From Halodesulfovibrio sp. (GTDB lineage Bacteria > Desulfobacterota > Desulfovibrionia > Desulfovibrionales > Desulfovibrionaceae), in contig QKEJ01000177.1 of the NCBI GenBank assembly GCA_003252375.1, positions 1 through 64,000 on the forward strand: DNA of 64,000 bases. The letters run 5' to 3'. A program made the position numbers and the translations under genes. The notes below the pieces were generated by a model. The model saw only the letters and a program-made list of their open reading frames with translations. It had not been told where the DNA came from and did not search any database. Of the stretch, positions 1 through 64,000 are shown piece after piece (positions within the stretch are counted from its first letter, which is position 1; every line of letters starts with the position of its first letter).

Positions 1-1367
1 GCAGCCTCGATGGCGGCGTTGAGCGCCAGAAGGTTGGTCTGGTCGGCGATGTCATTGATGACGTTCATGACATGCCCGATGGCATCGGACTGCTCTCCGA
101 GCTTGTGCATGTTGTCCTTCAGATCATTGGTCAGATCCTGCAGATTGTTCATGGCGCTGACGGTCTTGCCGACCATTTCCGCCCCCTGCAGGGCCTTCTG
201 GCGGGACTTGTCCGTTTGTTCGGCGGCTTCGCTGGCATTGCGGGCCACTTCCAGCACGGTGGCGTTCATTTCCTCCATGGCCGTGGCCGTTTCATCAATG
301 CGGGCCATCTGGTTATCCGTTCCGGAGCGGATGAGTTCGCTGCGCTCGGCAAGGTCGCCGGTGGCCGAGGTGATGCGGCTGACCACACCCTCAAGGCGTC
401 CCGCTGCCTGGAGCATGCCTTCCTTGGTGGCCTGTTCCGCCTTGTCCATGGCGTCTTCCGCCTTTCGCAACGCGTCCTTGGCGATGTCCGTCTGCCTGTT
501 GGCCTCGGCTCCCTTGGCCTCCATGTCCAGCAGGTTGTTCTTGAGTGTTGCCACCATGGTGTTCAGGGATCCCTGCAGGCGGGATATTTCGTCCTTGCCC
601 TGCTGGGTGATCCGGATGTCGAGGTTGCCGCCGGCAACGGCATCCGCCGCCTCCGTGGCTTCACGGAGCGGACGGGTGATGGACATGTTCATGAGGATGC
701 TGAGCGGCAGGATGCCCAGCAGCATGATGGCTGCCAGAATGGACACGGTGGTCAGGGTACTGGCCGTGACCATGCTCTTGATGTGGGAGGCGATACGGGT
801 TTTTTCGGCTTCAACATTGTCCACGTAGACCCCGGTGCCGACCCAACAGTCGGTGCCGGGAATCATCATGGCGTAGCTGATCTTGGGCTGTGTGCCCATG
901 TTGGGCTTGGGCTGGACGTATTCCACGAAGCCGCCCCCATCGTGGGCGGCTTCGGACAAACTCTTGACGGTGAAGACGCCGTTGGGGTCCTTGGTGGCGG
1001 AAAAATCCTTGCCGACATCCTTGCGCTTCATGGGGTGCGCCACCAGTTGCGTCCCCCTGTACACGAAGAAGTAGCCGGACCCGTCCTTTTCGTAGGTGAT
1101 GGAATAGGTGGCTTCGCGGATGCGTTCGTCTTTCTCATCCGGTGCGGCGGCTTCGATGAGCTTGCCTACACTGTTGGCAAAGGTCAGGGTGGCCAATTGA
1201 ATTCGGGCCTTGTGGTCCTTCAGCATGACAGTTTGGGTTTCTGCCACACCTGTTTCACCCACCTGGTTTGTGAGGCGGATAAAGACAAGGACCGTTGCGA
1301 CAATGAAAAGAGCCATCAACACAATGAGGCTGATAATGCGGGTTCCGATACTTACTGTGCGAAACAT
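1..1367 (-). CDS. Methyl-accepting chemotaxis protein, N-terminal single Cache domain (partial; C-terminus lies beyond the window start)
   Basis: Minus-strand translation from ATG at 1367 reads MFRTVSIGTRIISLIVLMALF..., then a Cache-like segment (DGSGYFFVY...[17 protein letters not shown]), HAMP, and the MCP hairpin tip ([22 protein letters not shown]) at the window edge. Not in the ORF track because it is open-ended. Confidence 0.9.
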   Translation of the reverse strand, partial: MFRTVSIGTRIISLIVLMALFIVATVLVFIRLTNQVGETGVAETQTVMLKDHKARIQLATLTFANSVGKLIEAAAPDEKDERIREATYSITYEKDGSGYFFVYRGTQLVAHPMKRKDVGKDFSATKDPNGVFTVKSLSEAAHDGGGFVEYVQPKPNMGTQPKISYAMMIPGTDCWVGTGVYVDNVEAEKTRIASHIKSMVTASTLTTVSILAAIMLLGILPLSILMNMSITRPLREATEAADAVAGGNLDIRITQQGKDEISRLQGSLNTMVATLKNNLLDMEAKGAEANRQTDIAKDALRKAEDAMDKAEQATKEGMLQAAGRLEGVVSRITSATGDLAERSELIRSGTDNQMARIDETATAMEEMNATVLEVARNASEAAEQTDKSRQKALQGAEMVGKTVSAMNNLQDLTNDLKDNMHKLGEQSDAIGHVMNVINDIADQTNLLALNAAIEA

Positions 1368-1571
1368 AGGTGCTCCTGAGGTAATATACGCGTGTTGTGC
1401 TGCAGGATTGCCGCCGAGCATGGCTGTGGGCTGCCGCTTGTGTCGGAATGCATCCTGCCCCGTTTTGGATAAAGAACACAGAGTAGTAATCTCAGTAACA
1501 TAGTTTGTAAGATAGTGACAATGTCTATGTGATTAAATGTGAATGAACTGAGCGCCCAGCCTGGAACAACA

Positions 1572-1604
1572 GAAAAGCCCCCGCGCAAAAGGCACGGGGG
1601 CTTG
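1572..1604 (-). terminator. Intrinsic terminator downstream of the second MCP
   Basis: AAGCCCCCG(N11)CGGGGGCTT stem; on the minus strand it is followed by CTTTTCTGTT. Confidence 0.65.
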
Positions 1605-1629
1605 AATGCTGTTGAGGGGGTGAGGGGAG

Positions 1630-3447
1630 CTACTTGCCGCCTTCAGCCTTCAGAGAGGCAATCAGGCCACTCAGTTCGTCTGCCTGCTCGGCAAGCTCCT
1701 GAATGTCCCTGCCCGAATCGGCCACGCGCTGCGCGTTCTCGTTGGCGATGAGATTGATCTCATCCACGCTGCTGGTGATCTGCTCGGAAGCTGCGGACTG
1801 CTGCTCCGCTGCCGTGGCAATGGACTGCACCTGCATGGCGGCGTCCTGAGCCATGGACACGATTTCGTACAGGACCTCGCCGGACTTGTTGGAGAGATCG
1901 GTGGTCACGTCGATGGCTGACACCGCCTCGTCCATGCCGTCCACGTTGGCCTTGGCGAGTCCCTGAATGGACTTGATGTTCTCACCCACTTCCTTGGTGG
2001 CGCCCATGGTCTTTTCGGCCAGTTTGCGCACTTCGTCGGCCACCACGGCAAAGCCGCGGCCAGCTTCGCCGGCACGAGCTGCTTCAATGGCGGCGTTCAG
2101 GGCCAGCAGGTTGGTCTGGTCGGCAATGTCGTTGATGACATTCATGACCTGGCCGATGGCCACGGACTGCTCACCCAGCTTGTGCATGTTGTTCTTGAGG
2201 TTGACGGTCAGCTCCTGCAGGTCGCTCATGGACTTCACGGTGTTGGTGACCACCTCGGAGCCTTCCAGCGCCTTGGTGCGGGACCGGTCGGTCTGGTCGG
2301 CGGCCTCTCCGGCATTGCGGGCCACCTCGAGCACGGTGGCGTTCATTTCTTCCATGGCCGTGGCGGTTTCGCTGATGCGGCTCATCTGGTTTTCGGTACC
2401 GGTGCGGATTTCCTCGCTGCGCTTGGCAAGGTCCGTGGTCGCCATGTTGATGCGCTGGACCACGCCCTCAAGCTGCGTGGCGGCCTGCAGCATGCCATCC
2501 TTGGTTGCCTGCTCGGCCTTGGCCATGGCCTCCTCGGCCCTGGCCAGGGCTTCCTTGGCGATGTCGGTCTGCCTGTTGGCCTCGGCGCCCTTGGCTTCCA
2601 TGTCTTCAAGATTGGCCTTGAGCGTGGCCACCATGGAGTTGAGCGAGTTCTGCAACTGGGAGATTTCGTCCTTGCCCTTGGTTTCCAGATGAACATCGAG
2701 GTCGCCGTGGGCAACGGCGTCTGCCGCGCCGGTGGCCTCACGCAGCGGGCGCACGATGGAGGTGATGAGCATGATGCTGAAGGGAAGCACCACCAGCAGC
2801 AGGATGGCGGCAACGACGCCCAGGGTGTAGGTGGAGTCCTTGCTTACCAGCTCGTCCAGCTTGGAGCGGATACGGGCCTTTTCTGTTTCCACGTTGTCCA
2901 CATAGACGCCCGTGCCGATCCAGAAATCGGTGCCGGGAAGGAGGGTGGCATAGCTCAGTTTCGGCGTGGGGCCTGCACCGGGCTTGTCCCAGATGTATGA
3001 GACAAAGCCGCCGCCGTCCTGGCTGGCCTTGTACAGATCCTGTACCAGGTGTACCCCGTTGGGGTCCTTGAGGTCCTTGAGGTCCTTGCCTTCCAGTTTC
3101 GTGTTGGTGGGCAGAATCTGGACGGTGGTCTTTCTGTAGACGAAGTAGTAGCCGGACTTGTCTTTTTCAAAACGGAAGTCGTTGATGGCCTTGCGGACGA
3201 TGGCGATCTTCTCTTCCTCGGTGGGGGCGTCGGCAATGAGAACGCCGAGGCTGGTCGCCAGAGCATTCGTGGCGAGGGCCAGACGCTGCTTTTGGTCCTG
3301 CAGCATCACTTCCTGGGTCTCGTGGATCCCCATGGAGGCGACGCGCGTCGTCAGCTGCGTGTAGGCAATGATGACACCGACAATGAAGAGCACAAGCATC
3401 ACCAGCAGGGCGATGATACGGGTGCCGATGGTTATGTTTCGGAACAT
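1630..3447 (-). CDS. Methyl-accepting chemotaxis protein with Cache domain, tandem paralog of the preceding gene
   Basis: [18 protein letters not shown]...DKSGYYFVY...[25 protein letters not shown], and conserved MCP signalling region [41 protein letters not shown]. Confidence 0.95.
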
Positions 3448-3590
3448 ACGCAACTCCTACTCGGGCCGGAACCGGCTGCTGCAATGGTAAGTGGGTATGA
3501 AAGTGCATTAATTTTGGACCATGCTTCCAAAAATGCAAGTATAACTCGCGCCCGGTTCTCAGCCGTCGGGAACGAAGCCGCTATTAGGGA

Positions 3591-3617
3591 TTATCGACAA
3601 AAAAGAATATTACTATA
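3591..3617 (-). promoter_or_regulatory. Candidate sigma28 (FliA) flagellar/chemotaxis promoter for the MCP at 1630-3447
   Basis: Minus strand TATA-N15-GTCGATAA against consensus TAAA-N15-GCCGATAA, about 145 bp upstream of the MCP start. Confidence 0.4.
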
Positions 3618-4668
3618 GAGTTGCCGCGATACTCTGGATATCCAGCACGCCATTCACGAGCGTGGCGGCCCGTTCTATTTTTACCAGCTCGCGCAGCTTC
3701 TGGCTGGCGAGAATGGTCTCCATGTGCTTGGCAACGGTGTAGGTGTCGTCCCGAACCTGAATGACGGGCACGCCTTTCTGTTCGGAACGTGCGCGCACCA
3801 GTTCGTTGGGGGCGATGTTGCCGGTGAGAATGAGGCAGGGGCAGTCGCCTTCCAGGGCGACGAGCTGCAGGTCGGTCCGGTCACCGCCCACGATGGTGGC
3901 CGAATTCTTCTGCCGCTTGAAATAGGTCATGAAGTTTTCCACCTGCATGGTGCCGATGAGAAAATCCTCGATGATGCGCTGGGACTGGGCGTTGCCGGAA
4001 ATGATTTTTCCGTTCAGCCGCCATGCCAGTTCGCAGGCCTTGATGGCATTGAGCAGGGGGTCGCGCGGGATGATCCCCAGCACCGTGATGCCGGTCTGGT
4101 TGAGATAGGGGACGAGGATGTCCTCGGCGTCGCGCATGAAGGATTCGGGAACGTCGTTGAAGAGGACGCCCAGCAGGTCGTCGCCCAGCTGTTCGTGGAT
4201 GCTGAGCACGGCATCGTAGTGCAGGGCGGAGTCAAAGCGGTCCACCAGCAGGGTCTTGAGGCCGAGTTCGCGGACCAGGGTCAGGCCGTCCACGCCGCGG
4301 TGCTTGCCGGTGTGCAGGAAGGAGCCGCAGCCGGACACGAGCATCACGTCCTTGCCCCTGGAGAGCTCTTCGTAGGCGGCGCGTACGCGCTCCATACAGT
4401 TGCTGGTGTTGCTGAAGCGGGTGGCGCGCAGGTTCTGCGGGATGATGACAGGCGTCAGGACGTCGGGCGCATCCTCCAGTCCGAGCAGTTCGCGGATGAG
4501 CATGGCGTCCTCGTCGCCGATGATTTCATCCACGGAAACGGGCAGTCCGCCCACGGGCTTCATGAAGCCCACGTTGAGGCCCCGTTTCTGCAGGGCCAGA
4601 CCAAGAGCAATGGCCGTGATGTTCTTGCCCGCGAATGCGCTGGTGGACCCGATGTAGATGCCTGTCAT
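3613..4668 (-). CDS. P-loop/DRTGG domain protein, paralog of the Pta N-terminal region (DVU3031-like)
   Basis: MTGIYIGSTSAFAGKNITAIALGLALQKRG (BioD-like P-loop) and VGGDRTDLQLVALEG (DRTGG-like); directly downstream of ackA. Confidence 0.85.
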   Translation of the reverse strand: MTGIYIGSTSAFAGKNITAIALGLALQKRGLNVGFMKPVGGLPVSVDEIIGDEDAMLIRELLGLEDAPDVLTPVIIPQNLRATRFSNTSNCMERVRAAYEELSRGKDVMLVSGCGSFLHTGKHRGVDGLTLVRELGLKTLLVDRFDSALHYDAVLSIHEQLGDDLLGVLFNDVPESFMRDAEDILVPYLNQTGITVLGIIPRDPLLNAIKACELAWRLNGKIISGNAQSQRIIEDFLIGTMQVENFMTYFKRQKNSATIVGGDRTDLQLVALEGDCPCLILTGNIAPNELVRARSEQKGVPVIQVRDDTYTVAKHMETILASQKLRELVKIERAATLVNGVLDIQSIAATL

Positions 4669-4743
4669 GCCCGCCTCCTGTGGTTGCTGCGGAGTGTCTC
4701 CGGAGCCCGGGGCTGTTTGAGTGTGCTGTCAGTAAAACGCATG

Positions 4744-4775
4744 AACGGGGCAGGGTTGCATAACCCCGCCCCGTT
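4744..4775 (-). other. Stem-loop in the ackA / DRTGG-gene gap
   Basis: AACGGGGCAGGGTT-gcat-AACCCCGCCCCGTT, 14-bp arms with one G.U on the minus strand, then CATGCGTTTTACT. Confidence 0.6.
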
Positions 4776-4801
4776 TTCAATGCAAAGCGAACGGCCGGGG
4801 G

Positions 4802-6007
4802 TTAGCCCTTGAGGACTTCCACGGTGGCCTGTGCGATTTCCAGTTCTTCGTTGGTGGGAACCACCAGAACCTTGACGCTGCCGCCGGCGCTGATGTCGCG
4901 GGGTTCGCCGCTGCGCACCTTGTTCTTTTCGGTGTCGATGGTGATGCCCATGTGCTCCATGTCCTTGCAGACTTCGGCGCGCATGAAGTCGTCGTTCTCA
5001 CCGATGCCGGCGGTGAAGACAATGGCGTCCACCTTGCCGAGGATGGCGATGTAGGAGCCGATGTACTTCTTGATGCGGTAGGCCATCATTTCGAAGGCCA
5101 GCTGCGCCTTTGCATCGCCCTTTTCACGGGCGGCATGGATGTCGCGCATGTCGTTCAGGCCGCAGATGCCCAGCAGGCCGGACTGCTTGTTCATGATGGT
5201 GTCCATTTCGGCAGGGGTGCAACCCTTGCGTTCCATCACGAACGGCACGATGGCGGGATCGATGTCACCGCAGCGGGTGCCCATCATCAGGCCTTCCAGC
5301 GGGGTGAGGCCCATGGTGGTGTCCACGCACTGGCCGTTCTTGACGGCAGACATGGAGCAGCCGTTGCCCAGGTGGCAGACGACAACCGTGGTGTCTTCCT
5401 TGGCCTTGCCCAGGAACTTGGCGGCACTCTTGGACACGTAGCGGTGCGAGGTGCCGTGGAAGCCGTAGCGGCGGATCTGCAGCTCTTCGTACATTTCGTA
5501 CGGCAGGGGGTACAGATAGGCCTTGGGGGGCATGGTCTGATGGAACTCGGTGTCGAACACGCCCACGGAAGGAGCGTGGGGGAAGAGTTCCTCGGCCACT
5601 TCAATGCCGGCCAGGTTGGCGGGGTTGTGCAGGGGACCCAGCGGAATGTATTCGCGGATCACTTCCTTGGCCCATTCGTCGATCTTCAGGGACTTGGTGA
5701 TCTTTTCGCCGCCCAGGAGCACGCGATGGCCCACGGCGTAGATCTCGGACTTGTCCTTGATGACGCCGTCAGCGGGGTCGGTGATCAACTCGACCACGCG
5801 CTTCATGCCGGCCACGTGGTCGGCGAAGTCCTGGTCGATGACGATCTTCTTTTCGGCGTCGGTGTCGGGGTGAGCCTTGTGGGTAAGCTTGCCCCCGGCA
5901 AAGCCGATGCGCTCAACCAGCCCGGCGCACAGAGACGTTTCGGTCTCCATGTTGATGAGCTGGTATTTGATGGAGGAAGAGCCGGAGTTTATAACAAGTA
6001 CGTTCAT
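4802..6007 (-). CDS. ackA: Acetate kinase
   Basis: MNVLVINSGSSSIKYQLI..., HRVLLGGEKI, YGFHGTSHRYVS, VVCHLGNGCS, VFTAGIGEN signatures. Confidence 0.98.
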   Translation of the reverse strand: MNVLVINSGSSSIKYQLINMETETSLCAGLVERIGFAGGKLTHKAHPDTDAEKKIVIDQDFADHVAGMKRVVELITDPADGVIKDKSEIYAVGHRVLLGGEKITKSLKIDEWAKEVIREYIPLGPLHNPANLAGIEVAEELFPHAPSVGVFDTEFHQTMPPKAYLYPLPYEMYEELQIRRYGFHGTSHRYVSKSAAKFLGKAKEDTTVVVCHLGNGCSMSAVKNGQCVDTTMGLTPLEGLMMGTRCGDIDPAIVPFVMERKGCTPAEMDTIMNKQSGLLGICGLNDMRDIHAAREKGDAKAQLAFEMMAYRIKKYIGSYIAILGKVDAIVFTAGIGENDDFMRAEVCKDMEHMGITIDTEKNKVRSGEPRDISAGGSVKVLVVPTNEELEIAQATVEVLKG

Positions 6008-6030
6008 GGTGGTTTGATTCCTTGCGGACC

Positions 6031-8142
6031 CTAGAGGCCCTTTTCTGCCTGCGCCTGAATGGCGGTGATGGCAACGGTGTTGACGATGTCCGGTACAGTG
6101 CAGCCGCGGGAGAGGTCGTTAACGGGCTTGTTAAGACCCTGCAGCACGGGACCGATGGCGACAGCGTTCGCGGCACGCTGAACCGCCTTGTAGGTGTTGT
6201 TCCCGGTGTTCAGGTCCGGGAAGATGAAGACGGTGGCCTTGCCGGCAACGTCGGAGTCGGGCAGCTTGGTGGCGGCCACGTCGGCGTCGATGGCGGCATC
6301 GTACTGGAGCGGGCCTTCCAGAAGCAGTTCCGGAGCACGTTCCTTGGCGATGCGGGTGGCTTCGATGACCTTCTCCACATCGGCGCCCTTGCCGGAAGAA
6401 CCGGTGGAGTAGGACAGCATGGCGATGCGGGGATCCACATTGAAGATGCGGGCGGTCTCGGCGGAGCTGATGGCGATCTCGGCCAGCTGCTCGGAGGAGG
6501 GGTTCGGGTTCACGGCGCAGTCGCCGAAGACCAGAACGCGGTCCTTCAGGCACATCAGGAAGACGGAAGAGACGATGGAAGCGGTGGGTTTCGTCTTGAT
6601 GAATTCGAATGCCGGGCGGATGGTGTGCGCAGTGGTGTTGACGGCACCGGAAACCATGCCGTCTGCGTCATCCTGCTTGACCATCATGGTGCCGAAGTAG
6701 GTCGGGTCGGACATGGCGTCCCGGGCCTGCTCCATGCTGATGCCCTTCTTCTTGCGGAATTCGAAGTAGGCTTCCACATACTTCTGGAAGTTGGGAGACA
6801 GCTCGGGCTGAATGATCTGGATATCGCCGAGTTCAAGGCCGAGTTCGGAGATCTTCTTGCCGATCTCGTCGGCGTTGCCGAGGAGGATGATCTCCGCGAC
6901 GCCGCGGCGGTCGAGGATTTCTGCGGCGCGCAGGATGCGTTCTTCAGCACCTTCGGGCAGGACAATGCGCATCTTGTTGCGCTTGGCCGTTTCGATGAGG
7001 TTGAATTCGAACATCTTGGGCGTGACCTTGGAGGACTTGCGGTCGATGACGCGCTTGGCGATTTCCGCGGTGTCCACGCATTTTTCGAACACGCCGAGGG
7101 CGGTGTTGATCTTGCGGTCGTTTTCGGGATCGATCTTGCCGTACAGGTCGTTGAGGATCTGCGTGGTGAGGTAGGTGTGTTCCTTGACGGACAGGATCGG
7201 AACCGGAACGCCGGTCCAGCCTTCGATCAGGCGGTGCACATTGGGGGCGGGCTGGAGGCCGCCGGTGAGCACGATGCCGGAAATGTCGGGGTAGGCGTTG
7301 GAAAGTCGGGTTGCCAGGGTGGCAATGATGATGTCGCTACGGTCGCCGGGCGTGATGATCAGGCTGCCGGGATTCACGTAGTCGAGGAAGTTGCCGATCT
7401 GCATGGCGGCGATGAGGTAGTCGTCCACCAGGGCATCGAGACGGCCATGACCGTAGAGCACGGTACCGCCCAGCCACTTCTTCACGTCGTTCATGGTGGG
7501 CTTGCCCAGGGTGGGCTCGTCCGGAATGACGTAGACGCAGAGGGGGTTGGTGCAACGGGTCTTGCAGGCCAGCGCGCCGATGATTTCCGTGCTGTTGACG
7601 GTTTCGACATCCGCGCGGTTGATGATGGCGGAAACGATGTCCAGCCCCTTCTCTTCCAGGGAGTCGATGGTCAGCTGGGTCGAGCTGATGATTTCCTCGG
7701 TCCCCTTGCCCTTGCCGTTGGCCACAACCATCATGGGACAACCAAGGTTGGCGGCAATGTCGGCGTTCAGGTCGAACTCGAATGCGGCGTCCTTGCCCAG
7801 GAAGTCGGTGCCTTCGCACAGCACGAAGTCGTACTGGTCGGCAAGCTTCTTGTACTTGTTGAGGATGTTGTCGAGAAGGGTTGCGTGCTGTCCGTGGTTG
7901 ATCAGCTCGCGGGCTTCGTGGAGGGAGTAGGCGTAGGTATCCTCGTAGGGGATATCCAGCCCGAAGTGGGTCAGAATCAGGTTGATGTCATGATCCCGAA
8001 CGTCACGATTGGGGTTGTTGATGATCGGCCTGAAGAAGGCGACCTTACGGACATCCCTGAGCAGTAGCTGCATCATACCCAGTACGACGGCAGACTTGCC
8101 GCTCTTGGATTCCGTGGCTGTAATGTAAAGGTTGTTGGACAC
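6031..8142 (-). CDS. pta: Phosphate acetyltransferase, long form with N-terminal P-loop/DRTGG domains
   Basis: GTG start gives VSNNLYITATESKSGKSAVVLGMM...; DRTGG-like ITPGDRSDIIIATLATR; C-terminal PTA_PTB segment MVSGAVNTTAHTIRPAFEFIKT. Confidence 0.97.
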   Translation of the reverse strand: MSNNLYITATESKSGKSAVVLGMMQLLLRDVRKVAFFRPIINNPNRDVRDHDINLILTHFGLDIPYEDTYAYSLHEARELINHGQHATLLDNILNKYKKLADQYDFVLCEGTDFLGKDAAFEFDLNADIAANLGCPMMVVANGKGKGTEEIISSTQLTIDSLEEKGLDIVSAIINRADVETVNSTEIIGALACKTRCTNPLCVYVIPDEPTLGKPTMNDVKKWLGGTVLYGHGRLDALVDDYLIAAMQIGNFLDYVNPGSLIITPGDRSDIIIATLATRLSNAYPDISGIVLTGGLQPAPNVHRLIEGWTGVPVPILSVKEHTYLTTQILNDLYGKIDPENDRKINTALGVFEKCVDTAEIAKRVIDRKSSKVTPKMFEFNLIETAKRNKMRIVLPEGAEERILRAAEILDRRGVAEIILLGNADEIGKKISELGLELGDIQIIQPELSPNFQKYVEAYFEFRKKKGISMEQARDAMSDPTYFGTMMVKQDDADGMVSGAVNTTAHTIRPAFEFIKTKPTASIVSSVFLMCLKDRVLVFGDCAVNPNPSSEQLAEIAISSAETARIFNVDPRIAMLSYSTGSSGKGADVEKVIEATRIAKERAPELLLEGPLQYDAAIDADVAATKLPDSDVAGKATVFIFPDLNTGNNTYKAVQRAANAVAIGPVLQGLNKPVNDLSRGCTVPDIVNTVAITAIQAQAEKGL

Positions 8143-8226
8143 GATTAGGGCTCCTTGCATATCCAGACACAACACAAGCCGGACGCGATACCGGCATATA
8201 CGAGTCGGGACCAATTCCCGAAACGA

Positions 8227-8258
8227 AAAAGCGCCCGCCCTTGAGGGACGGGCGCACT
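8227..8258 (-). terminator. Strong intrinsic terminator between the Fe-S subunit gene and pta
   Basis: Minus strand GCGCCCGTCCCTCAAGGGCGGGCGC followed immediately by TTTTTCGTTT. Confidence 0.8.
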
Positions 8259-8266
8259 TTTACATA

Positions 8267-9556
8267 CTAGAGCGTTTCCGCGTATATCTCAATGCTATGT
8301 TTTACGGCGACGCTGTCATTGTTCTGGGACAGCATGTCGGTAATCTGCATCATACATGCGGGGCAGCCGGTGGAGAGCACCTTGGCCTGCGAATCCACGA
8401 TGTTCTTGCGCTTGCGCTCACCGATCTTCTTGGACAGATCGTAGTGGTACAGGTTGAAGGTACCACCGCAGCCGCAGCAGCGGTCCGCTTCGCTCATCTC
8501 CACAAGTTCGTACTTGGGGTTCATGCGGATGAGGTCGCGGGGCTGTTCGGACACCTTGAGGCTCTTCTTCAGGTGGCAGGAGTCATGGAAGGTGACCTTG
8601 GTGCCGCCCTTGGGAGCTTCGGTGGGCTTCACGCCCAGCACGTCCACCACGAACTGGTTGATGTCCATGGCCTTGGCGGCGATCTTTTCGATCTTCGCCT
8701 TTTCCTCGGCGGAGTACTCGCCGGAGAACTGGGGCCAGAGTTCGTGAATGGTGGAGATGCAGGAGCCGCAGGGTGCCACGATGTAATCGTAGTTGCCGTC
8801 GCCGAAGATGTTCACGTTGAACTTGACCATCTTGTCGTAGGCAACGCGGTCACCGGCGGACAGGGCCGGGATGCCGCAGCAGGCCTGGGCGGAGGGCATC
8901 CACACGCCGACGCCGTGGTGGCGGAACACCTTGAGGCAGGCTTCGCCGGCGCCGGTGTACATCTTGTCAGCCACGCAGCCGGGGAAGAACAGGACGCGCA
9001 GGCCGGACTTGCCGGCGGGCGTGTCGATGGTTCCGTACTTGCTGTGAAGGGACTTCTTGGCAAGGGGCGAGAAGTGGCGGTCGCCGATGATGGGCGAGAG
9101 CATCTTCGAGCAGGAGGAACCGAGCAGTTCGTTCGCCTGGCTGGTGAACAGACCCTGGAACTTGGAGCCCACGTCGAGCAGAAGGTTGAACAGCTTGGGG
9201 TTGCCCACCATGCCGCGCAGAATGGCCTTCTTGACAGGGGACAGGCCCATGTAGGTGTTCACGATGGTGCGGCCATGCAGGAAGATGTCCATGATCTTCA
9301 CGCCGGAGGGGCAGTTCGCTGCGCAGGAACCGCACAGCAGACAGCGGTTCAGGCGTTCCTGAACGCCTTCGGCGTCATTGATCATTTCATGGGCAAGGTT
9401 TTCCAGAAGGGCGATCTTGCCGCGGGTAACGTCGGCTTCCCTCATGGTTTCCGCAAATACCGGACAGACAGCCTGGCACATCCCGCACTTCATGCAGGCT
9501 ACCATCATGTCGTCCAGTTCCTGGAGCATTTTTGCGAGTTTGTTCAGATCGGCCAT
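8267..9556 (-). CDS. Lactate/glycolate dehydrogenase iron-sulfur subunit (GlcF-type, CCG domains; DVU3028-like)
   Basis: CMKCGMCQAVCPVF, CLLCGSCAANCPSG ferredoxin motifs; CCGIPALSAGD and CCGCGGTFNLYH cysteine-rich motifs; 3 bp downstream of the glcD-like gene. Confidence 0.92.
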   Translation of the reverse strand: MADLNKLAKMLQELDDMMVACMKCGMCQAVCPVFAETMREADVTRGKIALLENLAHEMINDAEGVQERLNRCLLCGSCAANCPSGVKIMDIFLHGRTIVNTYMGLSPVKKAILRGMVGNPKLFNLLLDVGSKFQGLFTSQANELLGSSCSKMLSPIIGDRHFSPLAKKSLHSKYGTIDTPAGKSGLRVLFFPGCVADKMYTGAGEACLKVFRHHGVGVWMPSAQACCGIPALSAGDRVAYDKMVKFNVNIFGDGNYDYIVAPCGSCISTIHELWPQFSGEYSAEEKAKIEKIAAKAMDINQFVVDVLGVKPTEAPKGGTKVTFHDSCHLKKSLKVSEQPRDLIRMNPKYELVEMSEADRCCGCGGTFNLYHYDLSKKIGERKRKNIVDSQAKVLSTGCPACMMQITDMLSQNNDSVAVKHSIEIYAETL

Positions 9557-9559
9557 GAC

Positions 9560-10948
9560 TTACCTCCCAGCGATGATCTTGCCGGGGTTCAGAATATTCT
9601 TCGGGTCAATGGCCTTCTTCATATTCAGGGAGTATTCGATGGTCGCGCGGGAGGTTTCCTTTTCCATCCACTTGGACTTGGCCATGCCGATGCCGTGTTC
9701 GCCGGAAAGGGTGCCCTTCAGGGACAGAGCTGCATCGAAGATTTCGTCAACAGCTTCTTCCACACGGTGGAATTCCTTGGTGTCGCGCTTGTCGCACATG
9801 ATGGTGGGGTGCAGGTTGCCGTCGCCGGCGTGACCGAAGGTACCGATCTGCACGTTGTGCTTCTTGGCAATGTTGTTGATGGCGGCAACCATGGCCGGGA
9901 TCTGGGAACGCGGCACGGTGGCGTCTTCCAGCACGGTGGTGGGACGGGCGCGTGCGAGGGAGGGCAGCGCGTTGCGGCGTGCTTCCCACAGCTTCAGCTT
10001 TTCAGCGGCGTCCTTGGCAACCTGGATGCGGGAGGCGCCGATCTTTTCCAGAACCTTCACAACGGTGGCGGCTTCGTCTTCCACCTGTGCGGGGTGGCCG
10101 TCCACTTCGATGAGCAGGATGGCGGCGGCGTCAACGGGCAGGCCGGCCTTGGTGTAGTCTTCGATGTAGCGCATGCAGGCCTGGTCGATGAATTCCAGGG
10201 TACAGGGCACAACGTGTGCGGCGATGATGCCGGCAACGGCGGCGGAGGCCTTGTTCACATCGTCAAACACGGCCATCATGGCTTTGGAGGCAGCCGGGGG
10301 CGGGGTGAGCTTGAGGATGATTTCGTTGAATACGCCCAGGGTGCCTTCGGAAGCGACCATCAGACCGGCGAGGTTGTAGCCGGTGACACACTTGACGGTG
10401 CGGGAGCCGGTCTTCACCAGTTCGCCACGCACGTCGAAGAAGTCGAGACCCATCACGTAATCCTTGGTCACGCCGTACTTCAGGCCGCGCAGGCCACCGG
10501 CGTTTTCAGCCACGTTGCCACCGATGGTGGAAACAGCCTGAGAGCCCGGATCCGGGGGGTAGAAAAGGCCGCGCTTGGCGACTTCGGCTGCGAACTGTGC
10601 GGTCACAACGCCGGGCTGTACCACTGCGTACAGATCTTCCTCGTTGATTTCGATGATCTTGTTCATGGCGTTGGTGAGAACCACGATGCCATCGCGCTTG
10701 TCCGGGATGGTGCCGCCGGAAAGGTTGGTGCCTGCACCGCGAACCGTAATGGGGCTGTTGTTCTCGTTACAGAGGGCAACAACCTTGCCCAGCTGCTCGG
10801 AGTTGGTCGGGCGAACAACCAATGCGGGGGCCACAGGTTCGAGGACGGCGGAGTCGTAAGAGTAGGACTGACGGTCGGCTTCGGAGCTGAAGACGTTCTC
10901 TTCACCAACGATGGCCTTGAATTCTTTGATCAGAGATTCACTGAGCAT
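9560..10948 (-). CDS. FAD-linked D-lactate/glycolate oxidase subunit (GlcD family; DVU3027-like)
   Basis: PITVRGAGTNLSGGTIP FAD-binding signature; C-terminal FAD-oxidase domain GTFGHAGDGNLHPTI, GEHGIGMAK. Confidence 0.95.
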   Translation of the reverse strand: MLSESLIKEFKAIVGEENVFSSEADRQSYSYDSAVLEPVAPALVVRPTNSEQLGKVVALCNENNSPITVRGAGTNLSGGTIPDKRDGIVVLTNAMNKIIEINEEDLYAVVQPGVVTAQFAAEVAKRGLFYPPDPGSQAVSTIGGNVAENAGGLRGLKYGVTKDYVMGLDFFDVRGELVKTGSRTVKCVTGYNLAGLMVASEGTLGVFNEIILKLTPPPAASKAMMAVFDDVNKASAAVAGIIAAHVVPCTLEFIDQACMRYIEDYTKAGLPVDAAAILLIEVDGHPAQVEDEAATVVKVLEKIGASRIQVAKDAAEKLKLWEARRNALPSLARARPTTVLEDATVPRSQIPAMVAAINNIAKKHNVQIGTFGHAGDGNLHPTIMCDKRDTKEFHRVEEAVDEIFDAALSLKGTLSGEHGIGMAKSKWMEKETSRATIEYSLNMKKAIDPKNILNPGKIIAGR

Positions 10949-11031
10949 GAAGAACTTCCTCCAAGAGGGGGGTTAAGGTCTGTCCGCTTGCTGTCTCAAT
11001 ATCCGGCAACGGGAGGCAGGGCGGTGTGTGA

Positions 11032-11069
11032 AAAACGGAGCAACTGACGTTTCGTGAGCCGCTCCGTTT
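11032..11069 (-). terminator. Candidate intrinsic terminator between lctP and the glcD-like gene
   Basis: Minus strand AAACGGAGC-N19-GCTCCGTTTTT. Confidence 0.55.
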
Positions 11070-11102
11070 ACCAAGTGTCTGGATAACAAAACCCTTTCAA
11101 GC

Positions 11103-11136
11103 GCCGGGAGCGGGTATCGCGCATCCCGCTCCCGGC
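11103..11136 (-). other. Very stable stem-loop just after the lctP stop
   Basis: GCCGGGAGCGGG-tatcgcgcat-CCCGCTCCCGGC, perfect 12-bp arms; no immediate U-tract. Confidence 0.7.
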
Positions 11137-11149
11137 AAGTGACGGGGGA

Positions 11150-12838
11150 TTAGAACAGAGTCGGGAAGAACACGAAGCACATCAGCGAAGCGATGATGCC
11201 AACCACAGCGGCGTACAGCAGGAAGGGCCATACGGTACGCTTGAGGATGGTGCCTTCCATACCGGACAGGCCAACAACTGCGCAGGCTGCCACGATGTTG
11301 TGGATACAAACCATGTTACCGGCACCACCGCCAACAACCTGAGCTGCCACGATGATCTGACGGGGCAGTTCGAGCTGCTGAGCCACGCCCCACTGGAATT
11401 CAGCGAAGAGCAGGTCAGAAACGGTGTTGGAGCCGGTGATGAAGGCGCCGAGGCCGCCAACAACGGAGGCGAACATGGGCCATGCGTTACCAACCAGGCC
11501 GGAAACTGCCTTGGCAAGTTCCAGAGGCATGGAAGCCAGGCCATTGGGGTTGGTTCCGGACAGACGGAAGATGGACACCAGGGCAACTGCGAAGAGCAGC
11601 GCGATGGTGGGGTTCTTCATCTTGGCAATGGATTCCTTCCAAGCCTTGGAGGCGTTGGAGCCGCTCATGCCGTGCAGAGGAATGGTCAGCAGGGCAACGA
11701 GCACGAAGGGAATCGTGCCGGGGAGGTACAGGATGGCAATGGCGTTCTTGATTTCAGGATGGCCAAGGAAGCCAGCATCGAAGGGAATCTTCACGCCGGC
11801 GAGCATGCCCTTGAGGCCGATTTCGGGAATACGGGTCACGACCAGGATAAGGCCGATGAGCACGTAGGGGAGCCATGCCTTGAACTGGGACATGTGCGCC
11901 TTGAATTCCTTGGTGTCGGCAACGGAGATTTCACCGGTCCACTCGGGATCCCAGTTCTTGTGGTCGCCGAAGGTCCAGGTTTCAGCAGGCAGGCAGAAGC
12001 CGTTCTTGGCGCCGAGAACCACGATGCCGAGACCGACGAGACCACCGATCAGGGACGGGAATTCGGGACCAACGAGCCATGCGAACACGAGGTAGGGCAC
12101 AACGAAGGAAACAGCTGCGAATACGCAGAACTTCCAGGCCTTGAAACCGTCAGACCAGCTGCGGTTGGGGCCGAAGAAGCGGGTGATGAAGCCCAGCATG
12201 AAGATGGGCAGGATGAAGGCCATGACACCATGGAAGATGGTGGCCCACTGACCGATAACCATGTTGAACTGTTCGGGGGAAGCGAAATTCAGGCCGGGGA
12301 TGCCGGCAGCAACAGCTTCCTTCACCAGGGGCTGAACGTACTTCAGGCCCAGGATGATGGGGGTACCAACAGCACCGAAGGATACGGGGAAGGAGTTGAA
12401 CACGAGGCAGATAACGGCAGCAGCCAGGGGCGGGAAGCCCAGGGAAAGCAGCAGAGGGGCTGCCAGAGCTGCGGGGGTACCGAAACCTGCGGCACCTTCG
12501 ATGAAGGCAGCAAACAGGTAGCCGATGATGATCGCCTGAACGCGATGGTCAGCGGAAATCTGCTGCATGCCGTACTGAATGGTTTCCATGCCGCCGCTGT
12601 ACTGCAGGGTGTACAGGATCAGGATGGCACCGAAAACGATGATGAGAACGCTGACAGCGGTGATGGCGCCGTGGAAGGACATAGCAGCAATGGTGCTTGC
12701 ATCAATGCCCCAGCCAACCATGGCGCCGAGGACTGCGCATGCCCAGGCAATAGGCATGGCCTTGGTAGCAGGCCAACGCAGGCCAACCATCAGGATCAGA
12801 GCTGCCAGAATAGGCAGCAAGGCAAACATAGCCAACAT
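11150..12838 (-). CDS. lctP: L-lactate permease (LctP family)
   Basis: Multi-TM protein with [50 protein letters not shown] motifs typical of LctP; next to por and the lactate dehydrogenase genes. Confidence 0.95.
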
Positions 12839-12910
12839 AGAACGCTCCTCTTTGAGGGTTGTGAGTTTATGGCGTCAAACCACCTAAACGCCATGTCAGG
12901 AAAGGGGTCC

Positions 12911-12934
12911 GGGGGGGGCTTCCGCTCCCCCCCC
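12911..12934 (-). other. G8/C8 stem-loop in the por-lctP gap
   Basis: GGGGGGGGcttccgctCCCCCCCC between por (stop 12966) and lctP (start 12838). Confidence 0.65.
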
Positions 12935-12965
12935 GAACTCCGGGTGTATTACCTAAGGTCGGGTG

Positions 12966-16652
<3,687 letters not shown>

Positions 16653-16773
16653 TCATGCTGCCCCGGTTGCCATCCCCAGGCAGAGATCATGTATAGATCG
16701 TCAGCAGAGGGTGCGAGTTTTTCCCCGTCTCGCGCCCAGCGGTTGGTTGGCTGGTAAACCGGATCAGCTTAAA

Positions 16774-16787
16774 CAATATCTGTGCCA
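16774..16787 (-). promoter_or_regulatory. Sigma54 (-24/-12) promoter candidate for por
   Basis: Minus strand TGGCAC-AGATA-TTGT against TGGCAC-N5-TTGC; about 160 bp upstream of the por start; the gene immediately upstream encodes a sigma54 activator. Confidence 0.7.
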
Positions 16788-16869
16788 TTTTTGCGCGATA
16801 TAAAAAGTTTAGTTATTCCCCCGGATTGCCTCCTTAGATAGTGGTGTGGGCTCGTTGGTGGAAGCCAGG

Positions 16870-16893
16870 CTTGTCCGAAAAAAAAGACAACTG
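16870..16893. promoter_or_regulatory. Candidate activator-binding inverted repeat upstream of por (site A)
   Basis: TTGTC-CGAAAAAAAA-GACAA; 83-106 bp upstream of the -24 element. Confidence 0.5.
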
Positions 16894-16976
16894 TAACGCG
16901 ATTGTCTCTCATGCACCCGGAAAAGCCTTGTCCGGCCATGCACCACGCGGGTCCGTAATTTCATACCCTGTTTCCA

Positions 16977-17001
16977 GGTGTCCGGAAAAACAGACTTGTC
17001 C
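16977..17001. promoter_or_regulatory. Candidate activator-binding site upstream of por (site C), related to site A
   Basis: GTGTC-CGGAAAAACA-GACTT, same spacing and same core (TGTCCGRAAAAAMAGAC) as site A; a half-site TTGTCCGG lies between them near 16929-16935. Confidence 0.45.
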
Positions 17002-17102
17002 ACTGAGAACGGGCTTGCATACAATAAAATGAGTGCACAAACAACAGGAAAAGAAGCTGCGTGAGGTGTTGGAAACGCAGTTTACAGAATACCAGCACAA
17101 AA

Positions 17103-18593
17103 TTACAGACTAATATTATTCTTTTTCAGCAGCGCGTAGAAGTGGGACCGCGACAGGCCGGAGCGGCGGATGATCTCCTGTACGTTGCCCTGGGTCTGAT
17201 TTATCAGCATCTCTATGTACTTGCGTTCCATCATGTTCTTGAAGTCCTTCATTTCGGGCAGCTCGTCGCCAAGCACCGATTCCGCCAGCGCGGTCATGTC
17301 CGTTTTTTCGGACACAGGACCCTGCGGCTGTGGGGCCTGACGTTTTTCGGCGGGCAGCGGACCCCGTGGGGCTGCCGGTCCCATTCCGGCTCCGGAGCAT
17401 GCACCGTTGCGGGTCAGGTTGGCCTTGGCGAGCTTGATGCGCAGATCCTGCGGCAGATGCATGGCGTAGAGCATGGACTCCATGCCCGAGGCCACAAACG
17501 CCCGCTCCAGCACGTTGAAGAGCTCCCGCACGTTGCCGGGCCAGTCGTGGTTGGCCAGCATGGCGAAGAAGTCGGAGGAGAAGCCCTTGTTGGGCACCCC
17601 GTACTGTTCGCACAGGCGGTTGATGTAGAACATGGCCAGCGGTTTCACGTCCTCGCAGCGCTGGCGCAGGGGGGGGAGTTCGATGTGCATGGTCTTGAGG
17701 CGGAAGAGCAGGTCCTTGCGGAATTCGCCCCGCTCGACCATCTCGTCGAGGTTCTTGTTGGTGGCGGAAATAAGCCGGAAATCGCTCTTGATTTCCTGCG
17801 TGCCGCCCACGGGCCGGAAAACGCGTTCCTGCAGGAAGCGCAGAAACGCCTTCTGGATGGAGAGCGGCATTTCCCCCACTTCGTCGAGGAAGAGCGTGCC
17901 CTTGTCCGCCACCTTGACCAGCCCGTCCTGATCCTGCTGGGCGCCGGTGAACGCCCCCTTGCGGTGGCCGAAGAGGGTGGATTCCACCAGGGTTTCGGTG
18001 AGGGAGGCGCAGTCCACCACCACAAAGCGGTTGTCGCGCCGCAGGCTGTTGGCGTGCACGGTTCTGGCGGTCAGCTCCTTGCCCGTGCCGGTTTCGCCGG
18101 TGATGAGCACGTTGGCATCCGTTATGGCGGCCTGGGCCACAAGGTTAAAGCAGTCGCGCATGGCCGCGCTGGAGCCGATGACGTTCTCAAGGTCCAGCAC
18201 CATGGGGGCCGCGCTCTTGTTCTGCTTTTCTTCCCGGTACTGCAGGGCCCGCTTCAGTGTGAGCGTGGTCTGCTTGATGGGGGTGGGCTTGACCAGAAAG
18301 TCCCATACGCCGCCCTGAATGGCCAGCTCGGCGCCGTCGGGGTCGCCCTCGCCGGTCAGGATGATGACTTCCGGAGCGTCCTTGGTGCTGCGGATGTGGG
18401 GCAGGGCGTTGAGGCCGTTGCCATCGGGCAGGCGGATATCCAGAAAGACGACGTCGAACGGCTGCTCCTGCAGGGCCTTCAGACCCGCGGCAATGGTGTT
18501 GGCGGTGGAGCACTGGTAGTTGAGCCGCGCAATGAGGCTCTGGATGGTTTCGCAGATGTGCTGGTCGTCGTCGATGACAAGAATATTGGGCAT
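17103..18593 (-). CDS. Sigma54-dependent response regulator (REC-AAA-HTH; DVU3023/LurR-like)
   Basis: MPNILVIDDDQHICETIQSL..., VVFLDIRLPDGNGLNALP receiver; GETGTGKELTARTVH, GAFTGAQQDQDGLVKVADKGTLFLDEVGEMPL sigma54-interaction domain; Fis-type C-terminal HTH. Confidence 0.95.
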   Translation of the reverse strand: MPNILVIDDDQHICETIQSLIARLNYQCSTANTIAAGLKALQEQPFDVVFLDIRLPDGNGLNALPHIRSTKDAPEVIILTGEGDPDGAELAIQGGVWDFLVKPTPIKQTTLTLKRALQYREEKQNKSAAPMVLDLENVIGSSAAMRDCFNLVAQAAITDANVLITGETGTGKELTARTVHANSLRRDNRFVVVDCASLTETLVESTLFGHRKGAFTGAQQDQDGLVKVADKGTLFLDEVGEMPLSIQKAFLRFLQERVFRPVGGTQEIKSDFRLISATNKNLDEMVERGEFRKDLLFRLKTMHIELPPLRQRCEDVKPLAMFYINRLCEQYGVPNKGFSSDFFAMLANHDWPGNVRELFNVLERAFVASGMESMLYAMHLPQDLRIKLAKANLTRNGACSGAGMGPAAPRGPLPAEKRQAPQPQGPVSEKTDMTALAESVLGDELPEMKDFKNMMERKYIEMLINQTQGNVQEIIRRSGLSRSHFYALLKKNNISL

Positions 18594-18727
18594 GGATACC
18601 TGATGGGCTGCAGGGGTTGGAGGGGGGTAAGTATTACTCCTGACCGATCATTCCCAGAAACGACAAAATTGTCCAGTGTCCAATGTTCATTGTCGTTCCG
18701 GTTGTCGAGGCGGACCTTCGGCAATCC

Positions 18728-21700
18728 CTAGGGCGCCTGTTGTCCGAGGATTCGGTGTATGGCCTCTGCCAGAGTGCCCTTGTTGTAGGGCTTGCTTATC
18801 ATGGTCCGGATGTTCGGCAGGGAGCCTGCCCCCTGCGAAGCGACGTCGCGCCCCGAAACGAGGATTACCGGCAGGGCGGGAACAAGCATGCCCACCTCCT
18901 GCGCGAGTTCCAGGCCGTTGATGTCCGGCATGTCGAAATCGGTGATGAGCAGGTCCCAGGCTTCCGGGGTGTTCTGCAGCATTTCGAGGGCCTGCTCGGG
19001 GTGCCCGGAGGAGGTGACCGAATAGCCCAGGCTTTCCAGAACGCGGGGAATGGTCTGCAGCTGGTCCTCGTCGTCCTCCACAAAGAGGATGCGTCCCACC
19101 CCGCCCGTGGGCAGGGCGGGCTCGATCGCCTCATGCAGGGCTTCCTGCTCCTGACAGGGGAGGAAGATTTCGAAGGCCGTGCGCTGGAACGGCTTGCTGT
19201 TGACCAGGATGCCGCCTCGGTGCGCCTTGATGATGCCGTGCACCACGGCAAGGCCGAGTCCGGTGCCTTCCGTCTTGCCCTTGGTGGTGAAAAACGGGTC
19301 GAAGATCTTGTCCAGAATCTCGGGCGGGATGCCGGGGCCGTTGTCCGCCACGGTGATCATGAAGTAGTTGCCGGGCGGCACCGTGATCATCTTGGCGTCC
19401 TCTTCCTCAAGGCGGACCTTGTCGAGGCTCAGCTCAAGGAAGCCGCCGTGCTGGCGCAGCGCCTGGAAGGCGTTGGTGCACAGGTTCATGACCACCTGAT
19501 GGATCTGCGTGGGGTCCGCATGGGTGATGGCGGGAAACTCCGGTGTTCGTTCGCGGATATCTATGTTGCGGGGCATGGAGGCCTTGATGAGGCCGGAAGC
19601 CTCGATGAGCACCTCGTTGATGTTGGTGGTCATGAAGCCTTCCAGCGAGGGGCGGCTGAAGGTCAGGATCTGCTTGACCAGCTGGCTGCCGCGCTGCGCG
19701 GCCTTGAGCGCGCGGGTCATGTCGTTCCAGGTGATGGAATCCTCGCTGATGTCGGTAATGGCCAATTCCACGGAATTGATGATGGAGGTGAGGATGTTGT
19801 TGAAGTCGTGCGAAATGCCGCCGGCAAGGGTGCCGATGGCCTCCATCTTCTGGGACTGCAGGAGCTGCCGTTCGAGATTGATGCGCTGGGTGATGTCTTC
19901 GGCCGCGGTGAGCAGGCCCACCACCTCGCCGTCGTCACCGTGCAGGGGCACGCGGTTGGTTTCCAGCCACACCATGGTGCCGTTGGGGCCGTACATGGAC
20001 AGACGCGTCTGGTACTGGGCGTTGTTCTCCTCCACCACCTTGGCCTCTGCCGCAAAGATCTGTTCGGCGTCCTCCAGGCTGGGGAAGATGTCCTTGTTGG
20101 TCTTGCCGAGAATGGCCTCGGGGCCGGGCACCCCGAAGAAGCGGAGGAACGACTTGTTGGCGCCGAGATAGCGCAGGTACTTGTCCTTCCACGAGACCAG
20201 CTGGGGAATGTTGTCCAGCACCAGCTGGAGCATGCGTTCGGATTCGCGCCGGGCCTTTTCCGCCCGCTTGCGCTTGGTCACGTTCTCGGCAAAGCCTTCC
20301 AGCAGATCCACGTTGCCGAGGCGGTCCCGGATGATGCGCAGGGAAATGTTGGCGATGACCGTGGTGCCGTCCTGCCGGGTGAAGGCGGTTTCGAAGGTGC
20401 GGATTTCCTCTCCGGTACTGCCTTCTCCGGTGAGCTTCAGATCGTTGATGAGGCTGACCGGCCGGGTGCGCATTTCCGCAAGCATGGCTTCGGGTGAATT
20501 GAACCCCGCCATGACGGCGAGCGCCGGGTTGATGTCCAGCAGGTCGCCGTCCGGCTTGACGCGGAAGATGCCCAGCGGCGAATTTTCGAAGATGGAACGG
20601 TATTTTTCTTCCGCTGCGCGCAGGCTTTCCTCGGCCTTCTTGCGGTCGGTGTAGTCGAAGATAATACCCACCAGCCCGGCGATTTCGGCGCGGGCGTTGA
20701 TGTTGGTGGCCTTGTGCAGGATGATGTTGTGCAGTTGCCCGCTGTTGCTGCCGTCGGTGGGCGTGATGGTCTGTTCGTAGATTTCCACGCCGGGCACGCG
20801 CAGCAGGGCGTTGTCCACGGCGTCGTGCAGCTGGGAGAGCCCCCTGCCCTGCAGCTGCCATTCGTTCCGGTTGAGGATCTCCGCACGGGCCACGCCGAAG
20901 AAGCGCTCGAAGGCGACGTTGCATTCCTGGTACCGCCCATACTTGTCCTTGGAGTAGATGGGGATGGGAATGGTGTCCATGAGCAGGCGCAGGAACGAGA
21001 GCTGGTCCTTGATCTTGAGTTCCACCGAGCGCTTTTCGAGGATGTTCATGACCAGCAGCACGAGGATGACCGTGAGGATGACCAGGCTGACGATGATGGT
21101 CCAGAAGACCTGCTTGTTCAGCTCGTAGAACCGGCTGGGCGCGTTGATGATGATGGAGCCTTCGGGCAGGGACCGTTCGCTCACGTGCATGCGCTTGAGT
21201 TCGTTGTAGTCGAACTCCCACGGCTCGTCGCTGTGCTTGATGATGGGCAGCTCCTGCGGGTTCCTGCCGGAGAGCACCTCAAGAGCAAGGTTGGCTGCTG
21301 CGGCACCGTGCGCTTCGCCGGAGAGCAGCTTGCCCCCCACGATGCCGCTGCCCAGCAGGAACGACCAGTTGGAGTAGAGCGGGGCGTTGGTGTTGGCGCG
21401 CACCCGTTGCAGCAGCTCCTGCGCGGAGTAGAACTGGCCGTCGATATCCCGGTACATGGGGATGAAATAGAAGAAGGTGTCGGGCTTGGCGTCGCGGATC
21501 CAGCCCAGCATCTGCTCCAGGCTGTATTCGTCCCAGAATTCGATCTGCAGCTGATCCTTGAACAGGGGTAGAGCCTGCTTGATCTGCGTGCGGATGGCCT
21601 TGCCGGTGACGGACTGGTCGCCGATGACGACCATGCGCCGCATGCCGGGGTGCAGGCGCAGGGCGAGATCGAGGTTGGCGGCCACGTCGAAGCTTTCGAT

Positions 21701-22135
21701 CACCCCGGTGATGTTGCGGCCTTCAAGGGACTTCTGGTCAAAGTCGTTGACCCCGCAGAAGACCACGGGCACGCCGGGAAAGAGCTGCTCGCCGTACCTG
21801 AGGATGAAGTCGTAGGCGATGTTGTCCGAGACCATGATGAGATCGAAGTGCTTGTCCCGGAACTTGTCACGGTACAGGCTGATGAGGGTCTGCACGGTGT
21901 CTTCATAGTGGAATTTCTTGGAGTCCATGTACTCCACCTGCAGCACGATGGCGTAGTCGCTCTGCTCCAGGGTTTCCTTTATGCCCGTGAAGATGTTGTC
22001 CGACCACGAGTAGCCGTTGTGGTAGGAGTTCAGGAACAGGATGTTCTTGCGGATCTTCTGGGCGGACGCCGTGGCGGGCGAGAGGATGACCGTTGCCAGC
22101 AGCAGGGCCATGAGCAGCGCCGCAAAGCGCGTCAT
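18728..22135 (-). CDS. Hybrid sensor histidine kinase with N-terminal ABC substrate-binding-like periplasmic domain, PAS domains and C-terminal receiver
   Basis: Signal peptide-like start [49 protein letters not shown]...; [21 protein letters not shown] phosphoacceptor; [22 protein letters not shown]; terminal [10 protein letters not shown]...[13 protein letters not shown] receiver. Confidence 0.92.
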
Positions 22136-22286
22136 GAATGGCCCCGGGAAGGAGAGCATGGCGCGCATGGTCGGGCAGGCGAAGGGACGATGGGCGAAAC
22201 AGTGCATGGAGTTCTCGTGATGAGGCCGGGGCCTTCGTGCGCCGGTGTATCCGGTCCGGCGGACCGTGTGGACGGGAATGACCGTG

Positions 22287-22670
22287 TTACCGCTTTCCGG
22301 AATCCGTTCCGGTCCGGAGGGGGGCGCCATGTGCCGGTTCGCTCCGTGCGGCGTCCAGCAGGGCGGCGGCATCCGAGCAGGCCTCCATCCATTCCTTGCT
22401 GTCACTGACAGTCTGGCAGAAATCCAGCCCCGCGTACTTGGCGGAGGCGCAGATCTCGATGCGGATCTCGTGGGCGTGTGCCCGAATCCATTCCAGCCCG
22501 TGGCGTTTGTGTCGTTCTGCAATGCCGTACAATACCGCATTGTACAGGTGCAGATCGGCAGGGGCTATGCGGTCCACGCCGAGCAGGGTTATGACCTCCC
22601 AAGGCAGGTCCAGTGTTTCCAGCGTATTCATCATGTCGTCCTGTACTATTCGTGTGTCGTGCGCGATCAT
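22287..22670 (-). CDS. Hypothetical protein upstream of the kinase gene
   Basis: ORF MIAHDTRIVQDDMMNTLETLDLPWEVITLLGVDRIAPADLHLYNAVLYGI...; start codon uncertain; no recognised domain. Confidence 0.5.
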   Translation of the reverse strand: MIAHDTRIVQDDMMNTLETLDLPWEVITLLGVDRIAPADLHLYNAVLYGIAERHKRHGLEWIRAHAHEIRIEICASAKYAGLDFCQTVSDSKEWMEACSDAAALLDAARSEPAHGAPLRTGTDSGKR

Positions 22671-22797
22671 TTTCCCCCAACCGCACCGCATGATATTGAG
22701 GCACAGCATTTCGCACGTCAAGCACCGAGGACAGAAAGAGCCTGCCGTGAGGGGCCGCGGGCTTGCGTCTGCCGTCAAATGCTGCAATACATGGGCT

Positions 22798-23271
22798 ATG
22801 AACATACCTTCCAGTACCCCGGAAACACGGGAAGAATATCAATACATGCTGTCTGTTCTCGGCACCGACGCCGAGGTGTGGAAGAGCCTGCAGGGGCAGT
22901 TTGCGGTGCTCCACCAACGGACGCAGGCTGTGTTCGGCATTGGCGCACTTGCCGTCTCCGTGACCGGATTCTCGGGCCACCGCATTGTGGCCGCCGGCCC
23001 GTGGAGCGGCTATCCGCTCATCGTGGGGCTGGTCTTCGTGCTGGTCAGTCTGGCGGTTGCCCTGTACGGCGTGGTCCGCCTGCAGTGGATATCCGAGATG
23101 CGCGGCAGCACCATTGAAGAGGGGCTTGCGTATGTGATTGCCGTGCGCAACCGCAAGACCAGATTCTTCCTGCTTTCTCTCAAGCTGGTCCTCTTCGGGC
23201 TGCTCTGGTATGTGCTGGCCGTGGCGGTCTATCTGCACAAGGCGTCTGCAGGTCTGATTCCCATTCTGTAG
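22798..23271 (+). CDS. Small membrane protein, unknown function
   Basis: MNIPSSTPETREEYQYMLSVLGTDAEVWK... with three to four predicted hydrophobic segments (VFGIGALAVSVTGF; LIVGLVFVLVSLAVALYGVV; LVLFGLLWYVLAVAVYL). Confidence 0.7.
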   Translation: MNIPSSTPETREEYQYMLSVLGTDAEVWKSLQGQFAVLHQRTQAVFGIGALAVSVTGFSGHRIVAAGPWSGYPLIVGLVFVLVSLAVALYGVVRLQWISEMRGSTIEEGLAYVIAVRNRKTRFFLLSLKLVLFGLLWYVLAVAVYLHKASAGLIPIL

Positions 23272-23300
23272 GAGCATGCGATGGTTGATCGGGGCGGAGC

Positions 23301-24383
23301 ATGACAGCGGAAAAAGGTACGGAACACAGCTGCACTGCGCAGAAAGGTGAGACCCTTCCGGAGCACGGGCTGCTGGAGCGGGCCGAGGACCTGTGCGAAC
23401 ACAGGTTCCGTTTTGCGGACAGGAAGCACCCGGCTGTCAGGGCCATGCATGTGATGGGTGTGCGCTGGTGTGCGCAGGACCTGGCGGCCTGCACCCGCAT
23501 CGCGGCGCCGCATGCCCCGGAGGACGGGGATGGCGGCACCGGAACGGTCGACCCGCTGGACCTGCTCCGGGATGACCTTGCCCTGCCTTCCCTGCCGCAG
23601 GTCATCACCGAATTGCAGCAGGTGATCGCCAACCCGGAGAGTTCCGCCGGTGACGTGGCGGATGTGGTCAGCAAGGACGCGGGCCTTTCCTCCTTCCTGC
23701 TCAGGCTGGTCAACAGCGCCTTCTACAGTTTCCCCTCGCAGATAGACACCATTTCCCGCGCCGTCACGGTGGTGGGGATGCAGCAGCTGGGCACCATGGC
23801 CATGGGAGTCTCCGTGGTGGAGATGTTCCGGGAGGCCGGGGGCAACGGGCTGCAGCTTGCGGAATTCTGGAAGCATTCCTTGGCCGTGGGCCGTATTGCG
23901 CGCGGGCTTGCCGAACAGGCCGGTCTGGCAGATGCGGAGCGGTTTTTCGTCTGCGGCCTGCTGCATGATGTGGGACGGCTGGTCCTGCACATGCTCAAGC
24001 CGGTCAAGGCGCAGGCCATGCTCAGGCTCGCCAGCCAGCGCCAGATTCCCCTGTATGCCGCAGAGGCCGAGCTTGCCGGATTTGACCACGCCCGGCTGGG
24101 TGGCATGCTGCTGCGCAAGTGGAACTTCCCCTTTTCCCTGACCATGGGGGTGCTGTACCACCACCTTCCCGAAAAGTCGGAGACCTATCTTGAGCCGCAT
24201 ATCGTGCACCTGGCCGATGCCATGGCCAAGGCGCTCGGGTTGTGCTCCTCTTCCGAAAGCCTTGTTCCGCCCCTCAGTGACGAGGCGTGGCGGCGGTGCA
24301 GTCTGACCCCTGCCGACCTGTACGCCGTGGAGGCGGACCTGCGGGCCGAACTGGACGAACTGTTCGGCATGCTGCTGCACTAG
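23301..24383 (+). CDS. HDOD domain protein
   Basis: LPSLPQVITELQQVIANPESSAGDVADVVSKDAGLSSFLLRLVNSAFYSFPSQIDTISRAVTVVGMQQLGTMAMGV; GLLHDVGRLVLH. Confidence 0.9.
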   Translation: MTAEKGTEHSCTAQKGETLPEHGLLERAEDLCEHRFRFADRKHPAVRAMHVMGVRWCAQDLAACTRIAAPHAPEDGDGGTGTVDPLDLLRDDLALPSLPQVITELQQVIANPESSAGDVADVVSKDAGLSSFLLRLVNSAFYSFPSQIDTISRAVTVVGMQQLGTMAMGVSVVEMFREAGGNGLQLAEFWKHSLAVGRIARGLAEQAGLADAERFFVCGLLHDVGRLVLHMLKPVKAQAMLRLASQRQIPLYAAEAELAGFDHARLGGMLLRKWNFPFSLTMGVLYHHLPEKSETYLEPHIVHLADAMAKALGLCSSSESLVPPLSDEAWRRCSLTPADLYAVEADLRAELDELFGMLLH

Positions 24384-24522
24384 AGCCCCCCCGGGAGCCC
24401 CGTGGTTTCTTGACCCTTCCTTCCTGTGCTTCCCATATGCATGTTCTGGCAAGCCCTTTGCAGTACCTAGGCTGTACTGACAAAATCATGGCGCCGTGGC
24501 GCGTGTAATAAGGAGGAAGCCC

Positions 24523-24873
24523 ATGCTGTTCTTACTCGGTGGAAGCGACAAGAAGGTTCGCAAGACGGATGGTCCCCGCACGGAAAACATGGACGTGGTC
24601 AAAGACCTGTTTCAGACGGGGCGGTTCCCCGTGGTCACCACGGAAACCATGGAAGGAAGAAGCCTTGGTAAGGTGCTCGGGCTTGTCGTCTGCCGCGGAT
24701 ATGATTCCGACGAAGCATTTTTCGGCATGGCCGCCCGCGCCGTGAACAAGGGCGCGCAAGCCATCATCGGCTACAAGGAAAACGTGGCCTTCCATCCGGA
24801 CGGCAGCAAGTATTTCTGCTGTTACGGCACCGCCGTGCAGTTCGAGAAGCCCAAGCGGTCCGTGACCGTCTGA
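24523..24873 (+). CDS. YbjQ-like (heavy-metal-binding-domain superfamily) small protein
   Basis: TTETMEGRSLGKVLGLVVCRGYDSDEAFFGMAARAVNKGAQAIIGYKENVAF...YGTAVQFE; RBS AGGAGG upstream. Confidence 0.55.
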   Translation: MLFLLGGSDKKVRKTDGPRTENMDVVKDLFQTGRFPVVTTETMEGRSLGKVLGLVVCRGYDSDEAFFGMAARAVNKGAQAIIGYKENVAFHPDGSKYFCCYGTAVQFEKPKRSVTV

Positions 24874-24991
24874 GTTCCGACTGCGCAGGATTGAATACGG
24901 GAGAGAGGGCATGCGCCTGTCGAAGTTCTGACAGGGCAGTGCCGTATCACATTTCGGGGCACCGTTGCGTGCACGTATGGGGTCGATCAAA

Positions 24992-25020
24992 CAGGCCGCC
25001 TTCGGGCGGCCTGCTTTTGT
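24992..25020 (+). terminator. Intrinsic terminator
   Basis: CAGGCCGCC-ttcg-GGCGGCCTG followed by CTTTTGTT. Confidence 0.85.
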
Positions 25021-25103
25021 TGGAAGATGGTGGCAGGTAGCAGCAGGGCTATTGCCGGAGGCTGTCACTCAATTCCACGAAATGCCACCGAATGCCGCGC
25101 ATG

Positions 25104-25132
25104 AAAAAAGGCCGCCCCTTGGGGCGGCCTTT
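25104..25132 (-). terminator. Intrinsic terminator of the rnf-apbE transcription unit
   Basis: AAAGGCCGCCCC-tt-GGGGCGGCCTTT; minus strand ends in TTTTTT. Confidence 0.85.
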
Positions 25133-25154
25133 CATTGTACGGGGGGGGACCGGG

Positions 25155-26168
25155 CTAAGCCCAGTTCCGGGTGGCGAACTGCTCGCCGGTGCGCGCCACA
25201 ATGAGGGCTTCGCGGCCGGGCAGGCTGTTCACGAACTGCAGACCCTTGCGCGTCTGCATGATGCTCACGGCGGTGGCCAGGGCGTCCGCTTCCATGACGG
25301 TGGGAGCCGTAACGGACACGGAGGCCACGTTGTTGGGGCTCTTGCCGGAAACGGGGCTGACCAGGTGCGAGTACATGTGCTGCTTGTCGTAGAAGACTTC
25401 GTACCCGCCGGAGGTGGCCACGGCACCGGTGTTCATGGTGAACACGGTGGGGTAGTTGCCCTGCTTGGCAGGATCTTCCACGGCGATGGTCCAGGGCGCG
25501 CCCTTGGCCTTCTCGCCCATGGTGCGGATATCGCCACCGGCGTTGATCATGTGGCTGGTGGCTCCGTGTGCTGCGAGCACGGCGGATGCCTTGTCCACAA
25601 TGTAGCCCTTGGCAATGCCGTCCAGCGTGATGCCCATGCCCGCGCGGTCCAGGCGGATGCCGGAGCCGGAGAGCGTCAGGTTCTGCTGGCCCACCAGGGA
25701 AAGCGCATGTTCGAACTCTTCCTTGGACAGGTCGAGCGCACCGTTCAGGTTCTTCTTGGCGCGGAACAGATCCACGACAGGCTGGACGGTCACGTCAAAG
25801 GCATTGTCGGAAAGGCTGCCGAACCGCTTGGCGCGGTTCATGACCTCTGCGAGTTCTGCCGGGATGCCGGAAACCCTGCCGTCCCTGTTCAGCACGGACA
25901 CGGGGGAGGAAGCGTCAAAACGGGAGAACACGGCTTCAAGGCGTTTGATTTCCTCGAAGGCGCGGCCCACGGCTTCTTCACCCAGCTGCTTGGAGGGGTG
26001 CAGGGCGGTGATGGCGACAATGGTGCCCATCATCAGGCGGGTCTGGTGCACCGAGTATTCCTTGCCGACGCGGGCAGCTTCGGAAACCGCGGGCAGCACG
26101 CCGGTGACGGCGGCTCCGAGGCCGAGCATGCCGCATGCCTTGAGGAACTGGCGACGATTGGTATTCAT
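25155..26168 (-). CDS. apbE: FAD:protein FMN transferase
   Basis: Tat/lipobox-like start MNTNRRQFLKACGMLGLGAAVTGVLP; MGITLDGIAKGYIVDKA; INAGGDIRTMG; last gene of the rnf cluster. Confidence 0.95.
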   Translation of the reverse strand: MNTNRRQFLKACGMLGLGAAVTGVLPAVSEAARVGKEYSVHQTRLMMGTIVAITALHPSKQLGEEAVGRAFEEIKRLEAVFSRFDASSPVSVLNRDGRVSGIPAELAEVMNRAKRFGSLSDNAFDVTVQPVVDLFRAKKNLNGALDLSKEEFEHALSLVGQQNLTLSGSGIRLDRAGMGITLDGIAKGYIVDKASAVLAAHGATSHMINAGGDIRTMGEKAKGAPWTIAVEDPAKQGNYPTVFTMNTGAVATSGGYEVFYDKQHMYSHLVSPVSGKSPNNVASVSVTAPTVMEADALATAVSIMQTRKGLQFVNSLPGREALIVARTGEQFATRNWA

Positions 26169-26179
26169 GCTTCGCTCCT

Positions 26180-27061
26180 TTAGGCGTTGGCCTGGGGGGT
26201 TTCTGCAGCCTTGGCAGCTGCGGCTGCAGCAGCGGCATCCGCCTTCACGGCTGCGCCCTTGTGGCACATCATGCGCAGAATGTTGCGGGGACAGGCGTCC
26301 ACGCAGGCTTCTTCGCAGTCCGGTCCGTAGGCGAGACAGGCGGCGTGGTCGATATGGATGTTGCCTTCCGCCTGGGAGATGACCCCGGCGGGGCATTTCT
26401 TGACGCACTTGCCGCAGTTGATGCAGCCCGCTTCGCACACGTTCATGACGTCCTTCATCTTGTCCTTGGTGGAGCAGAAGACCTGAACGCGGGCGCGACG
26501 GGGAATCATTTCCAGAATGGCGTTGGGGCAGACGTTGATGCATGCGCCGCAGGCGACGCACTTGTCAGGATCAATCTGCACCAGATCGTTTTCAATATAC
26601 ATGGCGCCAAAGCCGCAGGCCTTCACGCAGTCACCGAAGCCAAGGCAGGAGAACTTGCAGGCGTCAGCGCCGTTTTCCACCTGTGCGGCAGCCGCACAGG
26701 AGGGAAGTCCCTGGTATTCGAATTTCTTCTGAACCTTGCCCTGATCCTTCACGCAGCGGCGGAAGGATATCTGGGGCTCGGCATTGCCAGCGGCCTTGCC
26801 GGCCAGATCGGCAACCTTGGCTGCGACCTCAGGGCCGCCCGCACAGCACAGGCCGGCGGAGACGGCGGAGTCCTGGATTACGGCAGCTGCATAGGCATCA
26901 CAGCCTGCAAAGCCGCAACCACCGCAGTTCGCACCGGGCAGCACTTCGGCTATGGCCTCCACTCTGGGGTCTTCTTCCACGTAGAACACGCGGGAAGCCA
27001 CAGCGAGCACAACCGAGGCGATGAAGCCGAGGGCGAGCAGTGTAAGTACTGATGTCAGCAT
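26180..27061 (-). CDS. rnfB: Ion-translocating electron transport complex subunit RnfB
   Basis: LPGANCGGCGFAGCDAYA N-terminal cluster motif; multiple CxxCxxCxxxCP ferredoxin motifs (CVACGACINVCPN, CINCGKCVKKCPA). Confidence 0.96.
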   Translation of the reverse strand: MLTSVLTLLALGFIASVVLAVASRVFYVEEDPRVEAIAEVLPGANCGGCGFAGCDAYAAAVIQDSAVSAGLCCAGGPEVAAKVADLAGKAAGNAEPQISFRRCVKDQGKVQKKFEYQGLPSCAAAAQVENGADACKFSCLGFGDCVKACGFGAMYIENDLVQIDPDKCVACGACINVCPNAILEMIPRRARVQVFCSTKDKMKDVMNVCEAGCINCGKCVKKCPAGVISQAEGNIHIDHAACLAYGPDCEEACVDACPRNILRMMCHKGAAVKADAAAAAAAAKAAETPQANA

Positions 27062-27131
27062 AATGCTTTTCCTTGTGGTTTTGCCCCGTAACGGGGTCAA
27101 TTACCTCTGGTCCCTTTGTACCGGACCGTGC

Positions 27132-27707
27132 CTAGATCATGCCTGCAAACGCCATGAACGACATGGACATGATGCCTGCCAGGACCAGTGCGGCGGGAAC
27201 GCCTTTCATGGACAGGGGCAGACGGGAGATTTCCAGTCGTTCGCGAATGGACGCGAGCAGAATCAGCGCCAGCATGAAGCCGAGGCCGGTTGCAAAGGCG
27301 TAGTAGGTGGAGGTGCCAAGATCAAAGCTTTCACGCTGAACAACGATGGCCACGCCGAGCACGGCGCAGTTGGTCGTAATGAGCGGCAGGAAGATGCCGA
27401 GCGAGCTGTACAGCGGAGGAACGGCCTTTTTCAGGAACATTTCCACCAATTGAACCAGTGCTGCGATGACCAGGATGAACATGATGGTCTGCAGGTAGTC
27501 CAGTCCCAGAGGTACAAGCACTTTGTACTGAATGAGCCAGGTGATGGGAGTGGCGAGAATCATAACGAAGATAACCGCCGCGCCCATGCCGATGGACACG
27601 CCCTTTTCCTTGGAGCAGCCAAGGTAGGGGCACTGACCGAGATACTGGGCAAGAACAACGTTGTTAACAAAGACAGCCGAAATGAGGAGCAGGAAGTATT
27701 CCATCAT
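27132..27707 (-). CDS. rnfA: Rnf complex subunit RnfA
   Basis: MEYFLLLISAVFVNNVVLAQYLGQCPYLGCSKEKGVSIGMGAAVIFV, typical RnfA/NqrE N-terminus. Confidence 0.97.
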   Translation of the reverse strand: MMEYFLLLISAVFVNNVVLAQYLGQCPYLGCSKEKGVSIGMGAAVIFVMILATPITWLIQYKVLVPLGLDYLQTIMFILVIAALVQLVEMFLKKAVPPLYSSLGIFLPLITTNCAVLGVAIVVQRESFDLGTSTYYAFATGLGFMLALILLASIRERLEISRLPLSMKGVPAALVLAGIMSMSFMAFAGMI

Positions 27708-27720
27708 GACGTATTACCTC

Positions 27721-28395
27721 CTAGTCCCTTCCCATGGCGCAACCGCGACAGGATTCGCAGCCGGGCATGGGGTTGTCGGCGGGATTCTCGCCTCGGCGCA
27801 GGGCCTTGCGGATGCTCAGCAGGTTCATGCCTGCGAGGATGAGACCAAGCGAGACAAACGCACCGGGTGCTTCCACCATGAAGTGCACGGGGTGGAAATC
27901 GGGCCCGAACAGGCCGTGACCGAACAGGGTGCCGTAGCCGAGCACTTCGCGCAGGGCACCGAGGAAGGTCAGCGACATGGTGAAGCCGATGCCCATGCCA
28001 AGACCGTCCGCAATGGAGAGGTGCACGGGGTTCTTGCCCGCAAACGCTTCCGCACGGCCGAGGATGATGCAGTTAACAACGATAAGGGGCACGAAGATGC
28101 CCAATTGCTGGTAGAGGGGGTAGGTGTATGCCTGCATGAGCAGTTCCACGGCAACAACAAGCGAAGCCGCGATAGCGATGTAGCAGGCGATACGTACCTT
28201 TTTGGGGATAATGTTACGAATCAGCGAGATAACGGCGTTGGACAGGGCAAGAACGAAGATAACTGCCAAACCCATCCCGAGGCCGTTGTTGGCCGATTTC
28301 GTAACGGCAAGCGTGGGGCACAGTCCGAGCATGAGTCGGAACGGCGGAATTTCCGCCCACAGGCCCTTGGAAAACTCTTTCCACATGCTGGCCAT
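27721..28395 (-). CDS. rnfE: Rnf complex subunit RnfE
   Basis: WKEFSKGLWAEIPPFRLMLGLCPTLAVTKSANNGLGMGLAV, typical RnfE. Confidence 0.97.
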   Translation of the reverse strand: MASMWKEFSKGLWAEIPPFRLMLGLCPTLAVTKSANNGLGMGLAVIFVLALSNAVISLIRNIIPKKVRIACYIAIAASLVVAVELLMQAYTYPLYQQLGIFVPLIVVNCIILGRAEAFAGKNPVHLSIADGLGMGIGFTMSLTFLGALREVLGYGTLFGHGLFGPDFHPVHFMVEAPGAFVSLGLILAGMNLLSIRKALRRGENPADNPMPGCESCRGCAMGRD

Positions 28396-28424
28396 TGTTT
28401 ACTCCTTTATCGGTTCACGACCGG

Positions 28425-29003
28425 CTAGTTCCACGTCTTCGTGGCTTCGGACTTGATGGCCTCGTACACCTTGGCAGCATTCTGTACGGCAATGACGACA
28501 CCGTTGGAGGAAATCGTCGCGCCGGAGATAGCGTCAATCTGGCCGCCCCTGGACTTGAGGTCCACGTGCATGGGCAGCTTCTTGAACTGCTTGGTGAAGC
28601 TGGGTTCCGCAGTGCGGGTACCAAGACCGGGAGTTTCCTTCATGGTCGTTACGCCGATACCGGTAAGGGTGTCGCTGTCGACGTTGAATCCGACGATGAC
28701 GCCGATATCACCACCGAAACCGCCGCCGAATTCTTCCAGCGCGATGGCAACGAGTTTGCCGCCCTTGAGGGCAGGAAATACGTTGATCTGTTTTCCGGTG
28801 ATGGGGTTCGTGAACTTCTTGCGGTCTGCAATGGGGTCATTGTCCGTATCGGTCAGTACCTGCTTGATGGCCGGGCCCTGCACATAGGTGAGAACCTGGT
28901 TCTCGATGGCGGGGGCGGTCATCTGCTTGAGGTAGGACAGACAAAAGCCGGAAAGGCCGCAGATTGCGGAAAGCACAACGATCATTTTGAGTATTTCACG
29001 CAT
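28425..29003 (-). CDS. rnfG: Rnf complex subunit RnfG (FMN-binding)
   Basis: IDAISGATISSNGVVIAV flavinylation motif; position between rnfD and rnfE. Confidence 0.95.
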   Translation of the reverse strand: MREILKMIVVLSAICGLSGFCLSYLKQMTAPAIENQVLTYVQGPAIKQVLTDTDNDPIADRKKFTNPITGKQINVFPALKGGKLVAIALEEFGGGFGGDIGVIVGFNVDSDTLTGIGVTTMKETPGLGTRTAEPSFTKQFKKLPMHVDLKSRGGQIDAISGATISSNGVVIAVQNAAKVYEAIKSEATKTWN

Positions 29004-29006
29004 GGC

Positions 29007-29966
29007 TTACCTCGCTCCGAACGGTTTGGGCTTGATCATGTCCACCAGGGGGCTGACCATGTTGGCGAGCAGGACAGCGAACATGACGCCGTCAGGGTAC
29101 TTGCCGTAGGTCCGGATGAGCACCACCAGCAGGCCGCCGACAAGTCCGTATACCAGACGGGATACGCAGCCGTTCGGCGAGGACGTGGAGTCCGTCATCA
29201 GGAAGAAGGCTGCCAGCATGGTGGAGCCGGTCAGCAGGTGGAACACGGGGTTGGCGTACATGGTGGGATCCATGGCGTAGTACAGGCCGCCGAGGCCGAG
29301 CACCCCGATAACGAAGCCTGCAGGGATCTGCCAGCGGATGGTCCCGCGTACGACCAGGTAGATGCCGCCGATGAGCAGAGCGCCCACCTGCGCAGCGCCC
29401 AGGGCGCCGAGCTGGTTGCCGGAGAGCAGGGCGGGAAGGCCGAACTGGCTTGCCTGCGCCACGCCGAAGTACTTCAGCTGGGTGAGCGGGTTCACCATTT
29501 CAGTGTTCAGCATCATGGCGTTCGGATCAACGAACAGGGGCCAGGAGACCCGGCAGAAGGCCCAGCCCACGGCGGGGCCCACAACCGGAGAACCGCCCAG
29601 TTCGCCGAAGAGCATCTTGCCCATGAGCATGGTCACGGCGGTGCCGGTGATGACGAGCCACCACGGAGCTCCGGCCGGGAGCAGGAAGGAGAAGAGCAGG
29701 CCGGAGACGACAGCGTGCATGTCATCGACCATGACTTCGCGATGCATGGCCTTGGTGGCCAGTGTTTCGACGACGACGGCGGTGGCGACGGCAAGCGCCA
29801 TGACGCGCGCCGCTTCCATGCCGTACCAGTACAGCGCACCAATAACGGCGGGAGCCAGTGCGATGAGGATATTCCGCATCATTCCCTTGATGCTCGTGCC
29901 GCAATGGTAATGCGGCGCGGCACCGACAGCAAGGAACGGAGCGGTTGGCAATGCTTCAATAGACAT
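29007..29966 (-). CDS. rnfD: Rnf complex subunit RnfD
   Basis: Polytopic; APHYHCGTSIKGMMRNILIALAPAVIGALYWYG; MTDSTSSPNG flavinylation-type segment. Confidence 0.95.
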   Translation of the reverse strand: MSIEALPTAPFLAVGAAPHYHCGTSIKGMMRNILIALAPAVIGALYWYGMEAARVMALAVATAVVVETLATKAMHREVMVDDMHAVVSGLLFSFLLPAGAPWWLVITGTAVTMLMGKMLFGELGGSPVVGPAVGWAFCRVSWPLFVDPNAMMLNTEMVNPLTQLKYFGVAQASQFGLPALLSGNQLGALGAAQVGALLIGGIYLVVRGTIRWQIPAGFVIGVLGLGGLYYAMDPTMYANPVFHLLTGSTMLAAFFLMTDSTSSPNGCVSRLVYGLVGGLLVVLIRTYGKYPDGVMFAVLLANMVSPLVDMIKPKPFGAR

Positions 29967-31156
29967 TATGCTGCCCCCTCTTCACCCTGCAGAGCGCAGG
30001 CGCTTACCTGGGCTTCCTTGAGGGCAATCTGATGTTTGCCGAGACGGATCAGCTGCATCATGGGACGGCGTGCCGGGCAGTAGAAGGCGCACAGGCCGCA
30101 TTCCATGCAGGCATCAATGCTTTCCTTGACGCACGAGTCGTAGTCGTTGAATTCCACATACCGGCTGATCAGGTTGGGCATGATGCGGGACGGGCAGTGC
30201 AGCACGCATTCGCCGCAGCTGATGCACTGGTGGTTGGTAACCGGTGCGAAGGTGCCCTTCTTGATGAGGAAGAGTCCTTCCGTATCCTTGTCCACGCCGC
30301 GCAGAAGGTCGGCAGTGGCAAGGCCGCGCATGGGCCCGCCGATGATGATGGAATCACCGTCGGCAATGGCGTGCCCGGCATGCTGCAGTACCGCGCTGGC
30401 CGGGGTGCCGATGGTAACCAGATAGCTCACGCCCTGGACGCTGACCACGGTCTTGGTCAGAGGCAGGCCGGTTTCGGCAACCAGGCCCAGGTTGAACAGG
30501 GTATGCAGGGGCAGCACACGGTAGCCGGAGCTCTTTTCGCTGCCGGACACCTTGGCGATGACCATCTCGGTAAGGCTGTTGGGATACACCGGCTTGATCG
30601 GGGCGTTGGTGCAGCCGGACAGCGAAGCGGCAGAGCCTTCGGCACAGGCCAGTACCATCTTGCCGGCCGGAGAGAGCTTCTTCAGCAGGGCAAGGCCGGC
30701 TTCAAGCGTGGACTTGTACTGTCCGAGCAGGGCCTCGGCAAAGGTGATGCCGGGTTCGGGGTTCAACCCGTTGATGATCAGGGTATCGCACTTCTTGATC
30801 AGGGGACGTACATCCACGCCCAGGGCCTTGAGTGCGGTGGTAAGCGCATCGCCGGAAAGGGCGGACACGTCAACGGCGTCTACGGACGCGGGAGCAGCTT
30901 CTGCAGAGGGTTCCTGCGCGGCAATGACGATGCAGTCCGCGGTAACCTCGGTTACCACACCGGCAATACCGGCATGCATGTTGCCCGTCTTTGCATTCTT
31001 GTGGTCGGCGATGAGGGTGCCGGGGGCCACTTCGGCCTTCTTTTTGACCGTCTTGGTATCGTGGCCGGCCAGCGGGACACGAATCTCGGCAGGAACGGGG
31101 CCGTCCTGGAAGCTCCCCTTGTCTCCGTAGGTCAGTGAGAATATTGTATTACTCAT
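29966..31156 (-). CDS. rnfC: Rnf complex subunit RnfC
   Basis: CISCGECVLHCPSRIMP and CMECGLCAFYCPARRP clusters; VGTPASAVLQHAGHAIADGDSIIIGGPMRG. Confidence 0.96.
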   Translation of the reverse strand: MSNTIFSLTYGDKGSFQDGPVPAEIRVPLAGHDTKTVKKKAEVAPGTLIADHKNAKTGNMHAGIAGVVTEVTADCIVIAAQEPSAEAAPASVDAVDVSALSGDALTTALKALGVDVRPLIKKCDTLIINGLNPEPGITFAEALLGQYKSTLEAGLALLKKLSPAGKMVLACAEGSAASLSGCTNAPIKPVYPNSLTEMVIAKVSGSEKSSGYRVLPLHTLFNLGLVAETGLPLTKTVVSVQGVSYLVTIGTPASAVLQHAGHAIADGDSIIIGGPMRGLATADLLRGVDKDTEGLFLIKKGTFAPVTNHQCISCGECVLHCPSRIMPNLISRYVEFNDYDSCVKESIDACMECGLCAFYCPARRPMMQLIRLGKHQIALKEAQVSACALQGEEGAA

Positions 31157-31165
31157 ATTACTCCC

Positions 31166-31933
31166 CTACTGGAAATGACACTGGTTACATTCGGTCTTCT
31201 TGAAAGGACCGGCACCCTGGGTTTCATGGCAGCCCATGCAATTGGCATGAAGGGCGGTCATCCGGCTGGGGATGACTTCGGCAACGGCCTTGTCGCTGTG
31301 GCAGGAAGTACACTTGGTGAATTCCTTGTTCAGCGTTCCGGCGGCAAGCGCGTCCTTCTGGCTGATTTCGCCATGGCACTTTTTGCAGCCTGCAAGCTGT
31401 TCTGCAAACATGTCTTCGTGGCAGTTCTGACACTTGGCATGCACGGCATCACGCAGCGCAGGCATGTTGCCGTCGGCGGTGTCGCCATGGCAGTCTGCGC
31501 AGTTGGTGGGTTCCGGCTCAATGCTCGTGTCCTCGTGGTGGCAATCCGTGCAGGAGGCAATATCCTCATGCATCTGGTGACCCCAGTCGTGGTCCTTTGC
31601 GAACTCGACGTGGTGGCAGGTCACGCACTGGAGGTCCTTGGTGAAAGACGTTTTGTGTTCCTTCACCCAGGCATCGGTGACGTTGGCCCCATGGCACTGA
31701 CCGCAGGAGAGAGGTTCCATATCTCCGGCAACGGTCTCATGGTGACAGGTCTCACAGGCAACGCCGTAATCTCTCGTATGCACCACATGATTCAAGACCA
31801 CCTTTCCGCCTGCGTTGTCGAGCAGGATACGGACGGGAGTGGTCTCCGACTTCGTCGGGGTCATGTAGCCGAAGAGAGCGACAGCGGCCAGGATACAAGT
31901 CAGCACGGCAATGGGAAAGTATCTCTTTGACAA
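31166..31933 (-). CDS. Decaheme c-type cytochrome of the Rnf cluster (DVU2791-like)
   Basis: Ten CxxCH motifs counted: CETCH, CGQCH, CVTCH, CTDCH, CADCH, CQNCH, CKKCH, CTSCH, CMGCH, CNQCH; N-terminal membrane/signal segment; apparent TTG start. Confidence 0.93.
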   Translation of the reverse strand: MSKRYFPIAVLTCILAAVALFGYMTPTKSETTPVRILLDNAGGKVVLNHVVHTRDYGVACETCHHETVAGDMEPLSCGQCHGANVTDAWVKEHKTSFTKDLQCVTCHHVEFAKDHDWGHQMHEDIASCTDCHHEDTSIEPEPTNCADCHGDTADGNMPALRDAVHAKCQNCHEDMFAEQLAGCKKCHGEISQKDALAAGTLNKEFTKCTSCHSDKAVAEVIPSRMTALHANCMGCHETQGAGPFKKTECNQCHFQ

Positions 31934-32205
31934 GGTACACCTTCCTCGAAACTTGGTGTTAAACCTAACTGTACGAAATGCGAAAGATATCTGTTGGCGT
32001 CGATTGCTTTAGAACATTTTGGGAATTTTGAAAAGGTTGGGGCTCTTTTTGTGTGATCACTCATTTACATGGGAGTAGTATCTTTTTTTCAAGAGGTTAG
32101 ATGTGTGAGTGAGTGCTCAAACCTCTCTTTTTCTGATGCTTTTTTTTATTTTTTTGTGAAAAAATGCTGTGGCGGTGCTTTCGGATGCCGTAGCGCTCCT
32201 GCATA

Positions 32206-32247
32206 ACGAAAACGCCCCGGAAGCCAGTGCTTCCGGGGCGTTTTCGT
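32206..32247. terminator. Bidirectional intrinsic terminator
   Basis: ACGAAAACGCCCCGGAA-gccagtgc-TTCCGGGGCGTTTTCGT, 17-bp perfect arms. Confidence 0.9.
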
Positions 32248-32263
32248 GTTTGAGGAAGGGGGG

Positions 32264-34054
32264 TTATGCCTTGTTCATTTCCAGGATGAGATTCTCCAGT
32301 TCCTTGGCAAGATCGGCAAGACTGCTCACGGCTTCGGCCGCCTGCTGCATGCCGTCGGTGGTTTCGCCGGAGATGCGGCTGATGTCGTCCACGGCGCGGT
32401 TGATTTCTTCACTGGTGGCGGACTGCTGCTCGGCTGCCGTGGCAATGGCCCGGACCTGATCCGAGTTTTCCTCCGAGAGATGCACAATCTGCTGCAGCGC
32501 CTGGCCGGAGTCGTGGGCCAGTGCCGTTGCCTGCTCAACGCTGGAGGCGGCTTCGTCCATGCTCCGGATGTTGTTGCGGGCGCTCTGCTGAATTGCGTCA
32601 ATGGCCTGGCCGACCTCCTTGGTGGCCTGCATGGTCTTTTCCGCCAGCTTGCGCACTTCGTCGGCGACCACGGCAAACCCTCTGCCCGCCTCGCCTGCGC
32701 GGGCGGCTTCAATAGCCGCATTCAGGGCCAGCAGGTTGGTCTGGTCGGCAATGTCGCTGATCACGTCCATGATGCGGCTGATGTCGTCGGCCTGTTTGCC
32801 GAGCTGGGTCATCTCCTGCTTCAGGGACTGGGCCTGCTCGTGCACCCTGCTGATCGCCCCGACGGATTCCTCGACAATGCGGGCGCCCTTGAGCGCCTGC
32901 TCCCGTGCTGCGTCCGCGCTGGACGCCGAGTTGCCGGAACTGCGGGCCACCTCGAGGACGGTGGCGTTCATTTCCTCCATGGCCGTGGCGGTCTCGCCGG
33001 TGCGCGAGGCCTGTTGTTCCATTCCCGCAGTCACCTCGTCCACCTGCGCGGAAAGCGCATCGGCCGCCAGAGAGACCTTCTGGGCGATGGAGGCGGCTTC
33101 ATGGGCCACATGGGTCATGGTTTTCACCAGGGCCGAGGACTTTTCCTCCTGCTGGCGGGCTTCGCCAAGGGCCTTTTCCGCTCTGACGGTTTCCTTGGCC
33201 GCTTCGGCGCTCTTGTCCTCGGCTTCCGTCATCTTTGTCCGCAGGTTGCTTACCATGGATTCGATGGAGCCCTTCACTTCACCCAGTTCACCGGTGAATC
33301 GGCCTTCGGGCCTGGCTGCAAGGTTGCCGCCCGCAACCGCGGTGGAAAACTGCTGTATCCGCAGAAGCGGCGTGATGATGTTCCGGTTCATGAGCGTCCA
33401 GACCACGGCGAAGATGACAAGCAGTATTCCGGCCGTGACACCGCCTATGGTTAGCTGTGCCCTGGCAATGGCGGCGTTGGCGTCCTTCAGTGAGCTGATG
33501 ATCTGGAAGGTGCCGTGAATTTCACCGGCTTTCCATCCCTCCTTGGTGCCGCCCACCACGTCCTTTTCCCCCTTGGGGTCGCCATGGCAGTACAGGCATT
33601 CCTCGGTCAGCGTGATGGGGCGGAAGAAGCGTACCTCTTTGTCCGATACGATGACCTTTTCCTTGATGCCCGTGGTCTTGAACTCGTTGATGACCGCAGC
33701 TTCAAGCTCTGTCGGCGTATTCTTGGGGTTGCGCGGCGAAACCTTGGGAACGCGCAGCGTGTACCCCGCCTCCTTGGCCTTGAGCTGGGCTGTCTTCATG
33801 GCGGTGATGATGGGCACGGCATCCATGATATTGTCCGCAGTCAGTTCGGAGAATGGCTTGATGACCCCGCCGGCCAGCTTGCGCGAACTTTCTTCCCGGG
33901 CTGCTTCCGCCATCAGGATAAGGGCCCGGCTTTTCTCCGTGGTTGCCCTGATGGCTCCTTCACGGATGCTGCTCACGTTTTGCCACGCCATAATCAGCGC
34001 CACGACAAGTGGGCCGGTCAGGGCCAGAATTAGAATTTTCCACTTGATGCTCAC
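32264..34054 (-). CDS. Methyl-accepting chemotaxis protein with periplasmic heme-c (DUF3365/Tll0287-like) sensor, DcrA-like
   Basis: GTG start after AGGAGA; periplasmic [13 protein letters not shown] heme motif; HAMP; conserved MCP tip. Confidence 0.9.
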
Positions 34055-34196
34055 GTCTGTCTCCTGATGCGCATGGGTGCGTGCTGGGGCACGCTGTTTG
34101 TTATTTGCGATTATGGCAAGGAGATGGATGCGGGGCGTTGCGTCCATGCGCTCTTACCACTGGATAAAAGTGAATACTGTAGTTAGTAATAACGTT

Positions 34197-34904
34197 ATGA
34201 TAGCTTTATGTCACATGATTTTTCAAAAAGTCGTGCATGCTGCGGGTGTGATGCTTCTCGTGTGCGGGCTGCTGGTGGCGTTTTCGTCCTCATGGCACCG
34301 GGGGGCAGAGGCTGCCGACACTGCCGACACTGCGGGGGCAGCCGTTGGCGGGGCTTTCCGTATCCTGCGTGTTCCGCTGTATGCGTCCCGTGACGAGGTG
34401 CAGGAACGGCATCCGGAATTGGAGTGGACGCCGCATCGTCTGCATAATGGCACCCGTGTGGGCACCCGGGGCTTTACGCAGGCCGGCTATGCCGACGGGG
34501 GATTCTACCAGGTGCTGCTTGCCCGGCCAGACCATGAAGGCGGGGCAGAAAACGGGGAGCAGGTCTGGTCTGTCACCCGCAACGTTCGCCGCCATGCGGC
34601 GGGACGCATGCCGGAGGAGCTGCTGGCTCCGTATGTGGCAGAATATGGTCCGTATGAATTGCTGTGCCGGGAGTCCTTTCCACGGCATGCGGTCTTTCAT
34701 GTCTACTGGATGCATGCACCGGCAGACTGCTCTGTTCCGGGGCTGCGGCCCGATCAGGCGTATCTCTACCTGACCCTGGTCACGGGAAAATGGACGGAGG
34801 AGTTTCTCGTGCTGGCGGACCCGGCCGCCGGACCTGCTGCCATGCCGCTGGGACGTCCCGTCATGCAGGCCGACGAGGCGAAGGGACTGATGAATTCGCA
34901 ATAG
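34197..34904 (+). CDS. Secreted/membrane-anchored hypothetical protein
   Basis: MIALCHMIFQKVVHAAGVMLLVCGLLVAFSS hydrophobic N-terminus; no recognised domain. Confidence 0.55.
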   Translation: MIALCHMIFQKVVHAAGVMLLVCGLLVAFSSSWHRGAEAADTADTAGAAVGGAFRILRVPLYASRDEVQERHPELEWTPHRLHNGTRVGTRGFTQAGYADGGFYQVLLARPDHEGGAENGEQVWSVTRNVRRHAAGRMPEELLAPYVAEYGPYELLCRESFPRHAVFHVYWMHAPADCSVPGLRPDQAYLYLTLVTGKWTEEFLVLADPAAGPAAMPLGRPVMQADEAKGLMNSQ

Positions 34905-34967
34905 TTCCTGTGTCGGAGGTTGCTGCCGGACCGCTGGACTGTTGGGCTGTCGGGCTGTCGGGCACGA

Positions 34968-35000
34968 AAAAGGGCACCGTATTCATGACGGTGCCCTTTT
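34968..35000. terminator. Bidirectional intrinsic terminator
   Basis: AAAAGGGCACCGT-attcatg-ACGGTGCCCTTTT. Confidence 0.85.
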
Positions 35001-35022
35001 CGCGCTGCGCGCTGAAATCTGT

Positions 35023-35421
35023 CTAGTTCTGGTTGCGGCGTTCCCACAGCTTCATGTCTTTCATCTTCTTGCGGCGTTCGCGTTGCAGAGACTTGCAGAC
35101 AAGGGGCGTTCCTTTCTTGTAGCCGCACCGTTCGCGGTATTCCTCAACGGTAAGACCGTGAGTCGCGATATGCTTCTTGGTAAGGATCTTGAAGGATTTT
35201 CCACACTCCACGCAGGTGATGGACTTTTCCTTGATGGCCTTCTTGGGATCCATGTCCAAGGTGTCATTGTCGTCATTCACCGAACAGCCTTCGCTGATCG
35301 CCTTGATGCCGTCAGCCAGCTTCTTGACCATGGTGGTGATTTCTTCCTCCGTCATGGTGCGCACGCTGGCCTGTGCCTTAACGATCTCCAAGGCTTCCTT
35401 CAGGTAGTTCTCCATCTTCAT
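35023..35421 (-). CDS. MucR/Ros-family zinc-finger transcriptional regulator
   Basis: SITCVECGKSFKILTKKHIATHGLTVEEYRERCGYKKGTPLVCKSLQRERRKKMKDMKLWERR. Confidence 0.9.
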   Translation of the reverse strand: MKMENYLKEALEIVKAQASVRTMTEEEITTMVKKLADGIKAISEGCSVNDDNDTLDMDPKKAIKEKSITCVECGKSFKILTKKHIATHGLTVEEYRERCGYKKGTPLVCKSLQRERRKKMKDMKLWERRNQN

Positions 35422-35843
35422 ACTCCTCCGGGTGAGCTGATGTGTGGCGGTGCATCATGCTCCCTGACTTGTCATGACTCCGAAGTTTTATTCCAGAAAC
35501 CTTTGAAAAATGCAATGAATTTTAAGCAGACTGCAATATTTAAAATATATTGTAATGTGGTCTGGTGTATTTGATTTGTCAGTAGAATGCATACTGTTAT
35601 GTTTCTTGATATGGCGTGGCGAATGTCTGTCCATGACGTCGAATATCGTTACATTCTTGTGCAACAGTGCTTTGTGAATGTGTCATAATGTGGGGTATAG
35701 ATTTATCAAATCGCATATTGTGCATGTTATCGGCATGCCGCTATGCTTCATGGGGTGCAGAGGTGAAGATGTCCCCTGGACAGAAAGAGACATCGGAAGT
35801 CGGGAGAGGGGAGGCACCACGGCCCTTTTTGTCTCCCGGGCGG

Positions 35844-36470
35844 CTACAAAGCCTGAACTGCCAGGGAAAGGGCCGAGGCGGAAAAGCCTGCAAGGCCACC
35901 GGTCAGGAGCCCGCAGGTGCGAAAGATGCGTGTCTCTGCGTGCAGCAGGCTATGAAACGGCACGCTGTCCGGCGTATTAAGCCCCTGCAGCAGGAGTTGG
36001 CGGATGGTTGCTTCCAGTTCTTTGCTCCGTATCCCGGTGCGGACAGCATTCTGCAGGATGGATGGCAGCAGGGTGTCGAGTTCCCGTTTGAGCATTTCGC
36101 GCAGGGTCTTGCCCAATGCTCCCTTGATGAGGGCTCCGGCCATGGGGTGGATGGAGGCGAGCCGCTCTTCCATGAACCGGTCCACCCAGCCGTGCAGGGC
36201 TTCCGCGGCGGCGGTGCGGACCATGTCCGTGTAGCGGCTGCTCTGCTTGTCCCCGGCATCCGCAAGACTCTGCCGCAGGAGGAGGGTGATCTGTGTGGCC
36301 ATGCGCTCTGTGAGGCCGTACAGATAGCTTCCGGGCCCACGGCCACGAAGGAGACGTGTCATGATCAGGCTGTGGAGCAGGAGACCGGCCAGGGCGCCGA
36401 TGGCGCTGCCCAGCCCCAGTTGCAGAAGCGGGAGAAGGGAGGAAGGAAGCGAAAGGAGAGCCGAATCCAT
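35844..36470 (-). CDS. DUF445-like membrane protein
   Basis: LGSAIGALAGLLLHSLIMTRLL N-terminal TM and amphipathic body; family call tentative. Confidence 0.55.
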   Translation of the reverse strand: MDSALLSLPSSLLPLLQLGLGSAIGALAGLLLHSLIMTRLLRGRGPGSYLYGLTERMATQITLLLRQSLADAGDKQSSRYTDMVRTAAAEALHGWVDRFMEERLASIHPMAGALIKGALGKTLREMLKRELDTLLPSILQNAVRTGIRSKELEATIRQLLLQGLNTPDSVPFHSLLHAETRIFRTCGLLTGGLAGFSASALSLAVQAL

Positions 36471-36664
36471 GTGATACTCCGTCAGAAGGCGTTTATCATG
36501 CGGCCGGGTTGTCTGTAATACGACGTCTGCGACATGGCAATGTGTGGAGCGATTGCCGGGGAACGGCTGGGGAACGGCCGGGAAGCGAGTGGGACGATGG
36601 ACCTTTTGCCGCAAAGATCGTACAAGGGCTGGAGTGAAACTCAGCTTGCGACCGGAGCTCTGGA

Positions 36665-36904
36665 ATGAAGTACATCATGTTTGAGGATTTTTCGGGACAG
36701 CCCGTGCCGTTCATCTTTCCGCAACGCGTGGATCATGCCGACATGCGCGAACAGCTGCCCTACACACGGGTGCTGTCCGCCGGATACGTGATCATGGAAA
36801 ACAACGAATTCACCTGCTACGGCAGCAGTCCGGAGCTGCAGGCCTCGGCGCAGCCCGAGGATGCCGATATCATGCGGCGCAAGTTCTCCCGCCGGGATCT
36901 CTAG
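36665..36904 (+). CDS. Small conserved-type hypothetical protein upstream of cbiA
   Basis: 79-aa ORF MKYIMFEDFSGQPVPFIFPQRVDHADMREQLPYTRVLSAGYVIM..., ends 4 bp before the cbiA start. Confidence 0.7.
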   Translation: MKYIMFEDFSGQPVPFIFPQRVDHADMREQLPYTRVLSAGYVIMENNEFTCYGSSPELQASAQPEDADIMRRKFSRRDL

Positions 36905-36908
36905 CCGG

Positions 36909-38291
36909 ATGACCAAAGTACTCATCGTTGCCGGCACCCACAGCGGCTGCGGCAAGACCCTGACCAGCCTTGCCCTCATGGCTGCGCTTGTGCGGCGGGG
37001 GCTGGTGGTGCAGGCATTCAAGGTCGGGCCGGACTTCATCGATCCCGGGCATCATGCTGCGGTTACCGGACGTCCCAGCCATACGCTGGATGGCTGGATG
37101 ACGGGCCGCAAGGCCGTGCAGGATATCTTTCTCCGGCATACGGTCCATGCCGCCGTACGACCGGATGTGGCCGTTGTGGAAGGGGTGATGGGGCTGTATG
37201 ACGGTGCCTCCGGTTCAGGTGATGCCGGATCCACGGCCGAAATCGCCAAATGGCTGGATGCGCCTGTCCTGCTGGTGGCGGATGCCCGCTCCATGGCCCG
37301 CTCGGCCGCTGCGCTGGTCAGCGGCTATACCGCCTTTGATGATGCCCTGACCTTTGCGGGCGTGGTGTTCAACCGTGTGGGCAGCGAGAACCACAGGGCG
37401 CTGCTTGCAGAATCCATGGCCACCTACTGCCCGTCGGTCCGTCTGGCGGGATGCCTGCCGCGTGACGAGGCTCTGTCCGTACCATCCCGGCATCTGGGGT
37501 TGATGACTGCGGACGACCATCCTCTTGCCGCGCCGCGTCTTGAGGGCATGGCCAACTGGGTTGAGGGCGGCGTGGATGTGCCCGGACTGCTTTCGCTGCT
37601 CCCGTCCCTGCATCCCGGGCTTCCGGAAGAGCCTCGGGAGCGGCCCGTGCGTGCCCGGATAGGGGTGGCCCGCGATGCCGCCTTCTGCTTCTATTACGAG
37701 GATAACCTGCGCCTGCTGCAGGAGGCGGGGGCCGAACTCTGCTTCTTTTCCCCCCTTGCGGATGCCGAACTGCCCGCCGGTCTGGACGGACTCTATCTGG
37801 GAGGCGGATATCCGGAGCTGCATGCCCGGCAGCTTGCCGGCAATATCGAGATGCGCCATGCCGTACGTGAATTCAGCGAGAGCGGCAGGCCGGTCTACGC
37901 CGAGTGCGGGGGCTTCATGTACCTCATGCGGGAGCTGCGCACGGCCGAGGGCGAGACAGTGCCCATGTGCGGCTGCTTTGCCATGCGTTGCCGGATGGAT
38001 GAACGGTTCAGGGCGCTGGGGTACCGGGAGGTGAACACCATGGCTCCCTCAATCCTGGGGCCGGCCTGGACCGTGGCACGCGGGCACGAATTTCATTATT
38101 CCTATGTGGCGGAGCAGGATCCCTCCGCCCTGGCCGTCTACAAGGTCAAGGATCGCAGGGATTGGCTCGGGCAGTCGGAAGGCTTTGTCCACCGCAACAC
38201 CCTCGGATCCTATGTCCATCTTCATTTCGCTTCTAACCCCGCCGTGGCAGAGGCCTTTGTGGAGGCCTGCGTGCGCGGCTCCCGAGGATAG
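36909..38291 (+). CDS. cbiA: Cobyrinate a,c-diamide synthase
   Basis: MTKVLIVAGTHSGCGKTLTSLALMAAL; KVGPDFIDPGHH; YLGGGYPELHA; PVYAECGGFMYL. Confidence 0.96.
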   Translation: MTKVLIVAGTHSGCGKTLTSLALMAALVRRGLVVQAFKVGPDFIDPGHHAAVTGRPSHTLDGWMTGRKAVQDIFLRHTVHAAVRPDVAVVEGVMGLYDGASGSGDAGSTAEIAKWLDAPVLLVADARSMARSAAALVSGYTAFDDALTFAGVVFNRVGSENHRALLAESMATYCPSVRLAGCLPRDEALSVPSRHLGLMTADDHPLAAPRLEGMANWVEGGVDVPGLLSLLPSLHPGLPEEPRERPVRARIGVARDAAFCFYYEDNLRLLQEAGAELCFFSPLADAELPAGLDGLYLGGGYPELHARQLAGNIEMRHAVREFSESGRPVYAECGGFMYLMRELRTAEGETVPMCGCFAMRCRMDERFRALGYREVNTMAPSILGPAWTVARGHEFHYSYVAEQDPSALAVYKVKDRRDWLGQSEGFVHRNTLGSYVHLHFASNPAVAEAFVEACVRGSRG

Positions 38292-38296
38292 ATTTC

Positions 38297-38938
38297 GTGA
38301 CGTCGCTCCAACCCTACTTCACGCCGACGGGCATAGAAGCCCGTTCCTTCGAGATCATCGACGCCGAGGTGCCGAGCCCGCGCCCCTTTGAGGGGGCACA
38401 GTGGGAGATCGCCCGTCGGCTTATTCACACTTCGGCGGACTTCGACCTGCTCAACCACATCACATTTCATCCGGATGCCGTGGCGGCCGGGCTGGCGGCG
38501 CTCCGGCGCGGCTGCACCGTGTTCACGGATACCGAGATGGCCCGTTCCGGCATTCCCCTGCGGCGCATGGAGCCGCTGGGCTGTTCCGTGCAATGTCTGC
38601 TGAACCGGCCCGACGTGGTGGCCCGCGCCAAGGCGGACAACACCACCCGCGCCCATGCGGCCATGGATGCTGTTCAGGCCGAGCTCGGCGGCAGCATCAT
38701 GGCCATAGGCAACGCCCCCACGGCCCTTATCCGGCTCATGGAGCACATGGACACCGGGGGCGGCATGCCTGCGCTTGTCATCGGCATGCCGGTCGGGTTT
38801 GTGAATGCGGCGGAGTCCAAGGAGCTGCTGCTTGCGCAGACGCGCATCCCCTATGTCACCATCCGGGGGCGCAAGGGCGGCTCGCCGTTGGCTGCAGCCA
38901 CGGTCAACGCCCTGGCGGAGATTGCCCTGCGGCAATAA
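38297..38938 (+). CDS. cbiC: Precorrin-8X / cobalt-precorrin-8 methylmutase
   Basis: IEARSFEIIDAEV, RLIHTSADFDLLNHITF, GNAPTALIRL, GMPVGFVNAAESKELL. Confidence 0.95.
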   Translation: MTSLQPYFTPTGIEARSFEIIDAEVPSPRPFEGAQWEIARRLIHTSADFDLLNHITFHPDAVAAGLAALRRGCTVFTDTEMARSGIPLRRMEPLGCSVQCLLNRPDVVARAKADNTTRAHAAMDAVQAELGGSIMAIGNAPTALIRLMEHMDTGGGMPALVIGMPVGFVNAAESKELLLAQTRIPYVTIRGRKGGSPLAAATVNALAEIALRQ

Positions 38939-39020
38939 CGGATTCCGGGACATACACGCATGAAAGGCGCGGTATGGCAACGATGCCATGCCGCGCCTCT
39001 GTTGTGCGGGGAGGAGGGCG

Positions 39021-39767
39021 CTAGGCGTCCACCACGACCAGATGCATGGCTCTGGGGCCGTGTGCGCCGTGTACCATGCAGGCTTCAATATCGGCCGTCT
39101 TGGATGGGCCGGAGATGAAGGTGAACGAGGTTGCCGCGGGAGCGCCCCCGGCATGGTCCAGGGCGATGCGGGCATAGAGCTCCGGCAGAGTGGCGAGCAA
39201 CTGCGTCTGCCGTATTACGGCCACGTGCACCGACGGCACCAGCGATGTGGCGCGCGGTTGCTGCGGCGTGGTGGCCACGGCAATGGTTGCCGAATCAGCC
39301 ACGCACCATTCGGCGCTGGTTATGCCCATGTAGGAGGCGATAACGGCGTTGCGGGCCTCTTCCGGCGTTTCTCCGTCGTGCGTCACATGCACCCGGATGT
39401 CGTGCGGCGCAAGCACATTGGAAAGGTCGAGCGCCTGCAGCAGCGGGTGGTCGTGCATGGCGACCTGCTTGGCGCCGCCCCATTCGGTGTCGGTTTCCAC
39501 GGCAATTGCTGCGACAACGGCGGCGGCTTCCTGCACGGAAGACGCCGTATGCACCTGCAGGTTGATGGGGGCAGCGGCGTTGCGCAGGACATCCAGCAGG
39601 GCCGCCTGTTCCGTTGCGGAGCGGTCTGCTGCGGCGAGCAGGGCCTGCTGCTCGGGCAGATGGGTTTCGCTGCGCGAATCAAAGAGGCCGGGCACGCTTT
39701 CCGGAAGCCGCCGGACCGGGTGTCCGAGCGCGGAGCGGATGGTGGCAAGAAAGGTGTTCTGTTCCAT
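39021..39767 (-). CDS. lutC: Lactate utilization protein LutC (LldG-like)
   Basis: MITSAEWCVADSATIAVATTPQQPRATSLVPSVHVAVI...FISGPSKTADIEACMVHGAHGPRAMHLVVVDA. Confidence 0.92.
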   Translation of the reverse strand: MEQNTFLATIRSALGHPVRRLPESVPGLFDSRSETHLPEQQALLAAADRSATEQAALLDVLRNAAAPINLQVHTASSVQEAAAVVAAIAVETDTEWGGAKQVAMHDHPLLQALDLSNVLAPHDIRVHVTHDGETPEEARNAVIASYMGITSAEWCVADSATIAVATTPQQPRATSLVPSVHVAVIRQTQLLATLPELYARIALDHAGGAPAATSFTFISGPSKTADIEACMVHGAHGPRAMHLVVVDA

Positions 39768-39776
39768 GATCGTCTC

Positions 39777-41246
39777 CTACTTCCGGTGGGGGCCGTTGTC
39801 CTGTGCGGAACCGGGGACACTGCCCTGTTTCCAGCGCTGGGCAAAGGTAGTGCGCGCAACAGGGACAAGGTCGCGGCCCGCTGTCCAGCGGGCAACGGGG
39901 CCGAACGGCATGCGCCGGATCATCCCGTTGCGGGTGAAGGGGCGTTGGGCAAGCCGGACTGCGCCGAGCAGCAGGTCATAGACGCCGCGTCGGCTGATGG
40001 CCCATGCCCAGAACCGGAAGGCCGCGCGTTCCGAGGCGCTGACCGGGGCGACGTCCCATTCGGCGTCTCCGTACGCCAGTGCGTGGCGCAGTTCGGAAAG
40101 CATGCGGGGCAGGTCGTTGCCCACGGGGCAGATGTCCTTGCAGGCGCCGCAGAGCGTCTCGCCGCGGCACAGGTCCGCCCGTTCGTTGACGCCGTAGAGC
40201 AGCGGCGTGACCACGGCGCCGATGGGGCCGGGGTAGGGCGATTCGTACGAGTGACCGCCGATGCGGGCGTATACGGGGCAGATGTTCAGGCAGCCGCCGC
40301 AGCGGATGCAGGACAGCACCTCGCGGTAGCGCGGGTCGGCAAGGATGCGGGAGCGGCCGTTGTCGATGATGACGAGGTGGAATTCCTCCGGGCCGTCCGT
40401 TTCGCCGGGCTGACGGGGGCCGCCCACAAAGCTGACATAGGTGGAAATGTTCTGCACGGCCGCGCCGCGGGTGAGCAGGCGCAGCAGCATGTCGTGCTCG
40501 CGCAGGGTGGCGGTGACGCGCTCCATGCCCATGAGCGAGACGTGTACGCGGGGCATGGTGGTGGACATGCGGATGTTGCCCTCGTTGGAGACCAGGGCGA
40601 TGTGCCCGGTTTCCGCGCAGGCGAGGTTGCATCCGGTGATGCCCATGTCCGCGTTCAGCAGTTTTTCCCGCAGGGCCTTGCGGGCCGCGCGGGTGAGCGT
40701 GGGTGGATCCTCGGTGTACTCGATGCCCAGCGTGCGGGTGAAGAGCTCGGCGATCTGCTTGCGGTCCATGTGGATGCAGGGCGCAATGATGTGCGAGGGG
40801 ATATCGTCGGCAAGCTGCAGGATGTATTCGCCGAGGTCGGTTTCCGTCACTTCTATGCCGTTGGCGTGCAGCAGGGCGTCCACCCCGATTTCGGACGAGG
40901 TCATGGACTTGCCCTTGACCACGCTGCGCACGTTGTTGCGCTGGGCGACCTGCAGGCAGTAGTTGCGGGCCTCTTCGGCATCGGCTGCAAAGAAGACGTG
41001 TCCTCCCCGTTCCCGTATGGCCGAGGCGAGGCGCTCGAGCACGATGTCCAGATTGTCGAGGGTGCGCAGGCGGGCGGCCTTGGCGTCGTGGCGCAGGCTC
41101 TGGTCGGGCATGGCCTGCCATGTGGCCATGGTGCCCTTGCCGATCCGGTCCTGAATCATGCGCAGCGCGGAGCGCAGGCGCGTGTCGTGCAGGGCCGTGG
41201 ATGCGGCAGCGACATAGCCTTTGGGAGACGTGTTTCCTGCACTCAT
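39777..41246 (-). CDS. lutB: L-lactate dehydrogenase complex iron-sulfur protein LutB
   Basis: SVVKGKSMTSSEIGVDALL; GCNLACAETGHIALVSNEGN; CIRCGGCLNICPVY, CGACKDICPVG. Confidence 0.95.
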   Translation of the reverse strand: MSAGNTSPKGYVAAASTALHDTRLRSALRMIQDRIGKGTMATWQAMPDQSLRHDAKAARLRTLDNLDIVLERLASAIRERGGHVFFAADAEEARNYCLQVAQRNNVRSVVKGKSMTSSEIGVDALLHANGIEVTETDLGEYILQLADDIPSHIIAPCIHMDRKQIAELFTRTLGIEYTEDPPTLTRAARKALREKLLNADMGITGCNLACAETGHIALVSNEGNIRMSTTMPRVHVSLMGMERVTATLREHDMLLRLLTRGAAVQNISTYVSFVGGPRQPGETDGPEEFHLVIIDNGRSRILADPRYREVLSCIRCGGCLNICPVYARIGGHSYESPYPGPIGAVVTPLLYGVNERADLCRGETLCGACKDICPVGNDLPRMLSELRHALAYGDAEWDVAPVSASERAAFRFWAWAISRRGVYDLLLGAVRLAQRPFTRNGMIRRMPFGPVARWTAGRDLVPVARTTFAQRWKQGSVPGSAQDNGPHRK

Positions 41247-42019
41247 GCCTGGTTTCCTCCCTTGCTGCCGTCAGTTCGTGCCGGGTCCAGAATCTGGGCG
41301 ATATGCAGTACCTGCACGGGGCTGTTGCGGCGTGACAGGCTGCCCCTGATGTTCAGCAGACAGCTGGCGTCGCAGCCGGTGACCGTACCGGCGCCGGAGG
41401 CGATGATGTTGTCGGCCTTCTCGTCGGCAAGGGCTGCGGAAATATCCGCGTACTTGACGCTGAACGTCCCGCCGAAACCGCAGCAGCGATCGCTTTCCGG
41501 CATTTCCGCAAGCACGAGGCCGGGCGTGGTTTCAAGCAGCTGCCGGGGCTGACGGCGGATGCCCAGCCCCCGGGCAAGGTGGCAGGAGTCGTGGTAGGTG
41601 ACCGTGCCGCTGAACTGCGAACCGAGCTGCGTGCCTGCGTCGGTGATTCCCAGCACATCCACCAGGTATTCCGTGAATTCGTAGGTCTTGCGGCCGACCC
41701 GGCGGGCCCGTTCGCGCATGAGCTCGTCGTCCGGGAAGAGTTCTGGGTAGTGGTGCCGCACCATGTGCACGCAGGAGCCGGATGGGCAGACAATGGCTTC
41801 GGCGGCTTCAAAGAGCTCCACGAAGCGTCTGGCGGCAGCTGCTGCCTCGCGGCGGTACCCGGTGTTGAAGGCCGGCTGCCCGCAGCAGGTCTGGTCCGGG
41901 GGATAGTGCATGGTGACGCCGAGCCTGTGTAGGACTGAGGCCATGCTTTCGGCGGCTTCCGGGAACAGGGAGTCGGTAAGGCACTGAACAAAGAGGTAGG
42001 CGGAGTGTGGTGTGGACAT
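41243..42019 (-). CDS. lutA: L-lactate dehydrogenase complex iron-sulfur protein LutA
   Basis: DQTCCGQPAFNTGYRREA; SGSCVHMVRHHYPELF; CCGFGGTFSVKYADIS; 4-bp overlap with lutB. Confidence 0.95.
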   Translation of the reverse strand: MSTPHSAYLFVQCLTDSLFPEAAESMASVLHRLGVTMHYPPDQTCCGQPAFNTGYRREAAAAARRFVELFEAAEAIVCPSGSCVHMVRHHYPELFPDDELMRERARRVGRKTYEFTEYLVDVLGITDAGTQLGSQFSGTVTYHDSCHLARGLGIRRQPRQLLETTPGLVLAEMPESDRCCGFGGTFSVKYADISAALADEKADNIIASGAGTVTGCDASCLLNIRGSLSRRNSPVQVLHIAQILDPARTDGSKGGNQA

Positions 42020-42061
42020 GAAACTACATTTTTGCAAAAAAGGGGCTGTTGCTGGAACGGT

Positions 42062-42078
42062 GCGGCTACGCTAGCCGC
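42062..42078. promoter_or_regulatory. Perfect inverted repeat in the lutA / SBP divergent region (possible operator)
   Basis: GCGGCTA-cgc-TAGCCGC, followed by three TTGCA repeats (42082-42101). Confidence 0.35.
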
Positions 42079-42194
42079 TTATTGCACTTGCAAGCCCTTG
42101 CATAGTGAGCTACGAAAGTCAACGAGTAGCCGAACTTGACAATTTTGTAGTGTTACCGCTCCTGCCGAAGAGCACACAACCGCATGAGGAATCC

Positions 42195-43160
42195 ATGAAA
42201 CGCGTTATTCTGCCCCTTCTTTGCCTGTTCCTTCTCTGCCTGACGACAGTTGCCTATGCCGGGGACTCTGTCCGTATCTCCATTGCCCAGTTCGTGGAGC
42301 ATCCTGCCCTGGATGCCGTCCTCAAGGGGTTTCAGGATGACCTGCTTGAAAACGGCAAGTCCGTGGAGTTCAAGGTGTACAACGCGCACGGCAATATTGG
42401 GACCGTGGGGCAGATTGCCACCCAGATTGCGGGCGATCTGCCCGACATGATCGTGGCCATAGCCACGCCCCCCGCGCAGGCCTGCGCCCGGCTGTATGAC
42501 AAGGTGCCGCAGCTGAAGGATACACCCATGCTCTTCACGGCGATCACTGATCCGCTGCTGGCCGGACTGGTCAAGGATTATGCGCATCCCGGGGGGATGA
42601 TTACGGGGGTCTCCAACCAGATGCCCATGGGAAAGCATCTGGAAATGGTCCGCAAGTTCCAGCCGCAGCTGAAGACGCTGGGGGTCATGTACAATGCGGG
42701 TGAGATGAACTCCGTTTCCAGCGTCAAGCGCCTCAAGGCTGCCGCTGCTGAGATGGGCATCGTCATTGCCGAGGCGCCGGTGACCAGTTCCGCCGACGTG
42801 TATCAGGCCGCACTGAGCCTCGTGGGATCGGTGGATGCCATCTACGTGCCCACCGACAACACCGTGATTTCCGCGCTGGAAGGGGTGGTCAAGGTTTGTG
42901 AGAAGAGCCGTCTGCCCCTGTATGCCGGGGATACGGATTCCGTCCGTCGCGGCGCTGTCGCCGCCATGGGCTTCGACTATTACGAACACGGCCGTCAGAC
43001 CGGCGCCATGGCCCGGCGCATCCTTGCCGGCGTCAAGCCTGCCGATACCCCTGTGGAGTTTCAGAAAAATCTTTCTTTCCATATGAATCCGGCAGCGGCT
43101 GCGCGTATGGGGCTGACGGTTTCGGATGAACTGCTCAATGCTGCCGATGTGAAATACTGA
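42195..43160 (+). CDS. ABC transporter substrate-binding protein (ABC_sub_bind, PF04392-like)
   Basis: Signal peptide MKRVILPLLCLFLLCLTTVAYA; QFVEHPALDAVLKGFQDDL; MIVAIATPPAQA; GVMYNAGEMNSVSSVK. Confidence 0.9.
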   Translation: MKRVILPLLCLFLLCLTTVAYAGDSVRISIAQFVEHPALDAVLKGFQDDLLENGKSVEFKVYNAHGNIGTVGQIATQIAGDLPDMIVAIATPPAQACARLYDKVPQLKDTPMLFTAITDPLLAGLVKDYAHPGGMITGVSNQMPMGKHLEMVRKFQPQLKTLGVMYNAGEMNSVSSVKRLKAAAAEMGIVIAEAPVTSSADVYQAALSLVGSVDAIYVPTDNTVISALEGVVKVCEKSRLPLYAGDTDSVRRGAVAAMGFDYYEHGRQTGAMARRILAGVKPADTPVEFQKNLSFHMNPAAAARMGLTVSDELLNAADVKY

Positions 43161-43267
43161 TCGATCAGGCGCGACGTGTTGGTGTAGGGGAGGCACGCCG
43201 CTTCCGTCCGCCCATGCGGCTGCTGCAGGCCGATGGGGGATGATGACGAATTCCGCAAGGGGGAACC

Positions 43268-44965
43268 ATGTTGTATTCCATTCAGCGTGTGAAACGCATC
43301 ACGCGATGGGGGCTTCGGGCTGCCGTGATAGGTTGCCCGCAGGCGGCCTTGGCTGCAGGCGGTGCCGATGCGCCCGGTGCGGTGCCTGTGTTGGGCGTCC
43401 TGTGCGCCCTGTTTGCCTTGCTGGCCCTGTGGGGCTGGCTCCGGGCTCTTGGTGCCAGGCGTCGTGACGCGTCACTGGTGCGGTTTCTGGCCATGGCTGC
43501 TGATGCCGGGACAGGAGAAAAGGCCCTGTCGTCGGCTTTGCAGGCTCTGCCCGCCGGATGCGCCGCCCCGTGCGCCGCATTGGTGAAGCATCTGCGCGCT
43601 CTTGCCGCAGCCGGGCAGGAGGGGCGGGCCGATCTTGAGAAGGAGCGCGCCGCAACAGCCCAGGCACGGGCCGAAATTGCCGAAGCCCGCGAAAAGGCGG
43701 AGCAGGTTCGCTGCAAGGGACTGCTCAACTCCTCTGAAACCCTGGATGACTCCATCAATGGTATCCGCACTGCCCGGCGGGAACTGCAGTCGGCCGCTTC
43801 CAGCGCGAGCGAGGGCTCCGAGAAGCAGCAGCAGCTGGCCAGTGAGGCCACGGTGGCCATGGAACAGATGAATGCCGCCGTACAGCAGGTGGCCGAGGCG
43901 TCCGAATCTGCGTCCACGCATAGCGACACGACCCGCTCCCGGGCTCAGGAAGGCGCGACGTCCGTTTCCCAGACCGTGCGTGCCATCACCGATGTACATG
44001 AGCGTACCCAGGCCCTGGAGGACGTGGTGAACGGGCTGGGAGCAAAGGCGGATGCCGTGGACCAGGTGATGGAAATCATTTCCAACATTGCGGACCAGAC
44101 CAACCTGCTGGCGCTCAATGCCGCCATCGAGGCGGCACGCGCCGGAGACGCCGGACGTGGATTCGCCGTGGTGGCGGACGAAGTACGCAAGCTGGCCGAA
44201 AAGACCATGCAGGCCACCGGCGAGGTGGGCAGCCAGATTACGGCCATCAAGCAGGGCGTCCAGCAGACCCGTGACAGCATGCACGAGACCGTGCACCTTG
44301 TGAACCAGGCCACGGAGTTGGCCTCCCGTTCCGGGAATCTGCTCGAGGACATTGTGCTGCTGGCCGAGGACAGCGCAGGACAGATCCAGTCCATTGCCGC
44401 GGCGGCCAGCGAACAGGCAGCCAGCGCAGAACATATCAACAGCATCATCGCCACCGTGGACGAGATTTCCGGCACCACCAATGGGCACATGCGCGAATCG
44501 CTCGGCGCGTTGTCCAGGCTCTCCACCGAAGTGGACAGTCTTGGGAACCTGAACAGCGTGTTCCGGCTCATCGGCAGCGGCAAGGCGCATGAACTGATGC
44601 GTGATCTCGTCACGTCGCCGGATATCCTTTCCGGCGATCCGGCACGGCAGGAGAAGGCCATGCGTTCGGTCATCACCCGCTATGCGTTCGTGGAGCTCCT
44701 CTACATGACCGATGCCACGGGGAAACAGCCCACTGCCAACATCCCCCGACCGGGAAGCGAGAGCCCGGAGGACGCCAAGGCGCGGGGCAAGAACTGGGCA
44801 TCCCGTCCCTGGTTCTCCGGTCCCATGGAGACGGATACCCTCTATGTCTCCAGCGTGTACATCTCCTCCGCCACCGGGCAGCCGTGCATCACGGTTTCCG
44901 GCCCGTTCCGCGATGCGCAGGGCGGTATTCTCGGCATCGTGGCGGCGGATGTCGCCATCCGATGA
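43268..44965 (+). CDS. Methyl-accepting chemotaxis protein with C-terminal PDC/Cache-like segment
   Basis: N-terminal hydrophobic segment; signalling domain [39 protein letters not shown]-terminus [53 protein letters not shown] resembles a Cache core. Confidence 0.85.
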
Positions 44966-45016
44966 GGGGAGGGACTCGCCAACGGTGGACGGGCGGGTCG
45001 TCACAGGCTACAACAG

Positions 45017-45049
45017 CGCGCACGGATCGTATCCGTGCGCGTTTTTCTT
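45017..45049 (+). terminator. Intrinsic terminator after the MCP gene
   Basis: CGCGCACGGAT-cgt-ATCCGTGCGCG followed by TTTTTCTTC. Confidence 0.85.
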
Positions 45050-45062
45050 CGCATAACCCGGG

Positions 45063-45503
45063 ATGCAGCACATGAAATTCATCGCCATTGACTACGGCAC
45101 CAAGCGTACAGGTCTTGCCGCCACGGATACGGGCGGAAGCATGGCCTTTCCGCGCCGTACCATCACCATGACCACCAAGGACCGGTTCTTCGGGGAGCTG
45201 CTTGCCTTTATCGAGGAGGAGCGACCTGCAGGAATCGTGGTGGGGCTGCCCACGCTTCTGGATGGCACGGAGACCCTGATGACGAGACAGGTGCGGAATT
45301 TCGCGGCCCGGCTCATGCGGCGATGCGACCTGCCCGTCTACTTCATGGCAGAGATGCTCAGTTCGCACGAAGCCGAGGCGGATCTTCGCGAGGCCGGACT
45401 GGACAACCGCGAGATCCGCAAGGTTGTTGATCAGCAGGCTGCGGTGCGCATTCTGGAAACCTTTCTCGAGGAGCCGGTGGACCGGCGCTGCAGGGTGGAG
45501 TGA
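45063..45503 (+). CDS. ruvX: Putative pre-16S rRNA nuclease / YqgF (RuvX)
   Basis: [56 protein letters not shown]. Confidence 0.88.
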
Positions 45504-46540
45504 TGCAGGGACGCAGGGCCGTATTCGTCAGCGCCGGGGTACTGGGAGCGCTCATCCTGCTGGCCAGCCTTGTGGTGTGGCAGCAGGCCGCGTCCTTTCT
45601 GAAGAGCGTACCGGAAGAACAGGGGCAGGACATCAGCATTCGCGTCCGGTCCGGCGCCAGCTTCGACTCCGTGGCCCGCATGCTCAAGGAACGGAATGCC
45701 ATCACGGACGTGACCAAGTTCCGGTTGCTGGCCCGGTACCGCAAACAGACCGGGGCGATACAGGCCGGCGAGTTTGTCATCAACACCGGCTGGACGCCCG
45801 ACAGGGTGCTGGACATGCTCGTGTCCGGCATGCCTGTGCAGTATCGTCTGCATTTCCGCGAGGGACTTCCCTGGTGGGAAGTGGCCCGCGCCGTGGAGGA
45901 GCAGGAGTTTGCCCGGTTTGACGATTTCCGGCAGGTCATTCATGACCCCGATTTTCTGAGGGAGCACCGTATTCCCTTTGACAATGCCGAGGGATTTCTC
46001 TTTCCCGAAACCTATCTCATGGACAAGCCGGAAGTCATGACCCCGCGTACGGCGTGGGAGGTGGCGGACAGGCTGGTCAACATGTTCTGGCGCAGAACGG
46101 CCCCGCTTTGGGCCGATGGGCCACCTTCCGCGGACGAACTGCGCCGCATCCTCATCCTGGCCTCGCTGGTGGAAAAGGAGACGTCACAGCCTGACGAGCG
46201 TGCCGTTGTTGCCGGTGTCTACGCCAACCGCATGCGGCGGAAGATGCGCATGCAGGCGGACCCCACGGTCATCTACGGCATCGGGCCCGCGTTTAACGGC
46301 AACATAACCCGGGCAGACCTCAGGAATGAGACAAACCCCTACAACACCTATGTGCATGGCGGGCTCCCCCCAGGCCCCATCTGCTCTCCCGGGCTGGAGG
46401 CCATCCGCGCGGCGGTGCATCCGCAACAGCACAAGTTTCTCTACTTTGTCGCCAAGGGAGATGGCGGCCACCACTTCAGTTCGACGTTGCGTGAGCACAA
46501 TGCCGCAGTGACCCGATACCAGTTGCGAAGACGCAGATAA
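45503..46540 (+). CDS. mltG: Endolytic transglycosylase MltG
   Basis: [41 protein letters not shown]-type [46 protein letters not shown] overlap with ruvX. Confidence 0.96.
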
Positions 46541-46815
46541 GGCCACCTCGCGGGGTTGCATCCCGCGGGGGGGACGTTGCTTTTTCTGTAACGTTTCCCA
46601 CCAAAAAGCGGGCGCTGCTTGACGCACTCTGCAGAGTATTCTACAGGGGGGCTAAGAGATGTACTGTGTGCTTGTGTGGTGCGCTCCGCTGTTTTTGCAG
46701 TGCGCGATCACACCATTGCCGTGCCATTGCAATCCATCGCAGGGGGAGAGCGGATAGGGGTGTCCGTGCCGGATGGATTCGTACAGACGCGTTCCACGTT
46801 CTACGGGAGGCTTCC

Positions 46816-48828
46816 ATGCAGTTTCTGCACCGTTCCCTCGGGATGAAGGTGTTTCTTTTGGTGACACTTGCGTCCATCGTGTCGTTTGTCGGGCTGTTTC
46901 TGGCCAACTCCTACAATCAGAAGGAAGAGGCGTTTTACCTCATCCACGATTCGGCGGAATCGGTTTCCGACCTGCTGCTCAGCGCCGTGGCGGACCCCAT
47001 GTCCGTGGGAGACGACGAGGGGACCGTTGCCAAGTTCGACCACATCCGTGACGAGTACAAGGATATCGACGTCTTTCTGACGGACTACGACGGCGTGGTG
47101 AGCTACGGCACCCGGGAGGAGGGGCTGCGCAAGCCCTTGACCGGGCTGTACGACAGTGCCGAATTCTCGTCGCTGGTACGCCGGGCGCTGGACGATCCCG
47201 GCAAGCACTCCAGCCCGGTCACCATCTCGGGAACCCCCTATTTCATATCCACGCACACCATCATGAACGCGCCCAGCTGTCATCATTGCCACGGCGCCAG
47301 CCGCAAGGTGCTGGGGGCCATGGTCATGTTCAAGAACATTTCCAGCGAAATGGGCATGCTGCACAAGGCGCAGTACATGGGGGCGGGCATTTCCTTTGCG
47401 GGCATGGCCGGGCTCATCGCCGTGCTGCTGCTCTTCATGAAGTTCGGCATAGTCAACCGCATCCGCTGCATCACGAATATCAGCAACGAGATCGAGAAGG
47501 GCAACTATGGCATCAACTTCAGCGACTCCGGATCGGACGAGCTGGGCAGGCTGTGCACCAATCTCTCCCGGATGGTGGTGACCATCAGGGATCAGTTGCA
47601 GTATAACCGGTCCGTTCTCAACGGCATCATCGTGCCCATGGTGGTGGTGAACCGGGAGCAGGGAGTCGAGTTTGCCAATACGCCCATCCGGGCCATTTTC
47701 GGTGTGTCCGAGGAGGAGCTGAAGGCCCAGACCCTGCAGGCGTTGCTCAGCACGGGCGGGCATGCCGAGGATGTGGCGAAGGCGGTGCTGGACACCGGGC
47801 GCAGTGCCAGCGGGCGCATCAATTACAAGCGCTCCGACGGCGTGGCGTTTCCCCTGCAATACGAGTTTTCGCCCCTCAAGGGGGCGAGCGGCGAGGTGAC
47901 CGGGGCCATCGGGGTGATGATTGATCTGACGCAGGAAGAGCAGGACAAGGCCCGTATTGAGGCCAACCGGCGCAACCTGCTCTCCGTGGCAGAAGAGGTG
48001 ACCGCCATTTCCATGAACCTTGCCTCGGCGGCACAGCAGCTTTCGGGTCAGATGAGCGAGGTGACGGAGAACTTCGAGCAGACTGCGGGCCAGACAAGCC
48101 AGGTCGCCACGGCCATGGAGGAGATGAATGTCTCCGTGCTGGAGGTGAGCCAGAGCGCCACATCCACGGCTCAGATGGCCGAGCAGGCCAGTGGCGAAGC
48201 CACGCAGGGAGGAAGCGAGATGGCTTCCACCGTGCAGGAAACCCGGGAGATGTCGGAGCGCGCGGCCGAATTGGCCTCCAGCCTCAACGAGCTGGCGGGA
48301 AGCGCGGAAAATATCGGCAATGTCATCAGCGTGATCAACGACATTGCCGATCAGACCAACCTGCTGGCCCTGAATGCGGCCATTGAGGCCGCCCGTGCCG
48401 GTGACGCCGGGCGTGGATTCGCCGTGGTTGCGGACGAGGTGCGCAAACTGGCCGAGAAGACCATGACCGCCACCCGCGAGGTGGAAGAGGCTGTGGTGCT
48501 GATTCAGGAGAGCACCCGCAATGCAGTGACGGGAATGACCGATACCCAGCGCCGCAGCGTCCATACGGCGGAAAAGGCCGGACAGACCGGGGATATTTTC
48601 ACCAAGATCGTGCAGCGTTCGGAAGAGATGGCCGACATGGTCCGCTCCATCGCCACGGCATCGGAGCAGCAGTCCGCCACCAGTGAAGAGATCAATCGGA
48701 ACATTACATCCATCAACCAGCTGTCGCAGACGATTTCCGGGAGTATCCAGGAAGCGAATGACGCCATCCGCGATGTGGCGGGAATGGCGCACAAGCTGAA
48801 CGTGATGGTGGAACGTTTCAAGGAATGA
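46816..48828 (+). CDS. Methyl-accepting chemotaxis protein with periplasmic heme-c motif, HAMP and PAS (DcrA-like)
   Basis: Periplasmic [25 protein letters not shown] segment [27 protein letters not shown]; conserved MCP tip. Confidence 0.92.
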
Positions 48829-48885
48829 TGCGGGGCAGGGGGATATCGACACGCAGCACTGTTATGACATGGGAGGGGAACCGGC

Positions 48886-49218
48886 ATGTCTCATCTGGAA
48901 CGCCGCAAGCATTCGCGGCTTGAACTCAAGGCCTACGGATTCAGTCATCTCTGCAGGCTCCGCGCGGAGCCGGGAGTGTTCGAGGTCCATCTCATCGACA
49001 TAAGCCCCGGCGGTGCGCGCATCCGCCTTGTGGCTCCCAAGGGGCCGCTGCCGGAGGGTGCCGTGGTGCATTTCGACACCATGCTCTCCATGAACGGCCT
49101 TTCGCTGAACGGGCTGCGCAGTTCCGTACGCTGGGTGCACGGCGAGGAGTGCGGCCTCATGTTCGAGCAGGAGCTGGATGTGGCCTCGTCCGACCTGCAG
49201 GTGCTGCTGGCTCCCTGA
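48886..49218 (+). CDS. PilZ domain protein
   Basis: MSHLERRKHSRLELKAYGF...VHLIDISPGGARIRL...VRWVHGEECGLMFEQ. Confidence 0.85.
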   Translation: MSHLERRKHSRLELKAYGFSHLCRLRAEPGVFEVHLIDISPGGARIRLVAPKGPLPEGAVVHFDTMLSMNGLSLNGLRSSVRWVHGEECGLMFEQELDVASSDLQVLLAP

Positions 49219-49260
49219 CCTGTTCTTCGCAGGCGTATGCAAGAAAGTTGCAATTAGGGA

Positions 49261-49289
49261 TTGAACAGACCGACGAACGGATGTATGGT
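49261..49289 (+). promoter_or_regulatory. Candidate sigma70-type promoter for desulfoferrodoxin
   Basis: TTGAAC-N17-TATGGT, about 95 bp upstream of the dfx start. Confidence 0.4.
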
Positions 49290-49382
49290 GTCCAAAGTCA
49301 GAACTCCCCACTGTCATGTCCCGATGTACTGGGACGGCAGTTAACGTAACGACGGAAAACCATACAAATTATAGGAGGCTTC

Positions 49383-49763
49383 ATGCCTAAGTTTCTTGAA
49401 GTGTACAAGTGTAAGCATTGTGGTAACATGGTAGAAGTCCTGGTTGGCGGCGGCGCTGATATCGTCTGCTGCGGCGAGGAAATGGAACTGCAGGCCGAGG
49501 GAACTGTTGACGCTGCCAAGGAAAAGCACGTACCTGTTATCGAGAAGACGCCCAACGGCTTCAAGGTAAAGGTTGGCGCCGTGGCGCATCCCATGGAAGA
49601 AAAGCACTGGATTCAGTGGATCGAGCTCGTTGCTGACGGCGTGAGCTACACCAAGTTCCTGAAGCCCGGCGACACCCCCGAAGCGGAGTTCTGCGTGTCC
49701 GCCACCAAGGTTACTGCCCGTGAATATTGCAACCTGCACGGCCACTGGAAAGCTGAACTCTAA
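49383..49763 (+). CDS. dfx: Desulfoferrodoxin (superoxide reductase)
   Basis: [34 protein letters not shown] (desulforedoxin domain) and [10 protein letters not shown]...[12 protein letters not shown]. Confidence 0.98.
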
Positions 49764-49790
49764 GACCAACGATACGAAAGGATAGCACCG

Positions 49791-49949
49791 ATGCAGAAGT
49801 ATGTATGTTCCATTTGCGGTTACGAGTATGACCCCGCCGAAGGCGATCCCGACAATGGCGTTGCTGCCGGCACCTCGTTCGATGACATCCCTGCAGACTG
49901 GGTGTGCCCGGTGTGCGGCGCTCCCAAGAGCGAGTTCGAACCCGCGTAG
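49791..49949 (+). CDS. rub: Rubredoxin
   Basis: [52 protein letters not shown]; 52 aa, so absent from the supplied ORF track. Confidence 0.98.
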
Positions 49950-49986
49950 CATCTCCGTCGGTCCCCGGGGCCGGTAGAAGAAAAAG

Positions 49987-50013
49987 AAAGCCCCCGCAGT
50001 GCGGGGGCTTTTA
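49987..50013. terminator. Bidirectional intrinsic terminator after rub
   Basis: AAAGCCCCCGC-agt-GCGGGGGCTTTT. Confidence 0.88.
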
Positions 50014-50039
50014 TATTGCTGTGTGCAGGAGTGAAAGGG

Positions 50040-53000
50040 CTACAGCGCGCTGTCATCCACGACGCGGACGCCGGACGCCTGATTGTGCAGGCTGTCCAGT
50101 ACAAGGCGCTTGAAGGCCTTTTTCCAGTCATCCCCGTGCATGTTCTCAACAAGGTACTCCAGCGTGTGCAGGACGGGACGCTTCTCATGCATGTTGATGA
50201 GCGTCCGGGCGATGCCAACCTTGCAGGAGGGGCATCCCACCACGATGGGGGCACCGGCCGCATAGCCGGTAAGGCCGCTTTCCAGATTCTGCTGCTTGCG
50301 GGCGCGCAGCTTGTTGTAGATCTCGGGGTTGGTCATGGCGCCCATGCCCGATTCGCCGCAGCAGCCGGGATTGATGGTCACCGTGGCTCCGGTCAGGCCA
50401 GCCAGCGCCTTCTGGTAGATGCCTGCCGCCTTGACCTTGTGCACGCCGCTCCATTCCGCATGGCAGGCCGCGTGGTACAGCAGGGGCTTGCCGTCGGCAA
50501 AGCGGGGAATACCCAGCTTGTCGCCCTGCTCCACGAGCAGCTGGACCATGTCCTTGTGGATCAGGCCCGGCTTCACGGACGCGGTGAGATCGTGCTTTTC
50601 CAGTCCCTCGCGGCACGAGCCGCAGGCCGTGACAACGTGGGTGACATTGAGCCCCGCAGCTTCCGCCTTGGCGAAAAGGGTGCTCATGGCGGCGAGGTTG
50701 CGTTCCCGGTTGGTCTGGTAGAGCGTGTCCTTGCCCGCAGCCAGCAGCGGGTAGCCGCAGCACTGGTGCGTTTCGGGCATGGTGACGGCGTACCCGGCCT
50801 TGAGCATGAGTACCAGTCCGGCCAGGCCGATATTCCGGTAGAACAGGGAACCGCCGCAGCCGGGGAAGTAGAAGACCGCTTCCGTGGCCGTGGAGCCGGC
50901 TTTCGACTTGGGCAGGAAGATGGATCCCTTGTCCAGTTTCACGGTCTCGGCAAGGCTCTTGTAGCCCATTTCCGGTCCCGGTCCCGAGAACAGGGGGCTG
51001 TCGAAGCCGGAGCGCCACGAGGGCGGAATGACATTGAGCATCCGGTTCTGCAGCTTCTGGCCCATGGCCGCCATCTTGGCCGCACGGGGCACGCGGGCGG
51101 AGGTGTCCTTGGACAGAAACTCCAGCACCTTGGACTTGATGGGGTGGCCGCCGGCGCCTTCCTCATCCACGAAGGCCCGGAGTTCCAGGGCCACGCTGGA
51201 GGAGTTGATCTTCACGGGGCACACGGCCGTGCACTTTCCGCATCCGGTACAGTGCTCCATGAGCTTGCGCAGCTGGGCGAGCAGGTTCTCGTCCGGCTTG
51301 CCCTTGCTGACCTGGGAATAATAGACCGCCTCAAGCAGGGCCCCGAGGCTGAGGTTCTTGTTGCGGGGGTGGTACAGCAGCGCCCCTTCGGGGAAGAACA
51401 TGGGGCAGACCTGCTTGCACTTGCCGCAGCGGGTGCAGACCTGGATATTGGTGAGCAGGCCGATGAGCCGTTCCTTGTCCGCAAGACCGGACGCCTGAAT
51501 GTCCCGGATGAGCCTGTTGAACGAGAAGGTGAAGGGCTTGACCGGCGTCTCCCGCTGCGTGAGCTTGGCGGGGTTCATGATGGAGTGAGGGTCAACCCGA
51601 CTCTTGAAGGTCTTGAGGGCCTGCATCTTCTCTTCGGACAGGAATTTGATCTTGGTGATGCCGATGCCGTGTTCGCCCGTGACCTCACCGTGCATCTCCT
51701 GCGCCTTGGCCATCACGGCCTCGGCCACCTCTTCGGCGTTGTGCAGCATGATGGGGTCGTTGGAGTTGACCGGGATGTTCACGTGGCAGTTGCCGTCACC
51801 CGCGTGCATGTGGTTGGCAATGATGATGCGGGTGGCGACCATGTGGTCGAAGATCTTCTGGAACTGACGCTTCAGCGCGGGATGGGCTTCCGCGAGTTCG
51901 TCAAAGTAGCTGGACGCGCGGTCCAGCATTTCCTGGTCCGAGAGCTCCGAGGTGGGAATCTTGCCCTGTGCCACCTTGGAGGCATAGGTGAACTCCCTGT
52001 TCATGCTCTTGTCTTCCAGGGGCATGCCGTGCACCCGGCCGATATCCTGCAGGGCGGCGCGGTAGGCCTTGCCCATGCACTGCTGGTTCTGGGCTTCGAT
52101 GAAGTCCGCAAAATCGGGGATGACATCGATGGGAATGACGATGTCCTCGTTGATCTTGAACCCGGAGGTGCGGCGGGCAATGGCCGAAAGCTTGTGCCGG
52201 TCTTCCCAGAAGTGTTCCGCTTCGGCGGCGTCGCTTGCAACAAAGGCGTCCACCTGGTCGTAGGGGGCGCAGATGTCCACGATGTCGCGCACGTTTTGTT
52301 CAAGGGCCTGCTCGTCGTTGGAATCAAGCTGCAGGATGAGCACCGAGATGGGAGAGCCCTCGTACTGGGTGGATTTCTTCTGGTACTCGATGGCCTCCAC
52401 GTACTTGATGCCGAACTCTTCCAGCGCGGAAATCTTGACGAGGTCCCCCTGCTTGCGGATGGTGTCCCGCAGCGACACAACCTGCTTGATGACCAGCATG
52501 GCGTTGTGCATGGAACGGCCGAAGAATTCCAGAACGATGACGCGGAAATGCTTCTGGGGCGGATGGCAGATAAAGCAGCCTTCCACGATGATGCCGTCGG
52601 TGCCTTCCTTCTGCACGCCGGGCAGGCCGCCGAGGAACTTGTTGGTCACGTCCTTGCCGAGGCCGGGCTTGCGGATTTCATCCCCCTGCAGGGAGATGAC
52701 CGTGCGCACGCCGCCGGAGACGTCCTTGACCTCGAAGGTGGCGGTTTCGTTCTCCATGATCTTGTGGCGCGGATGGTTCACGCGTTCCACGTCGATGATT
52801 TCCCCGGTGGGAGTGACCATCCGGTAGGAGAGAATGTTGTCGAGGGTCGTGCCGTATTCGAAGGCGAAGGGGCCGCCGGAGTTCTCCGCGATGTTGCCGC
52901 CGATGGTGGACGCGGTCTTGGATGCAGGGTCAACCGTGAACAGCATGTTCTTGTCGGCTGCCGCCTTGATGGCGGTGGCGGTGATGACGCCGGCTTCCAC

Positions 53001-53618
53001 GGTCAGGGTCATGCTCTCGGGATCGGCGTGGCGGATCTTGCTGAGCTTCTGCAGGCTGAGCACGACCGTGCGCTTGCGCGCGGGAATGGCCCCGCCCGTA
53101 CAGCCGGAGGCTCCGCCGCGCGGGATGAGGGCAAACTTCATCTCGTTGGCCAGGCGCACGACGGCGCTTACTTCCTCGGCACTGGCCGGGGCGACGACCA
53201 GCAGGGGCAGTTCCATGCGCAGGTCGGTGGCATCCGTGGAGCACTCCACGAGGGAGCTGGGGCGGGTGTCGATGCGGTCACGCGGGATGACCTGCCCGAT
53301 GCGCCGTATGAGATCCTCGCGGAAGGTGGTGTCGGAGTCGTAGGAACTCCAGAACATGGTGAGACCTTCACGCAGGGTTGTGGCATAGTGGTGCGCCAGG
53401 CCGGGGACGACCTGTTCGAAACGGGATTGTACGCTCTGGCGTACGGTTTCGGCGTCGATGAACGGGTTGTATCGGACGAGGAACAGTTCTTCGGCCAGCG
53501 CGATGGCCGTATCGCGGACAGCCTCGGGCCAGTCCTCGAATTCGTCCAGATCAATACGCAGCACCCGGTTCACCAGTGACTCGGAACTAATGGAAATATG
53601 TGGACCCTTGTGCGGCAT
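50040..53618 (-). CDS. Fused FAD-linked oxidase / Fe-S oxidoreductase (D-lactate dehydrogenase type, 1193 aa)
   Basis: FAD-binding ALIPRGGASGCTGGAIP; HAGDGNCHVNIPV, GEHGIGITK; CTRCGKCKQVCPMF and CTGCGKCTAVCPV; QCCGYPLLAAGK, NPGCCGESGMG. Confidence 0.92.
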   Translation of the reverse strand: MPHKGPHISISSESLVNRVLRIDLDEFEDWPEAVRDTAIALAEELFLVRYNPFIDAETVRQSVQSRFEQVVPGLAHHYATTLREGLTMFWSSYDSDTTFREDLIRRIGQVIPRDRIDTRPSSLVECSTDATDLRMELPLLVVAPASAEEVSAVVRLANEMKFALIPRGGASGCTGGAIPARKRTVVLSLQKLSKIRHADPESMTLTVEAGVITATAIKAAADKNMLFTVDPASKTASTIGGNIAENSGGPFAFEYGTTLDNILSYRMVTPTGEIIDVERVNHPRHKIMENETATFEVKDVSGGVRTVISLQGDEIRKPGLGKDVTNKFLGGLPGVQKEGTDGIIVEGCFICHPPQKHFRVIVLEFFGRSMHNAMLVIKQVVSLRDTIRKQGDLVKISALEEFGIKYVEAIEYQKKSTQYEGSPISVLILQLDSNDEQALEQNVRDIVDICAPYDQVDAFVASDAAEAEHFWEDRHKLSAIARRTSGFKINEDIVIPIDVIPDFADFIEAQNQQCMGKAYRAALQDIGRVHGMPLEDKSMNREFTYASKVAQGKIPTSELSDQEMLDRASSYFDELAEAHPALKRQFQKIFDHMVATRIIIANHMHAGDGNCHVNIPVNSNDPIMLHNAEEVAEAVMAKAQEMHGEVTGEHGIGITKIKFLSEEKMQALKTFKSRVDPHSIMNPAKLTQRETPVKPFTFSFNRLIRDIQASGLADKERLIGLLTNIQVCTRCGKCKQVCPMFFPEGALLYHPRNKNLSLGALLEAVYYSQVSKGKPDENLLAQLRKLMEHCTGCGKCTAVCPVKINSSSVALELRAFVDEEGAGGHPIKSKVLEFLSKDTSARVPRAAKMAAMGQKLQNRMLNVIPPSWRSGFDSPLFSGPGPEMGYKSLAETVKLDKGSIFLPKSKAGSTATEAVFYFPGCGGSLFYRNIGLAGLVLMLKAGYAVTMPETHQCCGYPLLAAGKDTLYQTNRERNLAAMSTLFAKAEAAGLNVTHVVTACGSCREGLEKHDLTASVKPGLIHKDMVQLLVEQGDKLGIPRFADGKPLLYHAACHAEWSGVHKVKAAGIYQKALAGLTGATVTINPGCCGESGMGAMTNPEIYNKLRARKQQNLESGLTGYAAGAPIVVGCPSCKVGIARTLINMHEKRPVLHTLEYLVENMHGDDWKKAFKRLVLDSLHNQASGVRVVDDSAL

Positions 53619-53843
53619 ATTCTGTACTCCCAGTTTAACGGAAAGAGAACATTGCTCTATAGTGACTTTTTCATAGGATGGCAACCAGACTGATTGCTCA
53701 CTCAATATGAGGGATCGAGCAGCGCGGGTGGTGAAATTTGCCGATAATGGCGAAATTTTCCATGCAACGACTATTGGATTCCGGAAAGCCCGGGCATATG
53801 GTAGAGAGAACGTACATAAAGTTTTTTTCCCTAGGTGGGCTCC

Positions 53844-55298
53844 ATGTTTCTGTCATCAGAAAAATCCAGACTTGTCATCGTGCTTGGCGGTGTCATGGCC
53901 GCGGCATTCATCTTTATCGCCGTGGTCAACTATACGGCGTCCCGGAACTACATACGGGAAGAGATTGTCAGCTCCTCGCTTCCTCTCCTGCGGGATACCA
54001 TCTATTCCGAAATTCATTCGGACCTGCTGCACCCCATCCATGTGTCCTCCGTCATGGCCAACGACACCTTTCTCAGGGACTGGGCGCTGCAGGGGGAAAA
54101 GGATACCGACGCCGTCATCAAGTATCTGCGCAGGATACACGAGGAATACGGCTTTTTCTCGGCCTTTTTCGTTTCAACGGAAACAGGCCGCTACTACCAC
54201 TTCAAGGACGTGCTCAAGACGGTCAGCCGCAACGACAGTCATGATGGTTGGTATTATTCCTTCCTGGCGTCCGGGTTGTCCATGCGGCTGGATGTGGATA
54301 CGGACCAGGCTTCCAACAATGAGCTGACCGTCTTCATCAACAACCGTGTGCAGGGGCGTGACGGAAGAACCATCGGGGTGACCGGCGTGGGGCTCCGGCT
54401 TTCCACGCTTGCCAATATCTTTGCCAACTATCGGCGCATGAACGGGCGCAATGTCTACCTGGTGAACCGTGCGGGCGAGGTGCAGGTGCATTCCCGGACG
54501 GCGCTGGTCAAGAATGCCACGCTGGCCGAACTTGCCACGCCTGAAGTGGCAGAGAAGGTCAGGGGCGTACGCAACTATCCCATGGATTTCGAATTTGAGA
54601 GCCCCGACGGCATGGTGTTCCTCACGGCGCGCTACATTCCGGAGATCGACTGGATTCTCGTGGTCCAGCAGCCGGAACGGGAGGCCATGGTTGCCGCCCG
54701 CACCAACCTGCTGCGCACGATAGTGGGTGGGCTGCTGGTAACCCTTGTGGTGCTGGGAACCTGCATTTTTGCCGTGAACCGGTATCAGCGGCGGCTCGAA
54801 ACGCAGATGGTGACGGACACCCTTACCGGGCTTGCCAACCGCAGGGGACTGGAGCTCCGTTTCAGTCTGCTGCATTCTTTGCTGCAACGGGGCGGTTCGT
54901 CGTTTTCGCTGGCCGTGCTGGATCTCGATGGATTCAAGGCCATTAATGATGAGCATGGACACCTTGTGGGTGACAGAATCCTGCAGGCAGTGGGGGATAT
55001 CGCCCGCGCAACCTTCCGTGAGACCGACGTGGTCGCGCGCTGGGGCGGTGACGAGTTCATGCTGCTGATCATGGGACGTGCCGACATGGCTTCCGAGGTG
55101 GTCAGGCGGTTCCGCATAGCATTGGCCGAGCGGGCGATGACGCAGGTGGATGGCCGCGACGTGCATGTTGGCGTAAGCTGCGGACTGACAACGGTTAAGG
55201 CAACCGACACGCTGGATAGTGCCTATTGGCGGGCCGACAGGGCCATGTACGAGGCCAAGCGGGGGCACTGCGAGACCTGTGAGGTGCTTGAGGCCTAA
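53844..55298 (+). CDS. Cache-domain diguanylate cyclase
   Basis: N-terminal TM, dCache-like extracellular region, second TM, GGDEF domain RWGGDEFMLL with an RETD I-site-like motif five residues upstream. Confidence 0.92.
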   Translation: MFLSSEKSRLVIVLGGVMAAAFIFIAVVNYTASRNYIREEIVSSSLPLLRDTIYSEIHSDLLHPIHVSSVMANDTFLRDWALQGEKDTDAVIKYLRRIHEEYGFFSAFFVSTETGRYYHFKDVLKTVSRNDSHDGWYYSFLASGLSMRLDVDTDQASNNELTVFINNRVQGRDGRTIGVTGVGLRLSTLANIFANYRRMNGRNVYLVNRAGEVQVHSRTALVKNATLAELATPEVAEKVRGVRNYPMDFEFESPDGMVFLTARYIPEIDWILVVQQPEREAMVAARTNLLRTIVGGLLVTLVVLGTCIFAVNRYQRRLETQMVTDTLTGLANRRGLELRFSLLHSLLQRGGSSFSLAVLDLDGFKAINDEHGHLVGDRILQAVGDIARATFRETDVVARWGGDEFMLLIMGRADMASEVVRRFRIALAERAMTQVDGRDVHVGVSCGLTTVKATDTLDSAYWRADRAMYEAKRGHCETCEVLEA

Positions 55299-55345
55299 GC
55301 TGGCTGCGACCTGCGCCCGCGGGTCCGGCATCGGAGGAGTTCCCC

Positions 55346-58300
55346 GTGCGGAAGGATGCGCAGGAGGCGGCGTTCAGCTACAGTCTCCGGACCGACGCCG
55401 AAAGGCGCTTTGCCCAGTATCAGGAACTGATGCCGCACAAGGTGCGGAATATCCTGCTTGTTTCCACTCCATATGACGCCTGGGTCATGGAAGAGGACTG
55501 CAAGCTTTCCGAGCGGCTGGTCAGCGAGTATCGCGGCCTTAACCTCAGCCAGCCGCCGAGCCTGACGTGGGTTTCGCGGTTCGAGGACGTGCCCCGCACA
55601 CTGGATGAGCAGCACTTTGACATGCTCATCCTGATGTCGAGCTTTGATGACGAAGACCTTGCCTCCCTGCAGGAGCAGGTGAAGCACTGGCATCCCGACC
55701 TGTCCGTGGTGATGCTGACCCACCAGCGGAGCGCCCAGGCCGAGGAACTGCGGCGCCAGGGGGTGGACCGGTGCTTTGTCTGGACCGGCAACGCCGACCT
55801 GCTGCTGGCCATTGTCAAGAATGCCGAGGATCAGCGTAACGTGGCGCGTGATACCGAGGTCGCCGGTGTCCGCGTGATCATTCTCGTGGAGGATTCCCCC
55901 TCCTACATTGCCTCGCTGCTTCCCCTGGTCTACCGCGAGCTTGTGCTGCAGGCCCAGCAGGTCATCCACGAGGGACTGAATCAGGAACACCGTCTCCTTG
56001 TCATGCGTGCCCGCCCCAAGATTCTGGTGGCGGAAACCTACGGACAGGCCATGGCCTACTTCGAGCAGTATCAGGACTGCGTGCTGGGGGTCATTTCCGA
56101 TGTCCGCTTTCCCAAGGGGGGGCTGCTTACCGCGGATGCCGGCGTCTCCCTGCTCAGGGATGTGCATAGGCAGCGTCCGGACGTTCCCCTGCTGCTTACC
56201 AGTTCCGAATCGTCCAATGCTGCCCGGGCGGCAGAGGTTCCCGCCTTCTTTGTGGACAAGAATTCCCCCTTTCTGCTGGCCGAGGTGCGCCGTTTCATTT
56301 CCGAGCAGCTCGGGTTCGGGGATTTCGTCTTTCGGGACCATGAGGGAGGCGAGATCGGCCGGGCTTCCAGCATGTTCGGGGTGGAGAGGATGCTCAAGAC
56401 CATTCCCGACGATGTCTTTCTGGCCCACTGCAGGCGCAACGATTTTTCCCGGTGGTTCTTCGCGCGGACCGAGTTCGAGCTGGCAGGGGTGATGCGTCCG
56501 CTGACCAACGAGGATTTTGCCGGTCCGCTCAGCCAGAGGGATTTTCTGCTTTCTCTCATCCGGGACCGCATACGGGAACGGCAAAGCGGCGTGGTCGTGT
56601 CCTTCCATGCGGGAGATTTTGATCCGGAGACGGATTTTCTGAAGATGGGCAAGGGGTCGCTCGGCGGCAAGGCGCGCGGGCTGGCGTTTCTGTTCCGGAT
56701 GCTGTCGCAGAACCGGTGGCTGAAGGAGCGGTATCCCTCCATCGACGTGACGCCGCCGCGCACCGTGGCCATCGGGGTGGAGGGCTTTGACGCCTTTGTC
56801 CGGAACAACAACCTGCGCTATCTGGCCAAGGCCGATGTTCCCGATGAGGAAGTGGCCAGGCTCTTTCTGGCCGGCAAGATGCCCGGGTGGCTGGTGCACC
56901 ACATGCGCATCTACCTGCGCGAGGTGCAGCACCCCATTACCATCCGTTCTTCCAGCCTTCTTGAAGATGCCCAGTATCAGGCCTATGCGGGGCTGTACGG
57001 CACCTTCATGCTGCCGAACAATCACCCCGACCCGCAGGTGCGTCTGGAGCAGGCCCTGCGTGCTATCCGGCTCGTCTTCGCCTCGACCTATTTTCAGGCC
57101 CCCAAGGCCTTTTCGCAGCGCGTGCAGCTACGCACGGACGAGGAGAAAATGGGCGTGGTCGTGCAGGAGGTCGTGGGGCAGCGATACGGGGAGCATTTCT
57201 ATCCGGCCATTTCCGGTGTGGCCCAGTCCTGCAACTACTACCCCTTCGGGCGCATGAAGACCGATGACGGGGTCATCTCCATCGCCATGGGGCTGGGGAA
57301 GATCGTCATGGACGGCGGTCAGGTGCTGCGGTTCGCCCCGCGGTATCCCGAGCTGCTGCCGCAGTTCGCTTCGCAGGCGGACATGATGCGGAACGCCCAG
57401 GCGGGGTTCTACAGCCTGTACATGGGCAGCGACGAAGCCGTTGCGGATGTGGATAACGGGCAGGGGAATCCGGACCGCGTGGCCCTGCGCGATGTGGCGG
57501 ATGCCGAGCCGTTCGGCCCACTCTTCCGGCTTATCAGCCGGTATGATCCCCGCGAGGACGTGTTGCATGACTCCGCTGATGCGCCCGGCGCGCCGGTGCT
57601 GCTCTTTTCCCGGGTGCTGCGGCACGGGATGTTCCCGCTCGCGGAAGCCCTGGACGACGTGCTGCAGATGGCCCGGCAGGCCATGGGCGGTCCGGTCGAG
57701 GTGGAGTTCTGCGTGGATCTCCCCTCCGAAGAACAGGTTCTGGAAAACCCCGGGTACAAGGGGCGATTGGCGCTGCTGCAGCTGCGCCCCATGAGCGCAC
57801 GGGCCGAGGTGCGCAAGGTGACCATTACCGAGGACGAGGTGCGCCGTGCGTTCTGTCATTCCCGCAATGCGCTGGGCAATACGGAGCGCAGGGATATCTA
57901 CGACGTGGTCTTCGTGCGGCCGGAAACCTTTGACGTGGCGCGGACCGAGGACATGGCCCGCGAGATAGGCCGCATGAACCGGACACTTCTGCAGGAGGAA
58001 CGCCCCTATCTGCTGGTGGGGTTCGGGCGCTGGGGTTCCGCCGACCGCTGGCTCGGCATTCCCGTGGGATGGCAGGAAATATGCGGTGTGGCCGCCATGG
58101 TGGAGACCTCCTCGGAGGCGCTCAAGGTGGAGGCCTCACAGGGGTCGCACTTCTTCCACAACATTACCACGCTGGGTATCAGTTACGTGATGGTGGACGA
58201 CAGAGGGGATGAGCGCATAGACTGGTCGTGGCTTGGTGACCAGCCCACCTGCGAGGAAGGTGAGTTCGTGTGCCGGGTTCGCCTGTCATCACCGCTTTTG

Positions 58301-58354
58301 CTGAAGGTGGATGGACGGAGTTCCCGATGCGTCATCCTGCATGATGCCCAGTAG
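55346..58354 (+). CDS. PEP/pyruvate-binding (PPDK_N-like) protein with N-terminal receiver-like region
   Basis: GTG start; receiver-like segments NILLVSTPYDAW...DMLILMSSF and VRVIILVEDSPSYIASL...GVISDVRFPKGG; then KMGKGSLGGKARGLAFLFRML and TIRSSSLLEDAQYQAYAGLYGTFMLPN typical of PPDK_N. Confidence 0.85.
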   Translation: MRKDAQEAAFSYSLRTDAERRFAQYQELMPHKVRNILLVSTPYDAWVMEEDCKLSERLVSEYRGLNLSQPPSLTWVSRFEDVPRTLDEQHFDMLILMSSFDDEDLASLQEQVKHWHPDLSVVMLTHQRSAQAEELRRQGVDRCFVWTGNADLLLAIVKNAEDQRNVARDTEVAGVRVIILVEDSPSYIASLLPLVYRELVLQAQQVIHEGLNQEHRLLVMRARPKILVAETYGQAMAYFEQYQDCVLGVISDVRFPKGGLLTADAGVSLLRDVHRQRPDVPLLLTSSESSNAARAAEVPAFFVDKNSPFLLAEVRRFISEQLGFGDFVFRDHEGGEIGRASSMFGVERMLKTIPDDVFLAHCRRNDFSRWFFARTEFELAGVMRPLTNEDFAGPLSQRDFLLSLIRDRIRERQSGVVVSFHAGDFDPETDFLKMGKGSLGGKARGLAFLFRMLSQNRWLKERYPSIDVTPPRTVAIGVEGFDAFVRNNNLRYLAKADVPDEEVARLFLAGKMPGWLVHHMRIYLREVQHPITIRSSSLLEDAQYQAYAGLYGTFMLPNNHPDPQVRLEQALRAIRLVFASTYFQAPKAFSQRVQLRTDEEKMGVVVQEVVGQRYGEHFYPAISGVAQSCNYYPFGRMKTDDGVISIAMGLGKIVMDGGQVLRFAPRYPELLPQFASQADMMRNAQAGFYSLYMGSDEAVADVDNGQGNPDRVALRDVADAEPFGPLFRLISRYDPREDVLHDSADAPGAPVLLFSRVLRHGMFPLAEALDDVLQMARQAMGGPVEVEFCVDLPSEEQVLENPGYKGRLALLQLRPMSARAEVRKVTITEDEVRRAFCHSRNALGNTERRDIYDVVFVRPETFDVARTEDMAREIGRMNRTLLQEERPYLLVGFGRWGSADRWLGIPVGWQEICGVAAMVETSSEALKVEASQGSHFFHNITTLGISYVMVDDRGDERIDWSWLGDQPTCEEGEFVCRVRLSSPLLLKVDGRSSRCVILHDAQ

Positions 58355-58400
58355 GCCCTTTCCGGGCACGGTGTGATTGAGAACAGCAAACGGAGCAGCC

Positions 58401-59465
58401 ATGTTCGACTCTCTGAAGCGGCATTCCCAGAAAGCGGGAGAAGCCCCCGGTACCGCCACGTATTCCGGCAATGCCAAATCCTTTGCGCCGAGCCTGCTGC
58501 GCATCGACTATTCTCCCGATGCGTTGGAGGAGACTTCGGAGGCCTTTCCCTTTTCTTCCCTCGGCGAGCGGCGCATGGACAACCGCTTTCTGCTGTTGAC
58601 CGGCTTGCATGAAGGGGAGCAGGTGCTGGCCGTGGGCGAATGGTTCGGCATGCATCCTCTCGCCATGGAGGATGTGTTGAACACCGGGCACAGGCCCAGC
58701 TTCGAGGAGTACGACGACCATATTGTCCTGACCTTCCGGCAGGTGCAGTACGATCCCGATGTCGTGCGTCTGAAGGAGACCCATGCGGCGCTCTTCTGTT
58801 CCGAGAGGGACGTGGTGGGATTTCTGGAGGAGCCGTCCGGCCTGTGGGAAGGCGTGATCACCCGGTTGCGCAAGGGCAAGACCCGTATCCGGCGGCTGGG
58901 TTCCCTGTATCTGACTATCGCCCTGCTCGATGCCATGGTGGACGGGTATTTTTCGGCATTGAGCAGCATCAGCGCGGATGTGGAGGCGCTGGAGGCGGCG
59001 CTTGAGGACAACCCGGCGGAAGAGAGGTCCCTGAAGCGCATCTACGAGCTGAAGCGGACCGTTGTGGCCCTGCGGAACTCCCTGCTCCCCGCCCAGCAGG
59101 CGCTTGGTGCTCTGCACCGTAGTGAGGTGGTGGAAATGAGCAGTGACGTCGAACCCTATTTCGCCGATGTGAAGGGTCATGCGGATCAGGTTGTCGAAGC
59201 GGCGCAGGCCGTGCTCGAATTGCTGTCGAGCATGCTCGATCTGCAGATTTCGCTGGCGGGCATGCGCATGAACAATGTCATGCGTTTTCTGACCATCATT
59301 GCCACCATTTTTATACCGCTCACCTTCATTGCCGGCATCTACGGCATGAACTTTACCCATATGCCCGAACTGCACTGGCGGTACGGGTATGCCGCCGTGC
59401 TCGGACTCATGGTGCTGGTCGGTGCGGGCATGGTCCGCTATTTCCGCAATAACCGATGGCTGTAG
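58401..59465 (+). CDS. corA: CorA-type Mg2+/Co2+ transporter
   Basis: FGMHPLAMEDVLNTGHRPSFEEYDDHIVLTFR; C-terminal LTFIAGIYGMNFTHMPEL (GMN motif) followed by a TM helix. Confidence 0.95.
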   Translation: MFDSLKRHSQKAGEAPGTATYSGNAKSFAPSLLRIDYSPDALEETSEAFPFSSLGERRMDNRFLLLTGLHEGEQVLAVGEWFGMHPLAMEDVLNTGHRPSFEEYDDHIVLTFRQVQYDPDVVRLKETHAALFCSERDVVGFLEEPSGLWEGVITRLRKGKTRIRRLGSLYLTIALLDAMVDGYFSALSSISADVEALEAALEDNPAEERSLKRIYELKRTVVALRNSLLPAQQALGALHRSEVVEMSSDVEPYFADVKGHADQVVEAAQAVLELLSSMLDLQISLAGMRMNNVMRFLTIIATIFIPLTFIAGIYGMNFTHMPELHWRYGYAAVLGLMVLVGAGMVRYFRNNRWL

Positions 59466-59490
59466 CATCCTTTTCGGCACGGAGGCAGAT

Positions 59491-59525
59491 GAAGAAAGGG
59501 CGGCTCATGGAGCCGCCCTTTCTTC
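59491..59525. terminator. Bidirectional intrinsic terminator between convergent corA and the mscS-type gene
   Basis: GAAGAAAGGGCGGCTC-atg-GAGCCGCCCTTTCTTC, 16-bp perfect arms; overlaps the last codon of the minus-strand gene. Confidence 0.85.
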
Positions 59526-61923
59526 ATTCGTCTGTGTCATGTCCGGAGGGGCCTTCGGCCTGGACCGGCACTGGCCCTTGTGGCTTCTGCAGCGCCTCGG
59601 CTGATCGGATGTGCAGATCCAGCTGCGGGAAGGCGATCTCGATTCCTTCCTTGCGGAAGGCGTTGTCCACGGCGAAGCGCAGGTCGGACAGGGTGGAGAG
59701 GGAGTTGTCTATGTCGTTGATCCAGACCCTGAGAATGAAGTCGAGGCTGCTGGCACCGAATTCATTGAAGAGGACAATGGGCTTGGGACGGCGCAGTACG
59801 TCGGGATGCTCTTCGGCAATGGCGAGCAACGTGGTGCGGACCCGCTCCGTGTCCGAACCGTAGGCCACGCCGACGAGCACGTCGCGGCGGATGGTCTGGT
59901 TGTTCTTGGTCCAGTTGGTGACCTGCGAGGTCACAAGGTCCGAGTTGGGAATGATGAGCGAGGCGTTGTCAAAGGTCTCCACAATGGTGGAGCGGATGTT
60001 GATGGTGCGGACCGTACACCACAGATCGCCTATCTGGATGATGTCGCCCTGCTGGATGGAGCGCCCGAAGAGCAGGATGAGTCCGCTTACGAAGTTGTTG
60101 AAGATGGTCTGCATGCCGAAGCCGATGCCCACGGACAGGCCACCTGCGACCACCGTGAGGCTGGTCAGGCTTACGCCAAGGACATTCAGGGCCACGAGGC
60201 CGTAGATGGCCCAGAGACCGTATGCCGCAGTGGTCTTGAGGGAGAGCACCGTACCTCGCTGGCCACGGGGCCAGCGATGCGCCATGCGGTCAAGGGCTGC
60301 CTTGGCAAGGTGGGCGCAGGCGCGGGTGACATAGAAAAGCAGCGCAAGAAAGAGGACGCTGGCGAACCGGAGCGAGAATCCCTGCCAGCTGATGGTCAGC
60401 TCGCCCACGCTGCGCAGAATGCCCTCGCCCAGGAACTGGTAAAGCCAGTAAGTCCCCAGTGCGATGCTGCCCGACCAGATGAGCGGTGAGGCAATGCCCA
60501 GAGCCGCTCCCTTCAGCATGACGTAGCTGCCCTGATTGGGGACGGCGTCCATGCTGCGGGCGACAATGACCATCAGACCCCGGCTTGCTCCGTAGGCCAC
60601 GTAGCCCACGAACCAGAGTATGCAGGTAAAGGCGGAAAACCGCCCGTATCCGGCCATGGCGAGCAGGGTAAAGAGAATGCCCATCCAGAACCATGCCGTC
60701 AGGGTCACGGGCCCACGGGCCTGGCTCCGGTTCTGTGTGCGGATCATGTAGCCCAGAAAGACCAGCGAGGCAGCCGTCCACAAGGGGACGGCGAATTTGC
60801 CCGGCATTTCACTCACGATAACGGTTCCGGCGAGCAGGAAGAGCCAGGACAGGGGGGCCTTGGAGATGCGGTTGAAGTCCGGCACGACGATTGTGCGGAC
60901 CGTGTTGGAGGCTTGAAGCACGCCGTATCCGAGCAGAAACCAGCCGAACACGCTGAAGGAGGGAACCGCACCGCCAAAGCTGCGCATATCCGCCACCACC
61001 AGCGCAAGCCCCAGTCCGCTGATCATGCCGCCCCGGTGCAGCCTGCGTGCAAGCGGAGCCGGGGTGTCCTGTGTGCGCAGGGCTGCACGCAGCAGGGAAA
61101 CGCCTGCCATGGTGACAAGGAGGAAGATGAACAGGGTGTGGAGCAGAACCGACGTCCAGGTGCCGGCCAGAAGGTTCAGCTCCTGCTGCAGGGTTACCGT
61201 GCGTACGGAAAGCCACAGGGGAAGCGATTCGGGCTGGCGCCAGAGCTCAAGGGAGAACAGTGGTTCCTTGCCGCGGAAGAAGTACTCCGTCCAGCGGTCC
61301 ACCAGCCCTTCTTCCTTGGCCTTGCGCTTGGCCGATATCTTGTTGAGGAGAGACTGGACCTGCCGCAGCTGCTGACTTGATTTTCCCTGCTGGGCGTCAA
61401 GCCGCTTCCGCAGTGTGGCGATCTGTCTGAAATAGGCATTGATGAACGTGTGCATTTCTCCGGTAACGCCCGATTGCCCGGAGAAGTCGTTGCGTGTGTT
61501 GATGGCGCTCAGTCTGTCGAGACGGATTCCCGCCTGGTCATTGATATCCTGGAGCGTGCTCTCGGTTCGGGAGAGCTCCCCTTCAAGGACGCCGAGTTGG
61601 CGGCCAAGGGCGCGTTCCTCAATGGGGGATGCCAGGGAAAGCCCTTGTGCCAGCAACGCCTCCTCAAACTTGTCCTTGGTGGCCAGATAGGCCTTGTGCG
61701 CCAGTTGCAGCCGTTCATCCACCGACTGGGCAATGCGTTCCTCGGCATTGCTCAGCAGGGTCAGCTCGCGTTGCTTGATTTCAAGAAACCCTTCGAGTGC
61801 CGAAACCGGGGCTGCGTGTAGTGCGGTCGCCCACAGGGGCAGAAGAAGGCAGAGCAGGACTGTCGCAAGGCCTAACGATGCTGAAGAGGAGATGCGGCGT
61901 GTGGGGAGGATGTGTCTGGTCAT
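59524..61923 (-). CDS. MscS-family mechanosensitive ion channel, large form
   Basis: LTVVAGGLSVGIGFGMQTIFNNFVSGLILLFGRSIQQGDIIQIGD; multiple TMs and long periplasmic coiled coil after a signal peptide. Confidence 0.93.
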   Translation of the reverse strand: MTRHILPTRRISSSASLGLATVLLCLLLPLWATALHAAPVSALEGFLEIKQRELTLLSNAEERIAQSVDERLQLAHKAYLATKDKFEEALLAQGLSLASPIEERALGRQLGVLEGELSRTESTLQDINDQAGIRLDRLSAINTRNDFSGQSGVTGEMHTFINAYFRQIATLRKRLDAQQGKSSQQLRQVQSLLNKISAKRKAKEEGLVDRWTEYFFRGKEPLFSLELWRQPESLPLWLSVRTVTLQQELNLLAGTWTSVLLHTLFIFLLVTMAGVSLLRAALRTQDTPAPLARRLHRGGMISGLGLALVVADMRSFGGAVPSFSVFGWFLLGYGVLQASNTVRTIVVPDFNRISKAPLSWLFLLAGTVIVSEMPGKFAVPLWTAASLVFLGYMIRTQNRSQARGPVTLTAWFWMGILFTLLAMAGYGRFSAFTCILWFVGYVAYGASRGLMVIVARSMDAVPNQGSYVMLKGAALGIASPLIWSGSIALGTYWLYQFLGEGILRSVGELTISWQGFSLRFASVLFLALLFYVTRACAHLAKAALDRMAHRWPRGQRGTVLSLKTTAAYGLWAIYGLVALNVLGVSLTSLTVVAGGLSVGIGFGMQTIFNNFVSGLILLFGRSIQQGDIIQIGDLWCTVRTINIRSTIVETFDNASLIIPNSDLVTSQVTNWTKNNQTIRRDVLVGVAYGSDTERVRTTLLAIAEEHPDVLRRPKPIVLFNEFGASSLDFILRVWINDIDNSLSTLSDLRFAVDNAFRKEGIEIAFPQLDLHIRSAEALQKPQGPVPVQAEGPSGHDTDE

Positions 61924-62030
61924 GGCAGGCTCGTGCTCAAGGTGGTACGTGTATGGGCCGTCAGCGGGCAGCAACAAAGAGCTCGAGTATAGCGTGAATC
62001 GCCTCAGGAGAGAAGGGGAGGCGGAGTGGG

Positions 62031-63692
62031 TCAGACGGTGCCCTGAGAGAGCACCGGTTTGTTGGTGCGGAACGTGACGGAAACGGTGGTGCCGGCCTTC
62101 TCGTTGGTGGTGAAGTCGATGCGGGCGTGCATGGTGTCGGCAATCAGTTTGGCGGAGTATGTGCCGAGCCCCGTGCCCCCCTTCTTGCCGCTGGTCACGT
62201 ATTTGCCGAAGAAATTGTCTCGGATGGACTCGGGCACCACGCCGAAGTTATGAATCTCTATGCGGGTGGCGTCCCGGAATTGCAGGATGTGCACGGAAAC
62301 GTGGTGCCCGCGTGGCGAGGCCTCGGCGGCGTTGGTGACAAGGTTGGAAAGCAGTGAGAGCAGCAGGGATTCCTCTCCATCCAGCAGAACCGACATGTTG
62401 TCATCGATTGGGGCGCCGTCCACGGTGACCGAGGCCGTGATGTTGAGGGCCTTGAACAGGGAACGCAGGTTGAGCAGGGCTGTCTGGACAATGGGCAGAA
62501 TGTCAATCTGGGTGGGGGAATATTCGTAGGCGCCCGTTTCCATTTTGAAGAGATCGAGCGAAAGGTTGATCTGTTTCAGCATCATGAATCCGGAATCCTT
62601 GATGTGCTGTAGCATTTCTACCTGTGTCTCGCTGAGGGGGCCCATGCTCTGGATAACGTCCGGCAGGTTGATGATGCCGTTCAGCGGGCCCTTGAGATCG
62701 TGGCGGGTAATGCGTTCCACATCTTCCCGGAGCTGCTGCAGCTTTTTCTGCTCGGAGATGTCTGTAAAGCTTTTCAGGAGGTAGCGCTTCCCCTGAATGG
62801 TTATTTCCTTGACGTTTTCAATAATGGGAATGGTGGTCTGCGCCATGGTGTGGATGGTCCGTTCGGCGTTGACCGTACTGGCTCCTTTTGCATGGAAGGG
62901 ACAGTATTCATCCGGCTCAAAGCAGATGGTGCCGTAGCATGGCTTCCCGAGCAGTTCCTCCCGTGTGGTCATGAGCATGCTCAGGGCAGCCGGGTTGGCC
63001 TCGGTGATAATCTGGGTCTGGCCGTCGATGAGCAGGACGCCGGCCTGGATGGAGTCCAGAATGAGCGAGAGTTTGGCGTTTGCCTCCTGCAGATCCTGCG
63101 TGCGCCGTAGGATCTTGGATTCCAGCCGCCTGTTGTCGTCCTTGAAAAGCTTGTTGAGCTCAAAGCTCTCCAGTGCGTGGGCAGCCGAGAGCATGACGAC
63201 GGAGAAGAGCCGGTTGGTGGTGTCCAGAATGTCGTCCTTGCTCTGGTTCAGCAGGCCCACAAACATGCCGTGCACCCTCGTGGGGCTGCCGATGACATGC
63301 AACAGCAGATGCTGCGTTTTGTCATCTGTCAGAAAGTAATGCGGTTCTGGACTGTTAAGGGCAAATGCAAAGGAATTGTCGTTGATGAGGGTGTTCACGT
63401 AGCCCTCAATGCGGGGAATCTGGTCCTCCGGTTCACACAGGGTGAGAAGGAAATCGTAGGGTTCGTCCTGCGCAAGATAGACGGCAGCTGCCTGCAGGCC
63501 CACCATGCTCCCGATTCGGGCGCACATTTCGCGCAGCACAGGCTTCTGGTCCTGGTGCTGGGTCAGGGAGGGGGCAAAGCTTCCGAGGGCGGAAGCAAGG
63601 TCCAGCGCATCCATGGCGGCGGCGCGTTCCCTGCGGAGCAATTCCAGTTGCTGCTCCTGAAAGCGTACGATCTGTTCCAGTTCCACTGTCAT
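62031..63692 (-). CDS. GAF/PAS sensor histidine kinase
   Basis: RITRHDLKGPLNGIINLPDVIQ phosphoacceptor region; C-terminal GGTGLGTYSAKLIADTMHARIDF ATP lid. Confidence 0.9.
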   Translation of the reverse strand: MTVELEQIVRFQEQQLELLRRERAAAMDALDLASALGSFAPSLTQHQDQKPVLREMCARIGSMVGLQAAAVYLAQDEPYDFLLTLCEPEDQIPRIEGYVNTLINDNSFAFALNSPEPHYFLTDDKTQHLLLHVIGSPTRVHGMFVGLLNQSKDDILDTTNRLFSVVMLSAAHALESFELNKLFKDDNRRLESKILRRTQDLQEANAKLSLILDSIQAGVLLIDGQTQIITEANPAALSMLMTTREELLGKPCYGTICFEPDEYCPFHAKGASTVNAERTIHTMAQTTIPIIENVKEITIQGKRYLLKSFTDISEQKKLQQLREDVERITRHDLKGPLNGIINLPDVIQSMGPLSETQVEMLQHIKDSGFMMLKQINLSLDLFKMETGAYEYSPTQIDILPIVQTALLNLRSLFKALNITASVTVDGAPIDDNMSVLLDGEESLLLSLLSNLVTNAAEASPRGHHVSVHILQFRDATRIEIHNFGVVPESIRDNFFGKYVTSGKKGGTGLGTYSAKLIADTMHARIDFTTNEKAGTTVSVTFRTNKPVLSQGTV

Positions 63693-63694
63693 GG

Positions 63695-64000
63695 CTACTT
63701 GAGAAAGACGGTTAAAATGTCGTCAATCTGGCGTGCGGCTGCCATCATGGTGGCCTCGATCACGCTCTCGGGAAGCCCCAGCGCCGCCCATACATGGTCG
63801 GGAAGCGGGGGGACGTTCACCGTGCCGTTTACGCCATGCCCCATGCCCACGGCCAGTGCGTCGGCCAAGGCGCAGATGGAGGATTCCTGCATTGCCGGAC
63901 GGCGGGAGGCGTGATGCTCCTCCACTGCCAGACGCAGTTCGTCGGGAAGATTCCAGCGCTGGAAGAGGGCCCCTCCCACGTCGGCATGGTTGAACCCGAA
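63695..64000 (-). CDS. HDOD domain protein (partial; N-terminus beyond the window end)
   Basis: Reading into the window from the edge: FGFNHADVGGALFQRWNLPDELRLAVEEHH..., typical HDOD C-terminal part; stop 2 bp before the kinase start. Confidence 0.75.
   Translation of the reverse strand, partial: FGFNHADVGGALFQRWNLPDELRLAVEEHHASRRPAMQESSICALADALAVGMGHGVNGTVNVPPLPDHVWAALGLPESVIEATMMAAARQIDDILTVFLK

Follow-up and report, generated by a model that had tools for sequence, protein, structure and literature searches.

The window analysed here is a 64,000-nucleotide stretch of Halodesulfovibrio sp. DNA (contig QKEJ01000177.1), and at 55346-58354 on its forward strand lies a 1002-residue reading frame with GTG as the start codon (Table 1). 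Pfam placed a PPDK_N domain (PF01326) at residues 438-830 (E 1.7e-32) and, weakly, Response_reg at residues 73-154 (E 2e-4, under the curated cut-off). Past residue 830 the protein gave zero Pfam matches, and both PEP-utilizers (PF00391) and PEP-utilizers_C (PF02896) were absent. The initial annotation had described a PPDK_N-type ATP-grasp region with neither a phosphohistidine swivel domain nor a PEP-utilising TIM barrel, and hence an incomplete PEP synthase; both parts of this description held. Full-length homologues at 41-77% identity occur in more than 90 genomes, so the layout of the 1002-residue protein is not due to chance. They include those of 18 close genomes (its own among them, and one copy divided between two contigs) and of at least 80 named genomes, mainly of Desulfobacterota, with Chloroflexota and one Victivallales. 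Homologues were also found in Parabacteroides, Phocaeicola and Prevotella at 35-37% identity. The record of a Bacteroidota homologue is annotated as 'PEP/pyruvate-binding domain-containing protein', the kind of name that the initial annotation had predicted when it picked this protein as poorly described, which it is. PADLOC gave zero match for the locus, and a role as a defence system was rejected on this result.

Table 1. Features of the 55346-58354 gene and its upstream neighbour (window coordinates)
Feature	Coordinates	Strand	Basis
Diguanylate cyclase gene (dCache-GGDEF), 47 bp upstream of the 55346 gene	53835..55298	+	Pfam; occupies the place of gdhA in sister species
Whole gene, receiver-receiver-(helical linker)-PPDK_N ATP-grasp-CTD, 1002 aa	55346..58354	+	Open frame; full-length homologues
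Receiver 1, residues ~33-148, aspartate-less pseudo-receiver	55442..55789	+	AlphaFold2 receiver fold; weak Response_reg match at 73-154; strand-3 end without Asp
Receiver 2, residues ~175-325, five active-site residues, long insertion after strand 1	55868..56320	+	Conservation (n=74); AlphaFold2; PleD match
Codon of D252, predicted phospho-acceptor Asp	56099..56101	+	Invariant in 74 homologues
PPDK_N ATP-grasp, residues 438-830, with K442, R534, T553, E785/E787, Q812/R814	56657..57835	+	PF01326; invariant ATP-site residues
C-terminal domain (CTD), residues 835-1002, unassigned alpha/beta fold	57848..58351	+	AlphaFold2 model of residues 826-1002, pLDDT 90.7
GxGRWG motif, residues 892-897	58019..58036	+	G892, G894, R895, W896 and G897 in 127-128 of 128 sequences, all architectures
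Codon of E920	58103..58105	+	Invariant, 128/128
SQGSHFF motif, residues 931-937	58136..58156	+	S931, G933, H935 and F936 in 128/128; F937 in 127/128

Three more genomes of this genus also have a same-strand GGDEF gene upstream, at a distance of 47-113 bp across all four. Given this neighbour, c-di-GMP may share a signal with the 55346-58354 protein. On the reverse strand at 50040-53705, a 1221-residue protein is encoded, apparently of the glycolate/D-lactate dehydrogenase type, with an FAD-binding oxidase fused to Fe-S and cysteine-rich parts, and this gene is kept beside the locus in the sister genomes bearing the GGDEF gene.

Receivers and the ATP-grasp domain

The AlphaFold2 model (74 sequences; pLDDT 84, pTM 0.78) has two beta/alpha receiver folds with a long helix between them, and the two-receiver protein PleD was among the Foldseek matches (E 3.5e-7). 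The two receiver-like segments noticed originally are thus real folds. Among the 74 homologues, E182, D252, S286 and K305 of receiver 2 are invariant and D183 is more than 90% conserved. Receiver 1 has M97/S98 where strand 3 ends, and the Asp residue is missing. By the published definition separating true receivers from pseudo-receivers (PMC12632262), the residues present and absent class receiver 2 among the true receivers and receiver 1 among the pseudo-receivers. Conservation of the receiver aspartate, a point that the initial annotation had marked for checking, therefore holds for receiver 2 and fails for receiver 1. With all five active-site residues, receiver 2 is, judged by these residues, competent, in line with the signal control supposed at the outset. 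We found no specific partner kinase for receiver 2; a GAF-PAS-HisKA-HATPase sensor kinase encoded 3.7 kb from the gene (62031-63692, reverse strand) is a possible candidate.

Rifampin phosphotransferase (5hv3, E 7e-11) was the best solved fold match, and PEP synthases were also among the nearest solved relatives. All 74 homologues keep K442, R534, T553, E785, E787, Q812 and R814 of the ATP-grasp domain unchanged, so that the ATP-grasp residues are not degenerate, the outcome that would have spoken against the initial reading. The ATP-site columns are shared with four other PPDK_N proteins of the same genome and with the other architectures described below, the exceptions in the alignment being a conservative E/D swap at 785 and a T/S swap at 553. 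Judged by where they fall in the shared motifs, K442 and R534 probably correspond to Lys22 and Arg117 of rifampin phosphotransferase, mutation of either of which abolished rifampin resistance (PMC4844700). As far as its residues can tell, the PEP-synthase-type ATP site is intact.

The C-terminal domain and its family

The ATP-grasp domain is followed by a region of about 170 residues with the family signature GPGRWG...E...SxG[ST]HFF. In 128 sequences of all architectures, G894, R895, G897, G904, E920, S931, G933, H935 and F936 never vary, so that an invariant Arg, Glu and His are common to all of them, and H935 opens a helix in the AlphaFold2 model. A PDB fold search with the CTD model gave no match (best E 9e-3, TM up to 0.36), nor did the CTD match any viral-fold, PDB-profile or Pfam family. 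The initial annotation, which saw in the protein the nucleotide/pyruvate-binding half of PEP synthase, was right about the ATP-grasp domain and overlooked this conserved domain with its invariant His, Arg and Glu.

The position of the CTD directly after the ATP-grasp domain is that of the phosphohistidine swivel domain in dikinases. The CTD could accordingly be regarded as a strongly diverged swivel, the protein then being a normal dikinase without the barrel, and its invariant His at a helix start following a strand, as well as a look-alike stretch ('SHFFHNITTLGI' vs 'SHAAIIARELGI'), suggested such a cryptic swivel by eye. However, hhalign gave a probability below 1% for the CTD against the swivel with both narrow and wide profiles, the 50 top-ranked PDB fold matches of the CTD contained no swivel structure, and the swivel motif T/SxxGGxxxH (PMC12167813) is missing from the protein. 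We rejected homology on the basis of the profile-profile comparison and the fold search and regard this explanation as very improbable. We therefore treat the CTD, on present sequence comparisons, as a separate domain in the place of the swivel without a recognised fold.

The protein differs from the known dikinases in more than one respect. It shares the ATP-grasp Lys, Arg, Glu, Gln and Arg with PEP synthase and pyruvate phosphate dikinase (PF01326+PF00391+PF02896), but has receivers in front, an unrelated CTD and neither the swivel His domain nor the PEP/pyruvate TIM barrel. Rifampin phosphotransferase and the two-component dikinases HpeHI, CreHI and PpsAB likewise combine a dikinase-type ATP-grasp with a non-PEP second domain, but they need the T/SxxGGxxxH swivel (PMC12167813, PMC4844700). 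From the rifampin phosphotransferase-type set of ATP-grasp, substrate-binding domain and His swivel, the protein shares only the ATP-grasp. A free-standing His acceptor, as the initial annotation had supposed, was not supported: no stand-alone His-domain partner was found among the seven PF00391 domains of the genome, all of which lie inside proteins with open frames of at least 591 residues, and the gene context points instead to glutamate dehydrogenase (GDH; see below). Several proteins of 846-962 residues on two contigs of the same genome (C26 and C200; L002-L005, L118) carry PF00391 but did not match PEP-utilizers_C. PPDK_N is present in at least four of these proteins as well, and the group has a common C-terminal region, LTDP...CR..HD..R..HE. 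They are a further uncharacterised dikinase-like group.

We searched 395 genomes of the phylum (Desulfobacterota) with a CTD profile and found the core in 115 of them (~29%). PPDK_N precedes the CTD in every member whose sequence was read. The N-termini are of different kinds, namely two receivers (~1000 residues in total), an unassigned domain of about 230 residues (~880) or mainly helical and other segments (~760-1070). The ATP-grasp domain and the CTD therefore form the unvarying core of a large family whose N-termini are of at least three kinds. Such an arrangement, one fixed effector core behind N-termini that can be swapped, is that of a regulator. In two members of the second kind (L224 and L231), the ~230-residue domain has an invariant GDN and no obvious P-loop. 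A sequence impression had suggested the name 'KaiC-like' for this type; we dropped it, as neither Pfam nor PDB profiles gave anything reliable.

Association with glutamate dehydrogenase

When the neighbours at 96 receiver-type loci were clustered, one cluster clearly led all others with 34 loci, and Pfam and NCBIfam identified it as NADP-specific GDH. Over all 156 core loci, a few species being counted twice and many contigs being short, GDH lies in the fetched DNA at 77 and is the immediate neighbour at 59, against an estimated chance of immediate adjacency of ~0.1% (1-2 GDH genes per about 3,500). GDH was nearby at 44 of the 109 receiver-type, 24 of the 34 second-type and nine of the 13 other loci, and was absent from the examined DNA, some of it on short contigs, at ~60% of the receiver-type loci. 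Its placement relative to the core gene takes four arrangements, on either side of that gene and in either orientation, and the GDH-linked cores include all N-termini and two GDH subfamilies. The shortest core type lies directly behind a GDH of a different subfamily, with two loci overlapping by 10 and 25 bp. At three loci (L251, L252 and L254), the shortest core type and a GDH of about 416 residues, which is nearest to the archaeal GdhA model, make up an apparent operon; the genes of a pair are separated by 3 bp or overlap by at most 25 bp. No one-gene fusion of GDH and core was flagged in the 156 loci.

The co-occurrence across genomes, for which the locus adjacency provides independent data, points in the same direction. 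Among the 395 phylum genomes, GDH was found in 111/115 with the core and in 93/281 without it (Fisher test 2e-35, uncorrected for relatedness). Two of the four genomes with the core but no GDH match are less than 90% complete. Genomes often have a GDH without the core but rarely the core without a GDH, the pattern to be expected of an accessory factor. Among the close genomes (own included), GDH is present in 22/23 with the family and in 7/36 without it. The tree of receiver-type proteins requires a minimum of 24 changes of adjacency and of six changes of arrangement; the association is thus not one frozen neighbourhood. In the GDH tree, the GDHs of core-less Desulfovibrionaceae group in a separate clade (support 100) apart from the partner-linked GDHs, which have a few specific residue differences that are confounded with phylogeny and from which we derive no modification site.

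At the window locus itself, the genes are not adjacent. Six sister genomes have gdhA just upstream in place of the diguanylate cyclase gene, and the gdhA of the window genome, which falls inside the receiver-linked GDH clade, is on another contig (contig 162). With the GGDEF gene upstream, the window species has kept the core and gdhA but not their adjacency. In the Bacteroidota Parabacteroides distasonis and Phocaeicola massiliensis, a 36%-identical full-length homologue adjoins gdhA divergently; a scan of viral contigs with the Bacteroidota homologue gave no match. Our search of the literature for the ATP-grasp+CTD family together with GDH found nothing, and GDH as the partner of this core is new here.

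A possible switch for glutamate dehydrogenase

Because the family genes recur beside the GDH gene, the protein probably controls GDH, the key ammonia-assimilating enzyme. The reading that we favour with some confidence is a signal-controlled, ATP-dependent regulator of GDH, either an activator or a modifier, and we infer that it targets the enzyme directly, as well as the chemistry. A sensor kinase would phosphorylate D252, which would open or close the ATP-grasp/CTD core, and the core would spend ATP to switch GDH activity, most simply via phosphoryl transfer. The CTD, perhaps via H935, might take over the job done by the swivel domain in dikinases. Phosphoryl transfer through H935 is a guess, since the CTD has neither a recognised fold nor the swivel motif.

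The genomic association could in principle arise from hitch-hiking of unrelated genes, as the window locus and many others have no GDH nearby. The repeated changes of adjacency on the tree, the four arrangements, the several architectures and phyla, and the strong genome-wide co-occurrence make this extremely improbable. The protein might instead be a metabolic small-molecule dikinase or ligase that acts alongside GDH in glutamate or 2-oxoglutarate metabolism, comparable to the rifampin and phenol dikinases, with the receivers only tuning it. The fully retained ATP site, the nearest solved relatives (rifampin phosphotransferase and PEP synthases) and the active-site look of the CTD invariants would fit such an enzyme. 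We consider it unlikely, because variable N-termini, two receivers among them, are what one expects in regulators, the core goes with two GDH subfamilies, GDH outstrips every other recurring pathway partner and the protein lacks a swivel domain. By analogy with GarA/OdhI, the core might also have no catalytic role and, as a nucleotide sensor, bind GDH or aid its assembly, as its link to GDH and the direct binding through which GarA works on GDH (PMC5448819) would allow. But in every architecture the CTD motif and the ATP-grasp residues of catalytic type stay invariant, beyond what binding alone would need, which renders such a partner quite unlikely.

For the favoured regulator of GDH, the nearest counterpart by role is GarA/OdhI of Actinobacteria, a dedicated protein controlling GDH by nutrients, described as a phosphoprotein that is set by a Ser/Thr kinase and binds its target enzymes (PMC5448819). 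Carbon and nitrogen metabolism meet at GDH. If the protein is a regulator, it would fill a gap in the control of glutamate and ammonia in anaerobes, the family being present in ~29% of the sampled phylum genomes, in gut Bacteroidota and in Chloroflexota. The family, annotated merely as PEP-binding protein, adds a domain without known fold, and through it a Bacteroides observation made 30 years ago gains a gene that can be tested. That observation is, according to the title of Baggio & Morrison 1996 (cited in PMC4539542), that GDH activity of Bacteroides thetaiotaomicron depends on trans-acting gene(s) downstream of gdhA. Family members adjoin gdhA in related Bacteroidales, and the ATP-grasp+CTD family is a natural candidate for the gene(s), which by that title likewise act on GDH and lie near gdhA. 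The abstract reportedly describes a segment of about 3 kb that restores activity in E. coli with the transcript unchanged. The Parabacteroides family gene measures 2.96 kb but is divergent from the adjacent gdhA, in contrast to the downstream position given in the B. thetaiotaomicron title. If the trans-acting gene belongs to the family, the 1996 paper suggests activation as the direction of control. More tentatively, the family might represent a new metabolic switch, in which interchangeable signal modules on the ATP-grasp and a new catalytic domain covalently and reversibly modify GDH; the post-translational control so far missing from ammonia assimilation in many anaerobes would then be supplied, and the 1996 trans-factor for GDH in Bacteroides would have its gene.
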